From assembly GCA_036491125.1 (NCBI GenBank), contig DASXCO010000158.1, forward strand, positions 1 to 53,305: a stretch of 53,305 nucleotides of DNA, given 5' to 3'. The notes below the pieces were generated by a model, which saw only the letters and a program-made list of their open reading frames with translations, was not told where the DNA came from and made no database searches. A program made the translations under genes and the position numbers. The stretch comes from Acidimicrobiales bacterium. GTDB lineage: Bacteria > Actinomycetota > Acidimicrobiia > Acidimicrobiales > AC-9. Of this stretch, positions 1 to 53,305 are shown piece after piece (within the stretch, counting starts at the first letter, position 1; each line of letters starts with the position of its first letter).

Positions 1-785
1 GCCTTCGTGCCTTCCCCATTGCCTTGACGAGCTCCGTCGCCGTGGCCTCCCAAGAAGACGGCCCGGGCGATGTCGTCGCGCTCGAGGAGCTCGGTGGCGG
101 CTCCCTCGAAGCGGATCTCGCCCTTTTCCATGAACACGGCCCGTTCGCAGATCTCACACGCGACACTCAGGCTCTGCTCGACGATGACCAGTGTGATGCC
201 GGCGTCTCGCAGGGACCGCACGATGGCCATGAGCTCCTTGACCACGACGGGGGCGAGGCCGAGGGACAGCTCGTCGATGCAGAGGACCTTGGGGTCGAGC
301 AGGAGCGCCTTGGCCAGGGCCAGCTGCTGCTGCTCACCTCCCGACAGGCTCCCTGCCCGCCTGCGGAGGTAGCGCTCGAGCACCGGGAAGGTCTCCAGCA
401 CCCGGGCTGTGCGGGCTCGCACCGTGGCCCGGTCCCGGTGGATGGGGAGGGCCTGAATGTCGAGGTTCTCCCGCACTGTCAGATCCGGAAAGATGGCGTG
501 GCCGCCGGAGATGAGGGCCAGGCCCCTCCCCACGAGGCGCTCCGCCGGTGTGGTGGTGATGTCGGCGCCCTCGAAGGTGATGGCCCCCGAGGACGGCGCC
601 TCGAGGCCGCAGAGGAGCCGCAGCAGGGTGGACTTCCCGGCCCCGTTGGTGCCGAGGAGGGCGAGGGCCTCGCCCTCTTCGACCTGGAGGGACACGTCGA
701 AGAGGACCTGGAGTCGGCCGTAGGAGAAGTTGACGCCATCGACGTCGATGATCGGTGCGATCGGTGCCGACAAGGCGTCGCTCAT
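1..785 (-). CDS. livF: Liv-type ABC transporter ATP-binding protein (LivF), 3' end outside window
   Basis: This is the ATPase subunit of a branched-chain-amino-acid-type (HAAT) importer, acting on the cytoplasmic face of the membrane. The 261 visible residues hold a Walker A motif GTNGAGKST at about 45-53, the signature LSGGEQQ at about 147-153 and a Walker B ending IDELSLGLAP at about 170-179. The LivF tail is nearly complete, but no stop codon is reached before the left edge, so the gene is partial. The ATG overlaps the stop of the upstream permease-ATPase fusion (ATGA), which implies translational coupling. Walker B reads DEL where DEP is usual, and the two other LivF-like domains in this window deviate at the same site. 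The family is clear. The transported substrate is unknown. Confidence 0.93.
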   Translation of the reverse strand, partial: MSDALSAPIAPIIDVDGVNFSYGRLQVLFDVSLQVEEGEALALLGTNGAGKSTLLRLLCGLEAPSSGAITFEGADITTTPAERLVGRGLALISGGHAIFPDLTVRENLDIQALPIHRDRATVRARTARVLETFPVLERYLRRRAGSLSGGEQQQLALAKALLLDPKVLCIDELSLGLAPVVVKELMAIVRSLRDAGITLVIVEQSLSVACEICERAVFMEKGEIRFEGAATELLERDDIARAVFLGGHGDGARQGNGEGTK

Positions 786-3613
786 CGGGCCCGGAGGGGT
801 CGGGCCCGCAGGGGCCGCTCTCGGACGGGCGGCGTCGGGGAGATGGGTGGGCTCGCCGGGGCCTCGTCGGTGCCCAGGTAGGACACGATCACCGCCGGGT
901 CGGCCCGGACCTCGTCCGGCGTGCCCTCAGAGATCACCCGACCCTGGTCCATGGCGTAGATGCGGTCGCACAAGCCCATCAGCAGGGGCATGTCGTGTTC
1001 GATGATGAGCACGGACAGACCCAGCTCGTCGCGGATGGATCGCAGCAGGGGGCCGAAGGCCTCCGCCTCACGCTGGGCCACCCCACCGGTGGGCTCGTCC
1101 AGCAACAACACCTTGGGCACCGAGGCGACCTGGGCAGCCAGGTCGCAGATCCTTCTGGTGCCGGTGGACAGCTCGTCGGTCAGCACGTCGGCCCAGGCGG
1201 TCAGGCCGAAGCGCTCGAGCAACGCCCACGCCGCCTTGCGGGACGATCCCTCTCCCGCCCGCACCCAGGGCGCCGAGGCGGCCGAGGAAAGGAGCCCGAC
1301 CCGGTGCTGGGTGCTCATGGCCACCTGCATGGTCTCGGTGACGGTGAGCCCGGGGAAGAGGGTGGCCTGCTGGAAGCTGCGCCCGAGGCCGAACGTCGCC
1401 CGCAGCTCGGGGGGAAAGTCGCCCACGTTCACCCCGGCCACTGCCACCGAGCCGCCGTCGGCGCGAAGCACGCCGGAGATCACGTTCAGCAGCGTGGTCT
1501 TGCCCGCCCCGTTGGGTCCGATCAGCCCGACGATCTCGCCCTCTCGTACCTCGATCGACGCCCCTTCGAGAGCTTGCTGTCCGCCAAAGGCAAGGCGCAT
1601 GTCCTCGACCGCCAGGGCTGGCGAATGGGCCGCGGCAGTGTCGCGCTCGGTCGTCTCGGCGACCATCGCATCCAGGCGGCCCTGCCACCACGACTGCACG
1701 GCGCCGGCGATCCCCTGGGGGAACTTCCGCAGGGCGAGGACCAGCCCCAGGCCACCGAAGAGCAGCTCGAAGCCGACACCTGAGCCCGCTGCGGAGCTGA
1801 AAAGGTCTGAGATCAAGGGGCTCAGCAAGAACGTCATTCCGTAGACGACGACCCCACCGGCCACCGCCCCGGCCACCGAGCCGATGCCGCCGATCACCAC
1901 CGCAGCAAGCACGGCGAGGGACAGGTCGGCCGGGAACTGTGTGGCGGAGACGTTGCGCCAGGCGTCGGCCCACAGGACCCCGGCCGAGCCGGCGAGGAAC
2001 CCCGAGACACACAGCGCCCCCATCTTGACGGTGGTGGGTGTCACCCGGAACGACGCAGCCCGGGCTTCGTCGTCTCGAACGGCGATGATGAGGCGGCCCG
2101 GTTGCGAGCGCCTGAGAGCCCACATCGCAGCCGCCGCGACCACGACCACGCCGAGGGCGACGTAGTAGACGGCGAGCTGTGACGAGGGGCTCCCCAAGCC
2201 GGCGGCCAGGCTCGGCTGCTGGAGGACAATCCCGAATGGTTGAGCCGACCCGAACCAGCCCTTGTGGAACAGCCAGTCAGGAGCGACGACGGCGAACCCG
2301 AGGGTGGTCACCGCCAACGTCAGGCCCGGCACCCGCAAGGCGGGCAGAGCGACCAGCCCCATCAGGGCCGCACCCACGAGACCGCAGACGATCAGCAGGA
2401 AGAGCACCGACCAGCCCCTCGGCATCAGGTGGGCGGCGACGAAGGCGCCGGCACCGACGAAGGCGAACTGGCCCAGGCTCACCTGGCCGGCCCAGCCGAT
2501 GGCAACGGTCAGCGAGAGTGAGACGACCGCGTAGGTGAGGACCAGGGCCAGGTCGAAGCGCGTTCCCTCGCTGTTGAAGATGGGAATCACCGGAAGGATG
2601 AGCCCCACGAACAGGGCTCCCGCCAGGAGGGTGCGCGGGGCGTAGCGGACGGTGAAACGGTCGCGGATGGCCTCGGGGATGCGCAGGGGCGGCCGGTCCT
2701 CGACGATGGCGCCCGCGGTGGCGAACACCCGTCCGATGGCGCCGCCGCGGATCAACACCATGGCGATGATGACCAGGAAGACGACGAGCTCCGAAGTCGC
2801 CGCGTTCGAGGTGAGGGCCAGTGCGATCTGCTGCGCCAGTCCGATCAGCAGTCCACCACAGAGGGCGGCAGGCAACGACGTGAACGCCCCGAGGGCGGCT
2901 GCCCCCAGGGCGAGCAGGAGCAGCTGTGGGCCGAGCACGGCCGCGGCGGAGCTACCGTTCGAGCCGAACGACGGGCTCTGGAGGATGGCGGCGATCGCCG
3001 AGAGGCCACCGGCGATGGCCCAGGTGATGGCGGAGACCCGGGCGGCGGACACGCCGGCAAGCCGGGCCGCATCGGGGTTGGAGGCGGCCGCCCGGATCAT
3101 GGTGCCGAGGAGAGTGAACCGGAGGAAGGCGGCCAGGCCGGCGACGATGAGGGGCCCCAGGACAAGGACCATGATGTCGGCGCCGCTCAGGATCACGCCC
3201 CCCACGTGGACACTGGCCTGGAACGGCAGCGGGTAGCCGGTGTACACCTCCTTCGAGCTGCTCGGGCCGAGGGCCGGGATGAGGGCGAGGGCCAGCAGGA
3301 CCTGGGTGACCCCGACCGTCACCAGCAGCAGCGAGACCGCGGACGCCGATCGGGCCCGCAGGGGCCGCACGACCCAGCGCTCGACCCCAAGGCCGACGAC
3401 GATCCCCACGGGCACGCACACCCCGAAGGCGACCCACCAGCTCCAGCCCCAGTCGATGACGAGCTTGGCGAGCAGCTGAGCAGACAACGCGCCCAGCTGG
3501 GCGTGAGCCAGGTTCAGGAAGCGGTTGGACTTGTAGACGAGGACGATGCCCACGGCCAGCAGCCCGGTCAGCGTGCCGTTGATCAGACCCAGTACGAGCG
3601 TGCCAGAGCTCAC
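782..3613 (-). CDS. LivH-LivM-LivG triple-fusion ABC importer protein
   Basis: One 943-residue chain joins three subunits that are usually separate. A LivH-like permease occupies about residues 1-300, a LivM-like permease about 325-640 and a LivG-like ATPase about 665-925. The permeases carry typical Liv sequences (VLVYKSNRFLNLAHAQLG near the N terminus, then GWAGQVSLGQFAFVGAGAF). The ATPase has Walker A GPNGAGKTT near 699, an unusual signature LSTGTRR near 815, and DEPTGGVAQRE where DEPxxGL is common. The start is GTG, preceded by GAAGGAG, and lies 16 bases after the binding-protein gene. The separate LivF gene overlaps the 3' end. One long open frame with recognisable junctions argues against a sequencing artefact. 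It should form an importer core with LivF and the anchored binding protein. Confidence 0.93.
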   Translation of the reverse strand: MSSGTLVLGLINGTLTGLLAVGIVLVYKSNRFLNLAHAQLGALSAQLLAKLVIDWGWSWWVAFGVCVPVGIVVGLGVERWVVRPLRARSASAVSLLLVTVGVTQVLLALALIPALGPSSSKEVYTGYPLPFQASVHVGGVILSGADIMVLVLGPLIVAGLAAFLRFTLLGTMIRAAASNPDAARLAGVSAARVSAITWAIAGGLSAIAAILQSPSFGSNGSSAAAVLGPQLLLLALGAAALGAFTSLPAALCGGLLIGLAQQIALALTSNAATSELVVFLVIIAMVLIRGGAIGRVFATAGAIVEDRPPLRIPEAIRDRFTVRYAPRTLLAGALFVGLILPVIPIFNSEGTRFDLALVLTYAVVSLSLTVAIGWAGQVSLGQFAFVGAGAFVAAHLMPRGWSVLFLLIVCGLVGAALMGLVALPALRVPGLTLAVTTLGFAVVAPDWLFHKGWFGSAQPFGIVLQQPSLAAGLGSPSSQLAVYYVALGVVVVAAAAMWALRRSQPGRLIIAVRDDEARAASFRVTPTTVKMGALCVSGFLAGSAGVLWADAWRNVSATQFPADLSLAVLAAVVIGGIGSVAGAVAGGVVVYGMTFLLSPLISDLFSSAAGSGVGFELLFGGLGLVLALRKFPQGIAGAVQSWWQGRLDAMVAETTERDTAAAHSPALAVEDMRLAFGGQQALEGASIEVREGEIVGLIGPNGAGKTTLLNVISGVLRADGGSVAVAGVNVGDFPPELRATFGLGRSFQQATLFPGLTVTETMQVAMSTQHRVGLLSSAASAPWVRAGEGSSRKAAWALLERFGLTAWADVLTDELSTGTRRICDLAAQVASVPKVLLLDEPTGGVAQREAEAFGPLLRSIRDELGLSVLIIEHDMPLLMGLCDRIYAMDQGRVISEGTPDEVRADPAVIVSYLGTDEAPASPPISPTPPVRERPLRARPLRAR

Positions 3614-3629
3614 GGTCGACTCCTTCGCA

Positions 3630-5183
3630 TCAGAAGGACGGCGAGAAGTTCGGGCTGTCGAGCTGCCAGCAGCCGCAGGAGGTGTGGTAGGTCACGGGCC
3701 GCCAGAACTCCCCTCCATAGGTCGTGCCCGAAGCAGAGAAGCTGTTCGGCCCGTAGGGGAAGGAGAACGGCACCGGGCCCGCACGCTGCAGGCCGGCGGC
3801 CAGCTGATTCGGGGCCACGCTGGGAGCGTGGTCGACCGCGGCCGCGAACATCCACGCCGTGTCGCAGACCGCCCCCGAGAACTGGTCGGTCGACGCGATG
3901 GCGCCCGGCTGACCGTGGCTCGCCATGATCTGGTCGCACAGGGCGGTGGTGGCATCCTCCTTGAACCCCGGCGTCGTCTGCGCCCCGTACTGCTCGGGGG
4001 TGATGGCGAGGGCGTTGTTGAAGTTGTTGGGGTCCGGAGCGAACGGCGGGTTCCCGGAGATGGCGACACTTCCGTCATCCGGTAGCGTCCACTGGGGCCG
4101 AAAGCCCTGCGCCTGCGACTGCTTGGTGATGTTCTGCATGTCCTCGAGGTCGTTGTCGATCGTCGCCGTCGTGACCCCGTCGGCCTTGAACTTGACTACG
4201 GCCTGTTCGATCGAAGACGGCGACGCGAAGGCAGAGGGACAACCGAGGTCGGCGCGATCGATGGCGCTGGAGGGAACCCCGACCGCCTGGAGGTCGGCCA
4301 GCATCGCCTGGTTCACCTCGGGCTGGCAGTCCTTGTAGAAGATGCCGAGCTTCTTGAAGCCGTTGGCCGGGTTGAACATGTTGAACTGGCGGGATGCGAA
4401 GGCCCAATTGCGGTAGACGACCTGGAGCGCCCCGTCCCCGCTGAAGTAGTACGGGTAGTAGCGCTGGACGTCGGCTTGGGAGAGCTCGATCTCCTCGAAC
4501 ACAGGGATATGGGCTTGGAGCAGGCAGGTGTCCGGGCTCTGAGGCAGGAAGCCGAACAACACGGCGAAATCCTTGTGCTGGATGAACGAGAGGCATGCGC
4601 TCTGGGCGCTGGAGGGGTTGAACTCGTTGTTCGTCTGGAAGTCGGGGACGATCTTCTGACACGCCGCCCCGCCCGACTTGTTGATCGCGTCGAACATGGC
4701 GTTCCACATACCTTGTTGGCTGCTGGGCGAGGGGGCCCCGAAGACGCTGTTGAGCCCGCCGCTGTCGACCAGGACCACACCCACGTTCATGGTCTTCTGT
4801 GGACCCGAGCATCCCGCCAGAGACCCTCCGGGTGTGCCAGGCAGCCCGCCTCCCGCGGTGGCGCCGCTGCCGGCGACGGACCCACCTGGAGCCGCTGGCG
4901 CGCCGGCGGACCCCGGGCCTGCTGCAGCTGTGGTGCTACTCGCAGTGCCGGCGGTGTCAGCCGTTCCCGCCGTTTCTCCCGTCGCCTTTGCGCCACGGGT
5001 GCCGCTGCCGTATCCGACCCCGAGGTTGGTGGAGGGCCCACTGGCCAGGGGGACGGCGATCCAGACGACGAGGGCCAGGGCGGTGGCCACGGCACCGACC
5101 GCGGCGGCCTGCTTGCCGGGCGATGCCCGTCGCCACCACAGCCGGAACTCGAGGAACGGCGTCGTGGCCGTCATGCCATCCAT
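3630..5183 (-). CDS. Membrane-anchored Liv-type substrate-binding protein
   Basis: This is a 517-residue extracytoplasmic solute-binding protein of the HAAT type, expected to hand ligand to the adjacent fused permease. It has no lipoprotein signal at its N terminus. Instead, a basic segment (FRLWWRRASPGK) precedes one hydrophobic helix at about 27-48. A Gly/Ala/Thr/Ser-rich linker follows to about 125, and then the two-lobed type I periplasmic-binding fold (MNVGVVLVDSGGLNSVFG onward). The ATG at 5183 is preceded by AAGGGGA at good spacing. It sits 19 bases after the upstream gene and 16 before the permease fusion, so it belongs to the same operon. A lone Cys in SLAGC just before the binding domain resembles a lipobox, but it lies far from the helix. 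The ligand is unknown. Confidence 0.88.
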   Translation of the reverse strand: MDGMTATTPFLEFRLWWRRASPGKQAAAVGAVATALALVVWIAVPLASGPSTNLGVGYGSGTRGAKATGETAGTADTAGTASSTTAAAGPGSAGAPAAPGGSVAGSGATAGGGLPGTPGGSLAGCSGPQKTMNVGVVLVDSGGLNSVFGAPSPSSQQGMWNAMFDAINKSGGAACQKIVPDFQTNNEFNPSSAQSACLSFIQHKDFAVLFGFLPQSPDTCLLQAHIPVFEEIELSQADVQRYYPYYFSGDGALQVVYRNWAFASRQFNMFNPANGFKKLGIFYKDCQPEVNQAMLADLQAVGVPSSAIDRADLGCPSAFASPSSIEQAVVKFKADGVTTATIDNDLEDMQNITKQSQAQGFRPQWTLPDDGSVAISGNPPFAPDPNNFNNALAITPEQYGAQTTPGFKEDATTALCDQIMASHGQPGAIASTDQFSGAVCDTAWMFAAAVDHAPSVAPNQLAAGLQRAGPVPFSFPYGPNSFSASGTTYGGEFWRPVTYHTSCGCWQLDSPNFSPSF

Positions 5184-5202
5184 GGCGGTGTCCCCTTCCC
5201 AG

Positions 5203-6501
5203 TCATCGAGGAACCGGCCCCTCCCACAGCCTCCACAACGCCACCGAAGCTGCGGGGCCCCGCGCCACCGAAGCCTTCAGGCAGGTGAGATCATCCGCCA
5301 GCTGACCGGCGGGCGCCGGAGCCTGCACCGCCTCGGAGACCACGGGCAACCCCGCGGCCACCGGGTAGCGACGCAGAGTGGCGGCGAACGCAGCTGGGGA
5401 GCTGCACGCACCAGCCCCGTCGAGCGAGCGGGCCACGAAGGACGCCTTCGACCACGCCTGGTTCGAGTCGAGGGCCGACCACACGGCGGCATCGGCGCTG
5501 GCGGTGCCGCCGTCGAGCCAGGCAACTCCTGCGGAGGGTTGGCCGGCGGCGTCACGGGCGGCCCCGAGTCCGGCCACGGTGTACGCGGCGATGGTGGCCG
5601 GCGTCGAGCCTTTCGGGGGCCCGCCCGTCCCGATCTCCACGAGCGGCACGGGCCCGAGCACCCCGAGGACCTGGGCCACCCAGGAGCCGAAGGCCGCCGG
5701 ACCTCCGGGAGCGGCGGGTTGGGGCACCAACAGAAGCGAGACCAGGGTGCCGTGGCGTACGAGATCACCGAGGGCGCTCGCGAGGCCGGGTGACACCGTG
5801 GCTCCCTGCACCAGTCCCACCGGCACGATGGGGGTCCTGCCCGCCATCTCGACCCTGAGCCCGGGACTCCAGGTCGCGTTCGGGCCGCCCGAGGCACCCA
5901 CCGGGGAATCGACGTACATCCAGCGCGTGGGCACCTGCGACGTGCCCGCAGCAGAACTGCCACCAGGAAGGGCTCCGGCCGGCGCCGTGCCCGAGCCGAG
6001 CACCTGGGCGCACACCGCACTCAGCTGGGCCGAGACGCCGTCCAGTGGTGTGTTGGTGGTCGGGAACGGCACGGGGCATGCGTCACTCGGCGAGGTGGGA
6101 GCACCGGGCGTGCTCGGGGCACTGGCGCCGTCCGGGGCGAGGCTCCCCGTGTCCCCGGAGGCCAAGTCCGGGCTTGCGCCTGCGTTGTCATCAGAGGCCG
6201 CGCCCGGGCTTCCGCTGTCGGTCGCGGGGCCGGTTGCCTCGGTCCCCAGTCCCGAGGCGTTCGCCGCCAGCTGCGCGCTCTGGCCCTGCGAAGATGCCGG
6301 GGCCTGGCCGGATGGCGTGGCCGAGCTCACTGGGAAGCCGGCCGCGAAGTTCGCCAGCACCCCGCCACCGGAGGGGACCGCGATCCAGGCGAGGAACGCC
6401 ATCGCGGCGGTCCCCGCCGCGATGGCCCTGGATCGTGGGCCGTTCGACGCTCCCCGCCACCAGAGACGGAACGCCGGAAACGGTGCATCGGCATGCCTCA
6501 T
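5203..6501 (-). CDS. Anchored extracytoplasmic protein of unknown function leading Liv operon A
   Basis: I do not recognise the family of this 432-residue protein. Its N terminus (PFPAFRLWWRGAS, then a hydrophobic helix ending AWIAVPSGG, about residues 9-45) closely resembles that of the neighbouring binding protein, so both probably share an inserted membrane anchor. A low-complexity Ala/Gly/Ser/Pro linker runs to about 150. A more ordered domain of about 270 residues follows, with several aromatic residues and paired Cys. The ATG at 6501 was chosen because it aligns with the start of the paralogous anchor; a GTG at 6522 would add seven residues. It is the first gene of the operon, 19 bases from the binding protein, so an accessory role in capture or processing of the substrate is an inference. 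Confidence 0.72.
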   Translation of the reverse strand: MRHADAPFPAFRLWWRGASNGPRSRAIAAGTAAMAFLAWIAVPSGGGVLANFAAGFPVSSATPSGQAPASSQGQSAQLAANASGLGTEATGPATDSGSPGAASDDNAGASPDLASGDTGSLAPDGASAPSTPGAPTSPSDACPVPFPTTNTPLDGVSAQLSAVCAQVLGSGTAPAGALPGGSSAAGTSQVPTRWMYVDSPVGASGGPNATWSPGLRVEMAGRTPIVPVGLVQGATVSPGLASALGDLVRHGTLVSLLLVPQPAAPGGPAAFGSWVAQVLGVLGPVPLVEIGTGGPPKGSTPATIAAYTVAGLGAARDAAGQPSAGVAWLDGGTASADAAVWSALDSNQAWSKASFVARSLDGAGACSSPAAFAATLRRYPVAAGLPVVSEAVQAPAPAGQLADDLTCLKASVARGPAASVALWRLWEGPVPR

Positions 6502-6805
6502 GGGCGATTGGGCGCCAACCACCGACCGACCGCAGCTCCGCCGCGTGGCGAACTCGGTGTGCCGCTCCTGGTCCCCATACCCCAGCGCTCCACTCGTCTC
6601 GGGAGCTATCTCCTGCTGTCTCCTTCTAGAGCGATGGAGCTATCTCCTTTTGAGCGCCCGATAATATGCTTCCCGATCGCGAAGAGCAACCTTCTCGCCA
6701 GGCGGCGAACGATCGATACGACCAACAATCGCCGCGACCAACGACGCGAGCTCTTCCGGTCCGGCGTTGGTCGTGTTGCGGCCGGCGCACGCGGGTAACC
6801 CGGCG
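6502..6805. other. Intergenic region upstream of Liv operon A
   Basis: About 300 bases lie between the start of operon A and the stop codon of the SDR gene, both on the minus strand. I see no convincing gene here. It holds the two 13-base repeats listed separately and must contain the promoter for operon A. AT-richer sequence near 6655-6680 (gataatatgc) is a possible site. Confidence 0.5.
6602..6648. repeat. Pair of 13-bp direct repeats GGAGCTATCTCCT upstream of Liv operon A
   Basis: The identical 13-mer occurs at 6602-6614 and 6636-6648, starts 34 bases apart. Each copy is itself nearly symmetric (GGAG-CTAT-CTCC). The spacing is just over three helical turns, so both copies would lie on nearly the same DNA face. 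The pair sits 100-150 bases upstream of the first gene of operon A. A pair of regulator-binding sites is likely but untested. Confidence 0.5.
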
Positions 6806-7567
6806 TCAGGCCGGCGGTCGTGGTACTACGGCCACCGTTGGGATCGTGGCGCCGGCGCCGCACCGCAGCACGCTGTCGATCACTCGTAAGAGCTCGTCCA
6901 CGTCGAGCAGCGCGCCGCTGAGGAGGTTGCGAGCGAGCCATATGGGGAAGACCTCGGCCGCGACCTCCTCGTCCCAGTCGGCACTGAACTCCGTGGCCGA
7001 CGCCCCCTCCCCACCGGCGCAGTCGCCGACCGTGACCCGGGTGAAGCCGACGGCGGGATGCTCCGCTCGCCAAGCTTCGACCAGCTTGTCCAGGGCCGCC
7101 TTGCTGACGATGTAGGCGCCGAGGCCCGGCCACGGCGCCGTGATCGAGGCGCTCACCGAGGACAAGTAGGCGGCCACCCCCCGTGACGCCGAGAGGTGGG
7201 GGATCGCGGCGGCGGTGACAAGCGCGGCGCCGGTAACATTTGTGTCGAAGGCCCGCCGCCACGTGCCGGCATCGAGCTCGGCGAGCCGACCGAGGGGGCC
7301 GATGCCTGTCGCGTACACGAGGGCGTCGATCCCCCCCAACCCGCTCGCTGCCTGCTCGATCGCGTCGCGACACGACGCGTCGTCGGTAACGTCGCAAGCG
7401 ATCGCCAGCGCGCCGGGGCCGGCCTCCTTCGCGGTGTCGACGAGGCGGTCGTGCCGCCGGGCAAGGAGCGCCACCGTGGCTCCGCGCTGCGCGAGTCCGA
7501 TGCCGATGCAGCGGCCGAGGCCGCTCGATGCGCCGACGACAACGGTCCTCAACGGTGCAGTGGCCAT
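6806..7567 (-). CDS. Short-chain dehydrogenase/reductase (SDR)
   Basis: A 253-residue classical-SDR-like oxidoreductase, cytoplasmic and NAD(P)-dependent. The nucleotide-binding motif is VGASSGLGR (about 11-19), with a conserved Asn in DTNVTG at 110, Ser at about 137 (YLSSVSAS), and the catalytic Tyr152 and Lys156 in AYIVSK. The ATG at 7567 starts the canonical beta-strand MATAPLRTVVVGASSG; upstream in-frame sequence is not SDR-like. It is transcribed away from the LLM oxidoreductase gene, sharing a 158-base control region with it, and probably acts on an alcohol or ketone intermediate of the same pathway. The substrate cannot be assigned. Confidence 0.88.
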   Translation of the reverse strand: MATAPLRTVVVGASSGLGRCIGIGLAQRGATVALLARRHDRLVDTAKEAGPGALAIACDVTDDASCRDAIEQAASGLGGIDALVYATGIGPLGRLAELDAGTWRRAFDTNVTGAALVTAAAIPHLSASRGVAAYLSSVSASITAPWPGLGAYIVSKAALDKLVEAWRAEHPAVGFTRVTVGDCAGGEGASATEFSADWDEEVAAEVFPIWLARNLLSGALLDVDELLRVIDSVLRCGAGATIPTVAVVPRPPA

Positions 7568-7649
7568 GTCAGTCTCGCCATCTTGCCACGGACGAACTGT
7601 CGGCTCTGCGCTGCCACCAGCCCCTCCTTGGCCGCAAACTCGTTTCTTC

Positions 7650-7679
7650 CGCTCAGCAGAACGTAGATTACACTGAGCG
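7650..7679. promoter_or_regulatory. Inverted repeat in divergent SDR/LLM promoter region
   Basis: CGCTCAG (7650-7656) and CTGAGCG (7673-7679) are perfect 7-base arms separated by 16 bases. The spacer contains AT-rich sequence (tagatt) that could serve as a -10 element. Its position between two divergent genes fits a shared operator. No regulator gene is adjacent. Confidence 0.35.
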
Positions 7680-7725
7680 AGGATACCGTTTTCACCGGTG
7701 CTCGCCACCTCGAAGGGAGTCGCCG

Positions 7726-8673
7726 ATGCGCATCGGCCTCATGATCGGCCCGGAGCGAGCCCGCTACCGGACGAAGGTCGAGCGGCTCCTCACCGATGTC
7801 CGATGGGCGGAGGATGCTGGCCTGGCCACGGTCTGGATCCCGCAGATCCCCGACGAGTTCGACGCCCTGACCGCTGCCACGCTCGTCGGCGCCGAGACGA
7901 CGAGGATCGAAATTGGTACCGCGGTGGTCCCGGTCCAGCCCCGGCACCCGATCGCGCTCGCTCAGCAGGCGCTGTCGGTGCAGGCAGTGTGCGAAGGTAG
8001 GCTGAGACTCGGGCTCGGCGTATCGCACCACTGGATCATCGACGAGATGCTCGGATTGCCCTACAAGCGTCCTGTCGTGACCATGGGCGCCTACCTGGAC
8101 GTCCTCGACCAAGCCTTCGGAGGTCCCGGCACTGTCGACGTCGACAACGAGCTGTTCCGCGTCCACAGCCCCCTCGACGTCACAGACGTCGCCCCGACGC
8201 CGGTGCTCATGGCCGCTCTCGGTCCGCTCATGCTCCGGCTGGCCGGCGAGCGGACCGACGGCACGATCCTGTGGATGGCTGACGAGCGGGCCATCGCGTC
8301 GCATGTCATCCCTCACCTCACTGGAGCGGCGTCGGCCGCGGGCCGGCCGGCACCCCGTGTCGTCGCCGGCATCCCGGTGTGTCTCTGCAGTGAGCGGGAG
8401 GTCGACGCGGCGACCGCCCGGGCGAACCGGATCCTGGCCGAGGCGGAGGTGTCGCCGAACTACCAGCATCTGCTCGATCACGGCGACGCCCGCAACGTCG
8501 GGGACATCCTGGCCGCGGGCAGCGAGTCGACGATCGAGAAGCGCCTACGCGGCTTCGCCGATGCCGGCGTGACGGACGTGTCGGTCCGTGTGTTGCCGAT
8601 CGGGGAGAGTCGCCCGGACCTCATCGCGTCGCTCGAGCGTACGCGTCAGTTCATATCGTCGCTCGCTCGATGA
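7726..8673 (+). CDS. LLM-class F420-dependent oxidoreductase (MSMEG_4879-like)
   Basis: A 315-residue TIM-barrel protein of the luciferase-like monooxygenase class. These enzymes use F420 or FMN in the cytoplasm. It opens with MRIGLMIGPERARY and continues with the barrel strands AGLATVWIPQIP, IEIGTAVVPVQPRHP and LRLGLGVSHHWII, which match the F420-dependent family known from mycobacteria. The ATG at 7726 has GAAGGGAG about seven bases upstream; the longer open frame lacks a ribosome site. Its last codons overlap the first acyl-CoA ligase gene (ATGA), so it leads a three-gene operon with both ligases. A role in hydride transfer to a ring or enone substrate is an inference. Confidence 0.88.
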   Translation: MRIGLMIGPERARYRTKVERLLTDVRWAEDAGLATVWIPQIPDEFDALTAATLVGAETTRIEIGTAVVPVQPRHPIALAQQALSVQAVCEGRLRLGLGVSHHWIIDEMLGLPYKRPVVTMGAYLDVLDQAFGGPGTVDVDNELFRVHSPLDVTDVAPTPVLMAALGPLMLRLAGERTDGTILWMADERAIASHVIPHLTGAASAAGRPAPRVVAGIPVCLCSEREVDAATARANRILAEAEVSPNYQHLLDHGDARNVGDILAAGSESTIEKRLRGFADAGVTDVSVRVLPIGESRPDLIASLERTRQFISSLAR

Positions 8674-10253
8674 GTGCCACCCGCGCAGCCCGGTGGCCGA
8701 GCGTCACGGCGATGACGGCGGCTGCCGCCGAGCGGTTTGGAGACCAGCTCGCGATCGTGGACGGCGGGACCCGGCTCTCATACAGGGACCTGCGCGACGA
8801 AGCACGAACCTTCGGCGCGGCGTTGGTCGCGTCCGGCGTGGAGCCTGGCGACCGTGTGGCCATCTGGGGGTTCAACAGCGCCGAGTGGGTTGTCAGTGCG
8901 CTGGGGCTGTTCGAGGCCGCGGCGGTGCTCGTCCCCGTCAACACCCGGTTCAAGGGCGTCGAGGCGGCGGACATCCTGTCCCGGAGTGGGGCCAAGGTGC
9001 TAGTCACGGTCAGCGACTTTCTCGGGACGGACTACGTCGCCATGCTCCGAGCGAGCGACGCGGAGCTGCCCCAGCTCCGCACGATCGTGGTGTCGAGCGG
9101 TCACGCACCGGATAGCGCTTCGTCGTGGAGCGCCTTCCTCCGGCGCGGGACCGACGCGACGCGCGCCGAGGTCGCCCGGCGCAGCGCCGCCACGACCGCT
9201 GAGGACGTCTCCGACATCCTCTTCACCTCGGGCACGACGGGTGTCCCCAAGGGCGTGGTCCAGACCCACGCCCGGACGTTGCGCGTCGCCACTGACTGGG
9301 TGGCGATGACCGGCCTCACCGCCGGCGACCGCTATCTCATGGTCAACCCGTACTTCCACATGTTCGGGTTGAAGGCTGGGATCCTCGCGTCGGTCGCCGC
9401 CGGCGCGACGATGCTCCCCGAAGCGGTGTTCGACGTCGATCGCCTGCTCTCGCGGGTCGCCGAGGAGCAGATTACGGTGCTTCCTGGGCCACCCACCGTC
9501 TACCAGTCGATCCTCGACCACCCCGACCGCGGCCGCCACGACCTGTCGAGCCTGCGGGTCGCGGTGACCGGCGCCGCCGACATCCCGATCGAGCTCATCC
9601 GCCGCGTGGTCGACGAGCTGCCGTTTCCCACGATCATCACCGGCTACGGGCTCACCGAGGCGGGTACCGCGACGGCGACGTCCTTCGCTGACGACGTAGA
9701 GACCATCGCCACCACGGTGGGGCGTCCACGCCCGGGCTTCGAGCTGCGCATTGTCGACGACAAGGGCGTCGAGGTCCCGGCCGGAGATACCGGCGAGATC
9801 GTGCTGCGCGGGGGAAGCACGATGTTGCACTACCTCGACGACCCCGAGGGGACAGCGCGGGCTCTCCCCGAGGGCGGGTGGTTACGGACGGGTGACCTCG
9901 GCACGGTGAACGGAGCGGGCTGTCTACGCGTCGTCGGCCGGGCCAAGGACATGTTCATCGTCGGTGGCTTCAACGCCTACCCCGCTGAGATCGAGAGCGC
10001 CCTGCTCCGTCACCCCGACATCCAGGAGGCTGCCGTGATCGGCATACCTGATCAACGGCTGGGTGAGGTCGGCATGGCGTTCGTCGTCGTTCGGCAGGGG
10101 GTTGCCACGTCGGGCAGCGAGATCATCCGGTGGTCCCGCGACCAGATGGCGAACTACAAGGTCCCTCGGGCCGTCGAGGTGATCGATGAGCTGCCGGTCA
10201 GCGCCACCGGGAAGGTGATGAAGGACGTGTTGCGCGAGCAGGCGACGGCCTGA
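8670..10253 (+). CDS. Acyl-CoA synthetase (AMP-forming, FadD3-like)
   Basis: A 527-residue adenylate-forming ligase that activates a carboxylic acid to its CoA thioester with ATP. Core motifs are in order: TSGTTGVPKG (about 186-195), NPYFHMFGLKAG, GYGLTEAG, TGDLG, the hinge GRAKDMFIVGGFNAYPAEIE, and the C-terminal catalytic Lys at about 515 in SATGKVMK. Length and the NPYFHMFG segment recall FadD3-type ligases of steroid-ring catabolism, but that match is from memory. It overlaps the LLM gene by four bases and the next ligase by one, indicating coupled translation. The acid substrate is unknown. Confidence 0.92.
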   Translation: MSATRAARWPSVTAMTAAAAERFGDQLAIVDGGTRLSYRDLRDEARTFGAALVASGVEPGDRVAIWGFNSAEWVVSALGLFEAAAVLVPVNTRFKGVEAADILSRSGAKVLVTVSDFLGTDYVAMLRASDAELPQLRTIVVSSGHAPDSASSWSAFLRRGTDATRAEVARRSAATTAEDVSDILFTSGTTGVPKGVVQTHARTLRVATDWVAMTGLTAGDRYLMVNPYFHMFGLKAGILASVAAGATMLPEAVFDVDRLLSRVAEEQITVLPGPPTVYQSILDHPDRGRHDLSSLRVAVTGAADIPIELIRRVVDELPFPTIITGYGLTEAGTATATSFADDVETIATTVGRPRPGFELRIVDDKGVEVPAGDTGEIVLRGGSTMLHYLDDPEGTARALPEGGWLRTGDLGTVNGAGCLRVVGRAKDMFIVGGFNAYPAEIESALLRHPDIQEAAVIGIPDQRLGEVGMAFVVVRQGVATSGSEIIRWSRDQMANYKVPRAVEVIDELPVSATGKVMKDVLREQATA

Positions 10254-11773
10254 TGGCGCCGGGCCTGATGCACCAGGGGCTCGAGCGGTCTGCCCGCCGC
10301 TTCGGCGATCGTGACTTCATACGGGCCGGCGAAGACATGTGGTCCTTCCAGGGGCTCGACGGCCTGAGCAACGCCTTCGCCCGGCACCTGGCGGTGAGCG
10401 GCGTGAACGCCAGAGACCGTGTCGTGGTCATGACCACGAGCCGCGTGGAGTTTGTTGTTGCCGTCCACGCCGTCAGCAAGCTGGGCGCGTCCGCCGTCCT
10501 CCTGAGCCCGGCGTGGAAGGCCCTCGAGGTCGGGCACGCGCTGGCGCTGACCGAGCCGGTCCACGCCGTGGCCGACGGGCCCGCGGTGGCCGTGCTGTCC
10601 GATCGCTTACGCGGGGGCGTGACTGATCTCGACGACCCGGCGATGACGGAGACGGTGTTCACCCTCGCTCCCGAGCCGATCACCGGCAGCGACGTCGACG
10701 ACAGCGACGAGGCGGTCCTCGTCTTCAGCTCGGGTACGACCGGGCTCCCCAAGGCCGTGCGCCACTCGCACCGGTCGATTCGTCACGCCACGGCGCACTG
10801 GTGCGACGCCCTCGACCTCGGTCCCGACGACCGCTTCCAGGTGGCCACGCCACCGTCGCACATCCTCGGATTGTTGAACCTGCTCGCTGCGGCCGCCGCC
10901 GCGGCGACGGTGCGGCTGCATCCACGCTTCGACCTCGACGAGATCCTGGGCCGGATCGAGAGCGAACGTATGACACTCGAGATGGCCGTGGCGCCGGTCG
11001 CGCTGGCGATGGCAAAGCATCCTCGGCTCGAGGCGTACGACCTGTCATCGCTGCGCTACATCATGTGGGGCGCCACCCCGGTGAGTGAGAACGTCGCCAA
11101 AGTCGTGACCGAGCGCACCGGCGTCCGGTGGCTGCCGGCATACGGCGCCAGCGAGCTGCCGGTGATCGCCTGCAATCCCGTGCGAGAAACCGACGCCTGG
11201 CGACTCGACTCCGCCGGGCTGCCGCCGGCCGGCGTCGAGCTGCGGGTCGCGGATCTCGACACTGGCGAGCCCCTGGCGCCTGGCCACACCGGCGAGATCC
11301 AGGTCCAGAGCCCATCGGTCATGGCAGGCTACCTGCCAGCGGAGGCCACGGCCGGGGCATTCGCCGATGGTTGGTACCGCACGGGCGACGTCGGATGGCT
11401 CGAGCCCGAGGGATGGGTCCACCTGACCGACCGATCGAAGGAGATGATCAAGGTGAACGCCTTCCAGGTGGCGCCGGCCGAGATAGAGGCGGTGCTGCTC
11501 GACCACCCTGCGGTCCTCGATTGCGCCGTGTTCGGCGTGCCTGACGAGCGCGCCGGCGAGGTGCCAGCCGCAGCCGTGCAGCTGGACTCCTCGCACCCGG
11601 TTGCCGATGGGGAGCTTCAGCGACTCGTCGCCGACTCGCTCGCGACGTACAAGCACCTCCACCATGTCGTGGTCGTCGACGCCATTCCGCGGCTCCCGTC
11701 GGGGAAGGCGCTCCGCCGGACGCTTCGCGACGAATGGGCGCCGATGCTCGTCGCCTCGGGGAAGGTGGGTTAG
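10253..11773 (+). CDS. Second AMP-dependent acyl-CoA ligase
   Basis: A 506-residue adenylate-forming ligase. It has the P-loop SSGTTGLPKA (about 159-168), the AYGASELP motif at the position of the usual YGxTE, TGDVGWLEPEGW, the hinge DRSKEMIKVNAFQVAPAEIE, and the catalytic Lys at about 485 in SGKALRR. It resembles 4-coumarate-CoA-ligase-like enzymes more than the preceding gene does. YGASE in place of YGMTE is a mild deviation that may affect specificity. The start overlaps the previous stop (TGATG). Two different ligases in one operon suggest two acids, or two steps at which a free acid is formed. Confidence 0.9.
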   Translation: MAPGLMHQGLERSARRFGDRDFIRAGEDMWSFQGLDGLSNAFARHLAVSGVNARDRVVVMTTSRVEFVVAVHAVSKLGASAVLLSPAWKALEVGHALALTEPVHAVADGPAVAVLSDRLRGGVTDLDDPAMTETVFTLAPEPITGSDVDDSDEAVLVFSSGTTGLPKAVRHSHRSIRHATAHWCDALDLGPDDRFQVATPPSHILGLLNLLAAAAAAATVRLHPRFDLDEILGRIESERMTLEMAVAPVALAMAKHPRLEAYDLSSLRYIMWGATPVSENVAKVVTERTGVRWLPAYGASELPVIACNPVRETDAWRLDSAGLPPAGVELRVADLDTGEPLAPGHTGEIQVQSPSVMAGYLPAEATAGAFADGWYRTGDVGWLEPEGWVHLTDRSKEMIKVNAFQVAPAEIEAVLLDHPAVLDCAVFGVPDERAGEVPAAAVQLDSSHPVADGELQRLVADSLATYKHLHHVVVVDAIPRLPSGKALRRTLRDEWAPMLVASGKVG

Positions 11774-11780
11774 GGGAGCT

Positions 11781-13037
11781 CTAGGCGATCCCGTCGTTGC
11801 GGTACACATGACCGCCCTTCATCACGAACCGGACATCCCCGGTCACGGCGATGTCAGCCAGCGGATCGCCGGGAACGGCGATGATGTCGGCGAGAAGTCC
11901 GGCTTCGAGCCGGCCCCGGTCGTCGACGTCGATCAGCTCGGCTGAGACGGTCGTCGCGGCGCGGATCGCCTGGAGTGCCGTCATCCCCCGGTTGACGAGC
12001 GCGACCAGCTCCTTGGCGTTGCGGCCATGTGGGATGGCCGGTGCGTCGGTACCGCAGGCGACTCGAACGCCACGCTCGATGGCTTTGCTGATCGTCGCCC
12101 GGGCCCGCGGGAAGACCTCCGCGGCCTTGGCTTGGAGCTCCGGCGCCGCGCGCGAGACATCCATGGCGTCCGCGAGGTAGGTGGTCGCGACGAGAAACGT
12201 GCCTCGCTCGACCATCAGCTCGAGGGTCTCGTCGCTCGCCAGCGAGCCGTGCTCGATACAGTCGATCCCCGCCTCGATCGCAGCACGGATGCCATCGTCG
12301 CCGTGGGCGTGGGCGGCGACCCTGAGTCCGGCGCGGTGGGCTTCGTCGGCGATCGCCTCCAGCTCTTCGTCGGAGTATTGCTGGGCCCCAGCGGGGCCGG
12401 TGTGCGACATCACACCCCCCGACGCGCAGACCTTGATGAGTCTCGCTCCATGCTTGATCTGGTAGCGCACGGCCTTGCGCACCTCGCTGATGCCGTTGGC
12501 GATGCCCTCCTCGACGGTGAGCGGCATGATGTGCGGCGCAAACGCCTGGAACATGGTGGGGTCGAGGTGGCCCCCGCTCGGGGTGATGGCGTGGCCGGCG
12601 GGAACGACGCGGGGTCCGTCGATCCATCCGAGGTCGATCGCCTTCCGGAGGGCGACGTCGAGGAGCAGGCCGCCGGTCTGGACGAAGAGACCGAGGTTCC
12701 GCACGGTCGTGAAGCCCGCCCGGAGCGTCCGGCGGGCGTTGGCGACCGCGCGCAGGGTTCGGACGGCGGCGTCGTCCTGTACGGAGTTCAGGGGGCTGGC
12801 ATGGTCGGGGCCTCCCAAGAGGAGGTTGACCTCCATATCCATCAGACCCGGGAGCATGGTGAGGTCGCCGAGGTCGATCTCCTCGACGTCCGCAGGAACC
12901 GATCCGGGTGCCACATCGACGATCCGGTCACCCTCGATCAGGAGATCCCCAGGCGCCAGCACCTCGCCCTTCCCGACATCGAGCATCCGGGCGCTGACCA
13001 GGTGAATCGGTGGCTGCGGGCTCCGCTCACGGGCCAT
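11781..13037 (-). CDS. Amidohydrolase-superfamily protein (imidazolonepropionase-like) with altered HxH site
   Basis: A 418-residue amidohydrolase with the small beta-sandwich ends and TIM barrel of the imidazolonepropionase/prolidase-like group. Most metal ligands can be seen: the Lys that is usually carbamylated (K202 in IKVCASGG), H243/H245 in AAHAHGDDG, H263 in IEHGS and D331 in CGTDAP. The first metal motif, normally HxH after PGLID, reads PGLMDMEVN here, so the two His are replaced by Glu69 and Asn71. It may be a specialised subfamily or may bind metal differently. It is divergent from the next amidohydrolase gene, with 64 bases between them, and convergent with the ligase operon. Hydrolysis of a cyclic amide or lactone-like intermediate is possible. 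Confidence 0.85.
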   Translation of the reverse strand: MARERSPQPPIHLVSARMLDVGKGEVLAPGDLLIEGDRIVDVAPGSVPADVEEIDLGDLTMLPGLMDMEVNLLLGGPDHASPLNSVQDDAAVRTLRAVANARRTLRAGFTTVRNLGLFVQTGGLLLDVALRKAIDLGWIDGPRVVPAGHAITPSGGHLDPTMFQAFAPHIMPLTVEEGIANGISEVRKAVRYQIKHGARLIKVCASGGVMSHTGPAGAQQYSDEELEAIADEAHRAGLRVAAHAHGDDGIRAAIEAGIDCIEHGSLASDETLELMVERGTFLVATTYLADAMDVSRAAPELQAKAAEVFPRARATISKAIERGVRVACGTDAPAIPHGRNAKELVALVNRGMTALQAIRAATTVSAELIDVDDRGRLEAGLLADIIAVPGDPLADIAVTGDVRFVMKGGHVYRNDGIA

Positions 13038-13101
13038 TCGTCGCTCCCTCGGGTAAAATCGCTCTACCTAGTCGGAAACCATATTCTCGCAGAGGGGAAG
13101 C

Positions 13102-14403
13102 ATGCTCGACGTCGACCATCTCGTGCTCGTCAGTGTCGATGACCACCTCATCGAGCCGCCAGATCTGTTCGTCAACCACCTCGACCCGAAGTACCAGGAC
13201 CGGGCGCCCAAGCTCGTCCGCAACGCCGAGGGGTCGGACGTCTGGACGTTCGGTGACGTGGTCATGGAGACGGCCGCGCTCAATGCGGTGGCCGGGCGCC
13301 CGAAGGAGGAGTACGGCCTGGAGCCCCAGAGCCTCGATGAGGTGCGGCCCGGCTGCTATGACGTGCACGAACGGGTGAAGGACATGGACGCCGGTGGCGT
13401 CCTGGCGTCCATGAACTTCCCGTCGTTCCCGACGTTCACGGCGCGCGTGTTCGCCAGCGACGACGCGGATCTGTCCCTGGCGCTGGTGCGGGCTTACAAC
13501 GACTGGCACATCGACGAATGGTGTGCCGCCTACCCCGGCCGCTTCATCCCCATGGCCGTGCCTGTGATCTGGGACGCAGCGCTGACTGCGGACGAGGTGC
13601 GTCGGGTCGCCGCCAAGGGCTGCCATTCGCTGAGCTTCACGGAGAATCCCGCTGCCCTCGGCTACCCGAGCTTCCACGACGAGTACTGGGACCCTGTGTG
13701 GCGCGCGTGCTGCGACACCGGCACGGTGCTCTCGATCCACCTTGGCTCGTCGGGCCGCCTATCGATCCCGGCCGTGGACTCGCCACCCGACGTGATGATC
13801 ACCCTCCAACCGATGAACATCCAGTCGGCCGCGGCCGATCTGCTCTGGTCGCGCGTCCTCAAGAACTTCCCAGGCCTTCGTGTGGCGTTATCCGAAGGCG
13901 GCACGGGGTGGATCCCGTACTTCCTCGATCGGGTCGACCGTACCTTCGAGATGCACCATGCCTGGACGCTGCAGGACTTCGGCGGGCGGATGCCGAGCGA
14001 GGTGTTCCGCGACCACTTCCTCACATGCTTCATCAGCGATCCGATCGGGGTCGCCATGAGAGACAGGATCGGTATCGACAACATCGCCTGGGAGGCCGAC
14101 TACCCGCACAGCGACTCGATGTGGCCGACCGCACCGGAGGAGTTGGGCGCTGTCTTCGCCGAGAACGACCTGCCTGACGACCACGTTCGCAGGATGACGC
14201 ACGAGAACGCCATGCGCTGGTACTCGTTCGACCCCTTCGCCCACGTGCCAGAGGACCAGGCGACCGTGGGTGCGCTGCGGCGACGGGCCGCCGGCCACGA
14301 TGTCTCGGTCATGTCGCGCAGCACACGGGTCCGAACCCCGGACGAGAAGCTCGAAGGGTTCCGTAAGCGCGCCCGGCGAGCCGTGGCGGCTGTGGGAACC
14401 TGA
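13102..14403 (+). CDS. Amidohydrolase family 2 (ACMSD-like) protein
   Basis: A 433-residue metal-dependent TIM-barrel protein related to 2-amino-3-carboxymuconate semialdehyde decarboxylase and other amidohydrolase-2 enzymes. The N-terminal motif reads VDDHLIEPPDLF (D14, H15, with the following EPP), as in the family. Later come SIHLGSSG with a conserved His and EADYPHSDSMWP with the metal-binding Asp and His. The ATG follows AGAGGGGAAG at good spacing. It starts a run of collinear genes with the crotonase (4-base gap) and the DapB-like dehydrogenase. Family members decarboxylate or hydrolyse aromatic acids and ring-cleavage products, which fits a degradative cluster. The substrate is not known. 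Confidence 0.9.
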   Translation: MLDVDHLVLVSVDDHLIEPPDLFVNHLDPKYQDRAPKLVRNAEGSDVWTFGDVVMETAALNAVAGRPKEEYGLEPQSLDEVRPGCYDVHERVKDMDAGGVLASMNFPSFPTFTARVFASDDADLSLALVRAYNDWHIDEWCAAYPGRFIPMAVPVIWDAALTADEVRRVAAKGCHSLSFTENPAALGYPSFHDEYWDPVWRACCDTGTVLSIHLGSSGRLSIPAVDSPPDVMITLQPMNIQSAAADLLWSRVLKNFPGLRVALSEGGTGWIPYFLDRVDRTFEMHHAWTLQDFGGRMPSEVFRDHFLTCFISDPIGVAMRDRIGIDNIAWEADYPHSDSMWPTAPEELGAVFAENDLPDDHVRRMTHENAMRWYSFDPFAHVPEDQATVGALRRRAAGHDVSVMSRSTRVRTPDEKLEGFRKRARRAVAAVGT

Positions 14404-14407
14404 ATGA

Positions 14408-15196
14408 ATGGCGACTGATTCGCTGGGCACCTCGAACCTCCGTCTTGATCGAGACGGGGGGATCGCCTGGTGCGTCATCGATCGTCCGGCGGCGAGGAAC
14501 GCCCTCACGCCTGCGATGTACTACGGGATCAAGCGCGCCGTACGCCTCGTCAACGTGGACCCGCAGCTCGCCGCGCTCATCATCACCGGTGTCGGCGACG
14601 TCTTCGCTCCGGGCGGCGACCTCGGCGGACGAGCGGAGCCCGGGGACGATCAGACCCCTGACATCGGCGCCGACATCCTTCCGTTCCTCGCCATCCGGGA
14701 CAGCCGTGCACCAGTGATCGCCGCGGTCAACGGCATCTGCCAGGCCGGTGGGCTACTGATCGCCATGATGAGCGACATTGCGGTCGCCAGCGATCGCGCC
14801 ACGTTCCGGGTCCCCGAGCTGTTGCGCGGCATCCCCGACGCGACGTACGCAGCGGCGCTGCCGGCCCATGTCGGGCTGGCCGTGGCGCGCGACCTGCTGT
14901 TGTCGGCGCGTCGGTTCGATGCGGTCGAAGCCCAACGGCTCGGGGTCATCTCCCGCGTCGTTCCCCACGACGGCCTGCGGTCGGCTGCCATCGAGGCTGC
15001 TCGACAGGTCCTGCAGACCGCGCCGGACGCACGTGTGCACGTGAAGCGGATGCTGAACGAACACTATGGTCCGGTCGACTACCAGACGATGTTCTGGGCG
15101 CTCGAGCACTCACCCGAGCCACGCGAGGGCATGAGCGCCTTCATGGAGAAGCGCCCACCGAGGTGGATCCCGAGGATGGATGAACGTGGGGAATGA
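14408..15196 (+). CDS. Enoyl-CoA hydratase/isomerase-family (crotonase) protein
   Basis: A 262-residue crotonase-fold protein that binds an acyl-CoA thioester. The oxyanion-hole elements are present: FAPGGDLGG near residue 63 and VNGICQAGGLL near 113. In classical hydratases the second loop reads GGGCE with a catalytic Glu. Here it reads AGGLLIAMMSD, so that Glu is missing, while the second Glu site (FRVPELLRG) is kept. It may therefore be an isomerase, hydrolase or decarboxylase rather than a simple hydratase. The gene lies four bases after the ACMSD-like gene, and its stop falls just before the chosen start of the next gene. Confidence 0.88.
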   Translation: MATDSLGTSNLRLDRDGGIAWCVIDRPAARNALTPAMYYGIKRAVRLVNVDPQLAALIITGVGDVFAPGGDLGGRAEPGDDQTPDIGADILPFLAIRDSRAPVIAAVNGICQAGGLLIAMMSDIAVASDRATFRVPELLRGIPDATYAAALPAHVGLAVARDLLLSARRFDAVEAQRLGVISRVVPHDGLRSAAIEAARQVLQTAPDARVHVKRMLNEHYGPVDYQTMFWALEHSPEPREGMSAFMEKRPPRWIPRMDERGE

Positions 15197-15197
15197 C

Positions 15198-16244
15198 ATG
15201 GACATCGAGAGCATGCGGCCGCTCCGCGTCGTGCAATGGGCGACGGGCAACATCGGCGCCAGGTCCCTGCGCGCCGTCATCGAGCATCCGCATCTCGAGC
15301 TGGTCGGGTTGTACGTGTACTCCGATGCCAAGGTCGGCCGGGACGCCGGGGCGATGTGTCAGCTCGGGCCCACCGGCGTGATCGCCACCCGAGACGTGGA
15401 GGAGATCGTCACCCTGAAGCCCGACTGCGTCCTCTATATGGCTGATCGAGCGGACATCGACGTCGTGTGTCGGCTGCTCGAGTCGGGCGCCAACGTCGTG
15501 TCGACCCGGAGCGAGTTTCACCACCCGGCCGGGCTGGCGCCGGCTGTCCGCCAGCGGATCGACGCCGCCTGCCAGCGTGGTGGGGCGACCCTCCACAGCA
15601 CGGGGAGCAGTCCGGGCTTCATCACCGAGGCCCTGCCGATCGTGCTGACGTCGCTCCAGCGGCGGGTGAACCGACTGACGATCGACGAGTTCGCCGACCT
15701 GTCGTCGCGGAACTCGCCCGAGTTGCTCTTCGATCTCATGGGCTTCGGCAAGGATCCTGCCGAGTTCGACAGCCGCCGGTTCGGCCACGGGGCGGTCGGC
15801 TTCGGGCCCTCGCTCCGAGCGCTCGCCGATGCGATCTCATTGCCCCTCGACGACGTCGAGTCCACCGGCGAGATCGCCACGGCACGCCGCACCGTCGAGA
15901 TCAGCGCCGGCACCGTCGGAGCCGGCACCGTCGCCGCACAGCGAATGATCGTGTCGGGCATTCGGAATCGTGAGACGCTCCTGCGCTTCCGCGCTACCTG
16001 GTACTGCGCGACCGACCTCGAGCCGGCGTGGGACCTCCGGGAGACGGGCTGGCACGTCCTGCTACAAGGCGACCTGCCCCTCGAGGTCGACATCCGCTTT
16101 CCGGTGTCCCCGGAGGAATGGGGCGCGACCTCACCGGGCGTAACGGCACATCGCGCCGTCAACGCGATCTCAAATGTCTGCTCGGCCGCTCCCGGCCTTC
16201 GGACGACGGCCGAGCTGCCACAGATCATCCCCGCGCTCGACTGA
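15198..16244 (+). CDS. DapB-like NAD(P)-dependent dehydrogenase
   Basis: A 348-residue protein with an N-terminal Rossmann fold (VVQWATGNIGARSLRAVI) like dihydrodipicolinate reductase and 2,4-diaminopentanoate dehydrogenase. The C-terminal part is of the actinobacterial type seen beside acyl-CoA catabolism genes. I chose ATG 15198 because GTGGGG lies six bases upstream; an ATG at 15180 inside the preceding gene would add six residues. Motifs such as STGSSPGFITEALP and the central DEFADLSSRNSPELLFDLMGFG are family-like. The genuine substrate of these paralogues is generally unknown, and lysine biosynthesis is unlikely given the neighbours. Confidence 0.83.
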   Translation: MDIESMRPLRVVQWATGNIGARSLRAVIEHPHLELVGLYVYSDAKVGRDAGAMCQLGPTGVIATRDVEEIVTLKPDCVLYMADRADIDVVCRLLESGANVVSTRSEFHHPAGLAPAVRQRIDAACQRGGATLHSTGSSPGFITEALPIVLTSLQRRVNRLTIDEFADLSSRNSPELLFDLMGFGKDPAEFDSRRFGHGAVGFGPSLRALADAISLPLDDVESTGEIATARRTVEISAGTVGAGTVAAQRMIVSGIRNRETLLRFRATWYCATDLEPAWDLRETGWHVLLQGDLPLEVDIRFPVSPEEWGATSPGVTAHRAVNAISNVCSAAPGLRTTAELPQIIPALD

Positions 16245-16313
16245 CGGCGCGTCTCCCTCGCTGCTTGGCCCCGGCACCTCTTCGCGCGCCGTACTGGCAT
16301 TTCCCTCTGTCGA

Positions 16314-16333
16314 CGTCACAATCAACAGTGACG
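16314..16333. promoter_or_regulatory. Inverted repeat upstream of acyl-CoA dehydrogenase
   Basis: CGTCAC (16314-16319) and GTGACG (16328-16333) are perfect 6-base arms around an AT-rich 8-base spacer (aatcaaca). The site ends 23 bases before the ATG of the acyl-CoA dehydrogenase gene, a usual place for a repressor operator. Which regulator would bind is unknown. Confidence 0.35.
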
Positions 16334-16356
16334 GCTCAGCGAGTAGGGTTGGCGCG

Positions 16357-17658
16357 ATGGCGTGGGACTTCGAGACCGAGCCTGAGTTCCAGGAGAAGCT
16401 GGACTGGGCGGACGCGTTCGTGCGTGAGGAGGTCGAACCTCTCGACCTCGTCTGGGGTGGGTTGGAGTTCACGCCCCCCGACGACACGCTGCGAAAGGTC
16501 ATCGACCCGCTGAAGGAGGAGGTGAGGCGTCAGAAGCTGTGGGCGACGCACCTCGGTCCCGACCTCGGTGGTGAGGGGTACGGGCAGCTCAAGCTGTCGT
16601 TGCTCAACGAGATCCTCGGTCGGTCCTCCTGGGCGCCGATCATCTTCGGGTGCCAGGCGCCGGACACCGGCAACGCGGAGATCATCGCCCACTACGGGAC
16701 GCCCGAGCAGAAGGATCGGTACCTGCGCCCACTGCTCGAGGGTGAGCTGTTCTCGTGCTACTCGATGACCGAGCCGCACGCCGGCGCCGATCCAACGATG
16801 TTCCAGACGCGGGCCGTCAAGGACGGCGACGAGTGGGTCGTCAACGGGTGGAAGTTCTTCTCGTCGAATGCGAAGACAGCAGCGTTCCTTATCGTGATGG
16901 TGGTGACCAATCCCGACGTCAGCCCGTACAACGGGATGTCGATGTTCCTCGTCCCCACCGACACCCCCGGCATCCACATCGTCCGCGACGTCGGCCTCGG
17001 TGGTGAAAACCTCGGAGAAGGTTCGCATGCGCTCATCCAGTATGAGGACGTTCGTGTGCCGGCGGACGCACTTCTGGGTGGGGAGGGCCAGGCGTTCGCC
17101 ATCGCCCAGACGCGCCTCGGTGGCGGCCGCATCCACCACGCCATGCGAACGATCGGCCTCGCGACGCAGGCGCTCGACATGATGTGCGAGCGGGCTCTGA
17201 GTCGGGAGACACAGGGCAGCCTCCTGGCCGACAAGCAGTTCGTTCAGGGTTACATCGCCGACTCCTACGCCCAGCTCGTGCAGTTCCGGCTCCTGGTGCT
17301 GTACACCGCGTGGTCGATCGACAAGTACAGCGACTACCGCAAGGTCCGCAAGGACATCGCCACCGTAAAGGTGCTGATGCCCGGAGTACTGCACGACATC
17401 GCGCAGCGAGCGCTGCAGGTGCACGGCGCGCTGGGTGTCAGCAACGAGATGCCGTTCCACAGGATGATCCTTGGCGCCAGCGTTCTCGGCCTCGCCGACG
17501 GGCCGACAGAGGTGCACAAGATCACTGTGGCTCGGCAGGTCCTGCGCGGCTCCCGGCCGAGCGACGATCTCTGGCCAACGAAGCACCTGCCGCGGCGGGT
17601 CGCCGCGGCGCGGGCCAAGTTCGCCGAGTACCTCGACCATGAAGTGGGGAACCTCTGA
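16357..17658 (+). CDS. Acyl-CoA dehydrogenase (ACAD10/11-like)
   Basis: A 433-residue FAD-dependent acyl-CoA dehydrogenase that introduces an alpha-beta double bond into an acyl-CoA. Visible family segments are YSMTEPHAGADPTMFQT (FAD/substrate loop), NGWKFFSSNA, FAIAQTRLGGGRIHHAMRTIG and the C-terminal ALGVSNEMPFHRM. The base-bearing motif reads LADGPTEVHKITVARQVLRG, so Asp stands where YEGT-type enzymes have Glu, as in ACAD10/11 relatives. The ATG at 16357 begins the conserved N terminus; 61 codons of upstream open frame look non-coding. A 3' remnant resembling a crotonase gene follows directly. Confidence 0.92.
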   Translation: MAWDFETEPEFQEKLDWADAFVREEVEPLDLVWGGLEFTPPDDTLRKVIDPLKEEVRRQKLWATHLGPDLGGEGYGQLKLSLLNEILGRSSWAPIIFGCQAPDTGNAEIIAHYGTPEQKDRYLRPLLEGELFSCYSMTEPHAGADPTMFQTRAVKDGDEWVVNGWKFFSSNAKTAAFLIVMVVTNPDVSPYNGMSMFLVPTDTPGIHIVRDVGLGGENLGEGSHALIQYEDVRVPADALLGGEGQAFAIAQTRLGGGRIHHAMRTIGLATQALDMMCERALSRETQGSLLADKQFVQGYIADSYAQLVQFRLLVLYTAWSIDKYSDYRKVRKDIATVKVLMPGVLHDIAQRALQVHGALGVSNEMPFHRMILGASVLGLADGPTEVHKITVARQVLRGSRPSDDLWPTKHLPRRVAAARAKFAEYLDHEVGNL

Positions 17659-17660
17659 TC

Positions 17661-17738
17661 AGGTTCGGGAGCGAGCACGCGACCGAAGGCGCCATGGCAT
17701 TCGTCGACGATCGCAAATCGCTCCGGCAGGGGCGGTGA
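17661..17738 (+). pseudogene. Possible 3' remnant of an enoyl-CoA hydratase gene
   Basis: Between the acyl-CoA dehydrogenase stop and the MDR gene, one frame encodes about 25 residues then TGA. It reads RFGSEHATEGAMAFVDDRK followed by SLRQGR. This strongly resembles the C-terminal tail of actinobacterial crotonases (pattern SEDxxEGxxAFxxKRxPxxxGR). No start codon or upstream crotonase sequence remains; upstream the frame runs into the dehydrogenase gene. It may be the scar of a deletion that removed a third crotonase gene. The match is by eye and the segment is short. Confidence 0.4.
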
Positions 17739-17744
17739 GCTGAC

Positions 17745-18728
17745 GTGCGGGCTGCCGTCTGCGGATCCTATGGGCCCCCGGATGTCGTGGAGATCGAGGA
17801 GCTTCCATCGCCTGCCGTGGGTCAGGGGCAGGTGCGGGTCCAGATCGCGGCGGCGGCCGTCAACATGGCCGACGTGCTGGTGGTCGCCAACCAGTACCAG
17901 ATCAAAGTGCCGACGCCATTCGTCGTGGGCAGCGAGTTCGCTGGTGTGGTCGATGCCGTCGATGGCGCAGTCAGCGATGTCGCTCCGGGCGACCGGGTCT
18001 TCGGCACCGCCCTCGTCGGGGCGTTTGCCGAGGAGGTGGTCGTGCCTGCCGACGCGGTGACCCGCATCCCCACGGGTGTCGAGCTGCGAGTGGCCGCGGC
18101 GTTCGGGGTCGCCCACCGCACCGCGTTCCACGTACTCCGCTCGGTTGCCCGGCTCCAGCGTGGGGAAGAGCTGGTGGTGCTCGGCGCCGGCGGAGGCGTA
18201 GGGCTCGCTGCCGTGGAGCTCGGCGCCGCTCTCGGGGCCTCCGTGACGGCGGTCGCGTCGTCTCCGGAGAAGCTGGAGGTGGCGGGCTCCCACGGCGCGG
18301 GCACCCTCATCGATGTCCCTCCGGACGAACTGCGGCAAGCGTTGCGCGGAGCCCATCCGGACGGCGTCGACGTCGTCGTCGATCCTGTTGGCGGCGACCT
18401 CGCCGAGCCGGCGCTGCGGGCCCTGCGTTGGGGCGGTCGGTTCGTGACCGTTGGCTACGCGTCGGGTTCGATCCCGCGGATCCCGCTCAACCTGGTGATG
18501 CTCAAGGGCATTCAGATCGTCGGCTTCGAGTTCCGCAACTTCGGCGTTCACATGCCCGATGAGCTGCGCCGCAACGAGGACGAGCTTCTGGAGCTGTTCG
18601 CTGCGGGTCGGATCGCGCCCTACATCGGCGCCAGCTTCGGTCTCGAGGACGTCGTGGCCGCGCTGAGGTTCGTGGCGGACCGGCACGCCATCGGCAAGGT
18701 CGTCCTCGATATCAAGGGTGGGTTCTAG
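17745..18728 (+). CDS. Zinc-independent MDR oxidoreductase (quinone oxidoreductase-like)
   Basis: A 327-residue medium-chain dehydrogenase/reductase. It has the GroES-like N-terminal domain (MRAAVCGSYGPPDVVEIEELP, then FVVGSEFAGVVDAV) and an NADPH-binding Rossmann domain (GAGGGVGLAAVELG near 149). The Cys-rich structural-zinc loop and catalytic Cys of alcohol dehydrogenases are absent, so it groups with NADPH:quinone oxidoreductases and enoyl reductases. Translation starts at GTG 17745, after a G-rich stretch. It lies 86 bases after the acyl-CoA dehydrogenase gene and is convergent with the next operon. Reduction of an enone or enoyl intermediate is plausible. Confidence 0.88.
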   Translation: MRAAVCGSYGPPDVVEIEELPSPAVGQGQVRVQIAAAAVNMADVLVVANQYQIKVPTPFVVGSEFAGVVDAVDGAVSDVAPGDRVFGTALVGAFAEEVVVPADAVTRIPTGVELRVAAAFGVAHRTAFHVLRSVARLQRGEELVVLGAGGGVGLAAVELGAALGASVTAVASSPEKLEVAGSHGAGTLIDVPPDELRQALRGAHPDGVDVVVDPVGGDLAEPALRALRWGGRFVTVGYASGSIPRIPLNLVMLKGIQIVGFEFRNFGVHMPDELRRNEDELLELFAAGRIAPYIGASFGLEDVVAALRFVADRHAIGKVVLDIKGGF

Positions 18729-18741
18729 GAGCCGCGCGTAG

Positions 18742-19875
18742 TCATGCTGTGGGCAGACCGAGGATGCGCGTGGCGATGATGTTCTTCTGGATCTGGGACG
18801 TGCCTCCCATGACGCTCTGGGCGCGGCCGTAGAGGTAGACCTTGAGTCCGAGGTCATCGACGTCGACTGCGGCCCGTGGCCCGGAGACCGTCAGGGCGGC
18901 GTCCCCGACGGTCTGCTCCACCCAGGTCATCAGGAGCTTGTCGACAGAGCCATCCGGGCCGTGGGCGACGCCGCCCAGCCGCTCGGACAACCTGCGACAC
19001 ACGTGGAGCCGCAGCATCTCCGTCTGAACGTATGCCCACGCGACCTGCTCTCGTTGGTCCGCCCGGAACGCGGTTGGATCGGCGCGTACCTCGTGCTCGA
19101 GGTCGTTCACCGTCTTCGCGTACCGGGCGACAAAGCCGAGCTCGCCCGGCTCGCGCTCATGGCTGACGATCGTCATTGCCACCCGCCAGCCCTCACCTGG
19201 CTCGCCGATCATGTTCTCGGCGGGGACACGAGCGCCGTCGAACAGCACCTGGCCGAACTCGGTGGTGATGCCGTTCATCATGCGGAGCGGTCGCTGCTCG
19301 GTCCCTCGCAGGTCCATCGGGACGGCGAAGATTGAGAGGCCCTTGTGCTTGGGGGCGTCCGGATCGGTGCGAGCGAGGAGAAGACACCAGTCGGCGACAT
19401 CGGAATAGCTGGTCCAGATCTTGTGACCGTTGATCGCATATTCGCCACCCTCGCGGGTGGCAGTGGTCCGAAGTGTCGCCAGATCGGATCCGGCGTCGGG
19501 CTCGCTGAAGCCCTGACACCACCGCTCACGACCGCTGATGAGGCCGGGAAGGAGGCGGTCCTTGATGGCATCGCTCCCGTGCGTCGCGATCCCCTGGACG
19601 AGGTACCCGAGACTCGGGCGGGGTGGCGCGCCCGCGGCTGCCAGCTCCTCGTCGAGCATGACGTCGAAGACGGGCGGCAGGTCGTGGCCGCCGTAACGAC
19701 CGGGCCAGCTCAGGCCGAAGAACCCGGCGTCATAGAGGGAGGTGTGCCACCCGGCCTGGCGGGCCCAGTACACGTCGTCGGTGGAAGAAGGCGGCAGACC
19801 AGGGTTATGGTCGCCGAGCCACGCTCGCAAGCGGGCGCGGAACTCCGCTTCGGCTGGTGAGTCACGATAGTCCAT
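18742..19875 (-). CDS. Acyl-CoA dehydrogenase, probable alpha subunit of heteromeric enzyme
   Basis: A 377-residue acyl-CoA dehydrogenase with the FAD-site segment CQGFSEPDAGSDLA, the substrate loop KIWTSYSDVADW and a C terminus reading SVMGGTSQIQKNIIATRILGLP. The start at 19875 (MDYRDSPAEAEFRARLRAWL) matches the family; the longer frame upstream is antisense-like. It overlaps the preceding acyl-CoA dehydrogenase-like gene by 14 bases. Known steroid side-chain enzymes (ChsE1-ChsE2, FadE28-FadE29) are alpha2-beta2 heterotetramers encoded by such adjacent pairs, and the same assembly is likely here. It is the last gene of the mutase/CoA-transferase operon. Confidence 0.9.
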   Translation of the reverse strand: MDYRDSPAEAEFRARLRAWLGDHNPGLPPSSTDDVYWARQAGWHTSLYDAGFFGLSWPGRYGGHDLPPVFDVMLDEELAAAGAPPRPSLGYLVQGIATHGSDAIKDRLLPGLISGRERWCQGFSEPDAGSDLATLRTTATREGGEYAINGHKIWTSYSDVADWCLLLARTDPDAPKHKGLSIFAVPMDLRGTEQRPLRMMNGITTEFGQVLFDGARVPAENMIGEPGEGWRVAMTIVSHEREPGELGFVARYAKTVNDLEHEVRADPTAFRADQREQVAWAYVQTEMLRLHVCRRLSERLGGVAHGPDGSVDKLLMTWVEQTVGDAALTVSGPRAAVDVDDLGLKVYLYGRAQSVMGGTSQIQKNIIATRILGLPTA

Positions 19876-20902
19876 CGGCCGTCCCCAGGCGCTCCCGCTG
19901 CAGCCGAAGCAGCTGGGCGCCGTCGTCTCCGAACCACCGGGAGGAGAGCAGGGCGCGACGCAGATACAGGTGGACGATGCACTCCCACGTGTTCCCGATG
20001 CCGCCGTGCACCTGCACGGCGGTCTCGCAAACGGTGCGCGCCGCCCGCGCGCAGTAGGCCTTGGCGACCCGTCCGGCGAGACACGCGTCGACGGAAGCAA
20101 GGTTGTCGACCGTCCATGAGGCGTGCAGTGCGACGCTGAACGACGCCTCCGTCAGGCACCGCGCCTCAGCGAGGAGATGCTGCACGGCCTGAAATGAACC
20201 GATGGGAGCGCCGAACTGTCGCCGCTCGGTGGCGTATGCGACCGTCAAGTCGAGAACACCTCGCATGAGCCCGACGAGGTCGGCGCTCGTGAGCGCCAGG
20301 GCGAGAGCGGTCCAGTGGGAGAGCTCGTCGTCAGTGAGGACACAGCGCTGACCGGGGATCTCGATGAGTGGAGAGCCCGTCGGGATCTGGTGCACCCCCC
20401 GGGTGAGATCTGCGGCGCCGCGGGCGCGGTCGGTGTGCACGCGGGCGAGCCGTTGGCCGGCGCCAGCGGGGACCAGAACATAGGCGTCAACGTGCTCGGC
20501 CGGGGTGTCGACGGCGTACGCGGACTCGGCGGTCGAGGGGCCGGCCACGACCGCGGCGTCGACCAGGGAGGAGGAGAAGGCGACTACGGCGTCGTCGGTC
20601 TGGCTCGAGCCGGTCCGTCGGGCGAGGTCGCCGGCGAGGACCGGGCCCGCGAAGGCGACGTCGGCAACCACCCCTCCGAGGGCCTCGGCGACGATGGCCA
20701 CATCGACTCCGCTGGCGACCGGCTCGCCGTCCCCTCGGTCGTGACGCAACTCGAGCCAACCGGCGTCGCGGACAGCCTCAGCGAGGCGCTTGGTGCGCGT
20801 CGTGTCGTCGAGATCGGCCACGCCGGTCGGTCCGAGGTCTCGGGCCAGCTGGCGGGCAGCCCGCCGGAGCTCAGCCTGCTCGGCCGTGTCTCGGGTATCC
20901 AC
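19862..20902 (-). CDS. Acyl-CoA dehydrogenase-like, probable beta subunit of heteromeric enzyme
   Basis: A 346-residue divergent acyl-CoA dehydrogenase, shorter than the usual 380-400. The C-terminal half is recognisable (FGAPIGSFQAVQHLLAEA, then VQVHGGIGNTWECIVHLYLRRA), while the N-terminal half is weakly conserved, as in FadE29/ChsE2-type partner subunits. I chose GTG 20902, which lies five bases after the CoA-transferase stop with AGAGAGGG about 11 bases upstream. Further upstream in-frame sequence is the antisense-like tail of the transferase gene. With the overlapping downstream gene it should form a heterotetramer. The start codon is the least certain part. Confidence 0.85.
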   Translation of the reverse strand: MDTRDTAEQAELRRAARQLARDLGPTGVADLDDTTRTKRLAEAVRDAGWLELRHDRGDGEPVASGVDVAIVAEALGGVVADVAFAGPVLAGDLARRTGSSQTDDAVVAFSSSLVDAAVVAGPSTAESAYAVDTPAEHVDAYVLVPAGAGQRLARVHTDRARGAADLTRGVHQIPTGSPLIEIPGQRCVLTDDELSHWTALALALTSADLVGLMRGVLDLTVAYATERRQFGAPIGSFQAVQHLLAEARCLTEASFSVALHASWTVDNLASVDACLAGRVAKAYCARAARTVCETAVQVHGGIGNTWECIVHLYLRRALLSSRWFGDDGAQLLRLQRERLGTADGLS

Positions 20903-20907
20903 CGAAA

Positions 20908-22065
20908 TTAGAGCCCTCTCTCTGCTGACCCAGAGTGGAGCTCGGAGGTGTGTTCGTGCAGGCGCGGTGGCGCTCGGTACTCCGGCTGAGCGTCGTCGAG
21001 CCGGATCGGGCTGCCGATCAGGCGCAGCGGCCCATCGCCGGTGTCGACGGAGACGACCGTGCCCCTCGAGCGGACGAGCTCTCCGTCGAGCGCCTTCCCG
21101 AGATCCGTGACGGCACCCACCGTGATCCCCAGGGGCCGGAGACGCTCTTCCCACTCCACGGCGGACGCCGTCTCGAGACAGGCCGTGAGCGCGCCGAGCA
21201 GCTCCTCGCGATTGTCGAACCGTGCGTGCATCGTGGCGAACCGCGGGTCGTCGACCCAGTCGGGGTGACCGATCTCTGCGCACAGCAGGCGCCAGGACTC
21301 GTCGCGAGTCACGAACAGCGCGAGGTAACCCGACTTCGTCCGGAACAACTGGGCGGGGACATAGAACGCGTGCGCCCCGAGCGGGTGGCGGATGGGGGCG
21401 CCGCCGCCGTTGAGGTAGGCGGCCGCCTTGTAATTGAGCTGGGAGAGCATGACATCGAAGAGCGAGATGTCTACTTGACCGCCCCTTCCCTCGAGCACCT
21501 TGGCGACGAGTCCGAGTGCAGCCATGATGCCCGACGAGTTGTCGACCGCGGAGTAGCCCGCGAGCGTGGGTGGTCCATCCGGCTCACCGGTCAAGGCGGC
21601 CACCCCAGTGATGGCCTGGATCACGTAGTCGAATGCGGGCGACTCAGCCGCCGGGCCGTCGAGCCCGTAGCCCGTGAGGGCCACACAGACGATCTTCGGG
21701 TTGTACTGTCGCAATGACTCGTAGTCGAGCCCGAGCTTCCTGATCGTCGACGGGCGCAGGTTCACCAGGAGGGCGTGGGCCGTCTTCGCCAAGGCTCCCA
21801 GCTCCGCCTTTCCCTCGCCTGTGGTGAGGTCGATATGCACGCTGCGCTTGCTGCGGTTCAGGCTGGCGAAGTAGACGTTGTGGTCGCCGACGAAGTGCGA
21901 GCCAACCTGACGGGACAGGTCTCCGTCGATGGGCTCGATCTTGATGACGTCAGCGCCGAGGTCAGCGAGCAGCATCCCACCGAATGGACCGGCGAGGATG
22001 TGACCGACTTCGAGGATCCGGATCCCAGCGAGCGGTCCCGAACTGTTGGCCGGGTGCTGCGCCAT
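20908..22065 (-). CDS. Family III CoA transferase (CaiB/BaiF)
   Basis: A 385-residue class III CoA transferase moving CoA between acyl groups in the cytoplasm. The N terminus GIRILEVGHILAGPFGGMLLADLGADVIKIE is diagnostic. The probable catalytic Asp lies at about 175 in YSAVDNSSGIMAALG, aligning with the Asp that forms the acyl anhydride in formyl-CoA transferase. The ATG at 22065 overlaps the mutase small-subunit stop (TGATG); an adjacent GTG at 22068 would add one residue. Its place between the mutase and acyl-CoA dehydrogenase genes suggests it activates, or recycles CoA from, the acid handled by that operon. Confidence 0.92.
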   Translation of the reverse strand: MAQHPANSSGPLAGIRILEVGHILAGPFGGMLLADLGADVIKIEPIDGDLSRQVGSHFVGDHNVYFASLNRSKRSVHIDLTTGEGKAELGALAKTAHALLVNLRPSTIRKLGLDYESLRQYNPKIVCVALTGYGLDGPAAESPAFDYVIQAITGVAALTGEPDGPPTLAGYSAVDNSSGIMAALGLVAKVLEGRGGQVDISLFDVMLSQLNYKAAAYLNGGGAPIRHPLGAHAFYVPAQLFRTKSGYLALFVTRDESWRLLCAEIGHPDWVDDPRFATMHARFDNREELLGALTACLETASAVEWEERLRPLGITVGAVTDLGKALDGELVRSRGTVVSVDTGDGPLRLIGSPIRLDDAQPEYRAPPRLHEHTSELHSGSAERGL

Positions 22066-22469
22066 CACGAGGACGTCTGAACGGGACGCGACAGCGCCAG
22101 TAGGCTCTCGACCACCGTCTCGAGCGGTGTCCCGGTGGGGTAGACGGCCGCCGCACCGGCCTCCTCGAGCCGTCCGATGTCGCGCTGGCGGATCGTGCCG
22201 CCGACGACGAGGACGGCATTGTCGGCGCCGGCGGCTCGTAGCGCGTCTGCTGTCTTCCGTGTCAGTGCCACGTGGGCCCCGCTGAGGATGCTCAGGCCGA
22301 CGATCTGGACATCCTCCTGGACGGCGACTGCTGCGATCGACTCCGGTCGTTGCCGGATCCCGAGGTAGATGACCTCGAATCCTGCGTCGCGCAGCGCCCG
22401 GGCAACGAGCTTCACCCCGCGGTCGTGCCCGTCCAGTCCGGGCTTGGCGACGAGCACACGGATCGACAT
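22065..22469 (-). CDS. Methylmalonyl-CoA mutase small subunit (B12-binding)
   Basis: A 134-residue stand-alone cobalamin-binding domain. It has the base-off motif KPGLDGHDRGVKLVARALRDAG (DxHxxG, with the His that coordinates cobalt), then LSILSGAH and VVVGGTI, which line the nucleotide tail pocket. In many bacteria this domain is fused to the catalytic subunit; here it is separate, as in isobutyryl-CoA and archaeal mutases. The ATG overlaps the large-subunit stop (ATGA), giving equal expression. No MeaB-type chaperone gene is next to it. Confidence 0.94.
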   Translation of the reverse strand: MSIRVLVAKPGLDGHDRGVKLVARALRDAGFEVIYLGIRQRPESIAAVAVQEDVQIVGLSILSGAHVALTRKTADALRAAGADNAVLVVGGTIRQRDIGRLEEAGAAAVYPTGTPLETVVESLLALSRPVQTSS

Positions 22470-24055
22470 CAGAACACGACCGGCTGTTGGAACTCGCCCC
22501 ACTGGTCTTTCAGCACGTCAACCATCTCGCCGACGGTGCAGTACGCCTTCGCACAGTCGATGAGGCGGGGCATCAGGTTGTCGCCCCCCTCGGCCGCCGC
22601 CGCGCCGAGGGCGGCCAAGCTGGCCCGCACGTCGGCCGCCGAGCGAGCACCCTTGACCTCGGCGAGGCGCTCGAGCTGGCGGGCCCGACCCTTCTCGTCC
22701 AGCTCGTAGCCCTCCACCTCGGGTGGATCTTCGTCGGTCTGGAACCGGTTGACCCCCACAACCGCCCGCTCACCGGAGCTCATGTCGGTCTGCACCCGGA
22801 AGGCCTCCTCCGAGATCAGGCGCTGTAGGTAGCCGTCCTCGATGGCACGGACCATCCCGCCCTGTCGTTCGAGGTCGTCCATGATGGCCTCGACGCGGGT
22901 TTCCACGGCGTCGGTCAGGGCTTCGACGTAATACGAGCCCCCGAGGGGGTCCGCGACGCGCGTAACGCCTGTCTCGCAGGCCAACACCTGCTGAGTCCTT
23001 AGCGCCAGGGTCGCCGAATCCTCGGTCGGGATCGCGAACGGCTCGTCCCACGCGGCGGTGAACATGGATTGGACCCCGCCGAGCACAGACGCCAAGGCCT
23101 CATACGCGACGCGGACGACGTTGTTCCGGGCTTGGGGCGCGTGCAACGAGGCGCCGCCAGCGACGCAGCCCACCCGGAACATGCAGGAGCGCTCGTTGTT
23201 GGCCCCGTACCGCTCGCGCACGATGTGGGCCCAACGCCGCCGTCCGGCTCGGTACTTGGCGATCTCCTCGAAGAAGTCGCCGTGGGTGTAGAAGAAGAAG
23301 GACACTTGCGGTGCAAACTCGTCGATGGTCATTCGTCCCCGGCCGATCACCTCGTCGCAGTAGGTGATGCCATCCATGAGGGTGAACGCCATCTCCTGGA
23401 CTGCAGTGGCGCCCGCGTCACGAAAGTGCGCTCCGGCCACCGAGATGGCGTTGAACCGTGGAACCTCCTTGGCGCAGAACTCGATGGTGTCGGCGATGAG
23501 GCGGAGGGACGGGCGAGGCGGCCAGATCCAGGTGCCGCGGCTCACGTACTCCTTGAGGATGTCGTTCTGGATCGTGCCGCGCAGCTTCGCCCGGTCGACC
23601 CCCTGCTTCTCGGCGACGGCCACGTACAAGGCGAGGATGATCGCCGCTGTGCCGTTGATCGTGAAGCTTGTGCTGATGGCGTCGAGGGGGATCCGGTCGA
23701 AGAGGATCTCGGCGTCGGCGAGGGTGTCCACCGCCACTCCGACCCGGCCGACCTCCTCCTCGACGTCGGGGTGATCCGAGTCGTACCCACACTGCGTGGG
23801 GAGGTCGAAGGCCACGGACAACCCAGTCGCCCCCTGGGCGAGGAGGTAGCGGTAGCGCCCGTTCGACTCCTCGGGGGTGCCGAATCCCGAGTACTGCCGG
23901 ATGGTCCAGAGGCGGCCGCGGTAGCCCTCGGGAAAGTTCCCCCGCGTGAATGGGAAGGCTCCAGGCGGGGGGATGGCGTCGGCCGGGGGGAGGTCCTCTG
24001 GCCCGTAGGTCGAAGCGAGCGGGATCCCTGACTCGCTGTGCGCCGACGCGTCCAT
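22469..24055 (-). CDS. Methylmalonyl-CoA mutase-type large subunit
   Basis: A 528-residue adenosylcobalamin-dependent acyl-CoA mutase catalytic subunit (TIM barrel), lacking the B12 domain supplied by the next gene. Substrate-selecting residues can be read. Tyr55 in RQYSGFGT corresponds to Tyr89 of the Propionibacterium enzyme and Arg173 in EYVSRGTW to Arg207, with the same 118-residue spacing. Isobutyryl-CoA and 2-hydroxyisobutyryl-CoA mutases have Phe/Gln and Ile/Gln there, so a dicarboxylic substrate such as methylmalonyl-CoA is favoured. It is the first gene of a five-gene overlapping operon. No clear Shine-Dalgarno precedes the ATG. Methylmalonyl-CoA from propionyl-CoA would link the catabolic island to succinyl-CoA. 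Confidence 0.94.
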
Positions 24056-24120
24056 GGCGCGAGCGTAGCGGAAACACCGATGCCGCCAGCCGACGCCGAA
24101 GTTCTACGAAATGCAAACTA

Positions 24121-24149
24121 TTGGCGTGCCGCGGCGCGAGCGGTATTAT
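24121..24149 (+). promoter_or_regulatory. Predicted sigma70-type promoter of crotonase gene
   Basis: A -35 element TTGGCG (24121-24126) and a -10 element TATTAT (24144-24149) are separated by exactly 17 bases. Transcription would begin near 24156, leaving a short leader with GGAGGAG before the GTG at 24192. This is the cleanest promoter I see in the window. Confidence 0.6.
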
Positions 24150-24155
24150 CGCTCG
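24137..24155. promoter_or_regulatory. Inverted repeat overlapping the -10 element
   Basis: CGAGCG (24137-24142) and CGCTCG (24150-24155) flank the 7-base spacer GTATTAT, which contains the predicted -10 hexamer. A repressor bound here would block RNA polymerase directly. The site lies between the mutase operon and the crotonase gene, so it could control both directions. Confidence 0.5.
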
Positions 24156-24191
24156 GACGGACGGGGCCGGTCTGCCGGAGGAGACGATCCA

Positions 24192-24983
24192 GTGCCCGAG
24201 TGCGAGGCCAGCTCCACCCCGGGTGGCTTGCGAGTCGACATCGAAGCCGGGATCGGTGTGGTGACAATCGATCGACCCGGTGTGCGCAACGCCCTCGGGT
24301 TGACGACTGTTGATGAGCTCGACTCCGCGCTTGACCACACCCTCGAGGCGGGCGCCACGGTCCTCGTCCTGCGCGGGGCGGGAGACCGGGTGTTCGTGTC
24401 CGGAGGAGACCTCAGGGAGCTCAGTGCGGTCCGGACGTATGACGACGCCGTCGAGATGGCGACTCGGGTACGACGGGTCCTCGACCGTATCGCCGCCTTC
24501 CCCGTTCCCGTCGTTGCGGCCCTGAACGGGCACGCGCTTGGAGGCGGAGCCGAGGTCGCGATCGCCGCCGACATCCGCATCGCGGCCGACGACGTCAAGA
24601 TCGGCTTCAATCAGGTGAGTCTCGGTATCATGCCTGCATGGGGGGGCGCAGAGCGTCTTGCCCAGGCGGTCGGTCGAAGCCGGGCACTGCTGGCGATCGC
24701 CACCGGCGAGGTGTACGACGCTCCGACGGCGCAGCGTCTCGGCCTCATAGACGTCGTGGTGCCGCGAGCCACCTTTGACGAGGAGTGGCGGAGCCTTGTC
24801 CAGCGGATGGCGCAGGCAGCGCCCGGCACGTCGCGTGCCGTCAAGTCGGTGATTGCCGCTGCCGCCCCCTCGCTGCACCCGGAGCTCGAGCCGGGCGCTA
24901 CGGACGCGTTCGCCCGGCTGTGGACCGCCGAGGCCCATTGGGCGGCAGTCGAGGCGTTGAGGGAGACCCGCAGACTCTCCTGA
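24192..24983 (+). CDS. Enoyl-CoA hydratase/isomerase-family (crotonase) protein
   Basis: A 263-residue crotonase. The CoA-binding and oxyanion-hole parts are typical (DRVFVSGGDLRELS, ALNGHALGGGAEVAIAADIRIA). The first catalytic Glu is present in GGGAE. The second site, normally PE in FGQPEVxLG, reads GFNQVSLGIMPAWGG, so Gln replaces Glu. That makes a plain hydratase less certain; isomerase, hydrolase or decarboxylase activity is possible. I chose GTG 24192 because GGAGGAG lies eight bases upstream and the predicted promoter fits; a start at 24111 would lie upstream of the -35 element. It is divergent from the mutase operon. Confidence 0.88.
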   Translation: MPECEASSTPGGLRVDIEAGIGVVTIDRPGVRNALGLTTVDELDSALDHTLEAGATVLVLRGAGDRVFVSGGDLRELSAVRTYDDAVEMATRVRRVLDRIAAFPVPVVAALNGHALGGGAEVAIAADIRIAADDVKIGFNQVSLGIMPAWGGAERLAQAVGRSRALLAIATGEVYDAPTAQRLGLIDVVVPRATFDEEWRSLVQRMAQAAPGTSRAVKSVIAAAAPSLHPELEPGATDAFARLWTAEAHWAAVEALRETRRLS

Positions 24984-25020
24984 TCTCAGCGCCGTTCAGG
25001 CCCGGTCCTTCCTGCCGGTG

Positions 25021-26100
25021 TCATCCATCCTCGTAGATGACGTGCACCGACGGGGAGGCTGGCAACGCCTGGCAGGTGAGGACCCAGCCCTCGACGATCT
25101 CGTCATCGGTCAGGGCATTGTTGACGTACATCGTCACATCCCCTTCGACGACCTTGGCCATGCAGGTCGCGCAGTTACCCGATTCACAAGAGAAGGGTGG
25201 CGCCATGCCCATCTGGCGCGCCGTCTGGAGGACTGTCGTGCCCGGGCGATGGTCGACGGTGTCGCTGCGGCCGTCGAGCTCGATCGTGACCGACGAGGGT
25301 GTCGGCGGACCGTTCGAGACCTCTGGCAGCTGGCGAGGGTCGGCTGGCGTGAAGCGCTCGATGTGGATTCGTCGTGCATCCACGTCGTAGCCGAGGAGCG
25401 TGCTCTCGACGATGTCCATGAACGGTCCGGGGCCGCAGATGAAGTACTCGGCGTCGGGCCCGATCGTGGCAAAGGGGGCCACCACGTCGGCGTTGACGAA
25501 TCCCTCCTCGACATCGAGGCGGTGGGCCACCTCCAGACGGCCGGGGTACCGCTCGACGAGGCTGTCGAGCTCGTCGGCGAAGATCACGGAGTCCCGGTCC
25601 CGGTTGGCACAAAGGAGGCGCACCCGTCGCGACGTGGTCGCCAGGGCCGTCTTTACGATCGAGAGCAACGGCGTGATCCCGCTGCCGGCGCTGAAGGCGA
25701 CGACGTCGCTGTCGTCCGGCGTCAGGCAGAAGACGCCCGCGGGGCAGCTCGCCTCGATGACGGCGCCAGGTGCCAGCGCGTCGATCATCCAGTTGGAGAC
25801 GAGACCACCGGGCACGCGTTTCACGGTCACCTGGAGCTCATCGTCAACGGCGGGCGAGGATGACATCGAGTAGCACCGGTGGTGGGGCTGGCCGGCGATC
25901 CAGGCGCGGAAGGTGGAGAACTGGCCCGCTTCGTAGGCGAACGCCGGCTGGAGCTCGGCGGGCACCTCGAGGACGAAGGACCTGGCGTCAGCCGTCTCGC
26001 GTACGACGCGTGCGATTCGCAAGCCGTGGAACCGGTGGTCACGCCCGGCCACCTCGACCTGCGCCGTCTCGACCTGCGCCGTCGGACCCGCCACTGTCAT
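25021..26100 (-). CDS. Oxygenase reductase: FAD/NAD(P) and 2Fe-2S domains (KshB/PaaE-like)
   Basis: A 359-residue electron-transfer protein moving electrons from NAD(P)H to an oxygenase. In order, it has an FAD-binding barrel with HRCYSMSSSP, an NAD(P)-binding domain with FSAGSGITPLLSIV and YFICGPGPFMDIVE, and a C-terminal plant-type ferredoxin domain with CESGNCATC and LTCQA, the four Cys ligands of the 2Fe-2S cluster. The start MTVAGPTAQVE at 26100 is preferred to an upstream frame. The Rieske oxygenase gene 750 bases away is the likely partner, as KshB serves KshA or PaaE serves PaaABC. It is divergent from the carboxymuconolactone-decarboxylase-like gene, which lies in between. Confidence 0.93.
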   Translation of the reverse strand: MTVAGPTAQVETAQVEVAGRDHRFHGLRIARVVRETADARSFVLEVPAELQPAFAYEAGQFSTFRAWIAGQPHHRCYSMSSSPAVDDELQVTVKRVPGGLVSNWMIDALAPGAVIEASCPAGVFCLTPDDSDVVAFSAGSGITPLLSIVKTALATTSRRVRLLCANRDRDSVIFADELDSLVERYPGRLEVAHRLDVEEGFVNADVVAPFATIGPDAEYFICGPGPFMDIVESTLLGYDVDARRIHIERFTPADPRQLPEVSNGPPTPSSVTIELDGRSDTVDHRPGTTVLQTARQMGMAPPFSCESGNCATCMAKVVEGDVTMYVNNALTDDEIVEGWVLTCQALPASPSVHVIYEDG

Positions 26101-26195
26101 GAAACCATGATAATGGGATTCTCGCCTCATGGCAACGAACCTCACAACTGGCTAAAGTCGTGGCGAAAGTCCTGCAACGTCAGAAGGAGGGCCCG

Positions 26196-26783
26196 GTGCC
26201 GGAGCGGAGCAGCAGGATCGCGCCTCTGCCGCCAGGGCAGTGGCCCGAGGAGATGGGTGAGGCGATCGCCGCCCTCCGACCGCCCGAGGCGCGCCATCCC
26301 TTTCCTCCACGCCGTGACGACCGGCCCAAGGGCCTGAACGCGCTCGGCACTCTCGCCCGGTACCCGGCGCTGACCCGTGCGTTTCACACCTTGAACGGCC
26401 ACGTGCTCTTCGCCTCGACCCTTTCAGCACGGCAGCGCGAGCTCCTTGTCCTCCGTGTGGCGTGGGTGCGAAGGGCGACGTACGAGTGGGAGCAGCATGT
26501 CGTGCTCGCTGGGGACGCCGGAGTCGACCGGGACGAGATCGCTCGGATCCTCCAGGGTCCGGAGGCACCAGGGTGGTCCCCGCTCGAGCGGGCCATGCTC
26601 GCCGCCGTCGACGAGCTGGTCGCCGACGCCAGGGTGACTGATCCGACGTGGGCGGTGCTCGCCGATGAGCTCGACGAGCACCAGCTGATGGATCTGGTGT
26701 TCACGGTCGGCACGTACGACCTGCTCGCCATGGCATTCCGTTCGTTCGGGGTCGAGCTCGACGAGGACCTCCGGCGAGAATAG
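26196..26783 (+). CDS. Carboxymuconolactone decarboxylase/AhpD-like protein
   Basis: A 195-residue all-helical protein of the CMD/AhpD superfamily. The core segment STLSARQRELLVLRVAWVRRATYEWEQHVVLA matches the family, including Glu and His of the WEQH motif. The two redox Cys of true AhpD are missing, so peroxidase function is unlikely. GTG 26196 has AGAAGGAGGG five bases upstream; a GTG at 26160 would add 12 residues without a ribosome site. It precedes the Rieske oxygenase gene by 65 bases. Members of this subgroup often sit in degradation clusters without a proven reaction. Confidence 0.87.
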   Translation: MPERSSRIAPLPPGQWPEEMGEAIAALRPPEARHPFPPRRDDRPKGLNALGTLARYPALTRAFHTLNGHVLFASTLSARQRELLVLRVAWVRRATYEWEQHVVLAGDAGVDRDEIARILQGPEAPGWSPLERAMLAAVDELVADARVTDPTWAVLADELDEHQLMDLVFTVGTYDLLAMAFRSFGVELDEDLRRE

Positions 26784-26785
26784 GC

Positions 26786-26802
26786 TTCTCATTATTCGAG
26801 AA
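26786..26802. promoter_or_regulatory. Operator-like inverted repeat upstream of Rieske oxygenase
   Basis: TTCTC (26786-26790) and GAGAA (26798-26802) surround ATTATTC just after the preceding stop codon. The right side contains the octamer CGAGAATC (26797-26804), which also occurs in reverse at 26117-26124 in the divergent reductase control region. A possible -10 TATGCT follows at 26810-26815. The shared octamer hints that one regulator, perhaps the TetR at 28565, controls both units. Confidence 0.35.
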
Positions 26803-26848
26803 TCGATGCTATGCTCCAATTGTCCACCTTGACCTGAGGGACTCCCTG

Positions 26849-28141
26849 ATGGCGCACTTCACCAAGCCCCGTGAGGGCAGCTGGACGGAGCATTACGGGC
26901 TCGGCACGGGTCCGGTCTCCTACGAGGACTCGGTTTCACCTGAGCACTACGAGCGCGAGCGCGATGCCATCTTCCGCCGGACCTGGCTGAACGTCGGTCG
27001 CGTGGAGCAGGTCCCCAAGGTCGGGAGCTACTTCACGAAGGAGCTGGACGCGGCGCGTACGTCGATCGTCGTCGTGCGCGACCGAGACAATGAGGTCCGC
27101 GCCTTTCACAACATCTGCCGGCACCGCGGCAACAAGCTGGTCTGGAGCGACTACCCCGGCGAGGAGACGAGCGGCGTCTGCCGGCAGTTCACGTGCAAGT
27201 ACCACGGGTGGCGTTACTCCTTGCAGGGCGAGCTGACCTTCGTGCAGCAGGAGTCAGAGTTCTTCGATCTGGACAGGGCTGATTACGGGCTGGCGGCAGT
27301 CCGGGTCGAGGTATGGGAGGGGTTCATCTTTGTGAACCTCGATACCGACGACACCACGGCGCTGCGCGACTACCTCGGCGAGCTCGGCGAGGGCATCACC
27401 GGCTACCCGTTCCACAAGATGACCCAGGTCCACAAGTTCCGTGCCGAGGTCGGGAGCAACTGGAAGCTCTTCATCGACGCCTTCACCGAGTTCTACCACG
27501 CACCTGTCCTGCACGCGAAGCAGGCCGTTGGCGAAGAATCTCGCAAGATGCAGAGCTACGGCTACGAGGCGCTGGCGTACAAGATCGAGGGGCTTCACGG
27601 GATGGTGTCGTCCTGGGGCGGCATGTCCCCTCCCAAGGACCTGAGCATGGTCAAGCCCATCGAGCGCGTGCTGCACAGCGGGTTGTTCGGGCCGTGGGAT
27701 GCGCCTGACATCGGCTTGGACGAGCTTCCCCCGGGTCTGAACCCCGCACGGCACCAGTCGTGGGGCCTCGACTCGTTCCTGTTCTTCCCGAACTTCATGC
27801 TGCTGATCTGGAAGCCGAACTGGTACCTGACGTACCACTACTGGCCGACCTCGTATAACACCCACATCTTCGAAGGAACGGTGTACTTCGTCCCTCCCAG
27901 AACCGCTCGGGAACGCCTGGCGCAGGAGCTCGCCGCTGTGACGTTCAAGGAGTACAGCCTTCAGGACGGCAACACCCTGGAAGCGACGCAGTCGATGCTC
28001 GAGTCTCGGGTCGTGAGGGAGTTTCCTCTCAATGACCAGGAGATCCTGCTGCGTCATCTTCATACGACAGCGCAGCGGTACGTGGACGAGTATCAGCAGC
28101 GCGGGCGTTCCACGGCCGTCCGGGTCCTGGGCGCGTCCTGA
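26849..28141 (+). CDS. Rieske-type ring-hydroxylating oxygenase, alpha subunit
   Basis: A 430-residue Rieske non-haem iron oxygenase. The 2Fe-2S ligands are C90-x-H92 (NICRHRGN) and C116-x2-H119 (TCKYHGWRY). The mononuclear iron site is in FIDAFTEFYHAPVLH, with bridging D210 and ligands H217 and H222. It inserts oxygen into an aromatic or alicyclic substrate, using electrons from the ferredoxin reductase encoded nearby. No beta-subunit gene is seen, so it is probably an alpha-only enzyme like KshA or related demethylases. GAGGGA precedes the ATG. The next gene, 14 bases on, encodes a small protein likely to be co-expressed. Confidence 0.93.
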   Translation: MAHFTKPREGSWTEHYGLGTGPVSYEDSVSPEHYERERDAIFRRTWLNVGRVEQVPKVGSYFTKELDAARTSIVVVRDRDNEVRAFHNICRHRGNKLVWSDYPGEETSGVCRQFTCKYHGWRYSLQGELTFVQQESEFFDLDRADYGLAAVRVEVWEGFIFVNLDTDDTTALRDYLGELGEGITGYPFHKMTQVHKFRAEVGSNWKLFIDAFTEFYHAPVLHAKQAVGEESRKMQSYGYEALAYKIEGLHGMVSSWGGMSPPKDLSMVKPIERVLHSGLFGPWDAPDIGLDELPPGLNPARHQSWGLDSFLFFPNFMLLIWKPNWYLTYHYWPTSYNTHIFEGTVYFVPPRTARERLAQELAAVTFKEYSLQDGNTLEATQSMLESRVVREFPLNDQEILLRHLHTTAQRYVDEYQQRGRSTAVRVLGAS

Positions 28142-28155
28142 GGGAGGAGCGCGAC

Positions 28156-28482
28156 ATGCCGACCCTGCCCAGCGAATTCGCCGACCTCGGGGCCTTCGCC
28201 GACTGGGCTCTCCCGACCGAGCGGGGGCGCTACGCCAAGCGTCTCTGCAGCACGATGGACGAGCTCCAAGCCTTCTACGACGCAGCATTCCCCCGGCTCG
28301 AGGCTGCGGCGTCGTACCTCGAGCAGTTTGACCTGAACGCGCTGCCAGAGGACGCCAAACGGCTGCTCTGGTTGTTCTGCGCGCTCGTGACCGCCTCGTT
28401 TCCGGTGGAGGTCTGGCGTCAGGCCAGAGTGCCTGACAGTGGTGCTTCCAGCTTCGACGCCGTCGTCGAGCCCTCCATCTGA
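28156..28482 (+). CDS. Small hypothetical protein downstream of Rieske oxygenase
   Basis: A 108-residue, mostly helical, acidic protein (MPTLPSEFADLGAFADWALPT...). I do not recognise its fold. It has no signal peptide, no membrane segment and no metal-ligand cluster. A strong GAGGGAGGAG lies just upstream of the ATG, and the 14-base gap indicates co-translation with the oxygenase. Position suggests an assembly factor or small partner of the oxygenase, but nothing in the sequence shows this. Confidence 0.75.
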   Translation: MPTLPSEFADLGAFADWALPTERGRYAKRLCSTMDELQAFYDAAFPRLEAAASYLEQFDLNALPEDAKRLLWLFCALVTASFPVEVWRQARVPDSGASSFDAVVEPSI

Positions 28483-28564
28483 GTGGTCCTCGGGCCAGCG
28501 AGGGAACTGGTGCTCTCCTGGCTCGATACGGACCTTTCCTTATTCATGCAGTAGAATTCGCGGT

Positions 28565-29266
28565 ATGCCGATGAACGAACCTGCCGCCGACTCCCCGGCC
28601 GTGAGCTGGCGCGAGCAGGCCGTGGCGCGGTCGCTCGACTCCGCCCGGACGCGGGCCGAGAACCGCGTCCAGCGCTTCATCGACGCGGCGCTCGAGCTCA
28701 TGAACGACAGTCCGTCCGGCAAGGACTTCACCGTCCAGGACATCCTTGCGACCTCCGGCCAGTCACTGCGGGCCTTCTACCAGTACTTCGGCGGAAAGCA
28801 GGAGTTGCTCCTGGCGGTCTTCGAGGAGTCGGTTCGATCGACCGCCGAGAGCCTCCGGGAACGGATCGGGGACGAACCGAGCGCGCTCGAGCGTCTTCAT
28901 CGGTTCGTGGTCGAGTATTACTGGCTGTGCCATCCGACGGCCAAGAAGACGGGAAAGAAGAAGAGGTCGCTCGCGCTCGCCGAGTTCGCTCAGCAGTTGA
29001 TGACCACGCGGCCGATGGAGGCTACCCGGGTGTACGCGCCCGTCGTGTCGCTGTTCGAGGACGTCCTCGAGGATGCAGTTGCTGCCGGCGTGGTCCGTGT
29101 CGAGCTCTCTCGGCGGCGGGTCGCCGGTGTCATCCTCGAGGCGATCATGTTCAACGCCTTCTCGACGACGATCAGCGGGTCCTCCGCTGAACAGGATGGC
29201 GGCGATCCGGCCGAGGAGCTCTGGGACATGGTCCTTCACGGCATCGGGAGCGGCTCGTCAGACTGA
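28565..29266 (+). CDS. TetR-family transcriptional regulator
   Basis: A 233-residue TetR-like repressor. The N-terminal HTH lies at about 35-75 (FIDAALELMNDSPSGKDFTVQDILATSGQ, then LRAFYQYFGGKQELLLAVFEE), and the rest is a ligand-binding helical domain. The ATG at 28565 is followed by a second ATG two codons on; the upstream part of the frame is not conserved. It lies 82 bases after the small protein gene, in a region containing TTATTC and GAATTC segments that could be its own operator. It is the most likely regulator of the Rieske/reductase genes, by position only. Confidence 0.88.
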   Translation: MPMNEPAADSPAVSWREQAVARSLDSARTRAENRVQRFIDAALELMNDSPSGKDFTVQDILATSGQSLRAFYQYFGGKQELLLAVFEESVRSTAESLRERIGDEPSALERLHRFVVEYYWLCHPTAKKTGKKKRSLALAEFAQQLMTTRPMEATRVYAPVVSLFEDVLEDAVAAGVVRVELSRRRVAGVILEAIMFNAFSTTISGSSAEQDGGDPAEELWDMVLHGIGSGSSD

Positions 29267-30759
29267 CACGTCGCGACGGCAGACAGCCGGAGGCGGCGGG
29301 GGCCGCAGCGGTAGCATCGGTGGTTGCCGTGATTCTTCTCGCATCCTGTACGACGGGTGCGTCCCCACGATCAGGAGGTGCCGCACTGACTGGTGCCCGG
29401 CCCCGTGGGCCGGCCGCGAGCCTTGTGGGTCCCGTCACGGCCGGCCACATCATCGAGCCGACGTCTCCGGTCGCGGTCGACCTGGCGGTCAATGGTTACG
29501 CCGAACAGGAGTTTTTCGCCTCTGGAACCGCCACGGCGTATCAGCCGTCGAAGCCCCTTCAGAGTGACGGCAAGTGGAGTGTCAAGGCTCAGTCGTCTGC
29601 CCCCTACCGGACCCGCATCGTGGTGCGCCGTCCCCAAGATCCGAGCCGTTTCAACGGGACGGTGCTCGTCGAATGGCTCAATGTCTCCGGGGGAGTAGAG
29701 GCGGACGCCGATTGGGCCTATCTCAACCCGGAGATCGTTCGTGCCGGCTATGCCTACGTCGGCGTATCGGCGCAGGCCTTCGGAGTGAACGGCGGTCACG
29801 CGCTGCTTGGCGCGCCGGGCGTTGCCCCGAGCGGGGGTCTCGTCGGCGCCGAACCAGCCCGATACGCAACGCTCACCCACCCAGGCGACCAGTACGCCTA
29901 CGACATGTTCTCCCAGATCGGACGGGCCCTTCGTGGCTCGGCGCAACCATCCGCACTCGGCTCGCTGCGTCCTGGGCGGGTCGTCGGCATTGGAGAGTCT
30001 CAATCGGCCTTCTTCTTGACGACCTACATCGATGCCCTACAGCCGATGCAGCATGTCTACGACGGGTTCTTCGTGCACAGTCGTGGGGGAAGCGGTGCGG
30101 CGCTGTCGGGCCAGCCGCTGGGCTCCAGCGCTGTCCCGATGGGGCTGAAGATCCGGGAGGACCTGGGCGTGCCCGTCTTCATGTTCGAGACCGAGACTGA
30201 CGTTGGGCCCCTCCTCGACTACGGGCCCGCCCGCCAGCCTGACACTGACCGGATCCGGACCTGGGAGGTAGCCGGCACCGCGCACGCCGACGCCTACTTG
30301 GTGGGTGGTTATGCGGGCGCTTTGGGATGCAACTTCACGATCAACGAAGGTCCACAGCACAACGTGGTCCAGGCTGCGCTCCACGCCATGAACGACTGGA
30401 TGGTGCACGGAACGTCTCCGCCAAGGGCCGCCCGCTTGCAACTCTCGACCACCGCTCCACCGGTGATCGCTCGAGACAGCCTGGGCAACGCCATCGGAGG
30501 AGTTCGCACCCCAGCGGTCGACGTGCCCGTGGCGGCGCTCAGCGGCATTGCTCCGGCTGGGGCCAGCACCCTGTGCTCGCTGTTCGGATCGACGATGCCG
30601 TTTGACGGCAGCACCTTGATGCGTCTGTATCACGACAAGAGCGGGTACCTCAGCTCCTACGAGGCCAGCTTGGGCAAGGCGATCGCTGGCGGGTTCCTCC
30701 TCAGCGCCGACCGGACCGCTTTGTTGCAACAAGCGAGCGGTGTCCAGTTCTCTACGTGA
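29263..30759 (+). CDS. Lipoprotein alpha/beta-hydrolase domain protein (start uncertain)
   Basis: A secreted protein of the alpha/beta-hydrolase-domain family seen in actinobacteria. The nucleophile region is probably GIGESQSAFFLTTY, with a late His in AGTAHADAY. A lipobox LASC follows a hydrophobic stretch (AAAVASVVAVILLASC), marking a lipoprotein. The nearest standard start, GTG 29320, would leave only nine residues before the Cys and cut the signal peptide. The frame stays open upstream to a CTG at 29263 that overlaps the TetR stop (CTGA) and would give a proper basic N region (TRRDGR). I list that extent, with GTG 29320 as the alternative. It probably cleaves an ester or lactone outside the membrane. 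Confidence 0.75.
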   Translation: MTRRDGRQPEAAGAAAVASVVAVILLASCTTGASPRSGGAALTGARPRGPAASLVGPVTAGHIIEPTSPVAVDLAVNGYAEQEFFASGTATAYQPSKPLQSDGKWSVKAQSSAPYRTRIVVRRPQDPSRFNGTVLVEWLNVSGGVEADADWAYLNPEIVRAGYAYVGVSAQAFGVNGGHALLGAPGVAPSGGLVGAEPARYATLTHPGDQYAYDMFSQIGRALRGSAQPSALGSLRPGRVVGIGESQSAFFLTTYIDALQPMQHVYDGFFVHSRGGSGAALSGQPLGSSAVPMGLKIREDLGVPVFMFETETDVGPLLDYGPARQPDTDRIRTWEVAGTAHADAYLVGGYAGALGCNFTINEGPQHNVVQAALHAMNDWMVHGTSPPRAARLQLSTTAPPVIARDSLGNAIGGVRTPAVDVPVAALSGIAPAGASTLCSLFGSTMPFDGSTLMRLYHDKSGYLSSYEASLGKAIAGGFLLSADRTALLQQASGVQFST

Positions 30760-30828
30760 GACGGTGGTGAACCGCTCGCACGTCGACCACCCGCTCGGAC
30801 CGAGCTCGACGCGACCCGGGGCGCTGCC

Positions 30829-30845
30829 CTCCGAGTCCGTCGGAG
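30829..30845 (+). terminator. Possible terminator hairpin after lipoprotein hydrolase
   Basis: CTCCGA and TCGGAG form a 6-base stem with the loop GTCCG, about 70 bases after the stop codon. No T-run follows, so termination would be of the weak, actinobacterial kind. Confidence 0.3.
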
Positions 30846-31028
30846 AGTAGAGTACTGAGTGGTACAAGATAGAGTAGGCTGAACGCAGGAAGAGCAAGAA
30901 CGATGCTATCTTCCCGCAAGAACGCAATACCCACCACGTGGGAACTCGGAGTCAGCTCATCGGACATCCTCCCCTCGGCATCGGTGCTGATCGGGGAGAG
31001 GGGGACTGAGGATCGATGGCGACATGCA

Positions 31029-31041
31029 TGACCTGAGGTCA
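31029..31041. promoter_or_regulatory. 13-base palindrome TGACCTGAGGTCA upstream of Liv operon C
   Basis: Perfect 6-base arms TGACCT and AGGTCA share a single central base, about 86 bases before the first permease gene. Short-spacer palindromes of this kind are typical of GntR- or Lrp-like sites. No regulator gene is adjacent. Confidence 0.4.
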
Positions 31042-31126
31042 GCTTCGCGGATGTGGAGTGGGGCTTCGGGGGGGCATTCCGACAAATGGTGCGCGTCGCT
31101 GACGGGTTGGCGCAGAGGATGACGGG

Positions 31127-33172
31127 ATGCTCGAGTACGTCCTAGTCGGGCTGGCGCTTGGATCGATCTATGCGATCGCGTCGGCCGGGCTGGTGGTTAC
31201 GTACGCGTCGTCAGGGGTCCTGAACCTCGCCTTCGGATCGATGGCCTATGTGGTGGCCCGGTTCTACTACTTCCTCAACTCCCAGCACGGGTGGCCCACC
31301 GTGACGGCGGGGTTGGTGTCTCTCCTGATCGTGGCGCCGCTCATGGGCGTGGTCCTCTACGCCGTTCTCTTCCGTTTCATCCGGGGTCAGTCAACCTTGA
31401 TAAAGCTGGTCACCACGATCGGGCTCTCCGTGGCGCTGCCACCGATTGCAGACCTCACTCTCGGGACCCAATCCATCACGTCGGCGCCGGGCCTCGCCTT
31501 GGCCAGCGACCGCCCGTTTCATCTCCTGGGCGCCCCCATCACGACGGACCAGATCATCACCTATGGGTTCTTGCTCTTCGTCGTGGTGGCAGGCATCGCT
31601 GTGTTGCGGTTGACCGATGTGGGTCTGCGGGTTCGTGCAACCGTCGACTCAGAAGCGATGGCGTCGCTCTCGGGGACCAACCCTCGGCGGGTCGCCCTCG
31701 GGGTGTGGGCGGTCAGCGCGACGCTGGCGGGCTTGGCGGGGATCCTCGTAGCCCCCACCAACGGCTTGACGACCACCGGGATGACGGCGTTGATGGCGGC
31801 GGCGTTCGCAGCCGTGGTCGCTGCCCGCTTTCGCTCCCTCTCTGTTGCGGTCGGCGTCTCGCTCGCCATGGGAGTGGTGACCGACGTGATCCTGAAGCAG
31901 CTCCCGCAGGGCAGCTCACTCACGGCGGCGATCATTCCGAGCATCCCATTTGGGTTCATCCTGCTGTTCTTGATCTTCTACATCGTGAGGTCCGGCGCGG
32001 TGGATGAGGACGTGGGCACCGGAGGTCCCCTGGATCATGCCGTTCGACCCGCCAACGAGGCTCTGGCCAATGTGGGCAGAGCGGTTGCGAGCGGACGCGG
32101 CAGGGGTGTCGCGCTCGGCGCGGTCCCGCTGGTGGTGGTGGCGCTGTTGCCGTTCGTGTTCCAAGGTTCTGCCTACTGGCTGGGGTTGGTGGCACTGGGT
32201 CTCTGCTATGCGATCACCTTCCTCACATTCACGCTGGTGACCGGAGAGGGAGGGATGCTGTGGCTCTCGCAGATCATCTTCGCCGGCGCTGGCGCATTGG
32301 GCGCGGCGCAATTCGTCTCCGTGTGGCACGTGCCGGTGCTCTTGGCGCTCGTCCTCGGTGGGTTGATCGCGGCCGTCGTGGGGGCCATCATCGGCTTGCT
32401 CACCATCCGCCTCGGTGACCTGTATGTGGCCCTGGTCACCTTGACCTTCGGGCTCCTGGCCGAGACGCTCGTCTTTTCCCGCGGCCGGTTCCTGCAGGGT
32501 GGTATCGGGGTCGTGTTCAACCGCCCGGGCTTCGCCAGTGATGACCTGACCTTCGCGTACCTGGCACTCGCCGTCTTCGCCGTCTTCGCCGTGCTCACCT
32601 TGAACCTGCGCCGCTCGACCAGCGGGCTGGCCTTACGGGCTGTGCGGGACAGCAAGTCCGCGTCGCGGACCTCTGGCCTGAGCGTGCTCCAGGTGAAAGT
32701 CATCGTCGGGGCGGTGGCGGCATTCGTGGCCGCGGTCGGAGGTGGCTTCATCGCGATGTACGGCGGGGTCGCCCAGCCTGGGTCCTTTGCCACGTTCACG
32801 GGGCTGGTCTGGCTCGCGGTCGTGGTGACAATGGGTGTTCGGTCCATCACCGCGGCGGCGCTGAGCGGGCTGGCGTTTGCGTTGCTCCCCGGCGTGTTCC
32901 AGACCTACGTTCCGAGCCGCTGGGGGGAGGTGCCTGCGCTTCTCTTCGGGTTGGGTGCGGTCATGGTCGCACGACATCCCGAAGGCGTGGTCCTCCACAA
33001 CGGGAGACAGTTGCGTCTGCTGTTGTCGCGGCTCGGGTCGCGGGCGAGGTCGCCAGAGGTGAGTCGCTCGGCGGCGGGCGGCACGATCCTGGTCGGTGAC
33101 TCGGATGGCAGCCTCGCCCAGACCGGGGTGGCGCCCGACGGATCCGGCACGAGCGCGGGGGCACCACGATGA
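31127..33172 (+). CDS. LivH-LivM fused permease of Liv operon C
   Basis: A 681-residue double permease. A LivH-like half (about 1-290, with ASAGLVVTYASSGVLNLAFGSMAYV) is followed by a loop of about 35 residues and a LivM-like half (about 325-640, with EGGMLWLSQIIFAGAGALGAAQ and GLALRAVRDSKSASRTSGLS). Each half is built from hydrophobic helices as in the HAAT family. The C-terminal 40 residues are hydrophilic and face the cytoplasm. The stop overlaps the start of the ATPase gene (ATGA). It should form the channel for the ligand bound by the lipoprotein encoded at 34903. The ligand is unknown. Confidence 0.93.
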   Translation: MLEYVLVGLALGSIYAIASAGLVVTYASSGVLNLAFGSMAYVVARFYYFLNSQHGWPTVTAGLVSLLIVAPLMGVVLYAVLFRFIRGQSTLIKLVTTIGLSVALPPIADLTLGTQSITSAPGLALASDRPFHLLGAPITTDQIITYGFLLFVVVAGIAVLRLTDVGLRVRATVDSEAMASLSGTNPRRVALGVWAVSATLAGLAGILVAPTNGLTTTGMTALMAAAFAAVVAARFRSLSVAVGVSLAMGVVTDVILKQLPQGSSLTAAIIPSIPFGFILLFLIFYIVRSGAVDEDVGTGGPLDHAVRPANEALANVGRAVASGRGRGVALGAVPLVVVALLPFVFQGSAYWLGLVALGLCYAITFLTFTLVTGEGGMLWLSQIIFAGAGALGAAQFVSVWHVPVLLALVLGGLIAAVVGAIIGLLTIRLGDLYVALVTLTFGLLAETLVFSRGRFLQGGIGVVFNRPGFASDDLTFAYLALAVFAVFAVLTLNLRRSTSGLALRAVRDSKSASRTSGLSVLQVKVIVGAVAAFVAAVGGGFIAMYGGVAQPGSFATFTGLVWLAVVVTMGVRSITAAALSGLAFALLPGVFQTYVPSRWGEVPALLFGLGAVMVARHPEGVVLHNGRQLRLLLSRLGSRARSPEVSRSAAGGTILVGDSDGSLAQTGVAPDGSGTSAGAPR

Positions 33173-34830
33173 TAGGTGGTCCCGGAAATGGAGCGATGGA
33201 GGGCCCCAGCTCCATGTCAGGACGAGGGTCGCAGGGCCAACCACGCCTGGCCTGCGTCGGGATCACCGTGCGCTTTGGCGGTCTCGCCGCAGTGAGCAAT
33301 GTCGACCTGGCCGTGCCACCGGCGGCGATCGTGGGATTGGTCGGGCCGAACGGTGCGGGGAAGAGCACCCTGTTCGCAGTGCTCTCGGGTTTGCTGCAAC
33401 CAACACGGGGCACGGTGCTGCTGGACGGCAGGGACGTCACCGGCAGCCGGCCCCAGCTGCGCGCCTTTCGGGGATTGGCTCGCACCTTCCAGCATCCCGA
33501 GCTGTTCACCGACCTGACGGTGCGTGAACATCTGGTGATCGCCTATCGGGCCAAGCACGCCAGAGGCCGGATCTGGTCAGACCTGCTCACCATGGGGAGC
33601 CTGCGTCCGGCCGAGCCGGACGAGCAGAGCTGCGTCGACGAGTTGATCGGGATGCTCGGCTTGGCCTCAGTCGCCGACCTCCCTGCGCTCGGCTTGCCCC
33701 TCGGGTTGGCTCGGATGCTCGAGTTGGGCCGGGCCTTGGCCTCGTCGCCGACGGTGGTGCTCCTGGATGAGCCCTCCGCGGGCCTCGACTCCTCCGAGAC
33801 CGAGCAGTTCGAGGCCACGCTACGAGAGGTCAGTCGCCAGCGGGCCATCGCGGTGCTGCTCGTGGAGCACGACGTCGAGCTGGTGATGCGTCTGTGCAGC
33901 ACCGTGCATGTCCTCGACTTCGGCGTGTCGATCGCCAGCGGCTCACCCGAGTCGGTCAGCGCCAACCCAGCCGTTCGGGCTGCGTATCTGGGTGAGGAGC
34001 TCTCAGATGGTGAGGCCCAGGAGGGCACCGACGGGGCGGCCTCCGCCGGCGCCGTGCGCTCGGCCCCCACGACGGGTAGCTCCACGGAGACCTCCGATGG
34101 CGTTCAGCCGTCGTCGCTTCTCACCGTCGAGGGCCTCTCGGTGCGATACGGGGAGGCCAGCGGTCTCTCTGGGGTGTCGTTCAGTGTCGGAGGGGGCAAG
34201 GCGCTTGCCGTCTTGGGCGCCAACGGTGCGGGAAAGAGCAGCCTGGCCCGTGCCGTCTCCGGACTGGTTCGTCCGTCCGGCGGACGGATCGTCCTCGCTG
34301 GTGAGGAGATAGGTGGTTGGACGCCTGATCGCATCCGCCGTGCCGGACTGGTGTACCTGCCGGAGAGCCGAGGCGTGTTCCGGAGCCTGACGGTGATGGA
34401 GAACCTTCGGATGGCCGCTGCCCTCGAGGGCCGCCGAGCGCGCCGAGAGGCGGTCGATCGCGCCTTGGAGATGTTTCCTGCGCTGGCGGCCCGCCGGCGT
34501 CAGCCGGCCTGTCTTCTCTCCGGGGGCGAGCAGCAGATGCTGTCCTTGGCCCGGGCCTTGGCTGCCTTCCCGCGGGTGCTGATCGCCGACGAGATGTCCC
34601 TCGGCCTGGCTCCCAAGATGGTCGACCTCGTCTTCGACGGTCTGGCGCGAGCCAGACAGGCAGGCGTGACGCTGATCATGATCGAGCAGTACGTCCATCG
34701 TGCACTGGCATTCGCCGACGATTGCCTGGTGCTCCAGCGTGGCGAACTGGCGTGGAACGGACCAGCCAGCGCGGCGCACGGCGAGGTGCTCCGTCACTAT
34801 CTGGGCGACACCCTCATGACGGCCGGCTGA
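33169..34830 (+). CDS. LivG-LivF fused ATPase of Liv operon C
   Basis: A 553-residue tandem ABC ATPase powering the fused permease. The first domain (about 25-265, LivG-like) has Walker A GPNGAGKST near 59, a degenerate signature LPLGLAR where LSxGxxR is expected, and LLDEPSAGLD. The second (about 315-550, LivF-like) has Walker A GANGAGKSS near 350, a canonical LLSGGEQQM and a Walker B region IADEMSLGLAP. A Ser/Thr/Gly-rich linker (about 275-312) joins them. The ATG overlaps the permease stop. The nearby internal ATG codons at 33196 and 33214 are alternatives. Pairing one canonical and one degenerate signature suggests unequal ATP sites. Confidence 0.93.
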   Translation: MIGGPGNGAMEGPSSMSGRGSQGQPRLACVGITVRFGGLAAVSNVDLAVPPAAIVGLVGPNGAGKSTLFAVLSGLLQPTRGTVLLDGRDVTGSRPQLRAFRGLARTFQHPELFTDLTVREHLVIAYRAKHARGRIWSDLLTMGSLRPAEPDEQSCVDELIGMLGLASVADLPALGLPLGLARMLELGRALASSPTVVLLDEPSAGLDSSETEQFEATLREVSRQRAIAVLLVEHDVELVMRLCSTVHVLDFGVSIASGSPESVSANPAVRAAYLGEELSDGEAQEGTDGAASAGAVRSAPTTGSSTETSDGVQPSSLLTVEGLSVRYGEASGLSGVSFSVGGGKALAVLGANGAGKSSLARAVSGLVRPSGGRIVLAGEEIGGWTPDRIRRAGLVYLPESRGVFRSLTVMENLRMAAALEGRRARREAVDRALEMFPALAARRRQPACLLSGGEQQMLSLARALAAFPRVLIADEMSLGLAPKMVDLVFDGLARARQAGVTLIMIEQYVHRALAFADDCLVLQRGELAWNGPASAAHGEVLRHYLGDTLMTAG

Positions 34831-34902
34831 ACGGAGAAGGGTGGCGGCACTCAATCAGCTGAGCCGAGGACCCTGTCAGCGACTGACGAGTGGAGAGAGA
34901 AT

Positions 34903-36138
34903 ATGCGCAACAACAAGGTGAAACTGTCGGCTGCCGCCGTGGCCGTCGTACTCATGGTGGCTGCAGGCTGCAGCTCGTCGAGCACGAGCGGATCGAGCTC
35001 GGGCGGGGGCGGCAAGACGTTCACGGTCGGCGTGCTCACCGATCTCACCGGTCCCGCCGCGTCGGGGAACAAGACGAGCCCCCAGGGAGTCCAAGCAGGA
35101 GCGGTGTACGCCTCGAAACAGGGCTACACCATCAAGTACGTGACCGCCGACACCATGACCTCCCCGTCAACTGCGCTGTCGGCGGCACAGAAGCTCGTGC
35201 AGCAGAACCACGTCATCGCCGTGATCGCAGTCTCCTCCCTGGCCTTCTCCGCCGCCCCCTTCTTGACGGCCCAGGGGGTCCCCGTCATCGGCGTGGCCGA
35301 GGACGGGCCTGAATGGGTCAGCAGCAAGAACATGTTCTCTACGTTCGGGTTCCTGGACCCGTCGATTGTCACGACCACCTACGGTCAGTACTTCAAGATG
35401 CAGGGCGCCACGAATGTGGGCGCGCTCGGCTACAGCATCTCGCCGTCCTCGGCCGAATCGGCCAAGGGTGCGGCGGTCTCGGCCCAGGCGCTCGGGCTCA
35501 AGGCCGGCTATGTCAACGCCAACTTCCCCTTCGGCAGCACCAACGTCGAACCGGTTGCCTTGGCGATGAAGTCGGCGGGGGTGGACGGGGTCACTGCCTC
35601 CGCCGACCCCAACACCAACTTCGCCCTGATCACCGCGCTCAGGCAGTCAGGCGCCAACCCGAAGGTCGGGGTGTTCGCCACCGGTTACGGCGGCGACCTC
35701 CAGCAGGCCGGCCCCACGGCCCAGCAGGTAGCGCAAAACCTCTCCTTCCTCTTGGCCTGGGAGCCGATCGAGCTGCACACCTCGGCTACCGACCAGTTCC
35801 AAAGCGCCGCCAAGAGCGCCGGCATCACAGGCGACCCGACCTATGCCGAGTACGCGGGGTACACCTCGATCGCCATGCTCGTCCAGGGCCTGCAGGGCGC
35901 CGGCTCGAACCCGAGCCAGTCGTCGCTGATCAATTCCCTCTCTCACATCACCAGCTTCAACGCCGCTGGGCTGCTGGGGAGCCATCCGCTCAACCTCACT
36001 CAGCGAGTCGGCACCCTGGGACCCGACAACTGCTACTGGTTCACGAAGTACAGCGGGTCCACGTTCCAGCCGGTCTCCGGAGCCGTCCCGCTCTGCGGCA
36101 CCGTCGTCCAGGGCCAGAGGGTCTCCCCGTCATCTTGA
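34903..36138 (+). CDS. Liv-type substrate-binding lipoprotein of operon C
   Basis: A 411-residue solute-binding protein with a classical lipoprotein signal: MRNNKVKLSAAAVAVVLMVAAGC, lipobox AAGC with Cys23, then a Ser/Gly-rich tether. The mature part is a type I binding fold (FTVGVLTDLTGPAASGNKTS, PQGVQAGAVYASKQG) like HAAT receptors. It lies 72 bases after the ATPase gene, and GGAGAGAGA precedes the ATG. It is anchored outside the membrane and delivers ligand to the fused permease. It contrasts with the binding proteins of operons A and B, which carry N-terminal helices instead of a lipobox. Confidence 0.92.
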   Translation: MRNNKVKLSAAAVAVVLMVAAGCSSSSTSGSSSGGGGKTFTVGVLTDLTGPAASGNKTSPQGVQAGAVYASKQGYTIKYVTADTMTSPSTALSAAQKLVQQNHVIAVIAVSSLAFSAAPFLTAQGVPVIGVAEDGPEWVSSKNMFSTFGFLDPSIVTTTYGQYFKMQGATNVGALGYSISPSSAESAKGAAVSAQALGLKAGYVNANFPFGSTNVEPVALAMKSAGVDGVTASADPNTNFALITALRQSGANPKVGVFATGYGGDLQQAGPTAQQVAQNLSFLLAWEPIELHTSATDQFQSAAKSAGITGDPTYAEYAGYTSIAMLVQGLQGAGSNPSQSSLINSLSHITSFNAAGLLGSHPLNLTQRVGTLGPDNCYWFTKYSGSTFQPVSGAVPLCGTVVQGQRVSPSS

Positions 36139-36146
36139 CGCCAACA

Positions 36147-36872
36147 ATGGCAACGTATGTCCTCGTCCATGGTGGAGGCCATGGGGGATGGTGCTATCAG
36201 CGTGTCGCCCGCATCCTGCGCGCGGCAGGACATGACGTGTACACGCCGACAATGACCGGCGTGGGCGAGCGGTCGCACCTCCTCAGCCCTCAGGTCGATC
36301 TGGACCTCCACGTTCGCGACATCGTCACCGTGCTGGATTATGAAGACCTTCGTGAGGTGATCCTCGTGGGCCACAGCTATGGGGGCATGGTCATCACGGG
36401 CGCAGCCGATCGCGCCATCGATCGGATCGGTCGCCTTGTCTATCTCGATGCCGCCACACCGATGAACAACCAGTCTCTCGTCGACGTTGCCGGGCCGATC
36501 ATCGAGGCGATTCGCCCCCTCGGTCGGGTGGTCGACGGCATGGAGCTCGTGCTCCTGCCGGGACCCGACGCAGGCCGGCTCTACGGGGTGACGGACCCTG
36601 ATGACCTGGCGTGGATGGCCGAACGGCTGACCGCCCACCCGTGGAGGTGCTTCGAGCAGCCGCTCGAGCTCACGAACGAGAAGGCACTCCGGGCGTTGCC
36701 GCAATATCACATCGTCTGTACGTCCACACTGCCAACGCGAGATCCCGTCTTGATGCAGGAGGCGAGTGCTGCGGGACGCCTGTGGGACATCGATACAGGT
36801 CATGACCTGATGATCACCGAGCCTCAGTCAGTGGCCGAAGCACTCCTGCAACTCGCCGGCGGGCGTCCGTGA
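36147..36872 (+). CDS. Alpha/beta-hydrolase (EstC/plant methylesterase-like)
   Basis: A 241-residue esterase-like hydrolase. The oxyanion-hole segment is LVHGGGHGGWCY, the nucleophile Ser77 lies in VGHSYGG, and a catalytic His is likely in DTGHDLMI near 219. The short, lidded form resembles bacterial EstC and plant methylesterase/hydroxynitrile-lyase proteins. The ATG lies eight bases after the binding-protein stop; a TTG at 36135 overlapping that stop would add four residues. Tight linkage to operon C suggests it acts on the imported compound, for example by cleaving an ester. It lacks a signal peptide, so it is cytoplasmic. Confidence 0.88.
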   Translation: MATYVLVHGGGHGGWCYQRVARILRAAGHDVYTPTMTGVGERSHLLSPQVDLDLHVRDIVTVLDYEDLREVILVGHSYGGMVITGAADRAIDRIGRLVYLDAATPMNNQSLVDVAGPIIEAIRPLGRVVDGMELVLLPGPDAGRLYGVTDPDDLAWMAERLTAHPWRCFEQPLELTNEKALRALPQYHIVCTSTLPTRDPVLMQEASAAGRLWDIDTGHDLMITEPQSVAEALLQLAGGRP

Positions 36873-36923
36873 CGGCCCGTCGCATTCTCGGTCGGCTTTG
36901 ACTCACACCACATGACTCCCCGG

Positions 36924-38249
36924 CTAGACGGGGCTCGTCGGATCACGGGCGTAGCAGCTCAGGGCCCCAGTCGGGAAGGGCGCCTCCGCAAGGGACGGTG
37001 GGACCGCGAACGGTGGCGTGTGGGCTCGGAGCTCGAGGGTGTCGAGCAGGTTGCTGGCGTTGGCATCGCGATACGTGAGTGCGGGGAGGTTCCACTTGGT
37101 CTCGACGAGGCGAAGGATGGAGGTGTGGTCGTGGATCTGGTGTGAGACGTAGTCGCGCTTGGCCCAGGGTGACACCACGACGGCCGGGACCCGGAACCCG
37201 TAGTAGCTGTAGAGGTCTCCATAGGTGTCGTTGGCCGGCACGGCCGGGGGCACGGCGTCCGGCCGCACGGCAGGAGGGGGCGGGACGTGGTCGTAGTAGC
37301 CCCCATGCTCGTCATAGACGTAGACAAGGAGCGTGCGAGGCCACGCCGGGCTGTCGAGGACGGCTTCGATGATCCTGGACGCGTAGTACTCGCCCGTCCT
37401 GATGTCCTGGGGATTTTCCTCCGAGGCCTGCCAGCCCTCGGGGTCCACGAGGCTGAACCCAGGTAGCGTGCCGGCGGCGGCATCGGCGAAGAAGTCGGCC
37501 ACCGGCACGACCTTCCCCGGGTTGGTCTCGACCAGGTAGGGAAAGAGCCCTGTGGTCGGCAGGTCGACGAAGTAGTCCTTCCAGCTGATGCCATGGGCGT
37601 TGAGCCGGTCGAAGATGGTCCCGTTGGGAGGAGGGTGATCCGTCACCCCGGGAAGCGGGTCGCTGACCTGGCCCAGCGCCGTGGCGGCGATCAGGAATCG
37701 CCGGTTCGGATAGGTCTGGGCCATGACGGAAGCGAAGTAGCGGTCGCACACCGGGAAGCTCCGCGCCAGCGAGTAGTAGAAGGGAATGTCGCTTCCCGTC
37801 CAGTAGGCCATGGCGTCGCTGCTGGTCGCCTTCACGAACCCGTCGTTGCGACCGAAGTCCCACGATCGGTGGCTGGCATCCCAGTCCTGACCCACGTGGT
37901 AGTGGGCCTGGCACGTGGAAGGGGAGTGATAGGCCGGTACCGGTGTGCCGTCCGGCCCCGGACAGGATTGGAGCGGCTGGCCGTTCGCTCCGAGCCGGAA
38001 CCCGTCACCCCGACCGAGCATCCCGAAGTAGCAATCGAACGAGTGGTTCTCCATCATCAGGACGACGATGTGCTCGATCTGGGGCAAGGTGTCGACACCT
38101 TCGGGCAACCCAGGGAAGGGCCGGCTGCCAGGACGACGGAGCTCGGCCGCCAGAGCCCCCGGGATTCCGTTGAGGACAGGTCCGGCGGCCACCAGCCCGG
38201 CACCGGCCGCCATTCCCTTGAGCAGCGCTCTACGCGAGAAGGAGGTCAC
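36924..38249 (-). CDS. Secreted phosphoesterase (phospholipase C/acid phosphatase family), Tat signal
   Basis: A 441-residue exported phosphoesterase. The N terminus FSRRALLKGMAAGAGLVAAG is a twin-arginine signal. The mature enzyme begins with EHIVVLMMENHSFDCYFG, the metal and nucleophile motif of bacterial phospholipase C and AcpA-like phosphatases, and later has LVYVYDEHGGYYDHVPPP and HDHTSILRLVETKW. GTG 38249 was chosen because it places the RR motif five residues from the start; the longer frame adds 28 unlikely residues. It would release phosphate or head groups outside the cell. It stands alone, convergent with the esterase gene. Confidence 0.9.
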   Translation of the reverse strand: MTSFSRRALLKGMAAGAGLVAAGPVLNGIPGALAAELRRPGSRPFPGLPEGVDTLPQIEHIVVLMMENHSFDCYFGMLGRGDGFRLGANGQPLQSCPGPDGTPVPAYHSPSTCQAHYHVGQDWDASHRSWDFGRNDGFVKATSSDAMAYWTGSDIPFYYSLARSFPVCDRYFASVMAQTYPNRRFLIAATALGQVSDPLPGVTDHPPPNGTIFDRLNAHGISWKDYFVDLPTTGLFPYLVETNPGKVVPVADFFADAAAGTLPGFSLVDPEGWQASEENPQDIRTGEYYASRIIEAVLDSPAWPRTLLVYVYDEHGGYYDHVPPPPAVRPDAVPPAVPANDTYGDLYSYYGFRVPAVVVSPWAKRDYVSHQIHDHTSILRLVETKWNLPALTYRDANASNLLDTLELRAHTPPFAVPPSLAEAPFPTGALSCYARDPTSPV

Positions 38250-38454
38250 GCCTCGGCCTTCGCCGAGAGGTGGCCGCCCTCCTGCCGCCCTGCGTAGAGA
38301 TACGACGAAAGAGGCGGGTAATTGGTCACCCACCGCCGAATCGTCGCCTATCGTTCACCCACGAGACATCGTGAGCCGGGTCGACAGCCGACGGCGCAGG
38401 TGCGCTCCACGCTTCTCCGGCCTAACCACATGACGACATGAGCGCCGCTGCCCT

Positions 38455-39564
38455 CTACCCGATGTCGATGACAGTGCGCAGCCCCCGGAGCGAACGGGCG
38501 CCGTCGACGGCGTCGTTCACCTTCGTCAGGGGGAAGCGGGCCGTCACCATGGCGTCCAGGTCGAGGCGACCGGCCTGCCATAGGGCGACGAGCCTGGGCA
38601 CGTCGTATTGGGAGCTGACGGTGCCGAGCAGGCAGCCGATGAGGCGCTTCTCGGTTGCGGTGAATGTGACCACCGAGGGTATGGCGATTCCCTCGTCGAG
38701 CGGAGGGGCGCCGACGCAGACGGCCGTGCCGCCGGGCCGGACGACCGAGATGCACTGCTCGATGAGGTTTGCCTTGCCAGCAGTCTCGAAGGCGTAGTCG
38801 AAGCCCACGCCGGTGAGGTCGAGACCGGCGGTCGCGACGTCGTCGGTGAAGGGGTCGAGCACGTGAGTTGCGCCAAAGCGGCGCGCGGCCTCTCGACGCT
38901 CTGGGTCGGGCTCGACGACGGCAATCGTCGACGCGCCGGCCACGACGGCGCCTTGGGTGACCGAGATGCCGATGCCACCGGCGCCGAGTACGGCGACGGT
39001 CGCGCCCTCCTCGACCTTGGCAGTGTTGAGGACGGCGCCGACGCCGGTCTGCACGGCGCAGCCGAGGACGGAGGCGACGCCGAGGTCGACGTCGGGTGGG
39101 ATACGCACGACCCCGATCTCAGGCATCACTGCGTACTCGGCGAAGGCGGCGGTGGCGAGGCCCCGGTAGACCACCTGGCCACCCCGCTCGAGCGGCGAGG
39201 TGCCGTCGGGCATCGTCGAGGTGAACAGCGAGCTGCTGTGCTTCGCGCAGAGGGTCGGTTGGCGGCGAGCGCAGAAGTAGCACTGGCCGCAGCTCGGCAA
39301 CGGCGTGAGCACGACGGGGTCGCCGGGAAGGACCGTCGTCACGCCTGGCCCGACCTCGTCGACGACACCCGTCGCCTCGTGGCCGAGCACGACGGGCAGC
39401 GGCGACGGGAATCCTCCGTCGATGACGGACAGGTCGGAATGGCACACCCCGCAGTGGGCGACTCGGACGAGCACCTCGCCTGCCCTCGGGTCGCGCAGGC
39501 CGACCTCGTCGACGACCAGGGGCTGGTCGACTGCCTCGAGCACTGCCGCCGTCATTGCACGCAT
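38455..39564 (-). CDS. Zinc-dependent alcohol dehydrogenase (MDR)
   Basis: A 369-residue class III-like alcohol dehydrogenase. The catalytic zinc ligands are in HCGVCHSD and GHEATGVVDEVG. The structural zinc loop is CGQCYFCARRQPTLC. The cofactor site is AVLGAGGIGISVTQGAV, followed by an acidic VVEPD that favours NAD. The start is ATG 39564, with an ATG three codons later as an alternative. It is divergent from the haloperoxidase-like gene, sharing about 200 bases of control DNA. Oxidation of an alcohol or a formaldehyde-type adduct is possible, as with mycobacterial AdhD/MscR relatives. Confidence 0.92.
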   Translation of the reverse strand: MRAMTAAVLEAVDQPLVVDEVGLRDPRAGEVLVRVAHCGVCHSDLSVIDGGFPSPLPVVLGHEATGVVDEVGPGVTTVLPGDPVVLTPLPSCGQCYFCARRQPTLCAKHSSSLFTSTMPDGTSPLERGGQVVYRGLATAAFAEYAVMPEIGVVRIPPDVDLGVASVLGCAVQTGVGAVLNTAKVEEGATVAVLGAGGIGISVTQGAVVAGASTIAVVEPDPERREAARRFGATHVLDPFTDDVATAGLDLTGVGFDYAFETAGKANLIEQCISVVRPGGTAVCVGAPPLDEGIAIPSVVTFTATEKRLIGCLLGTVSSQYDVPRLVALWQAGRLDLDAMVTARFPLTKVNDAVDGARSLRGLRTVIDIG

Positions 39565-39769
39565 CTCCGCACCTTCCTTACCGTTTGTGCGTCCGATGGC
39601 CGGAATGATACGGACGTCCCCCCCAGGCTGGAAGACCAGATTCTGGATGTCGGCCGACGCGAAGGCTCGGGTGAATTCTTTCGTAACCCCCTACCAAGCC
39701 ACGCATCACAAGGAGGAGACTATGCCCAGGGCCACCGAGTCGCTGACCCTGAGCAAAGGAGAGTGTCCG

Positions 39770-40600
39770 ATGCCTCGCATCACCGTCGGTAACGAGAACT
39801 CAGGCCCCATCGAGCTGTACTACGAGGATCACGGCTCGGGACAGCCCGTCGTGCTGATCCACGGCTACCCACTCGACGGGCACTCGTGGGAGAAGCAGGT
39901 TCCCGGGCTCCTCGGGGCCGGCAAGCGGGTGATCATGTACGACCGGCGCGGGTTTGGGCAGTCGAGTCAACCCACCACCGGCTACGACTACGACACCTTC
40001 GCAGCCGACCTCAAGGCGCTGGTGGATGAGCTCGATCTGCGAGGGGCCGTCCTGGCCGGGTTCTCGATGGGTACGGGCGAGGTCACGCGGTATCTCGGCA
40101 GCTACGGTTCCGACCGGGTGGCGAGGGCAGCCTTGTTCGGGCCGATCCCGCCGTTTCTGCTGCAGACCGGGGACAATCCACAAGGCGTGCCCCAGAGCGT
40201 CTTCGACGGGTTCGAGGAGACAATCAAGAAGGACCGCTACGGGTGGTTCAAGTTCTTCTTTGACAACTTCTACAACGTCGACAAGCTCCACGGGAGCCGC
40301 ATCAGCGACGAGGCCTGGAACGCGAGCTTCCAGGTGGCGGCGAGTTCATCCGCATACGCGACCCTCGCTTGCGTGGCGACCTGGCTGACCGATTTCCGTG
40401 CCGACCTCCCCAAGATCGATGTTCCTCTCCTCGTCGTCCAGGGCACTGAGGACCGGATCCTGCCCATCGACGCCACAGGGCGACGACTCCCAGAGCTCGT
40501 CAAGGACATCCGGTTCCTCGAGATCGAGGGCGGGCCACACAACATCGGCTGGACCCACCCCGACGAGGTGAACGAGGCCCTCCTCGACTTCCTCGGGTAA
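39770..40600 (+). CDS. Non-haem haloperoxidase/arylesterase-like alpha/beta-hydrolase
   Basis: A 276-residue hydrolase of the bromoperoxidase-esterase group. It begins MPRITVGNENSGPIELYYED, typical of the family. It has the oxyanion motif LIHGYPLDGHSW, nucleophile Ser99 in AGFSMGTGEV, an Asp in VVQGTEDRILPID and a His in GGPHNIGWTHPDE. AAAGGAGA lies seven bases before this ATG. A second in-frame ATG at 39722 also has a strong AAGGAGG five bases upstream and would add 16 residues. Both starts may be used. It is cytoplasmic and probably a perhydrolase or esterase. Confidence 0.9.
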   Translation: MPRITVGNENSGPIELYYEDHGSGQPVVLIHGYPLDGHSWEKQVPGLLGAGKRVIMYDRRGFGQSSQPTTGYDYDTFAADLKALVDELDLRGAVLAGFSMGTGEVTRYLGSYGSDRVARAALFGPIPPFLLQTGDNPQGVPQSVFDGFEETIKKDRYGWFKFFFDNFYNVDKLHGSRISDEAWNASFQVAASSSAYATLACVATWLTDFRADLPKIDVPLLVVQGTEDRILPIDATGRRLPELVKDIRFLEIEGGPHNIGWTHPDEVNEALLDFLG

Positions 40601-40613
40601 GGGGGCGCGTGAG

Positions 40614-41372
40614 TTAAAGCCCCGGGAAGGCGCGGCGTAGCTCTTCCAAAGTGTCGACGTCGCCGTTGACGGAGGGGGTGTGGTCCGGGTCTAGTCGTCC
40701 GTAGACGAGCCGGGCGAAGGCCTCGGCGGGAAGCACCAGATCTGGCTCGTGGCGGCTCTCTCCAGCTGCAAGAGCGACCTCGTCAGGGCTAAAAGTGATC
40801 GTGAAGTCTCGCCTCGGCTCGATCGTGCGCACGGCGACTGACCGGTCGCTGCCCGTCGGCTTGGCTGTGAAGCGGGCGATGAGCTCCAAGTTGTCGACCA
40901 CCTGCGCGGCGGCGTCGGGAGGCACGACCGCAGCAGGGTCGAGAGCGACCTCGATGTCCCAGGCGTGGAAGGCGTGCTCGTTGAGGCGTAGGCCCACGAA
41001 TCCATCGAAGTCGAGATTGACGGGTCCCAAGGAAAAGCGGAACCGTGACCGCTCGGACGCGGTCAGAGACTCGATTCGATCGAGGAGTCCCTGGTCGGCG
41101 ACGAGGGCGTCCTCAGCTTTCGAGCGGGGTGACTTGGCGTTCCAGGTGTCCCAGACCCCGGGAGCGAAGTCCTCCGGGGTCGGCTGGCCGAGCAAGGTGT
41201 CCTCGAGCCGCTGTCGCATGATGACGGCGCCGGAGCCGATGTGGGAGAGGACGTCCGCAATGTTCCAGTCGGTGGGGTAGGCGGGGGCTACGAGTTGGGT
41301 GTCGTCCAGGTCGCCAACCATGGCGTGCAGCCGGGCGACCGAGGATTGGAGGGCCTGAAGCGTTGTGTCCAT
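40614..41372 (-). CDS. Maleylpyruvate-isomerase-family mycothiol-dependent (DinB-fold) protein
   Basis: A 252-residue protein with an N-terminal DinB-like four-helix domain (PTDWNIADVLSHIGSGAVIMRQRL, with the conserved His in LSHIG, then LNEHAFHAWDIEVAL) and a small C-terminal sterol-carrier-like domain. These proteins bind a metal and use mycothiol as cofactor in actinobacteria. The ATG at 41372 is preceded by GGAAGG. The gene is convergent with the haloperoxidase-like gene (13-base gap). The exact reaction is unknown; isomerisation or thiol transfer are family options. Confidence 0.86.
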   Translation of the reverse strand: MDTTLQALQSSVARLHAMVGDLDDTQLVAPAYPTDWNIADVLSHIGSGAVIMRQRLEDTLLGQPTPEDFAPGVWDTWNAKSPRSKAEDALVADQGLLDRIESLTASERSRFRFSLGPVNLDFDGFVGLRLNEHAFHAWDIEVALDPAAVVPPDAAAQVVDNLELIARFTAKPTGSDRSVAVRTIEPRRDFTITFSPDEVALAAGESRHEPDLVLPAEAFARLVYGRLDPDHTPSVNGDVDTLEELRRAFPGL

Positions 41373-41400
41373 CGGGCACATCCTTCCCACCAGACGAGAT

Positions 41401-41416
41401 CGCCGGCAAGCCGGCG
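41401..41416 (-). terminator. GC-rich hairpin after HtrA-like gene
   Basis: CGCCGG and CCGGCG form a 6-base stem around CAAG, 15 bases past the protease stop codon and before the DinB-fold gene. There is no T-run. It fits a terminator separating the two minus-strand genes. Confidence 0.45.
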
Positions 41417-41430
41417 CCCCCGCTTACCGA

Positions 41431-42669
41431 TCAGGCGGCCGGACCGGTTGCGAGCGTCACGGTCGCGGTCTGCTGTTGGCCAGAGCCGTCGACCCAGCCA
41501 AGCTGAACCTTGTCACCCGGGTGATAGCTCTGCATGAGATTGGTGAGGGTCGTTGCCGAGTCGACGGTCTGGCCGCCGAGAGAGACGATCTCGTCGCCAG
41601 CCCCCAAGCCGGCGTGTTCGGCGGGAGATCCGGACTCGACGCCGGCCACTGGCGCCCCTGAGCTCAACGACCCATCGGACGAGTCAGAGGAAGCCTGGAT
41701 CTGCACACCCAAGAAGGCAGCGGGGCCGATGTGCACCGTGGATGACGAGTGGCCGGTCTCGATCTGCCTGGCGATTGTCAACGCCTGGTTGACGGGGATC
41801 GCGAATCCCTGGCTACCTCCCGACTGGAACTGGAACCCGCTCGAGGCCGCCGTGTCGATGGCTATCACCTGACCCGACGAGTTGACCAGAGGACCACCTG
41901 AGTCACCGGCCTGGATCCCAGCGTTGGTCTCGACGAGACCGGTCAACTGCTCCGACGTGCCCTCGCCCTGGTCGCTGGCGGTGATCGACTGGCCGAGGCC
42001 CGTGACGGTGCCGGTGGCGACGCTGGGTGTGCCTCCGACGCCGCCGGCATTGCCGACCGCGCTCACGGCATCTCCGACCGCGACCTTGGAGGAGTCCCCT
42101 AGAGCGACCGTCTTCAACCCCGAGGCGCCGGTGAGCTGCACCACGGCGATGTCATCGGTCCGGTCCGTACCGACGACAGTCGCGGCATACGTACGGCCGT
42201 TGTCGACATCGGTGACGTTGATGCTCGTGGCTCCGGCGACAACGTGGTTGTTCGTGAGTATCTCGCCCGAGGAGCTGAGCACGACCCCGGTTCCGGCGGC
42301 GGACCCGCCCTGGTAACCGAGCGCCGTGTTGATGTCGACGACACCCTGGTCGAGGCTCGTCGCGCTCGAGCCAGCGTTGGCCTTGGTCGCCGCGGTCGGG
42401 GTCGACGTGCTGTGCCCACCGAGCATCGCCACGCCCACCCCGGTGCTTGCGATCACGAAGATCGCAAGGGTTGCCGCGAGTGCCGCAAACGTTCGCGAGT
42501 GATTGCTCCTCGGCGGACGCGGAGCCCAGTCGGAGCGACCCCAGGGATCCTGGGACCAGGGGCCCCCGCTATCTCCACCAGCACCAGCGCTGATTGGTTC
42601 CTCGTCGCCCACGACGGTTGCGCCTGTTGCCGCGCCCCTTGCGCTGGGCGGTGCATCGAACTCGCTCAT
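41431..42669 (-). CDS. HtrA/DegP-like membrane-anchored serine protease with PDZ domain
   Basis: A 412-residue quality-control protease. It has a cytoplasmic Pro/Gly-rich tail (1-58), one membrane helix (about 61-84), a trypsin-like domain with His142 (TNNHVV), Asp173 (TDDIAVVQL) and Ser257 (AGDSGGP), and a C-terminal PDZ domain (about 315-405, AFLGVQIQAS and AGLGAGDEIVSLGG). The catalytic triad is complete. In actinobacteria such proteins degrade or process misfolded exported proteins. The ATG is followed by an acidic start, MSEFDAPPS. It is divergent from the TetR gene with a 156-base gap, so that regulator may control it. Confidence 0.95.
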   Translation of the reverse strand: MSEFDAPPSARGAATGATVVGDEEPISAGAGGDSGGPWSQDPWGRSDWAPRPPRSNHSRTFAALAATLAIFVIASTGVGVAMLGGHSTSTPTAATKANAGSSATSLDQGVVDINTALGYQGGSAAGTGVVLSSSGEILTNNHVVAGATSINVTDVDNGRTYAATVVGTDRTDDIAVVQLTGASGLKTVALGDSSKVAVGDAVSAVGNAGGVGGTPSVATGTVTGLGQSITASDQGEGTSEQLTGLVETNAGIQAGDSGGPLVNSSGQVIAIDTAASSGFQFQSGGSQGFAIPVNQALTIARQIETGHSSSTVHIGPAAFLGVQIQASSDSSDGSLSSGAPVAGVESGSPAEHAGLGAGDEIVSLGGQTVDSATTLTNLMQSYHPGDKVQLGWVDGSGQQQTATVTLATGPAA

Positions 42670-42825
42670 GGCGCCCTCTGACCTCTACTCTCCGGCTGGC
42701 GTCTTGCCAGTAGTCAGTAGAGTCCCGCGGCCTAGGAGTTCGCAGGGAGTCGACTGTGAACCAGCTAGGAAGATTCAAGGCTCTTATCCCGGGAAGCCGG
42801 AGCCGTAGCACCATATGTTGATCCG

Positions 42826-43659
42826 ATGAGCCACGACGACCCGCCCGGCGAGGCCGACCCGAGCTCGACCACTTGTCCCCAGCGGCCGGCAGAGAGCCCG
42901 CGCCTCAACTCCCGGGCTGCGCTCATCGACGCCGCCTTCGAGGAATTCTCGACCAAGGGCTACGAGTCAGCGACCGTCGCCGGGATCGCAGAGCGTGCCG
43001 GGGTCACGACTGGTGCGCTGTACACCCACTTCGATGGGAAGGTCGGCCTCCTGATCGAGACGCTCGGACTGACCCCTGTCGAGGACGTCATGCGGTCGAT
43101 CGCCGACATCGCGTCCCAGCCGTGGAGCGAGGTGTCGAAATCTGTCGGCCGAAGGATCGCAGCTCGTCCCGACCGCCGAACGCTCTTGCTCCTCGACCTG
43201 ATCGTGGTCGCGCGCAGAGACCCGCAGGTAGCGAGGATTCTGCGTCAGGGGCTCGAGGGGTACATGGGCGTCACTGTGCGAGCGACTACTGGGGGCGTCG
43301 CGCTGGGCATGCTCGACCCGGCGCTGGGGCCTGACGACCTGGCCCGGGTGCTTGCGCTGATGAACCTGGGAATGCTGGTCTTTGCCGCGCTCGATGAACC
43401 TTCTCCGTCCGAACAGGCCTTTGGTCGCATCGCCGACCTCCTTCTCCAGTCAGCTGGAGCCAGTGACGATGGCCAGCCCGCCGCGCTCGCCAGGGTTCGT
43501 GGCCGGGCTGCCACCGCCGAGCGGGCTCGGCGCGCGCTCCGCGACGGCATCGTCGAGGCCGTCGGCGAGGGACACAGTCTCCGACAGGTTGCGGGCGCGG
43601 CTGGGCTGTCCCATGAGCGTGTCCGACAGATCCTGCGCGAGCGGGATGAGTCCGCCTAG
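42826..43659 (+). CDS. TetR-family regulator with a second C-terminal HTH
   Basis: A 277-residue regulator. The N-terminal TetR HTH is clear (AALIDAAFEEFSTKGYESAT, then VAGIAERAGVTTGALYTHF, about 30-72), and a helical ligand-binding domain follows to about 210. The final 45 residues add a second helix-turn-helix, ending HSLRQVAGAAGLSHERVRQILRERD, which resembles the sigma-70 region 4 type of DNA-binding motif. The extra domain makes the protein about 70 residues longer than a typical TetR. No clear Shine-Dalgarno precedes the ATG. It is divergent from the protease gene and lies upstream of Liv operon B, so either could be a target. Confidence 0.87.
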   Translation: MSHDDPPGEADPSSTTCPQRPAESPRLNSRAALIDAAFEEFSTKGYESATVAGIAERAGVTTGALYTHFDGKVGLLIETLGLTPVEDVMRSIADIASQPWSEVSKSVGRRIAARPDRRTLLLLDLIVVARRDPQVARILRQGLEGYMGVTVRATTGGVALGMLDPALGPDDLARVLALMNLGMLVFAALDEPSPSEQAFGRIADLLLQSAGASDDGQPAALARVRGRAATAERARRALRDGIVEAVGEGHSLRQVAGAAGLSHERVRQILRERDESA

Positions 43660-43706
43660 ATAGCTGTCCGTGCCGACGGCGCAAGTCGGGAGCTGAGACC
43701 CAGCAT

Positions 43707-43734
43707 GGCGGGCCGTCGGCGCGGGATGCCCGCC
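43707..43734 (+). terminator. Possible terminator hairpin after TetR gene
   Basis: GGCGGGC (43707-43713) pairs with GCCCGCC (43728-43734) across a 14-base loop, 48 bases past the TetR stop. A short T-rich stretch (attcttt) follows about 10 bases later. Confidence 0.35.
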
Positions 43735-43800
43735 GCTCTCACCATTCTTTGTCAGAACCATTGACACCGACGGACCCGAATAACACCGAATTGGGCAAGA

Positions 43801-43824
43801 GTTTCCTTATGATTGCATGGAAAC
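43801..43824. promoter_or_regulatory. Inverted repeat upstream of Liv operon B
   Basis: GTTTCC (43801-43806) and GGAAAC (43819-43824) are perfect arms around a 12-base AT-rich spacer. The site lies 119 bases before the first gene of the operon, in the least GC-rich part of the gap. It is a candidate operator, possibly for the TetR just upstream. Confidence 0.4.
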
Positions 43825-43942
43825 CATAGTGCTGCTACGGTCCGGCGCCGAGTGTGCTGGGGATCGCGAGATCTGAACAGATTGACCGTTGGATCGTCCG
43901 GGAAACGGCCGTCGCTGGAGTGGCCGTGCGGAAGGGGGCCTG

Positions 43943-45388
43943 ATGACGTCACTCCGCCGGATGCGGTCGTACCGCCGGACGATGCTCGGAGTGTTGAGTA
44001 CGGGCGCCGTGGTCGGGGCCCAGGTCCTCTGGTGGCCGGTCCACGGCGCAGGGGCCCAAGCGCCGCAGGGGTTCGTGCTCGGGACCGCCAACGCCACGGC
44101 CCAGGCCATCCAGCTGGCGCCGAGCACCGGCGGCCTCAGCTACAGCGTGACGCTGGCCGAGTCGTTGGCCGGCTACCAGAGCACTGAGGGACAGGGCCAG
44201 TCCCAGACCTTCGATCCCGGGGCCATCGGTATCTCGTTGACCACCCAGCAATGCAACGGAGATCCACCGCCGGTCCAGCAGTCCCAGATGCCCCAGCCTG
44301 CACTGGCCGAGTCCAACGACGGCGACGCCTCCCAGTCCAAGACCGTGCAAGGCAGCAACGGCGCCGGTGTGGGCGTCGAGAACGCGTCAGCCAAGACAAC
44401 ACCGGCGGGCTCGGCCAAGACGACGCTGGTGGGCCTGGACGTTCCCGGGGTCATCGACGTGTCGGGTGGGACCTCGACCGCGCAGGCCCAGGCGATCGCC
44501 AACAAGACCCGGGAGGCGACGGCGTCCTCGGAGATCGGCCAGGTCTCGCTGCTCGGTGGCCGGGTGACCCTGGACGGTCTCCAGTGGCGGAGCACCCAGC
44601 GCAGCGGCGACGGGTCCACTCAGCAGGGCAGCTTCACCATCGGGAGCCTGACCCTCGACGGCAAGTCCATGCCGGTCACCCCGGGCCAGATCCTCTCGTC
44701 GCTCGATCAGGTGAACCAGGCACTGGCTCCCACCGGGTTCCACATCACGCCGCCGACGGCGACCAACCAGAGCGACGGGAGTGTGCTCGAGAGCCCCTTG
44801 TCGATCGGGATCGACGCCTCAGCGCTGGGTCAGCAGGTCCTGGGTCCTGGTCTCGCCGCCGCCCAGCCGGTGCGTGACGCCATCGCCAAGGCTCTCCTGC
44901 AGATCGACTGCCGGACATCCATCCCCCTCCTGCTCGCCGACATCGCCGTCGGCCCATTTGCCGGGGGCGGTGGCCTCGACATCAAACTGGGCGGAGCGAC
45001 CTCGATCACCGACGGCACCGCCTACGCCAACCCCTTTGCGGTCGACCTCGGTGGGGGCTCGCTCGGCGCCAGCACGCCGGGCGACGCGTCAGGCGGTGCG
45101 GGTGGGACGACGGGAGCGGGAGCAGCGGGAGGCTCCTTGGCATCGCCGGGGTCGGCCCTGGCCGGACAGACGCCGTCGGCCGCAGGCAGCCCGTCCGGGA
45201 GCACCGGGCGTGGAGCTCCGGGCGTCGCGTCGCTCGGAGCGGTCACCAACGCGTCCAGCAGGACCGGCACCGGAGCTGCCCTACCGGTCGGACTGGGCGC
45301 GCTGGCGCTCGTGGTCACCCTCGCCGGGATGGACTACGCCCGGGCCCGGCGCGCTCGCCTGTTGGGCAGTGGGAGCTCGGAGTCGTGA
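43943..45388 (+). CDS. Secreted, C-terminally membrane-anchored protein leading Liv operon B
   Basis: I do not recognise the family of this 481-residue protein. It has a long basic signal peptide (MTSLRRMRSYRRTMLG, then a hydrophobic core, cleavage likely after AGAQA near 39). An ordered region of about 320 residues is rich in Ser, Thr, Gln and Gly (GTANATAQAIQLAPSTGGLSYSVTLAES). A Gly/Ala/Ser linker (about 370-440) leads to a C-terminal helix (about 447-465) with a positive stop RARRARLLG. This is a type I membrane topology with the main domain outside. GGAAGGGGG precedes the ATG. Its stop overlaps the GTG of the binding-protein gene, so it is a fixed member of the operon. Its role is unknown. 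Confidence 0.82.
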   Translation: MTSLRRMRSYRRTMLGVLSTGAVVGAQVLWWPVHGAGAQAPQGFVLGTANATAQAIQLAPSTGGLSYSVTLAESLAGYQSTEGQGQSQTFDPGAIGISLTTQQCNGDPPPVQQSQMPQPALAESNDGDASQSKTVQGSNGAGVGVENASAKTTPAGSAKTTLVGLDVPGVIDVSGGTSTAQAQAIANKTREATASSEIGQVSLLGGRVTLDGLQWRSTQRSGDGSTQQGSFTIGSLTLDGKSMPVTPGQILSSLDQVNQALAPTGFHITPPTATNQSDGSVLESPLSIGIDASALGQQVLGPGLAAAQPVRDAIAKALLQIDCRTSIPLLLADIAVGPFAGGGGLDIKLGGATSITDGTAYANPFAVDLGGGSLGASTPGDASGGAGGTTGAGAAGGSLASPGSALAGQTPSAAGSPSGSTGRGAPGVASLGAVTNASSRTGTGAALPVGLGALALVVTLAGMDYARARRARLLGSGSSES

Positions 45389-47082
45389 GGCCGGTCGAAT
45401 CCAACCCGACGAGCGCCAAGATCCGCCTCCCGGTGTCGGCCGCCAACGGTCGGCTCCTCAAGGGCTACGGGCCCCTCGTCGCCCTGCTCGTGGCCTTCGT
45501 GCTCATGGCCACCATGGTGCCGACCGCTCACCAGCTGGCCGGCTCCGGGTCGGGCTCGGGCGGGTTGTCGGCCGGGAGCGCTGGGGGCAGTGGCGGTGCC
45601 ACCGCGGGCACCGCGGGCACCGCCGGTGGCTCGGCGGGCTCGGCGGCGGGGTCAGGCGTCGCCGCAGGCGGGCCGGGGGGTAGCGGGACGACGAACGGCG
45701 GCCCGGCCACGGGTCATACGGTGTCCTGCCCGGGTCGCCAGGTGCAGGGTGATCCCTACGCTCCGCCGTGCACCCAGTTCTCGGGCGGCAACGGTGGTGC
45801 CACTTCGATGGGCGTCACCGGCGACACGATCAACGTCTCCTACCGGGTCACCAACGATCCCGGCTTCCAGCAGGCGCTGGCCAGTGTGGGTGGGGCGCAG
45901 CTGACCGATTCCCCCCAGGACATCCAGCGGACGATCCAGGGGCTGACCGACTACTTCAACACCCACTTCCAGTTCTACGGACGCAAGATCAAGGTCACGC
46001 CCTACAACGGGCAGGGAAGCCAGACCAACGAGCTGTTGGGCCAGGGCCAGGACAAGGCCAACGCCGATGCCATCACCGTCGGCCAGCAGATGCACTCCTT
46101 CGCCGAGCTCAACGGCACCACCGAGCCATACGCCGACTCCCTGGCCAAACAGCACGTCATCGCCTTGGGCGTGCCCTACCTGTCCCAGCAGTGGATGGCC
46201 CAGCGGTCGCCCTACGCCTGGAGCATCCTCACCGAGTGCAACGACGTGGTCGACACGACCACCGAGTTCCTTGACAAAGAGCTGGCCGGCCAGCCCGCCC
46301 AGTTCGCTGGCCAGGGCCTGCAGGGCAAGCCCCGCAAGTACGCCATCATCGCTCCCGACAACCCCTGGTACCAGGACTGTGCCAACGAGGCGATCAAGAT
46401 CGCCGGTCAGCACGGCAACCAGACCACAGACGACATCCAGTACCAGCTCAACCTGTCGACGCTGTCCAACCAGGCCGCCTCGGTGATCTCCAAGCTGTCC
46501 AACGACGGGGTCACCACCATCTTCTGCGGCTGCGACCCGGTGTTCCCGGTCTACCTCACCTCACGGGCCCGCGAGCAGGGCTACAACCCCGAGTGGGTCG
46601 TAGCCGGCGTGGCCCTGACCGACACCGACATCGTGGGCCAGCTGTTCGACCAGAGCCAGTGGACGCATGCCTTCGGGGTCAGCTACGCGGGGGCCACCCT
46701 GCCCAAGCAGGCCACCCTTGGTTACAACGCCTACAAGGCGGTGCGACCGGACGAGCCCGCCAACGCCGTCGACCTCATCTACGCCCAGATGTACATGCTC
46801 GCCATCGGCATCCAGATGGCGGGGCCAAACCTCAGCCCCCAGAGCTTCGAGCAGGGTATGTGGGCCTACCCGGGCAGCATCCCCGGAGCGCCCAACGCGG
46901 AGTTCGGGACCTGGCTCATGCCCCAGGGCCACTTCACCCCCCAGATCGACTCCCAGATCATCTACTGGGACCCCAACAAGATCTCGACCTACAACAGCAA
47001 GAAGGGCGCCTACGTCGTGGCCAGCCCCCGCTACCGCTCGGGGCAGTACCCCAGCGGTCCCCCCCACGTGTTCGGCCACTGA
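45385..47082 (+). CDS. Membrane-anchored Liv-type substrate-binding protein of operon B
   Basis: A 565-residue binding protein. A short basic N terminus precedes a hydrophobic helix (about 29-46, GPLVALLVAFVLMATMVP) with no lipobox. About 65 residues of Gly/Ser/Ala linker follow, then a Cys-containing segment (TVSCPGRQVQGDPYAPPC) and a type I binding fold (MGVTGDTINVSYRVTNDPGF to the end). It resembles the binding protein of operon A in layout but is not a close copy. It starts at GTG 45385, overlapping the previous stop (GTGA), and is followed 10 bases later by the fused transporter gene. The helix is probably uncleaved, which would keep the receptor tethered near the permease. The ligand is unknown. 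Confidence 0.88.
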   Translation: MRPVESNPTSAKIRLPVSAANGRLLKGYGPLVALLVAFVLMATMVPTAHQLAGSGSGSGGLSAGSAGGSGGATAGTAGTAGGSAGSAAGSGVAAGGPGGSGTTNGGPATGHTVSCPGRQVQGDPYAPPCTQFSGGNGGATSMGVTGDTINVSYRVTNDPGFQQALASVGGAQLTDSPQDIQRTIQGLTDYFNTHFQFYGRKIKVTPYNGQGSQTNELLGQGQDKANADAITVGQQMHSFAELNGTTEPYADSLAKQHVIALGVPYLSQQWMAQRSPYAWSILTECNDVVDTTTEFLDKELAGQPAQFAGQGLQGKPRKYAIIAPDNPWYQDCANEAIKIAGQHGNQTTDDIQYQLNLSTLSNQAASVISKLSNDGVTTIFCGCDPVFPVYLTSRAREQGYNPEWVVAGVALTDTDIVGQLFDQSQWTHAFGVSYAGATLPKQATLGYNAYKAVRPDEPANAVDLIYAQMYMLAIGIQMAGPNLSPQSFEQGMWAYPGSIPGAPNAEFGTWLMPQGHFTPQIDSQIIYWDPNKISTYNSKKGAYVVASPRYRSGQYPSGPPHVFGH

Positions 47083-47092
47083 CGGGCAGATC

Positions 47093-50000
47093 ATGAAGAT
47101 GCCCTCGATGACCGCGCTGTCGCGCCGCCAGGTCCTGGCGCTGCTCGTGGTACCGGCGGTGATGATCCTCCTGCTCGTCTCCCAGAGCCTGCCCCATGTC
47201 GCACCGCCCGGGGTCCTGCTCCAGGGCGCCGAGCTGGGAGCCGTCAACGGCCTTCTGGCCCTGGGGCTGGTGTTGATCTACCGCTCGAGTCGGATCATCA
47301 ACTTCGCCTACGGGGCCATGGGAGGGGTGGCGGGGACCTTCGCCATCATGCTCGATCTGGGCGCCCATGTGAACTGGTTCCTCTGCCTCCTGGCCGGGCT
47401 GCTCGTGGGCGCGGTGGTCGGCGCTGCGGTCGAGATCCTCGTCGTCCGTCGCTTCTTCAATGCCCCCCGCCTCGTGCTCACCGTGGCCACCATCGGCCTG
47501 GCCCAGATCCTTGGTGGGATTCAGCTCCTCCTCCCCGGGTGGCTGCACGGCCCCACTCTCGTGGGTGGGTTCTCGACTCCGCTCTCGGGTGCGCACGTCC
47601 GGATCCACCCGGTCATCTTCACCGGCGACGACGCGCTCGTCATCGCCGTCGTGCCCCTCGTCCTGGCCGGCCTCGGCTGGTTCCTCCTCCGGACCGACGC
47701 CGGGGTGGCCGTGCGGGCGGTGCCCGACAACTCCGAGCGGGCTCTCCTGCTCGGCATACCCGTGCGTCGCCTGTCGACCCTGGTGTGGGTCGTCGCGGGG
47801 GTGCTGGCTGCCCTGACCGTGATGGTCAACGGACCTTCCCAGGGTGTGACGCTCTCGGCGGCGGCAGGACCGACCCTGCTCCTGCCCGCCCTGGCAGCCG
47901 CCGTGGTGGCCCGAATGGAGTCCTTGCCCATCGCCTTCGGGGCCGGCGTCGGCCTCGGGATCATCGACTCGATCACCCGGTTCAACATCACCAAGCAGTC
48001 CGCCAGCGACGTCGCCTTCCTCGTGGTCATCCTCGCCGCGCTCCTCATCCAGCGGGGGCGCTCGAGCCGAGCCGAGGACACCGAGGGTTCCTGGATGGCC
48101 ACCGGGATCATGCGGCCCATCCCCGAGGCGCTGCGCCGCCTTCCCGAGGTGGTGGCCGGCCGGGTGCTGCTGGGTAGCGTGCTCGCTGGCGCCCTGCTGC
48201 TGGTGCCGTTCGCCTTCGGGCCGGGAACGGTCAACGAGTTCACGATCGCGGTCATCTACGGCATCGTCGTCATCTCTCTGGTCGTGCTGTCGGGGTGGGC
48301 GGGCAACATCAGCCTTGGCCAGTTTGCTTTCGCCGGGATCGGTGGCGTGGTCACGGGCGACCTGATCTCGCATTGGAACGTCGACTTCTTCCTCTGCCTG
48401 ATTGCTGCCGGTGCATCAGGGGCGCTGTTGGCAGTCTTGGTCGGCCTGCCCGCGCTGCGGATCCGGGGCCTGCTCCTCCCCGTCACCACCCTCGCCTTTG
48501 CCGTCGCCCTGGACTCGTTCTTCCTCAATCCCACCAACTTCGAGTCGCTCATCCCGTCCAGCTTCGTTCGTCCGTTCCTCTGGAAGCGGTTCGATCTGCA
48601 GAACGTCAACGACTACTACTACTTCTGCCTCGCCATCCTCGTCCTTGCCATCGTCTGCGTCGTGAGCCTGCGAGCCGCCAGGGCCGGCCGGGTGCTGTTG
48701 GCGACTCGCGACAACCAGCGCGCCGCCTCCGCCATGGCCGTGCCCACCACTCGGGTGAAGATGGTGGCCTTTGTCCTCGCCGGCGCCATCGCCGGTGTGG
48801 CGGGCGGGCTCCACGCCAGCGCCCTCGGGAGCGTCGGCTTCCACACCTATGATCCCTCGATCAGCCTGTTGCTGTTCTCGATGGCGGTCATCGGCGGCCT
48901 GGGCTCGATCAGCGGTGCGCTGCTGGGGGTGGCGACCATCGAGGTCGCTGTCCACGCCTTCCCCCAGTACCAGCTGATCATCACCGGGGCCGGTCTGCTG
49001 TGGCTTCTCCTCATCCTCCCAGGGGGGCTGGGTGAGGGTCTCCAGCGGGTCCGCAACCGAGTGCTCCGTCGCATCGCCGCCAGTCACAACCTGATCGTGC
49101 CCACGCTGGTGGCGGACCGCTTGGATGACGCTTCCTCGCCGGAGGCGTCACAGGCGCCCCCTCGCGAAGACGCCCTCCTCGCCGGCGCCCTGTCGTCGGG
49201 CGATGTCGGTAGCACGCCCTCGGTCGAGACCGACGAGCTGGCGCTGGTGGGCGACGGGCATCCCCACGTCGAGACTGCTCGGCCAGACGAGGAAGACGAG
49301 GGCCCCCCACCCCTCCTGCGCTGCCGCCAGGTCGAGGTCTCCTATGGATCGGTGCAGATCCTGTTCGGCGCCGACCTCGAGGTCGCCGAGGGTGAGATCG
49401 TCGCCCTGCTCGGCACCAACGGGGCGGGCAAGTCGACCCTCCTCAAGGGGGCGGCCGGACTCGTGAAGGTGGGGGGCGGGTCCGTCGAGCTCGATGGGCA
49501 GGCCATCACCAACACCCCTGCCGACGCCGCCGCCCGCCTCGGCATGGCCCTCATGCCCGGCGGCCGGGGCGTGTTCCCGACGCTGACCGTCGATGAGAAC
49601 CTCCGGCTGGCTGCCTGGCTGCTGCGCAAGGACCGGACCGCGGTGGCGGAAGCTCGCCGGGATGCTCTCGCCGTGTTCCCGATGTTGGACGATCGGATCG
49701 GCCAGATGGCCGGCAACCTGTCGGGTGGCGAGCAGCAGATGCTCTCCCTGGCCATGGCGTTCATGGTCAAGCCCCGGTTGCTCATGATCGACGAGCTCTC
49801 CCTCGGGCTCGCCCCGACGGTCGTGAGCCAGCTGCTCGACGTCGTGCGCGAGCTCCATGCCCGGGGGACGACGATCGTCGTCGTCGAGCAGTCGGTCAAC
49901 CTTGCTCTCGAGCTGGCCGAGCGGGCTGTGTTCCTGGAGAAGGGCGAGGTGCGCTTCACCGGCCCCGCCGCCGACCTGCTGGATCGCCCCGACATTCTCC

Positions 50001-51055
50001 GATCGGTGTTCATCGCCGGGGGGAAGCCCGCCATCACGCCCACGGCGCGCAGCCGGCCACGCACCGACGGCGAGGAGGCCCGCGTCTCGCCCAGCGACGA
50101 CGCCGCCGCCGTGCTCGAGTGCCGCGGTGTGACCAAGTACTTCGGCGGCATCCAAGCGGTGGCCGGCGTCGACCTGTCCCTTCGAGAAGGCGAGATCCTT
50201 GGCCTTATCGGCCACAACGGCGCCGGCAAGACGACCCTGTTCGACCTGATCTCGGGCTTCCTGGCCCACGATCGGGGTCGGATCCTCCTCGGGGGCATGG
50301 ACATCGGCTTCTGGCCATCACACCTGCGGGCCGTCGCCGGCCTCGGCCGCTCCTTCCAGGAGGCGCGCCTGTTCCCGTCGCTCACGGTGACCGAGACCAT
50401 TGCCGTCGCCCTCGAGCGTCACCTCGAGTCGCGCGACTTGGTCGCCGCCGCCCTCCAGTTGCCCGCATCGACCGACTCCGAGGCCCGGGCGGCAGTTCGG
50501 GTCGAGGAGCTGGTCGCCACGATGGGCCTCGGGTCCTTCCGGGAGAAGCTGGTGGGGGAGCTCTCCACCGGCACCAGGCGGATCGTCGAGCTGGCCTGCG
50601 TCCTGGCTCAGGATCCTGCCGTCGTGCTGCTCGACGAGCCCTCGGGCGGGGTGGCCCAGCGCGAGACCGAGGCACTCGGTCCCCTCCTCCTGCGGGTTCA
50701 GCGGCACTCGGGTTGCTCGATACTGGTGATCGAGCACGATATGCCGCTGATCACCGCGATCTGTGATCGGGTGATCGCCCTCGAGCTGGGTGGCGTCATC
50801 GCCGGCGGCACGCCCACCGAGGTGATGGAGCACCCACTGGTCGTCGCCTCCTATCTGGGCACCGACCAGAGCTCGATCCACCGCTCAGGCACGCGATCGC
50901 GGCCCCTCACGGCGAGGGCGACCGGTCCGGCTCCGGCTGCGACCGCTGAAAACGGCCCTCCGGGCGCGCTCGAGAATGTCGCCGCTCCGGTGGATGGGCA
51001 GGATGACGACGACCTGGCCCGCACCCGCTCGGCCCGTACCCGCTCGGGCGACTGA
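47093..51055 (+). CDS. Single-chain Liv-type ABC importer core (LivH-LivM-LivF-LivG fusion)
   Basis: A 1320-residue protein carrying the whole membrane and motor part of an importer. In order it has a LivH-like permease (about 10-320, VLIYRSSRIINFAYGAMGG) and a LivM-like permease (about 345-665, SGWAGNISLGQFAFAGIGG). A LivF-like ATPase (about 740-985) follows, with Walker A GTNGAGKST near 774, LSGGEQQ near 876 and IDELSLGLAP near 899. A LivG-like ATPase (about 1003-1262) is last, with GHNGAGKTT near 1040, LSTGTRR near 1157 and LLDEPSGGVAQRE near 1180. Acidic and Ser/Pro linkers join the domains, and a polar tail ends the chain. MKMPSMTALSRR at 47093 is the first plausible start; upstream frame is antisense-like. 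Only the binding protein is encoded separately. Confidence 0.94.
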   Translation: MKMPSMTALSRRQVLALLVVPAVMILLLVSQSLPHVAPPGVLLQGAELGAVNGLLALGLVLIYRSSRIINFAYGAMGGVAGTFAIMLDLGAHVNWFLCLLAGLLVGAVVGAAVEILVVRRFFNAPRLVLTVATIGLAQILGGIQLLLPGWLHGPTLVGGFSTPLSGAHVRIHPVIFTGDDALVIAVVPLVLAGLGWFLLRTDAGVAVRAVPDNSERALLLGIPVRRLSTLVWVVAGVLAALTVMVNGPSQGVTLSAAAGPTLLLPALAAAVVARMESLPIAFGAGVGLGIIDSITRFNITKQSASDVAFLVVILAALLIQRGRSSRAEDTEGSWMATGIMRPIPEALRRLPEVVAGRVLLGSVLAGALLLVPFAFGPGTVNEFTIAVIYGIVVISLVVLSGWAGNISLGQFAFAGIGGVVTGDLISHWNVDFFLCLIAAGASGALLAVLVGLPALRIRGLLLPVTTLAFAVALDSFFLNPTNFESLIPSSFVRPFLWKRFDLQNVNDYYYFCLAILVLAIVCVVSLRAARAGRVLLATRDNQRAASAMAVPTTRVKMVAFVLAGAIAGVAGGLHASALGSVGFHTYDPSISLLLFSMAVIGGLGSISGALLGVATIEVAVHAFPQYQLIITGAGLLWLLLILPGGLGEGLQRVRNRVLRRIAASHNLIVPTLVADRLDDASSPEASQAPPREDALLAGALSSGDVGSTPSVETDELALVGDGHPHVETARPDEEDEGPPPLLRCRQVEVSYGSVQILFGADLEVAEGEIVALLGTNGAGKSTLLKGAAGLVKVGGGSVELDGQAITNTPADAAARLGMALMPGGRGVFPTLTVDENLRLAAWLLRKDRTAVAEARRDALAVFPMLDDRIGQMAGNLSGGEQQMLSLAMAFMVKPRLLMIDELSLGLAPTVVSQLLDVVRELHARGTTIVVVEQSVNLALELAERAVFLEKGEVRFTGPAADLLDRPDILRSVFIAGGKPAITPTARSRPRTDGEEARVSPSDDAAAVLECRGVTKYFGGIQAVAGVDLSLREGEILGLIGHNGAGKTTLFDLISGFLAHDRGRILLGGMDIGFWPSHLRAVAGLGRSFQEARLFPSLTVTETIAVALERHLESRDLVAAALQLPASTDSEARAAVRVEELVATMGLGSFREKLVGELSTGTRRIVELACVLAQDPAVVLLDEPSGGVAQRETEALGPLLLRVQRHSGCSILVIEHDMPLITAICDRVIALELGGVIAGGTPTEVMEHPLVVASYLGTDQSSIHRSGTRSRPLTARATGPAPAATAENGPPGALENVAAPVDGQDDDDLARTRSARTRSGD

Positions 51056-51160
51056 CGGCCGGACCGTCACGTAACGCTAATTACAAGCTACAAGACGTTC
51101 CAGACCGTCGCGTCCGGCGTGGCGGTACCCTTCATGGAGCGTTTACCAGCGGGCAACAGG

Positions 51161-51178
51161 CTCGTGACCGATCACGAG
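51161..51178. promoter_or_regulatory. 18-base hairpin or operator palindrome
   Basis: CTCGTGA (51161-51167) and TCACGAG (51172-51178) are perfect 7-base arms with loop CCGA. The site lies about 105 bases after the four-domain transporter gene and 104 before the small Cys-rich gene. It could be a terminator of the first or an operator of the second. Confidence 0.4.
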
Positions 51179-51281
51179 TTGGATACGTGCGGGCGGAGTT
51201 TGACCGTCTGCGGTCTCCCGGCCAGCAGCGGGACACAGTGAGGTCCTCGGAGCCGGTCGCAGTGGCGATGGAGCCTTGTTG

Positions 51282-51602
51282 ATGCAGTCTGACGGCGAGA
51301 AGGTGATGATCCTGAGCGAAAACGACCGGCCATCCGACGTGGGCGCCTTCCTGCGTGTACCGGAGCCGAGGGGCCATCGACGGCCACACCGCTGTCACGT
51401 TCCGAAGACGGATTACCCCCCGGGCACGATCTGGCGCTGTGGGTGTGGTCGACGTTGGAAACTTGCGTCGACCCGCTACGACACAGTGATGGGCAAGACA
51501 ACGAGCGCTGCCGGCCGCCCGCTGGCCTGGGTCCGTCGAATCGCCCCGTGGCCGCGGCGCGCAGTTGCTGAGTCGCTGACCCGGGCCCTCGAGAGCTCAT
51601 AG
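51282..51602 (+). CDS. Small basic Cys-rich hypothetical protein
   Basis: A 106-residue protein with a compact Cys/Trp segment RCHVPKTDYPPGTIWRCGCG followed by RRWKL. This pattern (Cys, then PPGT-W-C-x-C-G-x-x-W) recurs in small actinobacterial and phage hypothetical proteins and suggests a zinc-ribbon-like fold, although only three Cys and nearby His are visible. The C terminus is basic and Trp-rich (WVRRIAPWPRR). ATG 51282 has GGAG eight bases upstream; TTG codons just before it and an ATG at 51309 are alternatives. No function can be assigned. Confidence 0.62.
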   Translation: MQSDGEKVMILSENDRPSDVGAFLRVPEPRGHRRPHRCHVPKTDYPPGTIWRCGCGRRWKLASTRYDTVMGKTTSAAGRPLAWVRRIAPWPRRAVAESLTRALESS

Positions 51603-51708
51603 CCAGCGACGGTGCGTGCTCCGGGCTGCGCGCTCGACGCCGATTCCCGTGGTACGCGAATCCCACGACACCCGGCAGGCCACGGTGGCGGCTTGCCGGT
51701 CCGGTTGG

Positions 51709-52314
51709 TCACCCGGCACCCGGTCGCAGCAGTCCCGTGATGAGCGTGTCGAGGACGCGGTCGACCTCGGCTCGGGCGGCGGGTGCGTCTCCAGCACGGG
51801 CGATGTACAGCGAGGCGCCGTAGAGGCCGCCCAGAGCGACGTGGGTGAGGGCGTCGACGGCGGTCCCTCCGAAGGCGCTCGTGCCCAGCAGCGGCGTGAG
51901 GACTTTCCGCAGCATGGGGAGCTCGACCGGGTCGATGCCGACTTCCAAGACCTGTGACTGCAGGACCGACACACTGTCGAGCACGACAATGCGACGGAAG
52001 GCCGGATCGAGGCAGGCGTCGAGGAAGGCCGACAGACCGGCGCGTGCAGCGTCCCACGGTGAGGTCTGCGAGGCTGCCGCTTCCATGACACGGGAGAAGA
52101 CCTCGTCCTCGACCGTCTCGTAGACGGCGCGGAACAACGCCTCCTTACCGGAAAAGTGGTGGTACAGCGCGCCTCGCGCCACTCCCGCCTGCTGGATAAT
52201 GTCGTCGATCGACGTCGCCGGGTAGCCGTGCTCGGTGAAGTTCTTGCGGGCCACAGCGATGAGGACGTTGCGCGTGGCCTCGGCTTGGCGGGCCCGGAGC
52301 GGCTTGACAGACAC
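51709..52314 (-). CDS. TetR-family transcriptional repressor
   Basis: A 201-residue TetR regulator. The HTH spans about 15-60 (VLIAVARKNFTEHGYPATSI, then DDIIQQAGVARGALYHHFSGKEALF), followed by a standard ligand-binding domain of AcrR-like length. The start is GTG 52314; the longer overlapping frames are shadows. It is divergent from the DUF2867 gene, and the 107 bases between them contain three palindromes that begin 18 bases from this start. Self-repression and control of the DUF2867 gene are therefore likely, with release by an unknown ligand. Confidence 0.92.
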   Translation of the reverse strand: MSVKPLRARQAEATRNVLIAVARKNFTEHGYPATSIDDIIQQAGVARGALYHHFSGKEALFRAVYETVEDEVFSRVMEAAASQTSPWDAARAGLSAFLDACLDPAFRRIVVLDSVSVLQSQVLEVGIDPVELPMLRKVLTPLLGTSAFGGTAVDALTHVALGGLYGASLYIARAGDAPAARAEVDRVLDTLITGLLRPGAG

Positions 52315-52331
52315 GCGTCACTGTACCAAAC

Positions 52332-52382
52332 TGACCGACAATCGGTCACCGATAATTAGTCGGTCACCGATCCGTGATCGGT
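52332..52382. promoter_or_regulatory. Array of three ACCGA/TCGGT operators between TetR and DUF2867 genes
   Basis: Three 17-base palindromic sites lie almost end to end. Site 1 (52332-52348) is TGACCGA-CAA-TCGGTCA, perfect. Site 2 (52348-52364) is ACCGA-N7-TCGGT, with an AT-rich core. Site 3 (52366-52382) is ACCGATC-CGT-GATCGGT, perfect. Their centres are 16 and 18 bases apart, so repressor dimers would bind on offset faces, perhaps cooperatively. The adjacent TetR protein is the obvious ligand for the sites. Confidence 0.75.
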
Positions 52383-52401
52383 CCAACGGAGGAGGAGTGG
52401 G

Positions 52402-52425
52402 ATGAGGGATCTGGTCCAGGCATGA
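52402..52425 (+). CDS. Possible seven-codon leader peptide
   Basis: ATG 52402 follows the best Shine-Dalgarno of this region (GGAGGAGGAG, 52388-52397). It encodes MRDLVQA, and its TGA overlaps the ATG of the DUF2867 gene (ATGA). Ribosomes could therefore reach the main gene by coupling. The main gene has no ribosome site of its own at good distance. The peptide itself need not have a function. Confidence 0.35.
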   Translation: MRDLVQA

Positions 52426-53045
52426 GAGTCCCCAACGCCGAGCACAACTCCCGCCCATGGCGGATCCACGAGCTCACCCGCGACTACCGGCTGGAGGATG
52501 TGTGGGAGCTCCCCGGGGTCGGCGGCCCCGACGACTTCCCCCGGCTGGTGCAGCTGATGGCTTCCTATGACGCGTCGCGAAGCTCGTCGGTCGCTGTCCG
52601 CACGCTCTTCGCGATCCGCTTTAGGATCGGGGGGCTGCTCGGCTGGGACGCCCCGAGTGGCGGCGTCGGCTCGAGGGTGCCCACATTGCGAGACCGGTTC
52701 CCGCCGGATCTACGCGGCGCCCCACCCGGTCCGGACATGGCCGGGGGCCCCTTCACGTCGCTGTACCTGCTCGAGGACGAGTGGGCGGCAGAGATCGCCA
52801 ACCAGACCGTGCACGGGGTCGTCCACGTCGGCCAGGTCCCCGACGGGACGGGAGGCTCTCGCGCCTACATGGCCGTCTACGTGAAGCCAAACGGTCTGCT
52901 CGGAAACGCCTATATGGCCGCTATCAGGCCATTCCGATACATGATCGTGTACCCCGCCATGCTGCGGGAGCTCGGGCGGATCTGGCAGGCGGGCGGCGAC
53001 GATTCGACACCGCTCGTCCCCGACCGCGATCAGAGAGCGCGTTGA
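52422..53045 (+). CDS. DUF2867-family protein
   Basis: A 207-residue conserved actinobacterial protein. MRVPNAEHNSRPWRIHELTRDY at the N terminus and NQTVHGVVHVGQVPDGTGGSRAYMAVYVKPNGLLGNAYMAAIRPFRY near the C terminus match the DUF2867 pattern as I know it. No catalytic motif is evident and there is no signal peptide. The family has a lipid-binding-like appearance, but its function is not established. The start at 52422 begins the conserved sequence; an in-frame GTG at 52374 would lie inside an operator. Expression is probably controlled by the divergent TetR. Confidence 0.87.
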   Translation: MRVPNAEHNSRPWRIHELTRDYRLEDVWELPGVGGPDDFPRLVQLMASYDASRSSSVAVRTLFAIRFRIGGLLGWDAPSGGVGSRVPTLRDRFPPDLRGAPPGPDMAGGPFTSLYLLEDEWAAEIANQTVHGVVHVGQVPDGTGGSRAYMAVYVKPNGLLGNAYMAAIRPFRYMIVYPAMLRELGRIWQAGGDDSTPLVPDRDQRAR

Positions 53046-53047
53046 GT

Positions 53048-53067
53048 CGTCGCGGGGCAGCGCGACG
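53048..53067. terminator. Bidirectional hairpin between convergent genes
   Basis: CGTCGCG (53048-53054) pairs with CGCGACG (53061-53067) around a 6-base loop. It fills the 30-base gap between the DUF2867 stop and the thiolase stop and could end transcripts from both sides. There is no T-run. Confidence 0.5.
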
Positions 53068-53075
53068 GCGCCGGT

Positions 53076-53305
53076 TTATGCCTTGGGGCTCTCCAGTACC
53101 AGCGCCACGCCCTGGCCGGAGCCGACACACACGCCCAGGACGCCGTAGCGCGCACCTCGCAGGTGCAGTTCGGTCGCCAGGGTGAGCACGTAACGGGTGC
53201 CGGATGACCCGAACGGGTGGCCGATGGCCACGGCGCCGCCGTTGGGGTTCAGTCGCTCGTCGGGGACCTCGAAGCCGTCGAGCTGGTTTGGCAGCTCGCG
53301 AAGGA
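53076..53305 (-). CDS. Thiolase (acetyl-CoA acyltransferase) C-terminal part, 5' end outside window
   Basis: The visible 75 or so residues are the end of a thiolase, which cleaves or condenses beta-ketoacyl-CoA. [21 protein letters not shown] contains the catalytic His of the GHP motif, and [15 protein letters not shown] contains the second catalytic Cys (usually CIGGGQG). Phe replaces the usual Leu after GHP. The frame ends with TAA at 53076-53078 and is open to the right edge. It is minus-strand and convergent with the DUF2867 gene. A thiolase would complete beta-oxidation for the acyl-CoA genes in this window, if co-expressed. Confidence 0.92.

Follow-up and report, generated by a model that had tools for sequence, protein, structure and literature searches.

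Among described transporters, those closest to the system reported here are the LivKHMGF importers of the HAAT family (TC 3.A.1.4), in which two BPD_transp_2 permeases, a LivF- and a LivG-type ATPase and a Peripla_BP_6 binding protein together mediate uptake. Full-length eukaryotic exporters, the other obvious point of reference for a one-chain protein, mostly follow the order TMD-NBD-TMD-NBD or its reverse; an earlier note on this DNA took TMD-TMD-NBD-NBD to be typical of them, which is wrong. Two ATPase domains also share one chain in RbsA- and DppD-type proteins, whose permeases are separate proteins, and a survey of Bacillus subtilis noted that fused ATPases alone are relatively rare in prokaryotes (PMC11466899). 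The open-access literature searched yielded neither a one-chain Liv importer nor an MFS-ABC fusion. The earlier note was right that such a layout is unusual for an importer. The parts of the system described below are all known; their assembly into one chain is a new variant.

The window, the whole 53,305-nucleotide stretch of Acidimicrobiales DNA that was analysed, encodes on its forward strand, at positions 47093–51055, a chain of 1320 codons that translates without a break to a single terminal stop. The mechanical open reading frame extends back to 46667; because that extension overlaps the upstream binding-protein gene, which ends at 47082, the ATG at 47093 is a sensible start for the chain. 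Translation and Pfam upheld what had been claimed from the letters, namely a complete Liv-type core in one 1320-residue chain, at these coordinates and in the order H-M-F-G, and the layout was further supported by domain mapping in relatives and by an AlphaFold2 model. Two stretches of the chain match BPD_transp_2 (PF02653, E 9e-50) and another two match ABC_tran (PF00005, E 8e-57), while BCA_ABC_TP_C, the Liv-type ATPase tail, falls slightly below its cut-off (24.7 versus 25.5 bits). The LivH-like permease domain spans approximately residues 31–330 (47183–48082) and the LivM-like domain approximately residues 351–668 (48143–49096; PF02653 stretch 383–621), both assigned also by domain BLAST in relatives and from the model, in which the former shows its helices. 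A disordered M-F linker (residues 676–730; 49118–49282) leads to the LivF-like ATPase domain (approximately residues 736–973; 49298–50011), whose nearest solved ATPase is PDB 1ji0 (E 1.5e-56), and a second disordered linker (974–995; 50012–50077) leads to the LivG-like domain (approximately 1001–1265; 50093–50887; PF00005 stretch 1025–1184), which matched LptB/LivG-type ATPases in a PDB search. The C-terminal tail that follows (50888–51052) has no domain recognised by Pfam and is short in most relatives. At the level of equivalog models, the chain scores below cut-off for LivF (240.6 versus 441 bits), LivG (279.1 versus 362) and UrtD (285.6 versus 304.1), the last from the urea importer UrtABCDE; its score for UrtE exceeds the cut-off (297.7 versus 285.8 bits), but this whole-protein score sums both ATPases.

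Both ATPase domains carry the full sets of Walker A, signature and Walker B motifs that the first reading of the sequence had picked out. In the F domain these are GTNGAGKST (residues 774–782), LSGGEQQ (876–882) and LLMIDE (896–901), and the switch position, within residues 929–936, reads EQ in place of His. The G domain has GHNGAGKTT (1040–1048), a Q-loop SFQ (within 1087–1094), the unusual signature LSTGTRR (1157–1163; window positions 50561–50581), VVLLDE (1177–1182) and a switch His (within 1212–1219). Across 49 aligned single chains, the Walker, catalytic Glu, G-domain Q-loop and switch-His residues are invariant, and the F-domain switch position is Gln, not His, in every one. Loss of the His at this position is usual for LivF. 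Most single-chain members have LSTGT rather than LSGGQ as the G-domain signature, with the Gln and His of that domain kept. Compared with LivKHMGF systems, then, the chain differs in uniting all four core domains, in placing F before G, in its LSTGT signature and in an F-domain Q-loop region that reads GGR, where other LivF proteins of the same genome mostly read EGR.

The chain follows two genes on the same strand, in an apparent operon that opens with a gene for a choice-of-anchor P family surface protein (43889–45388; 499 aa from the mechanical start; NCBIfam NF040603, 39.1 bits, cut-off 27) and continues, after a 4-bp overlap, with a binding-protein gene (45385–47082; 565 aa). The binding protein has a long low-complexity N-terminal region and gave no Pfam match at full length; with the N-terminus trimmed, it matched PF13458 at 43.7 bits against a cut-off of 31.7. 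Modelled separately by AlphaFold2 (pLDDT 93, pTM 0.91), it found Liv-type binding proteins as its best PDB matches, with Z scores of about 25 (25.9 to 3eaf). Since this neighbouring gene matches Peripla_BP_6 both by family and by its Liv-type fold, the chain has a binding protein of its own. At 17 further loci, most of them in the clade to which the window's chain belongs, a homologue of the choice-of-anchor P protein is likewise encoded beside this binding protein. The surface protein may help to hold or feed the binding protein; its alignment found no relative in the PDB. The ligands of the solved structures matching the binding protein are amino acids, aromatic acids, urea or amides. A branched-chain amino acid and a carboxylate or hydrophobic compound are equally likely as substrate. 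Genes for acyl-CoA dehydrogenase, acyl-CoA ligase, GMC oxidoreductase and aldehyde dehydrogenase recur near the loci of relatives, but their frequency in these genomes generally is high, and they were for that reason not used to name the substrate.

AlphaFold2, run on residues 38–1237 with 49 relatives, folded the chain confidently (pLDDT 87, pTM 0.87), with long stretches of pLDDT below 50 only in the M-F linker and at or beside the F-G linker. Contacts between domains were judged from pTM and Foldseek. The best structural match of the model is DppD, the fused ATPase pair in the ATP-bound form of the mycobacterial dipeptide importer DppABCD (TM 0.70 by target), which is in line with a predicted pairing of F and G within the chain. 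As pLDDT and pTM alone may miss errors in predicted ABC transporters (PMC11466899), confidence in the fold is taken as support rather than proof. Two BPD_transp_2 permease domains, two ABC ATPases with complete motifs and a Liv-type binding protein encoded alongside thus point to a complete Liv-type (HAAT) importer core formed as one polypeptide, a reading that we regard as very likely. In the mechanism proposed, the H and M permease domains would form the membrane channel, and the F and G ATPase domains, held on flexible linkers, would pair with each other beneath it, while the Liv-type binding protein, encoded by its own gene and held at the surface, would deliver substrate for inward transport. 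One chain would constitute the whole core, with a stoichiometry fixed at 1:1:1:1. Because the switch His is replaced by Gln in F, and G combines the LSTGT signature with an intact Gln and His, the two ATP sites would be unequal: a canonical one, made of the G Walker A/B motifs and the F signature, and a weakened one, made of the F Walker A/B motifs without the switch His and the LSTGT signature of G. If the importer does act as one chain, it would permit one ATP site, one permease half or one linker to be altered by point mutation without mixed assemblies, a standing difficulty in four-subunit importers.

How far the layout extends was surveyed in genomes of the order and in further genomes beyond it by mapping domains on open frames and by domain BLAST, mostly in draft or metagenome assemblies. 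The survey recovered 51 single-frame H-M-F-G loci (the window included) in 41 genomes. The order accounts for 37 of these, out of 148 sampled; three more belong to the same class but to different orders, and the last, genome G182, comes from a different class of the phylum and encodes a single chain of 1248 aa (locus L165). Strong relatives are held by 70 of the 148 genomes of the order, and nine other genomes searched gave no close relative. Of the 50 other single-chain loci, 48 were aligned, at 42–70% identity. These independent loci refute the proposal that an assembly or sequencing error deleted a stop between two genes. The source genome is a 251-contig draft, which leaves room for such errors, but the same layout recurs in the 50 other loci, including one on a single-contig chromosome of 4.66 Mb (L073, genome G139) and several near-relative pairs, so that we regard an error as exceedingly improbable. 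With an identical domain order, H-M-F-G, in a single frame at so many loci, the frame is not a product of chance, and it is confirmed as genuine rather than a sequencing artefact.

A genuine frame might still yield separate subunits, either through an internal start in the linker that produces F-G or through a protease that cuts the disordered M-F linker. The length (about 55–70 residues) and predicted disorder of that linker would suit such processing, as would the frequency of a two-gene form among close relatives. Internal starts in the linkers, however, are not conserved across the fused loci and are absent from the window: a start scan there, covering the 45 codons that precede each ATPase domain, found neither an in-frame ATG nor an in-frame start with a Shine-Dalgarno-like sequence, and an ATG with a Shine-Dalgarno-like sequence precedes F in only 5 of the 51 loci. 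We consider this outcome unlikely, and an exporter or signalling ATPase in place of an importer more unlikely still. The most familiar ABC proteins with four domains in one chain are exporters, but the Liv-type binding-protein gene lies immediately upstream of the chain, and binding-protein genes adjoin most of its relatives. A full-length exporter of the ABCB/ABCC type was rejected on the TMD-TMD-NBD-NBD order, the BPD_transp_2 identity of the membrane domains and a TM of only about 0.2–0.3 between the chain model and P-glycoprotein.

The one-polypeptide importer core belongs to a subfamily that has two further layouts. In one, HM and FG are separate genes, which in nearly every case share a 4-bp [AG]TGA overlap; in the other, HM is accompanied by an FG chain that carries an MFS domain (PF07690) at its N-terminus. 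The latter relatives share with the single chain the subfamily, the F-before-G order and, in most cases, a binding-protein gene, but differ in having two genes and in the MFS domain. All members of the subfamily, those with two genes included, place F before G, whereas all other liv sets mapped in the same genome place G before F. The earlier note was therefore right that the ATPase order of the chain departs from that of other liv sets, but the order is not specific to the fusion; judged from its presence in every member, it characterises the subfamily as a whole and is older than the single-chain form.

In a tree built from all four domains, the single-chain, HM + FG and HM + MFS-FG layouts are interleaved, although one group of 30 rows in the first tree is purely single-chain. 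Placing all single-chain rows in one clade was rejected (log-likelihood 705 lower, p-AU 8e-7) under the fast LG+G4 model and a quick search, with an AU test that is sensitive to long branches, and well supported branches force at least five changes of layout. With layouts interleaved and a single clade rejected, the M-F join was made or broken repeatedly, changing state several times, although the tree does not distinguish fusions from fissions. Where two genes overlap by 4 bp, the step is short in either direction: the likeliest origin of the single chain is that the short stop/start overlap between the HM and FG genes was lost, and the reverse change, from chain to two genes, is possible. 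A broader scenario is more speculative and, in our estimate, rather doubtful as a whole: that Acidimicrobiia, and one or more neighbouring classes, evolved one-polypeptide Liv importers several times and kept them, with a fixed stoichiometry and two unequal ATPase domains bound to pair with each other, and that sister lineages joined the ATPase pair to an MFS domain, giving an uptake machine that combines ABC and MFS parts. Comparison of the interleaved one-gene and two-gene relatives provides a natural test of the effects of covalent fusion. The one-chain importer is also a caution for annotation pipelines in which just one domain gives a protein of this kind its name.

The window's own genome also holds an HM + MFS-FG set, on contig C110 (L134:1183–4404 and L134:4401–6311, both on the reverse strand). 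There, as in loci L129 and L136–L141, the F-G pair lies behind a complete MFS domain, and an H-M permease gene adjoins these loci, with a binding-protein gene beside it in most. An MFS domain joined to Liv-type ATPases, as these sequences appear to encode, is odd. Two further liv sets within the window are likewise partial fusions of the same four domains but differ in having two or three domains per chain and G before F: one consists of an HMG chain (782–3613; 943 aa) and a separate F (3–785), and the other of HM (31127–33172; 681 aa) and GF (33169–34830; 553 aa) with a Peripla_BP_6 protein (34903–36138). Between them, positions 7528–30759 hold a likely catabolic cluster with genes for a luciferase-like monooxygenase, two acyl-CoA ligases, amidohydrolases, an enoyl-CoA hydratase, acyl-CoA dehydrogenases, a CoA-transferase III, a Rieske ring-hydroxylating oxygenase and an Abhydrolase_10 protein.
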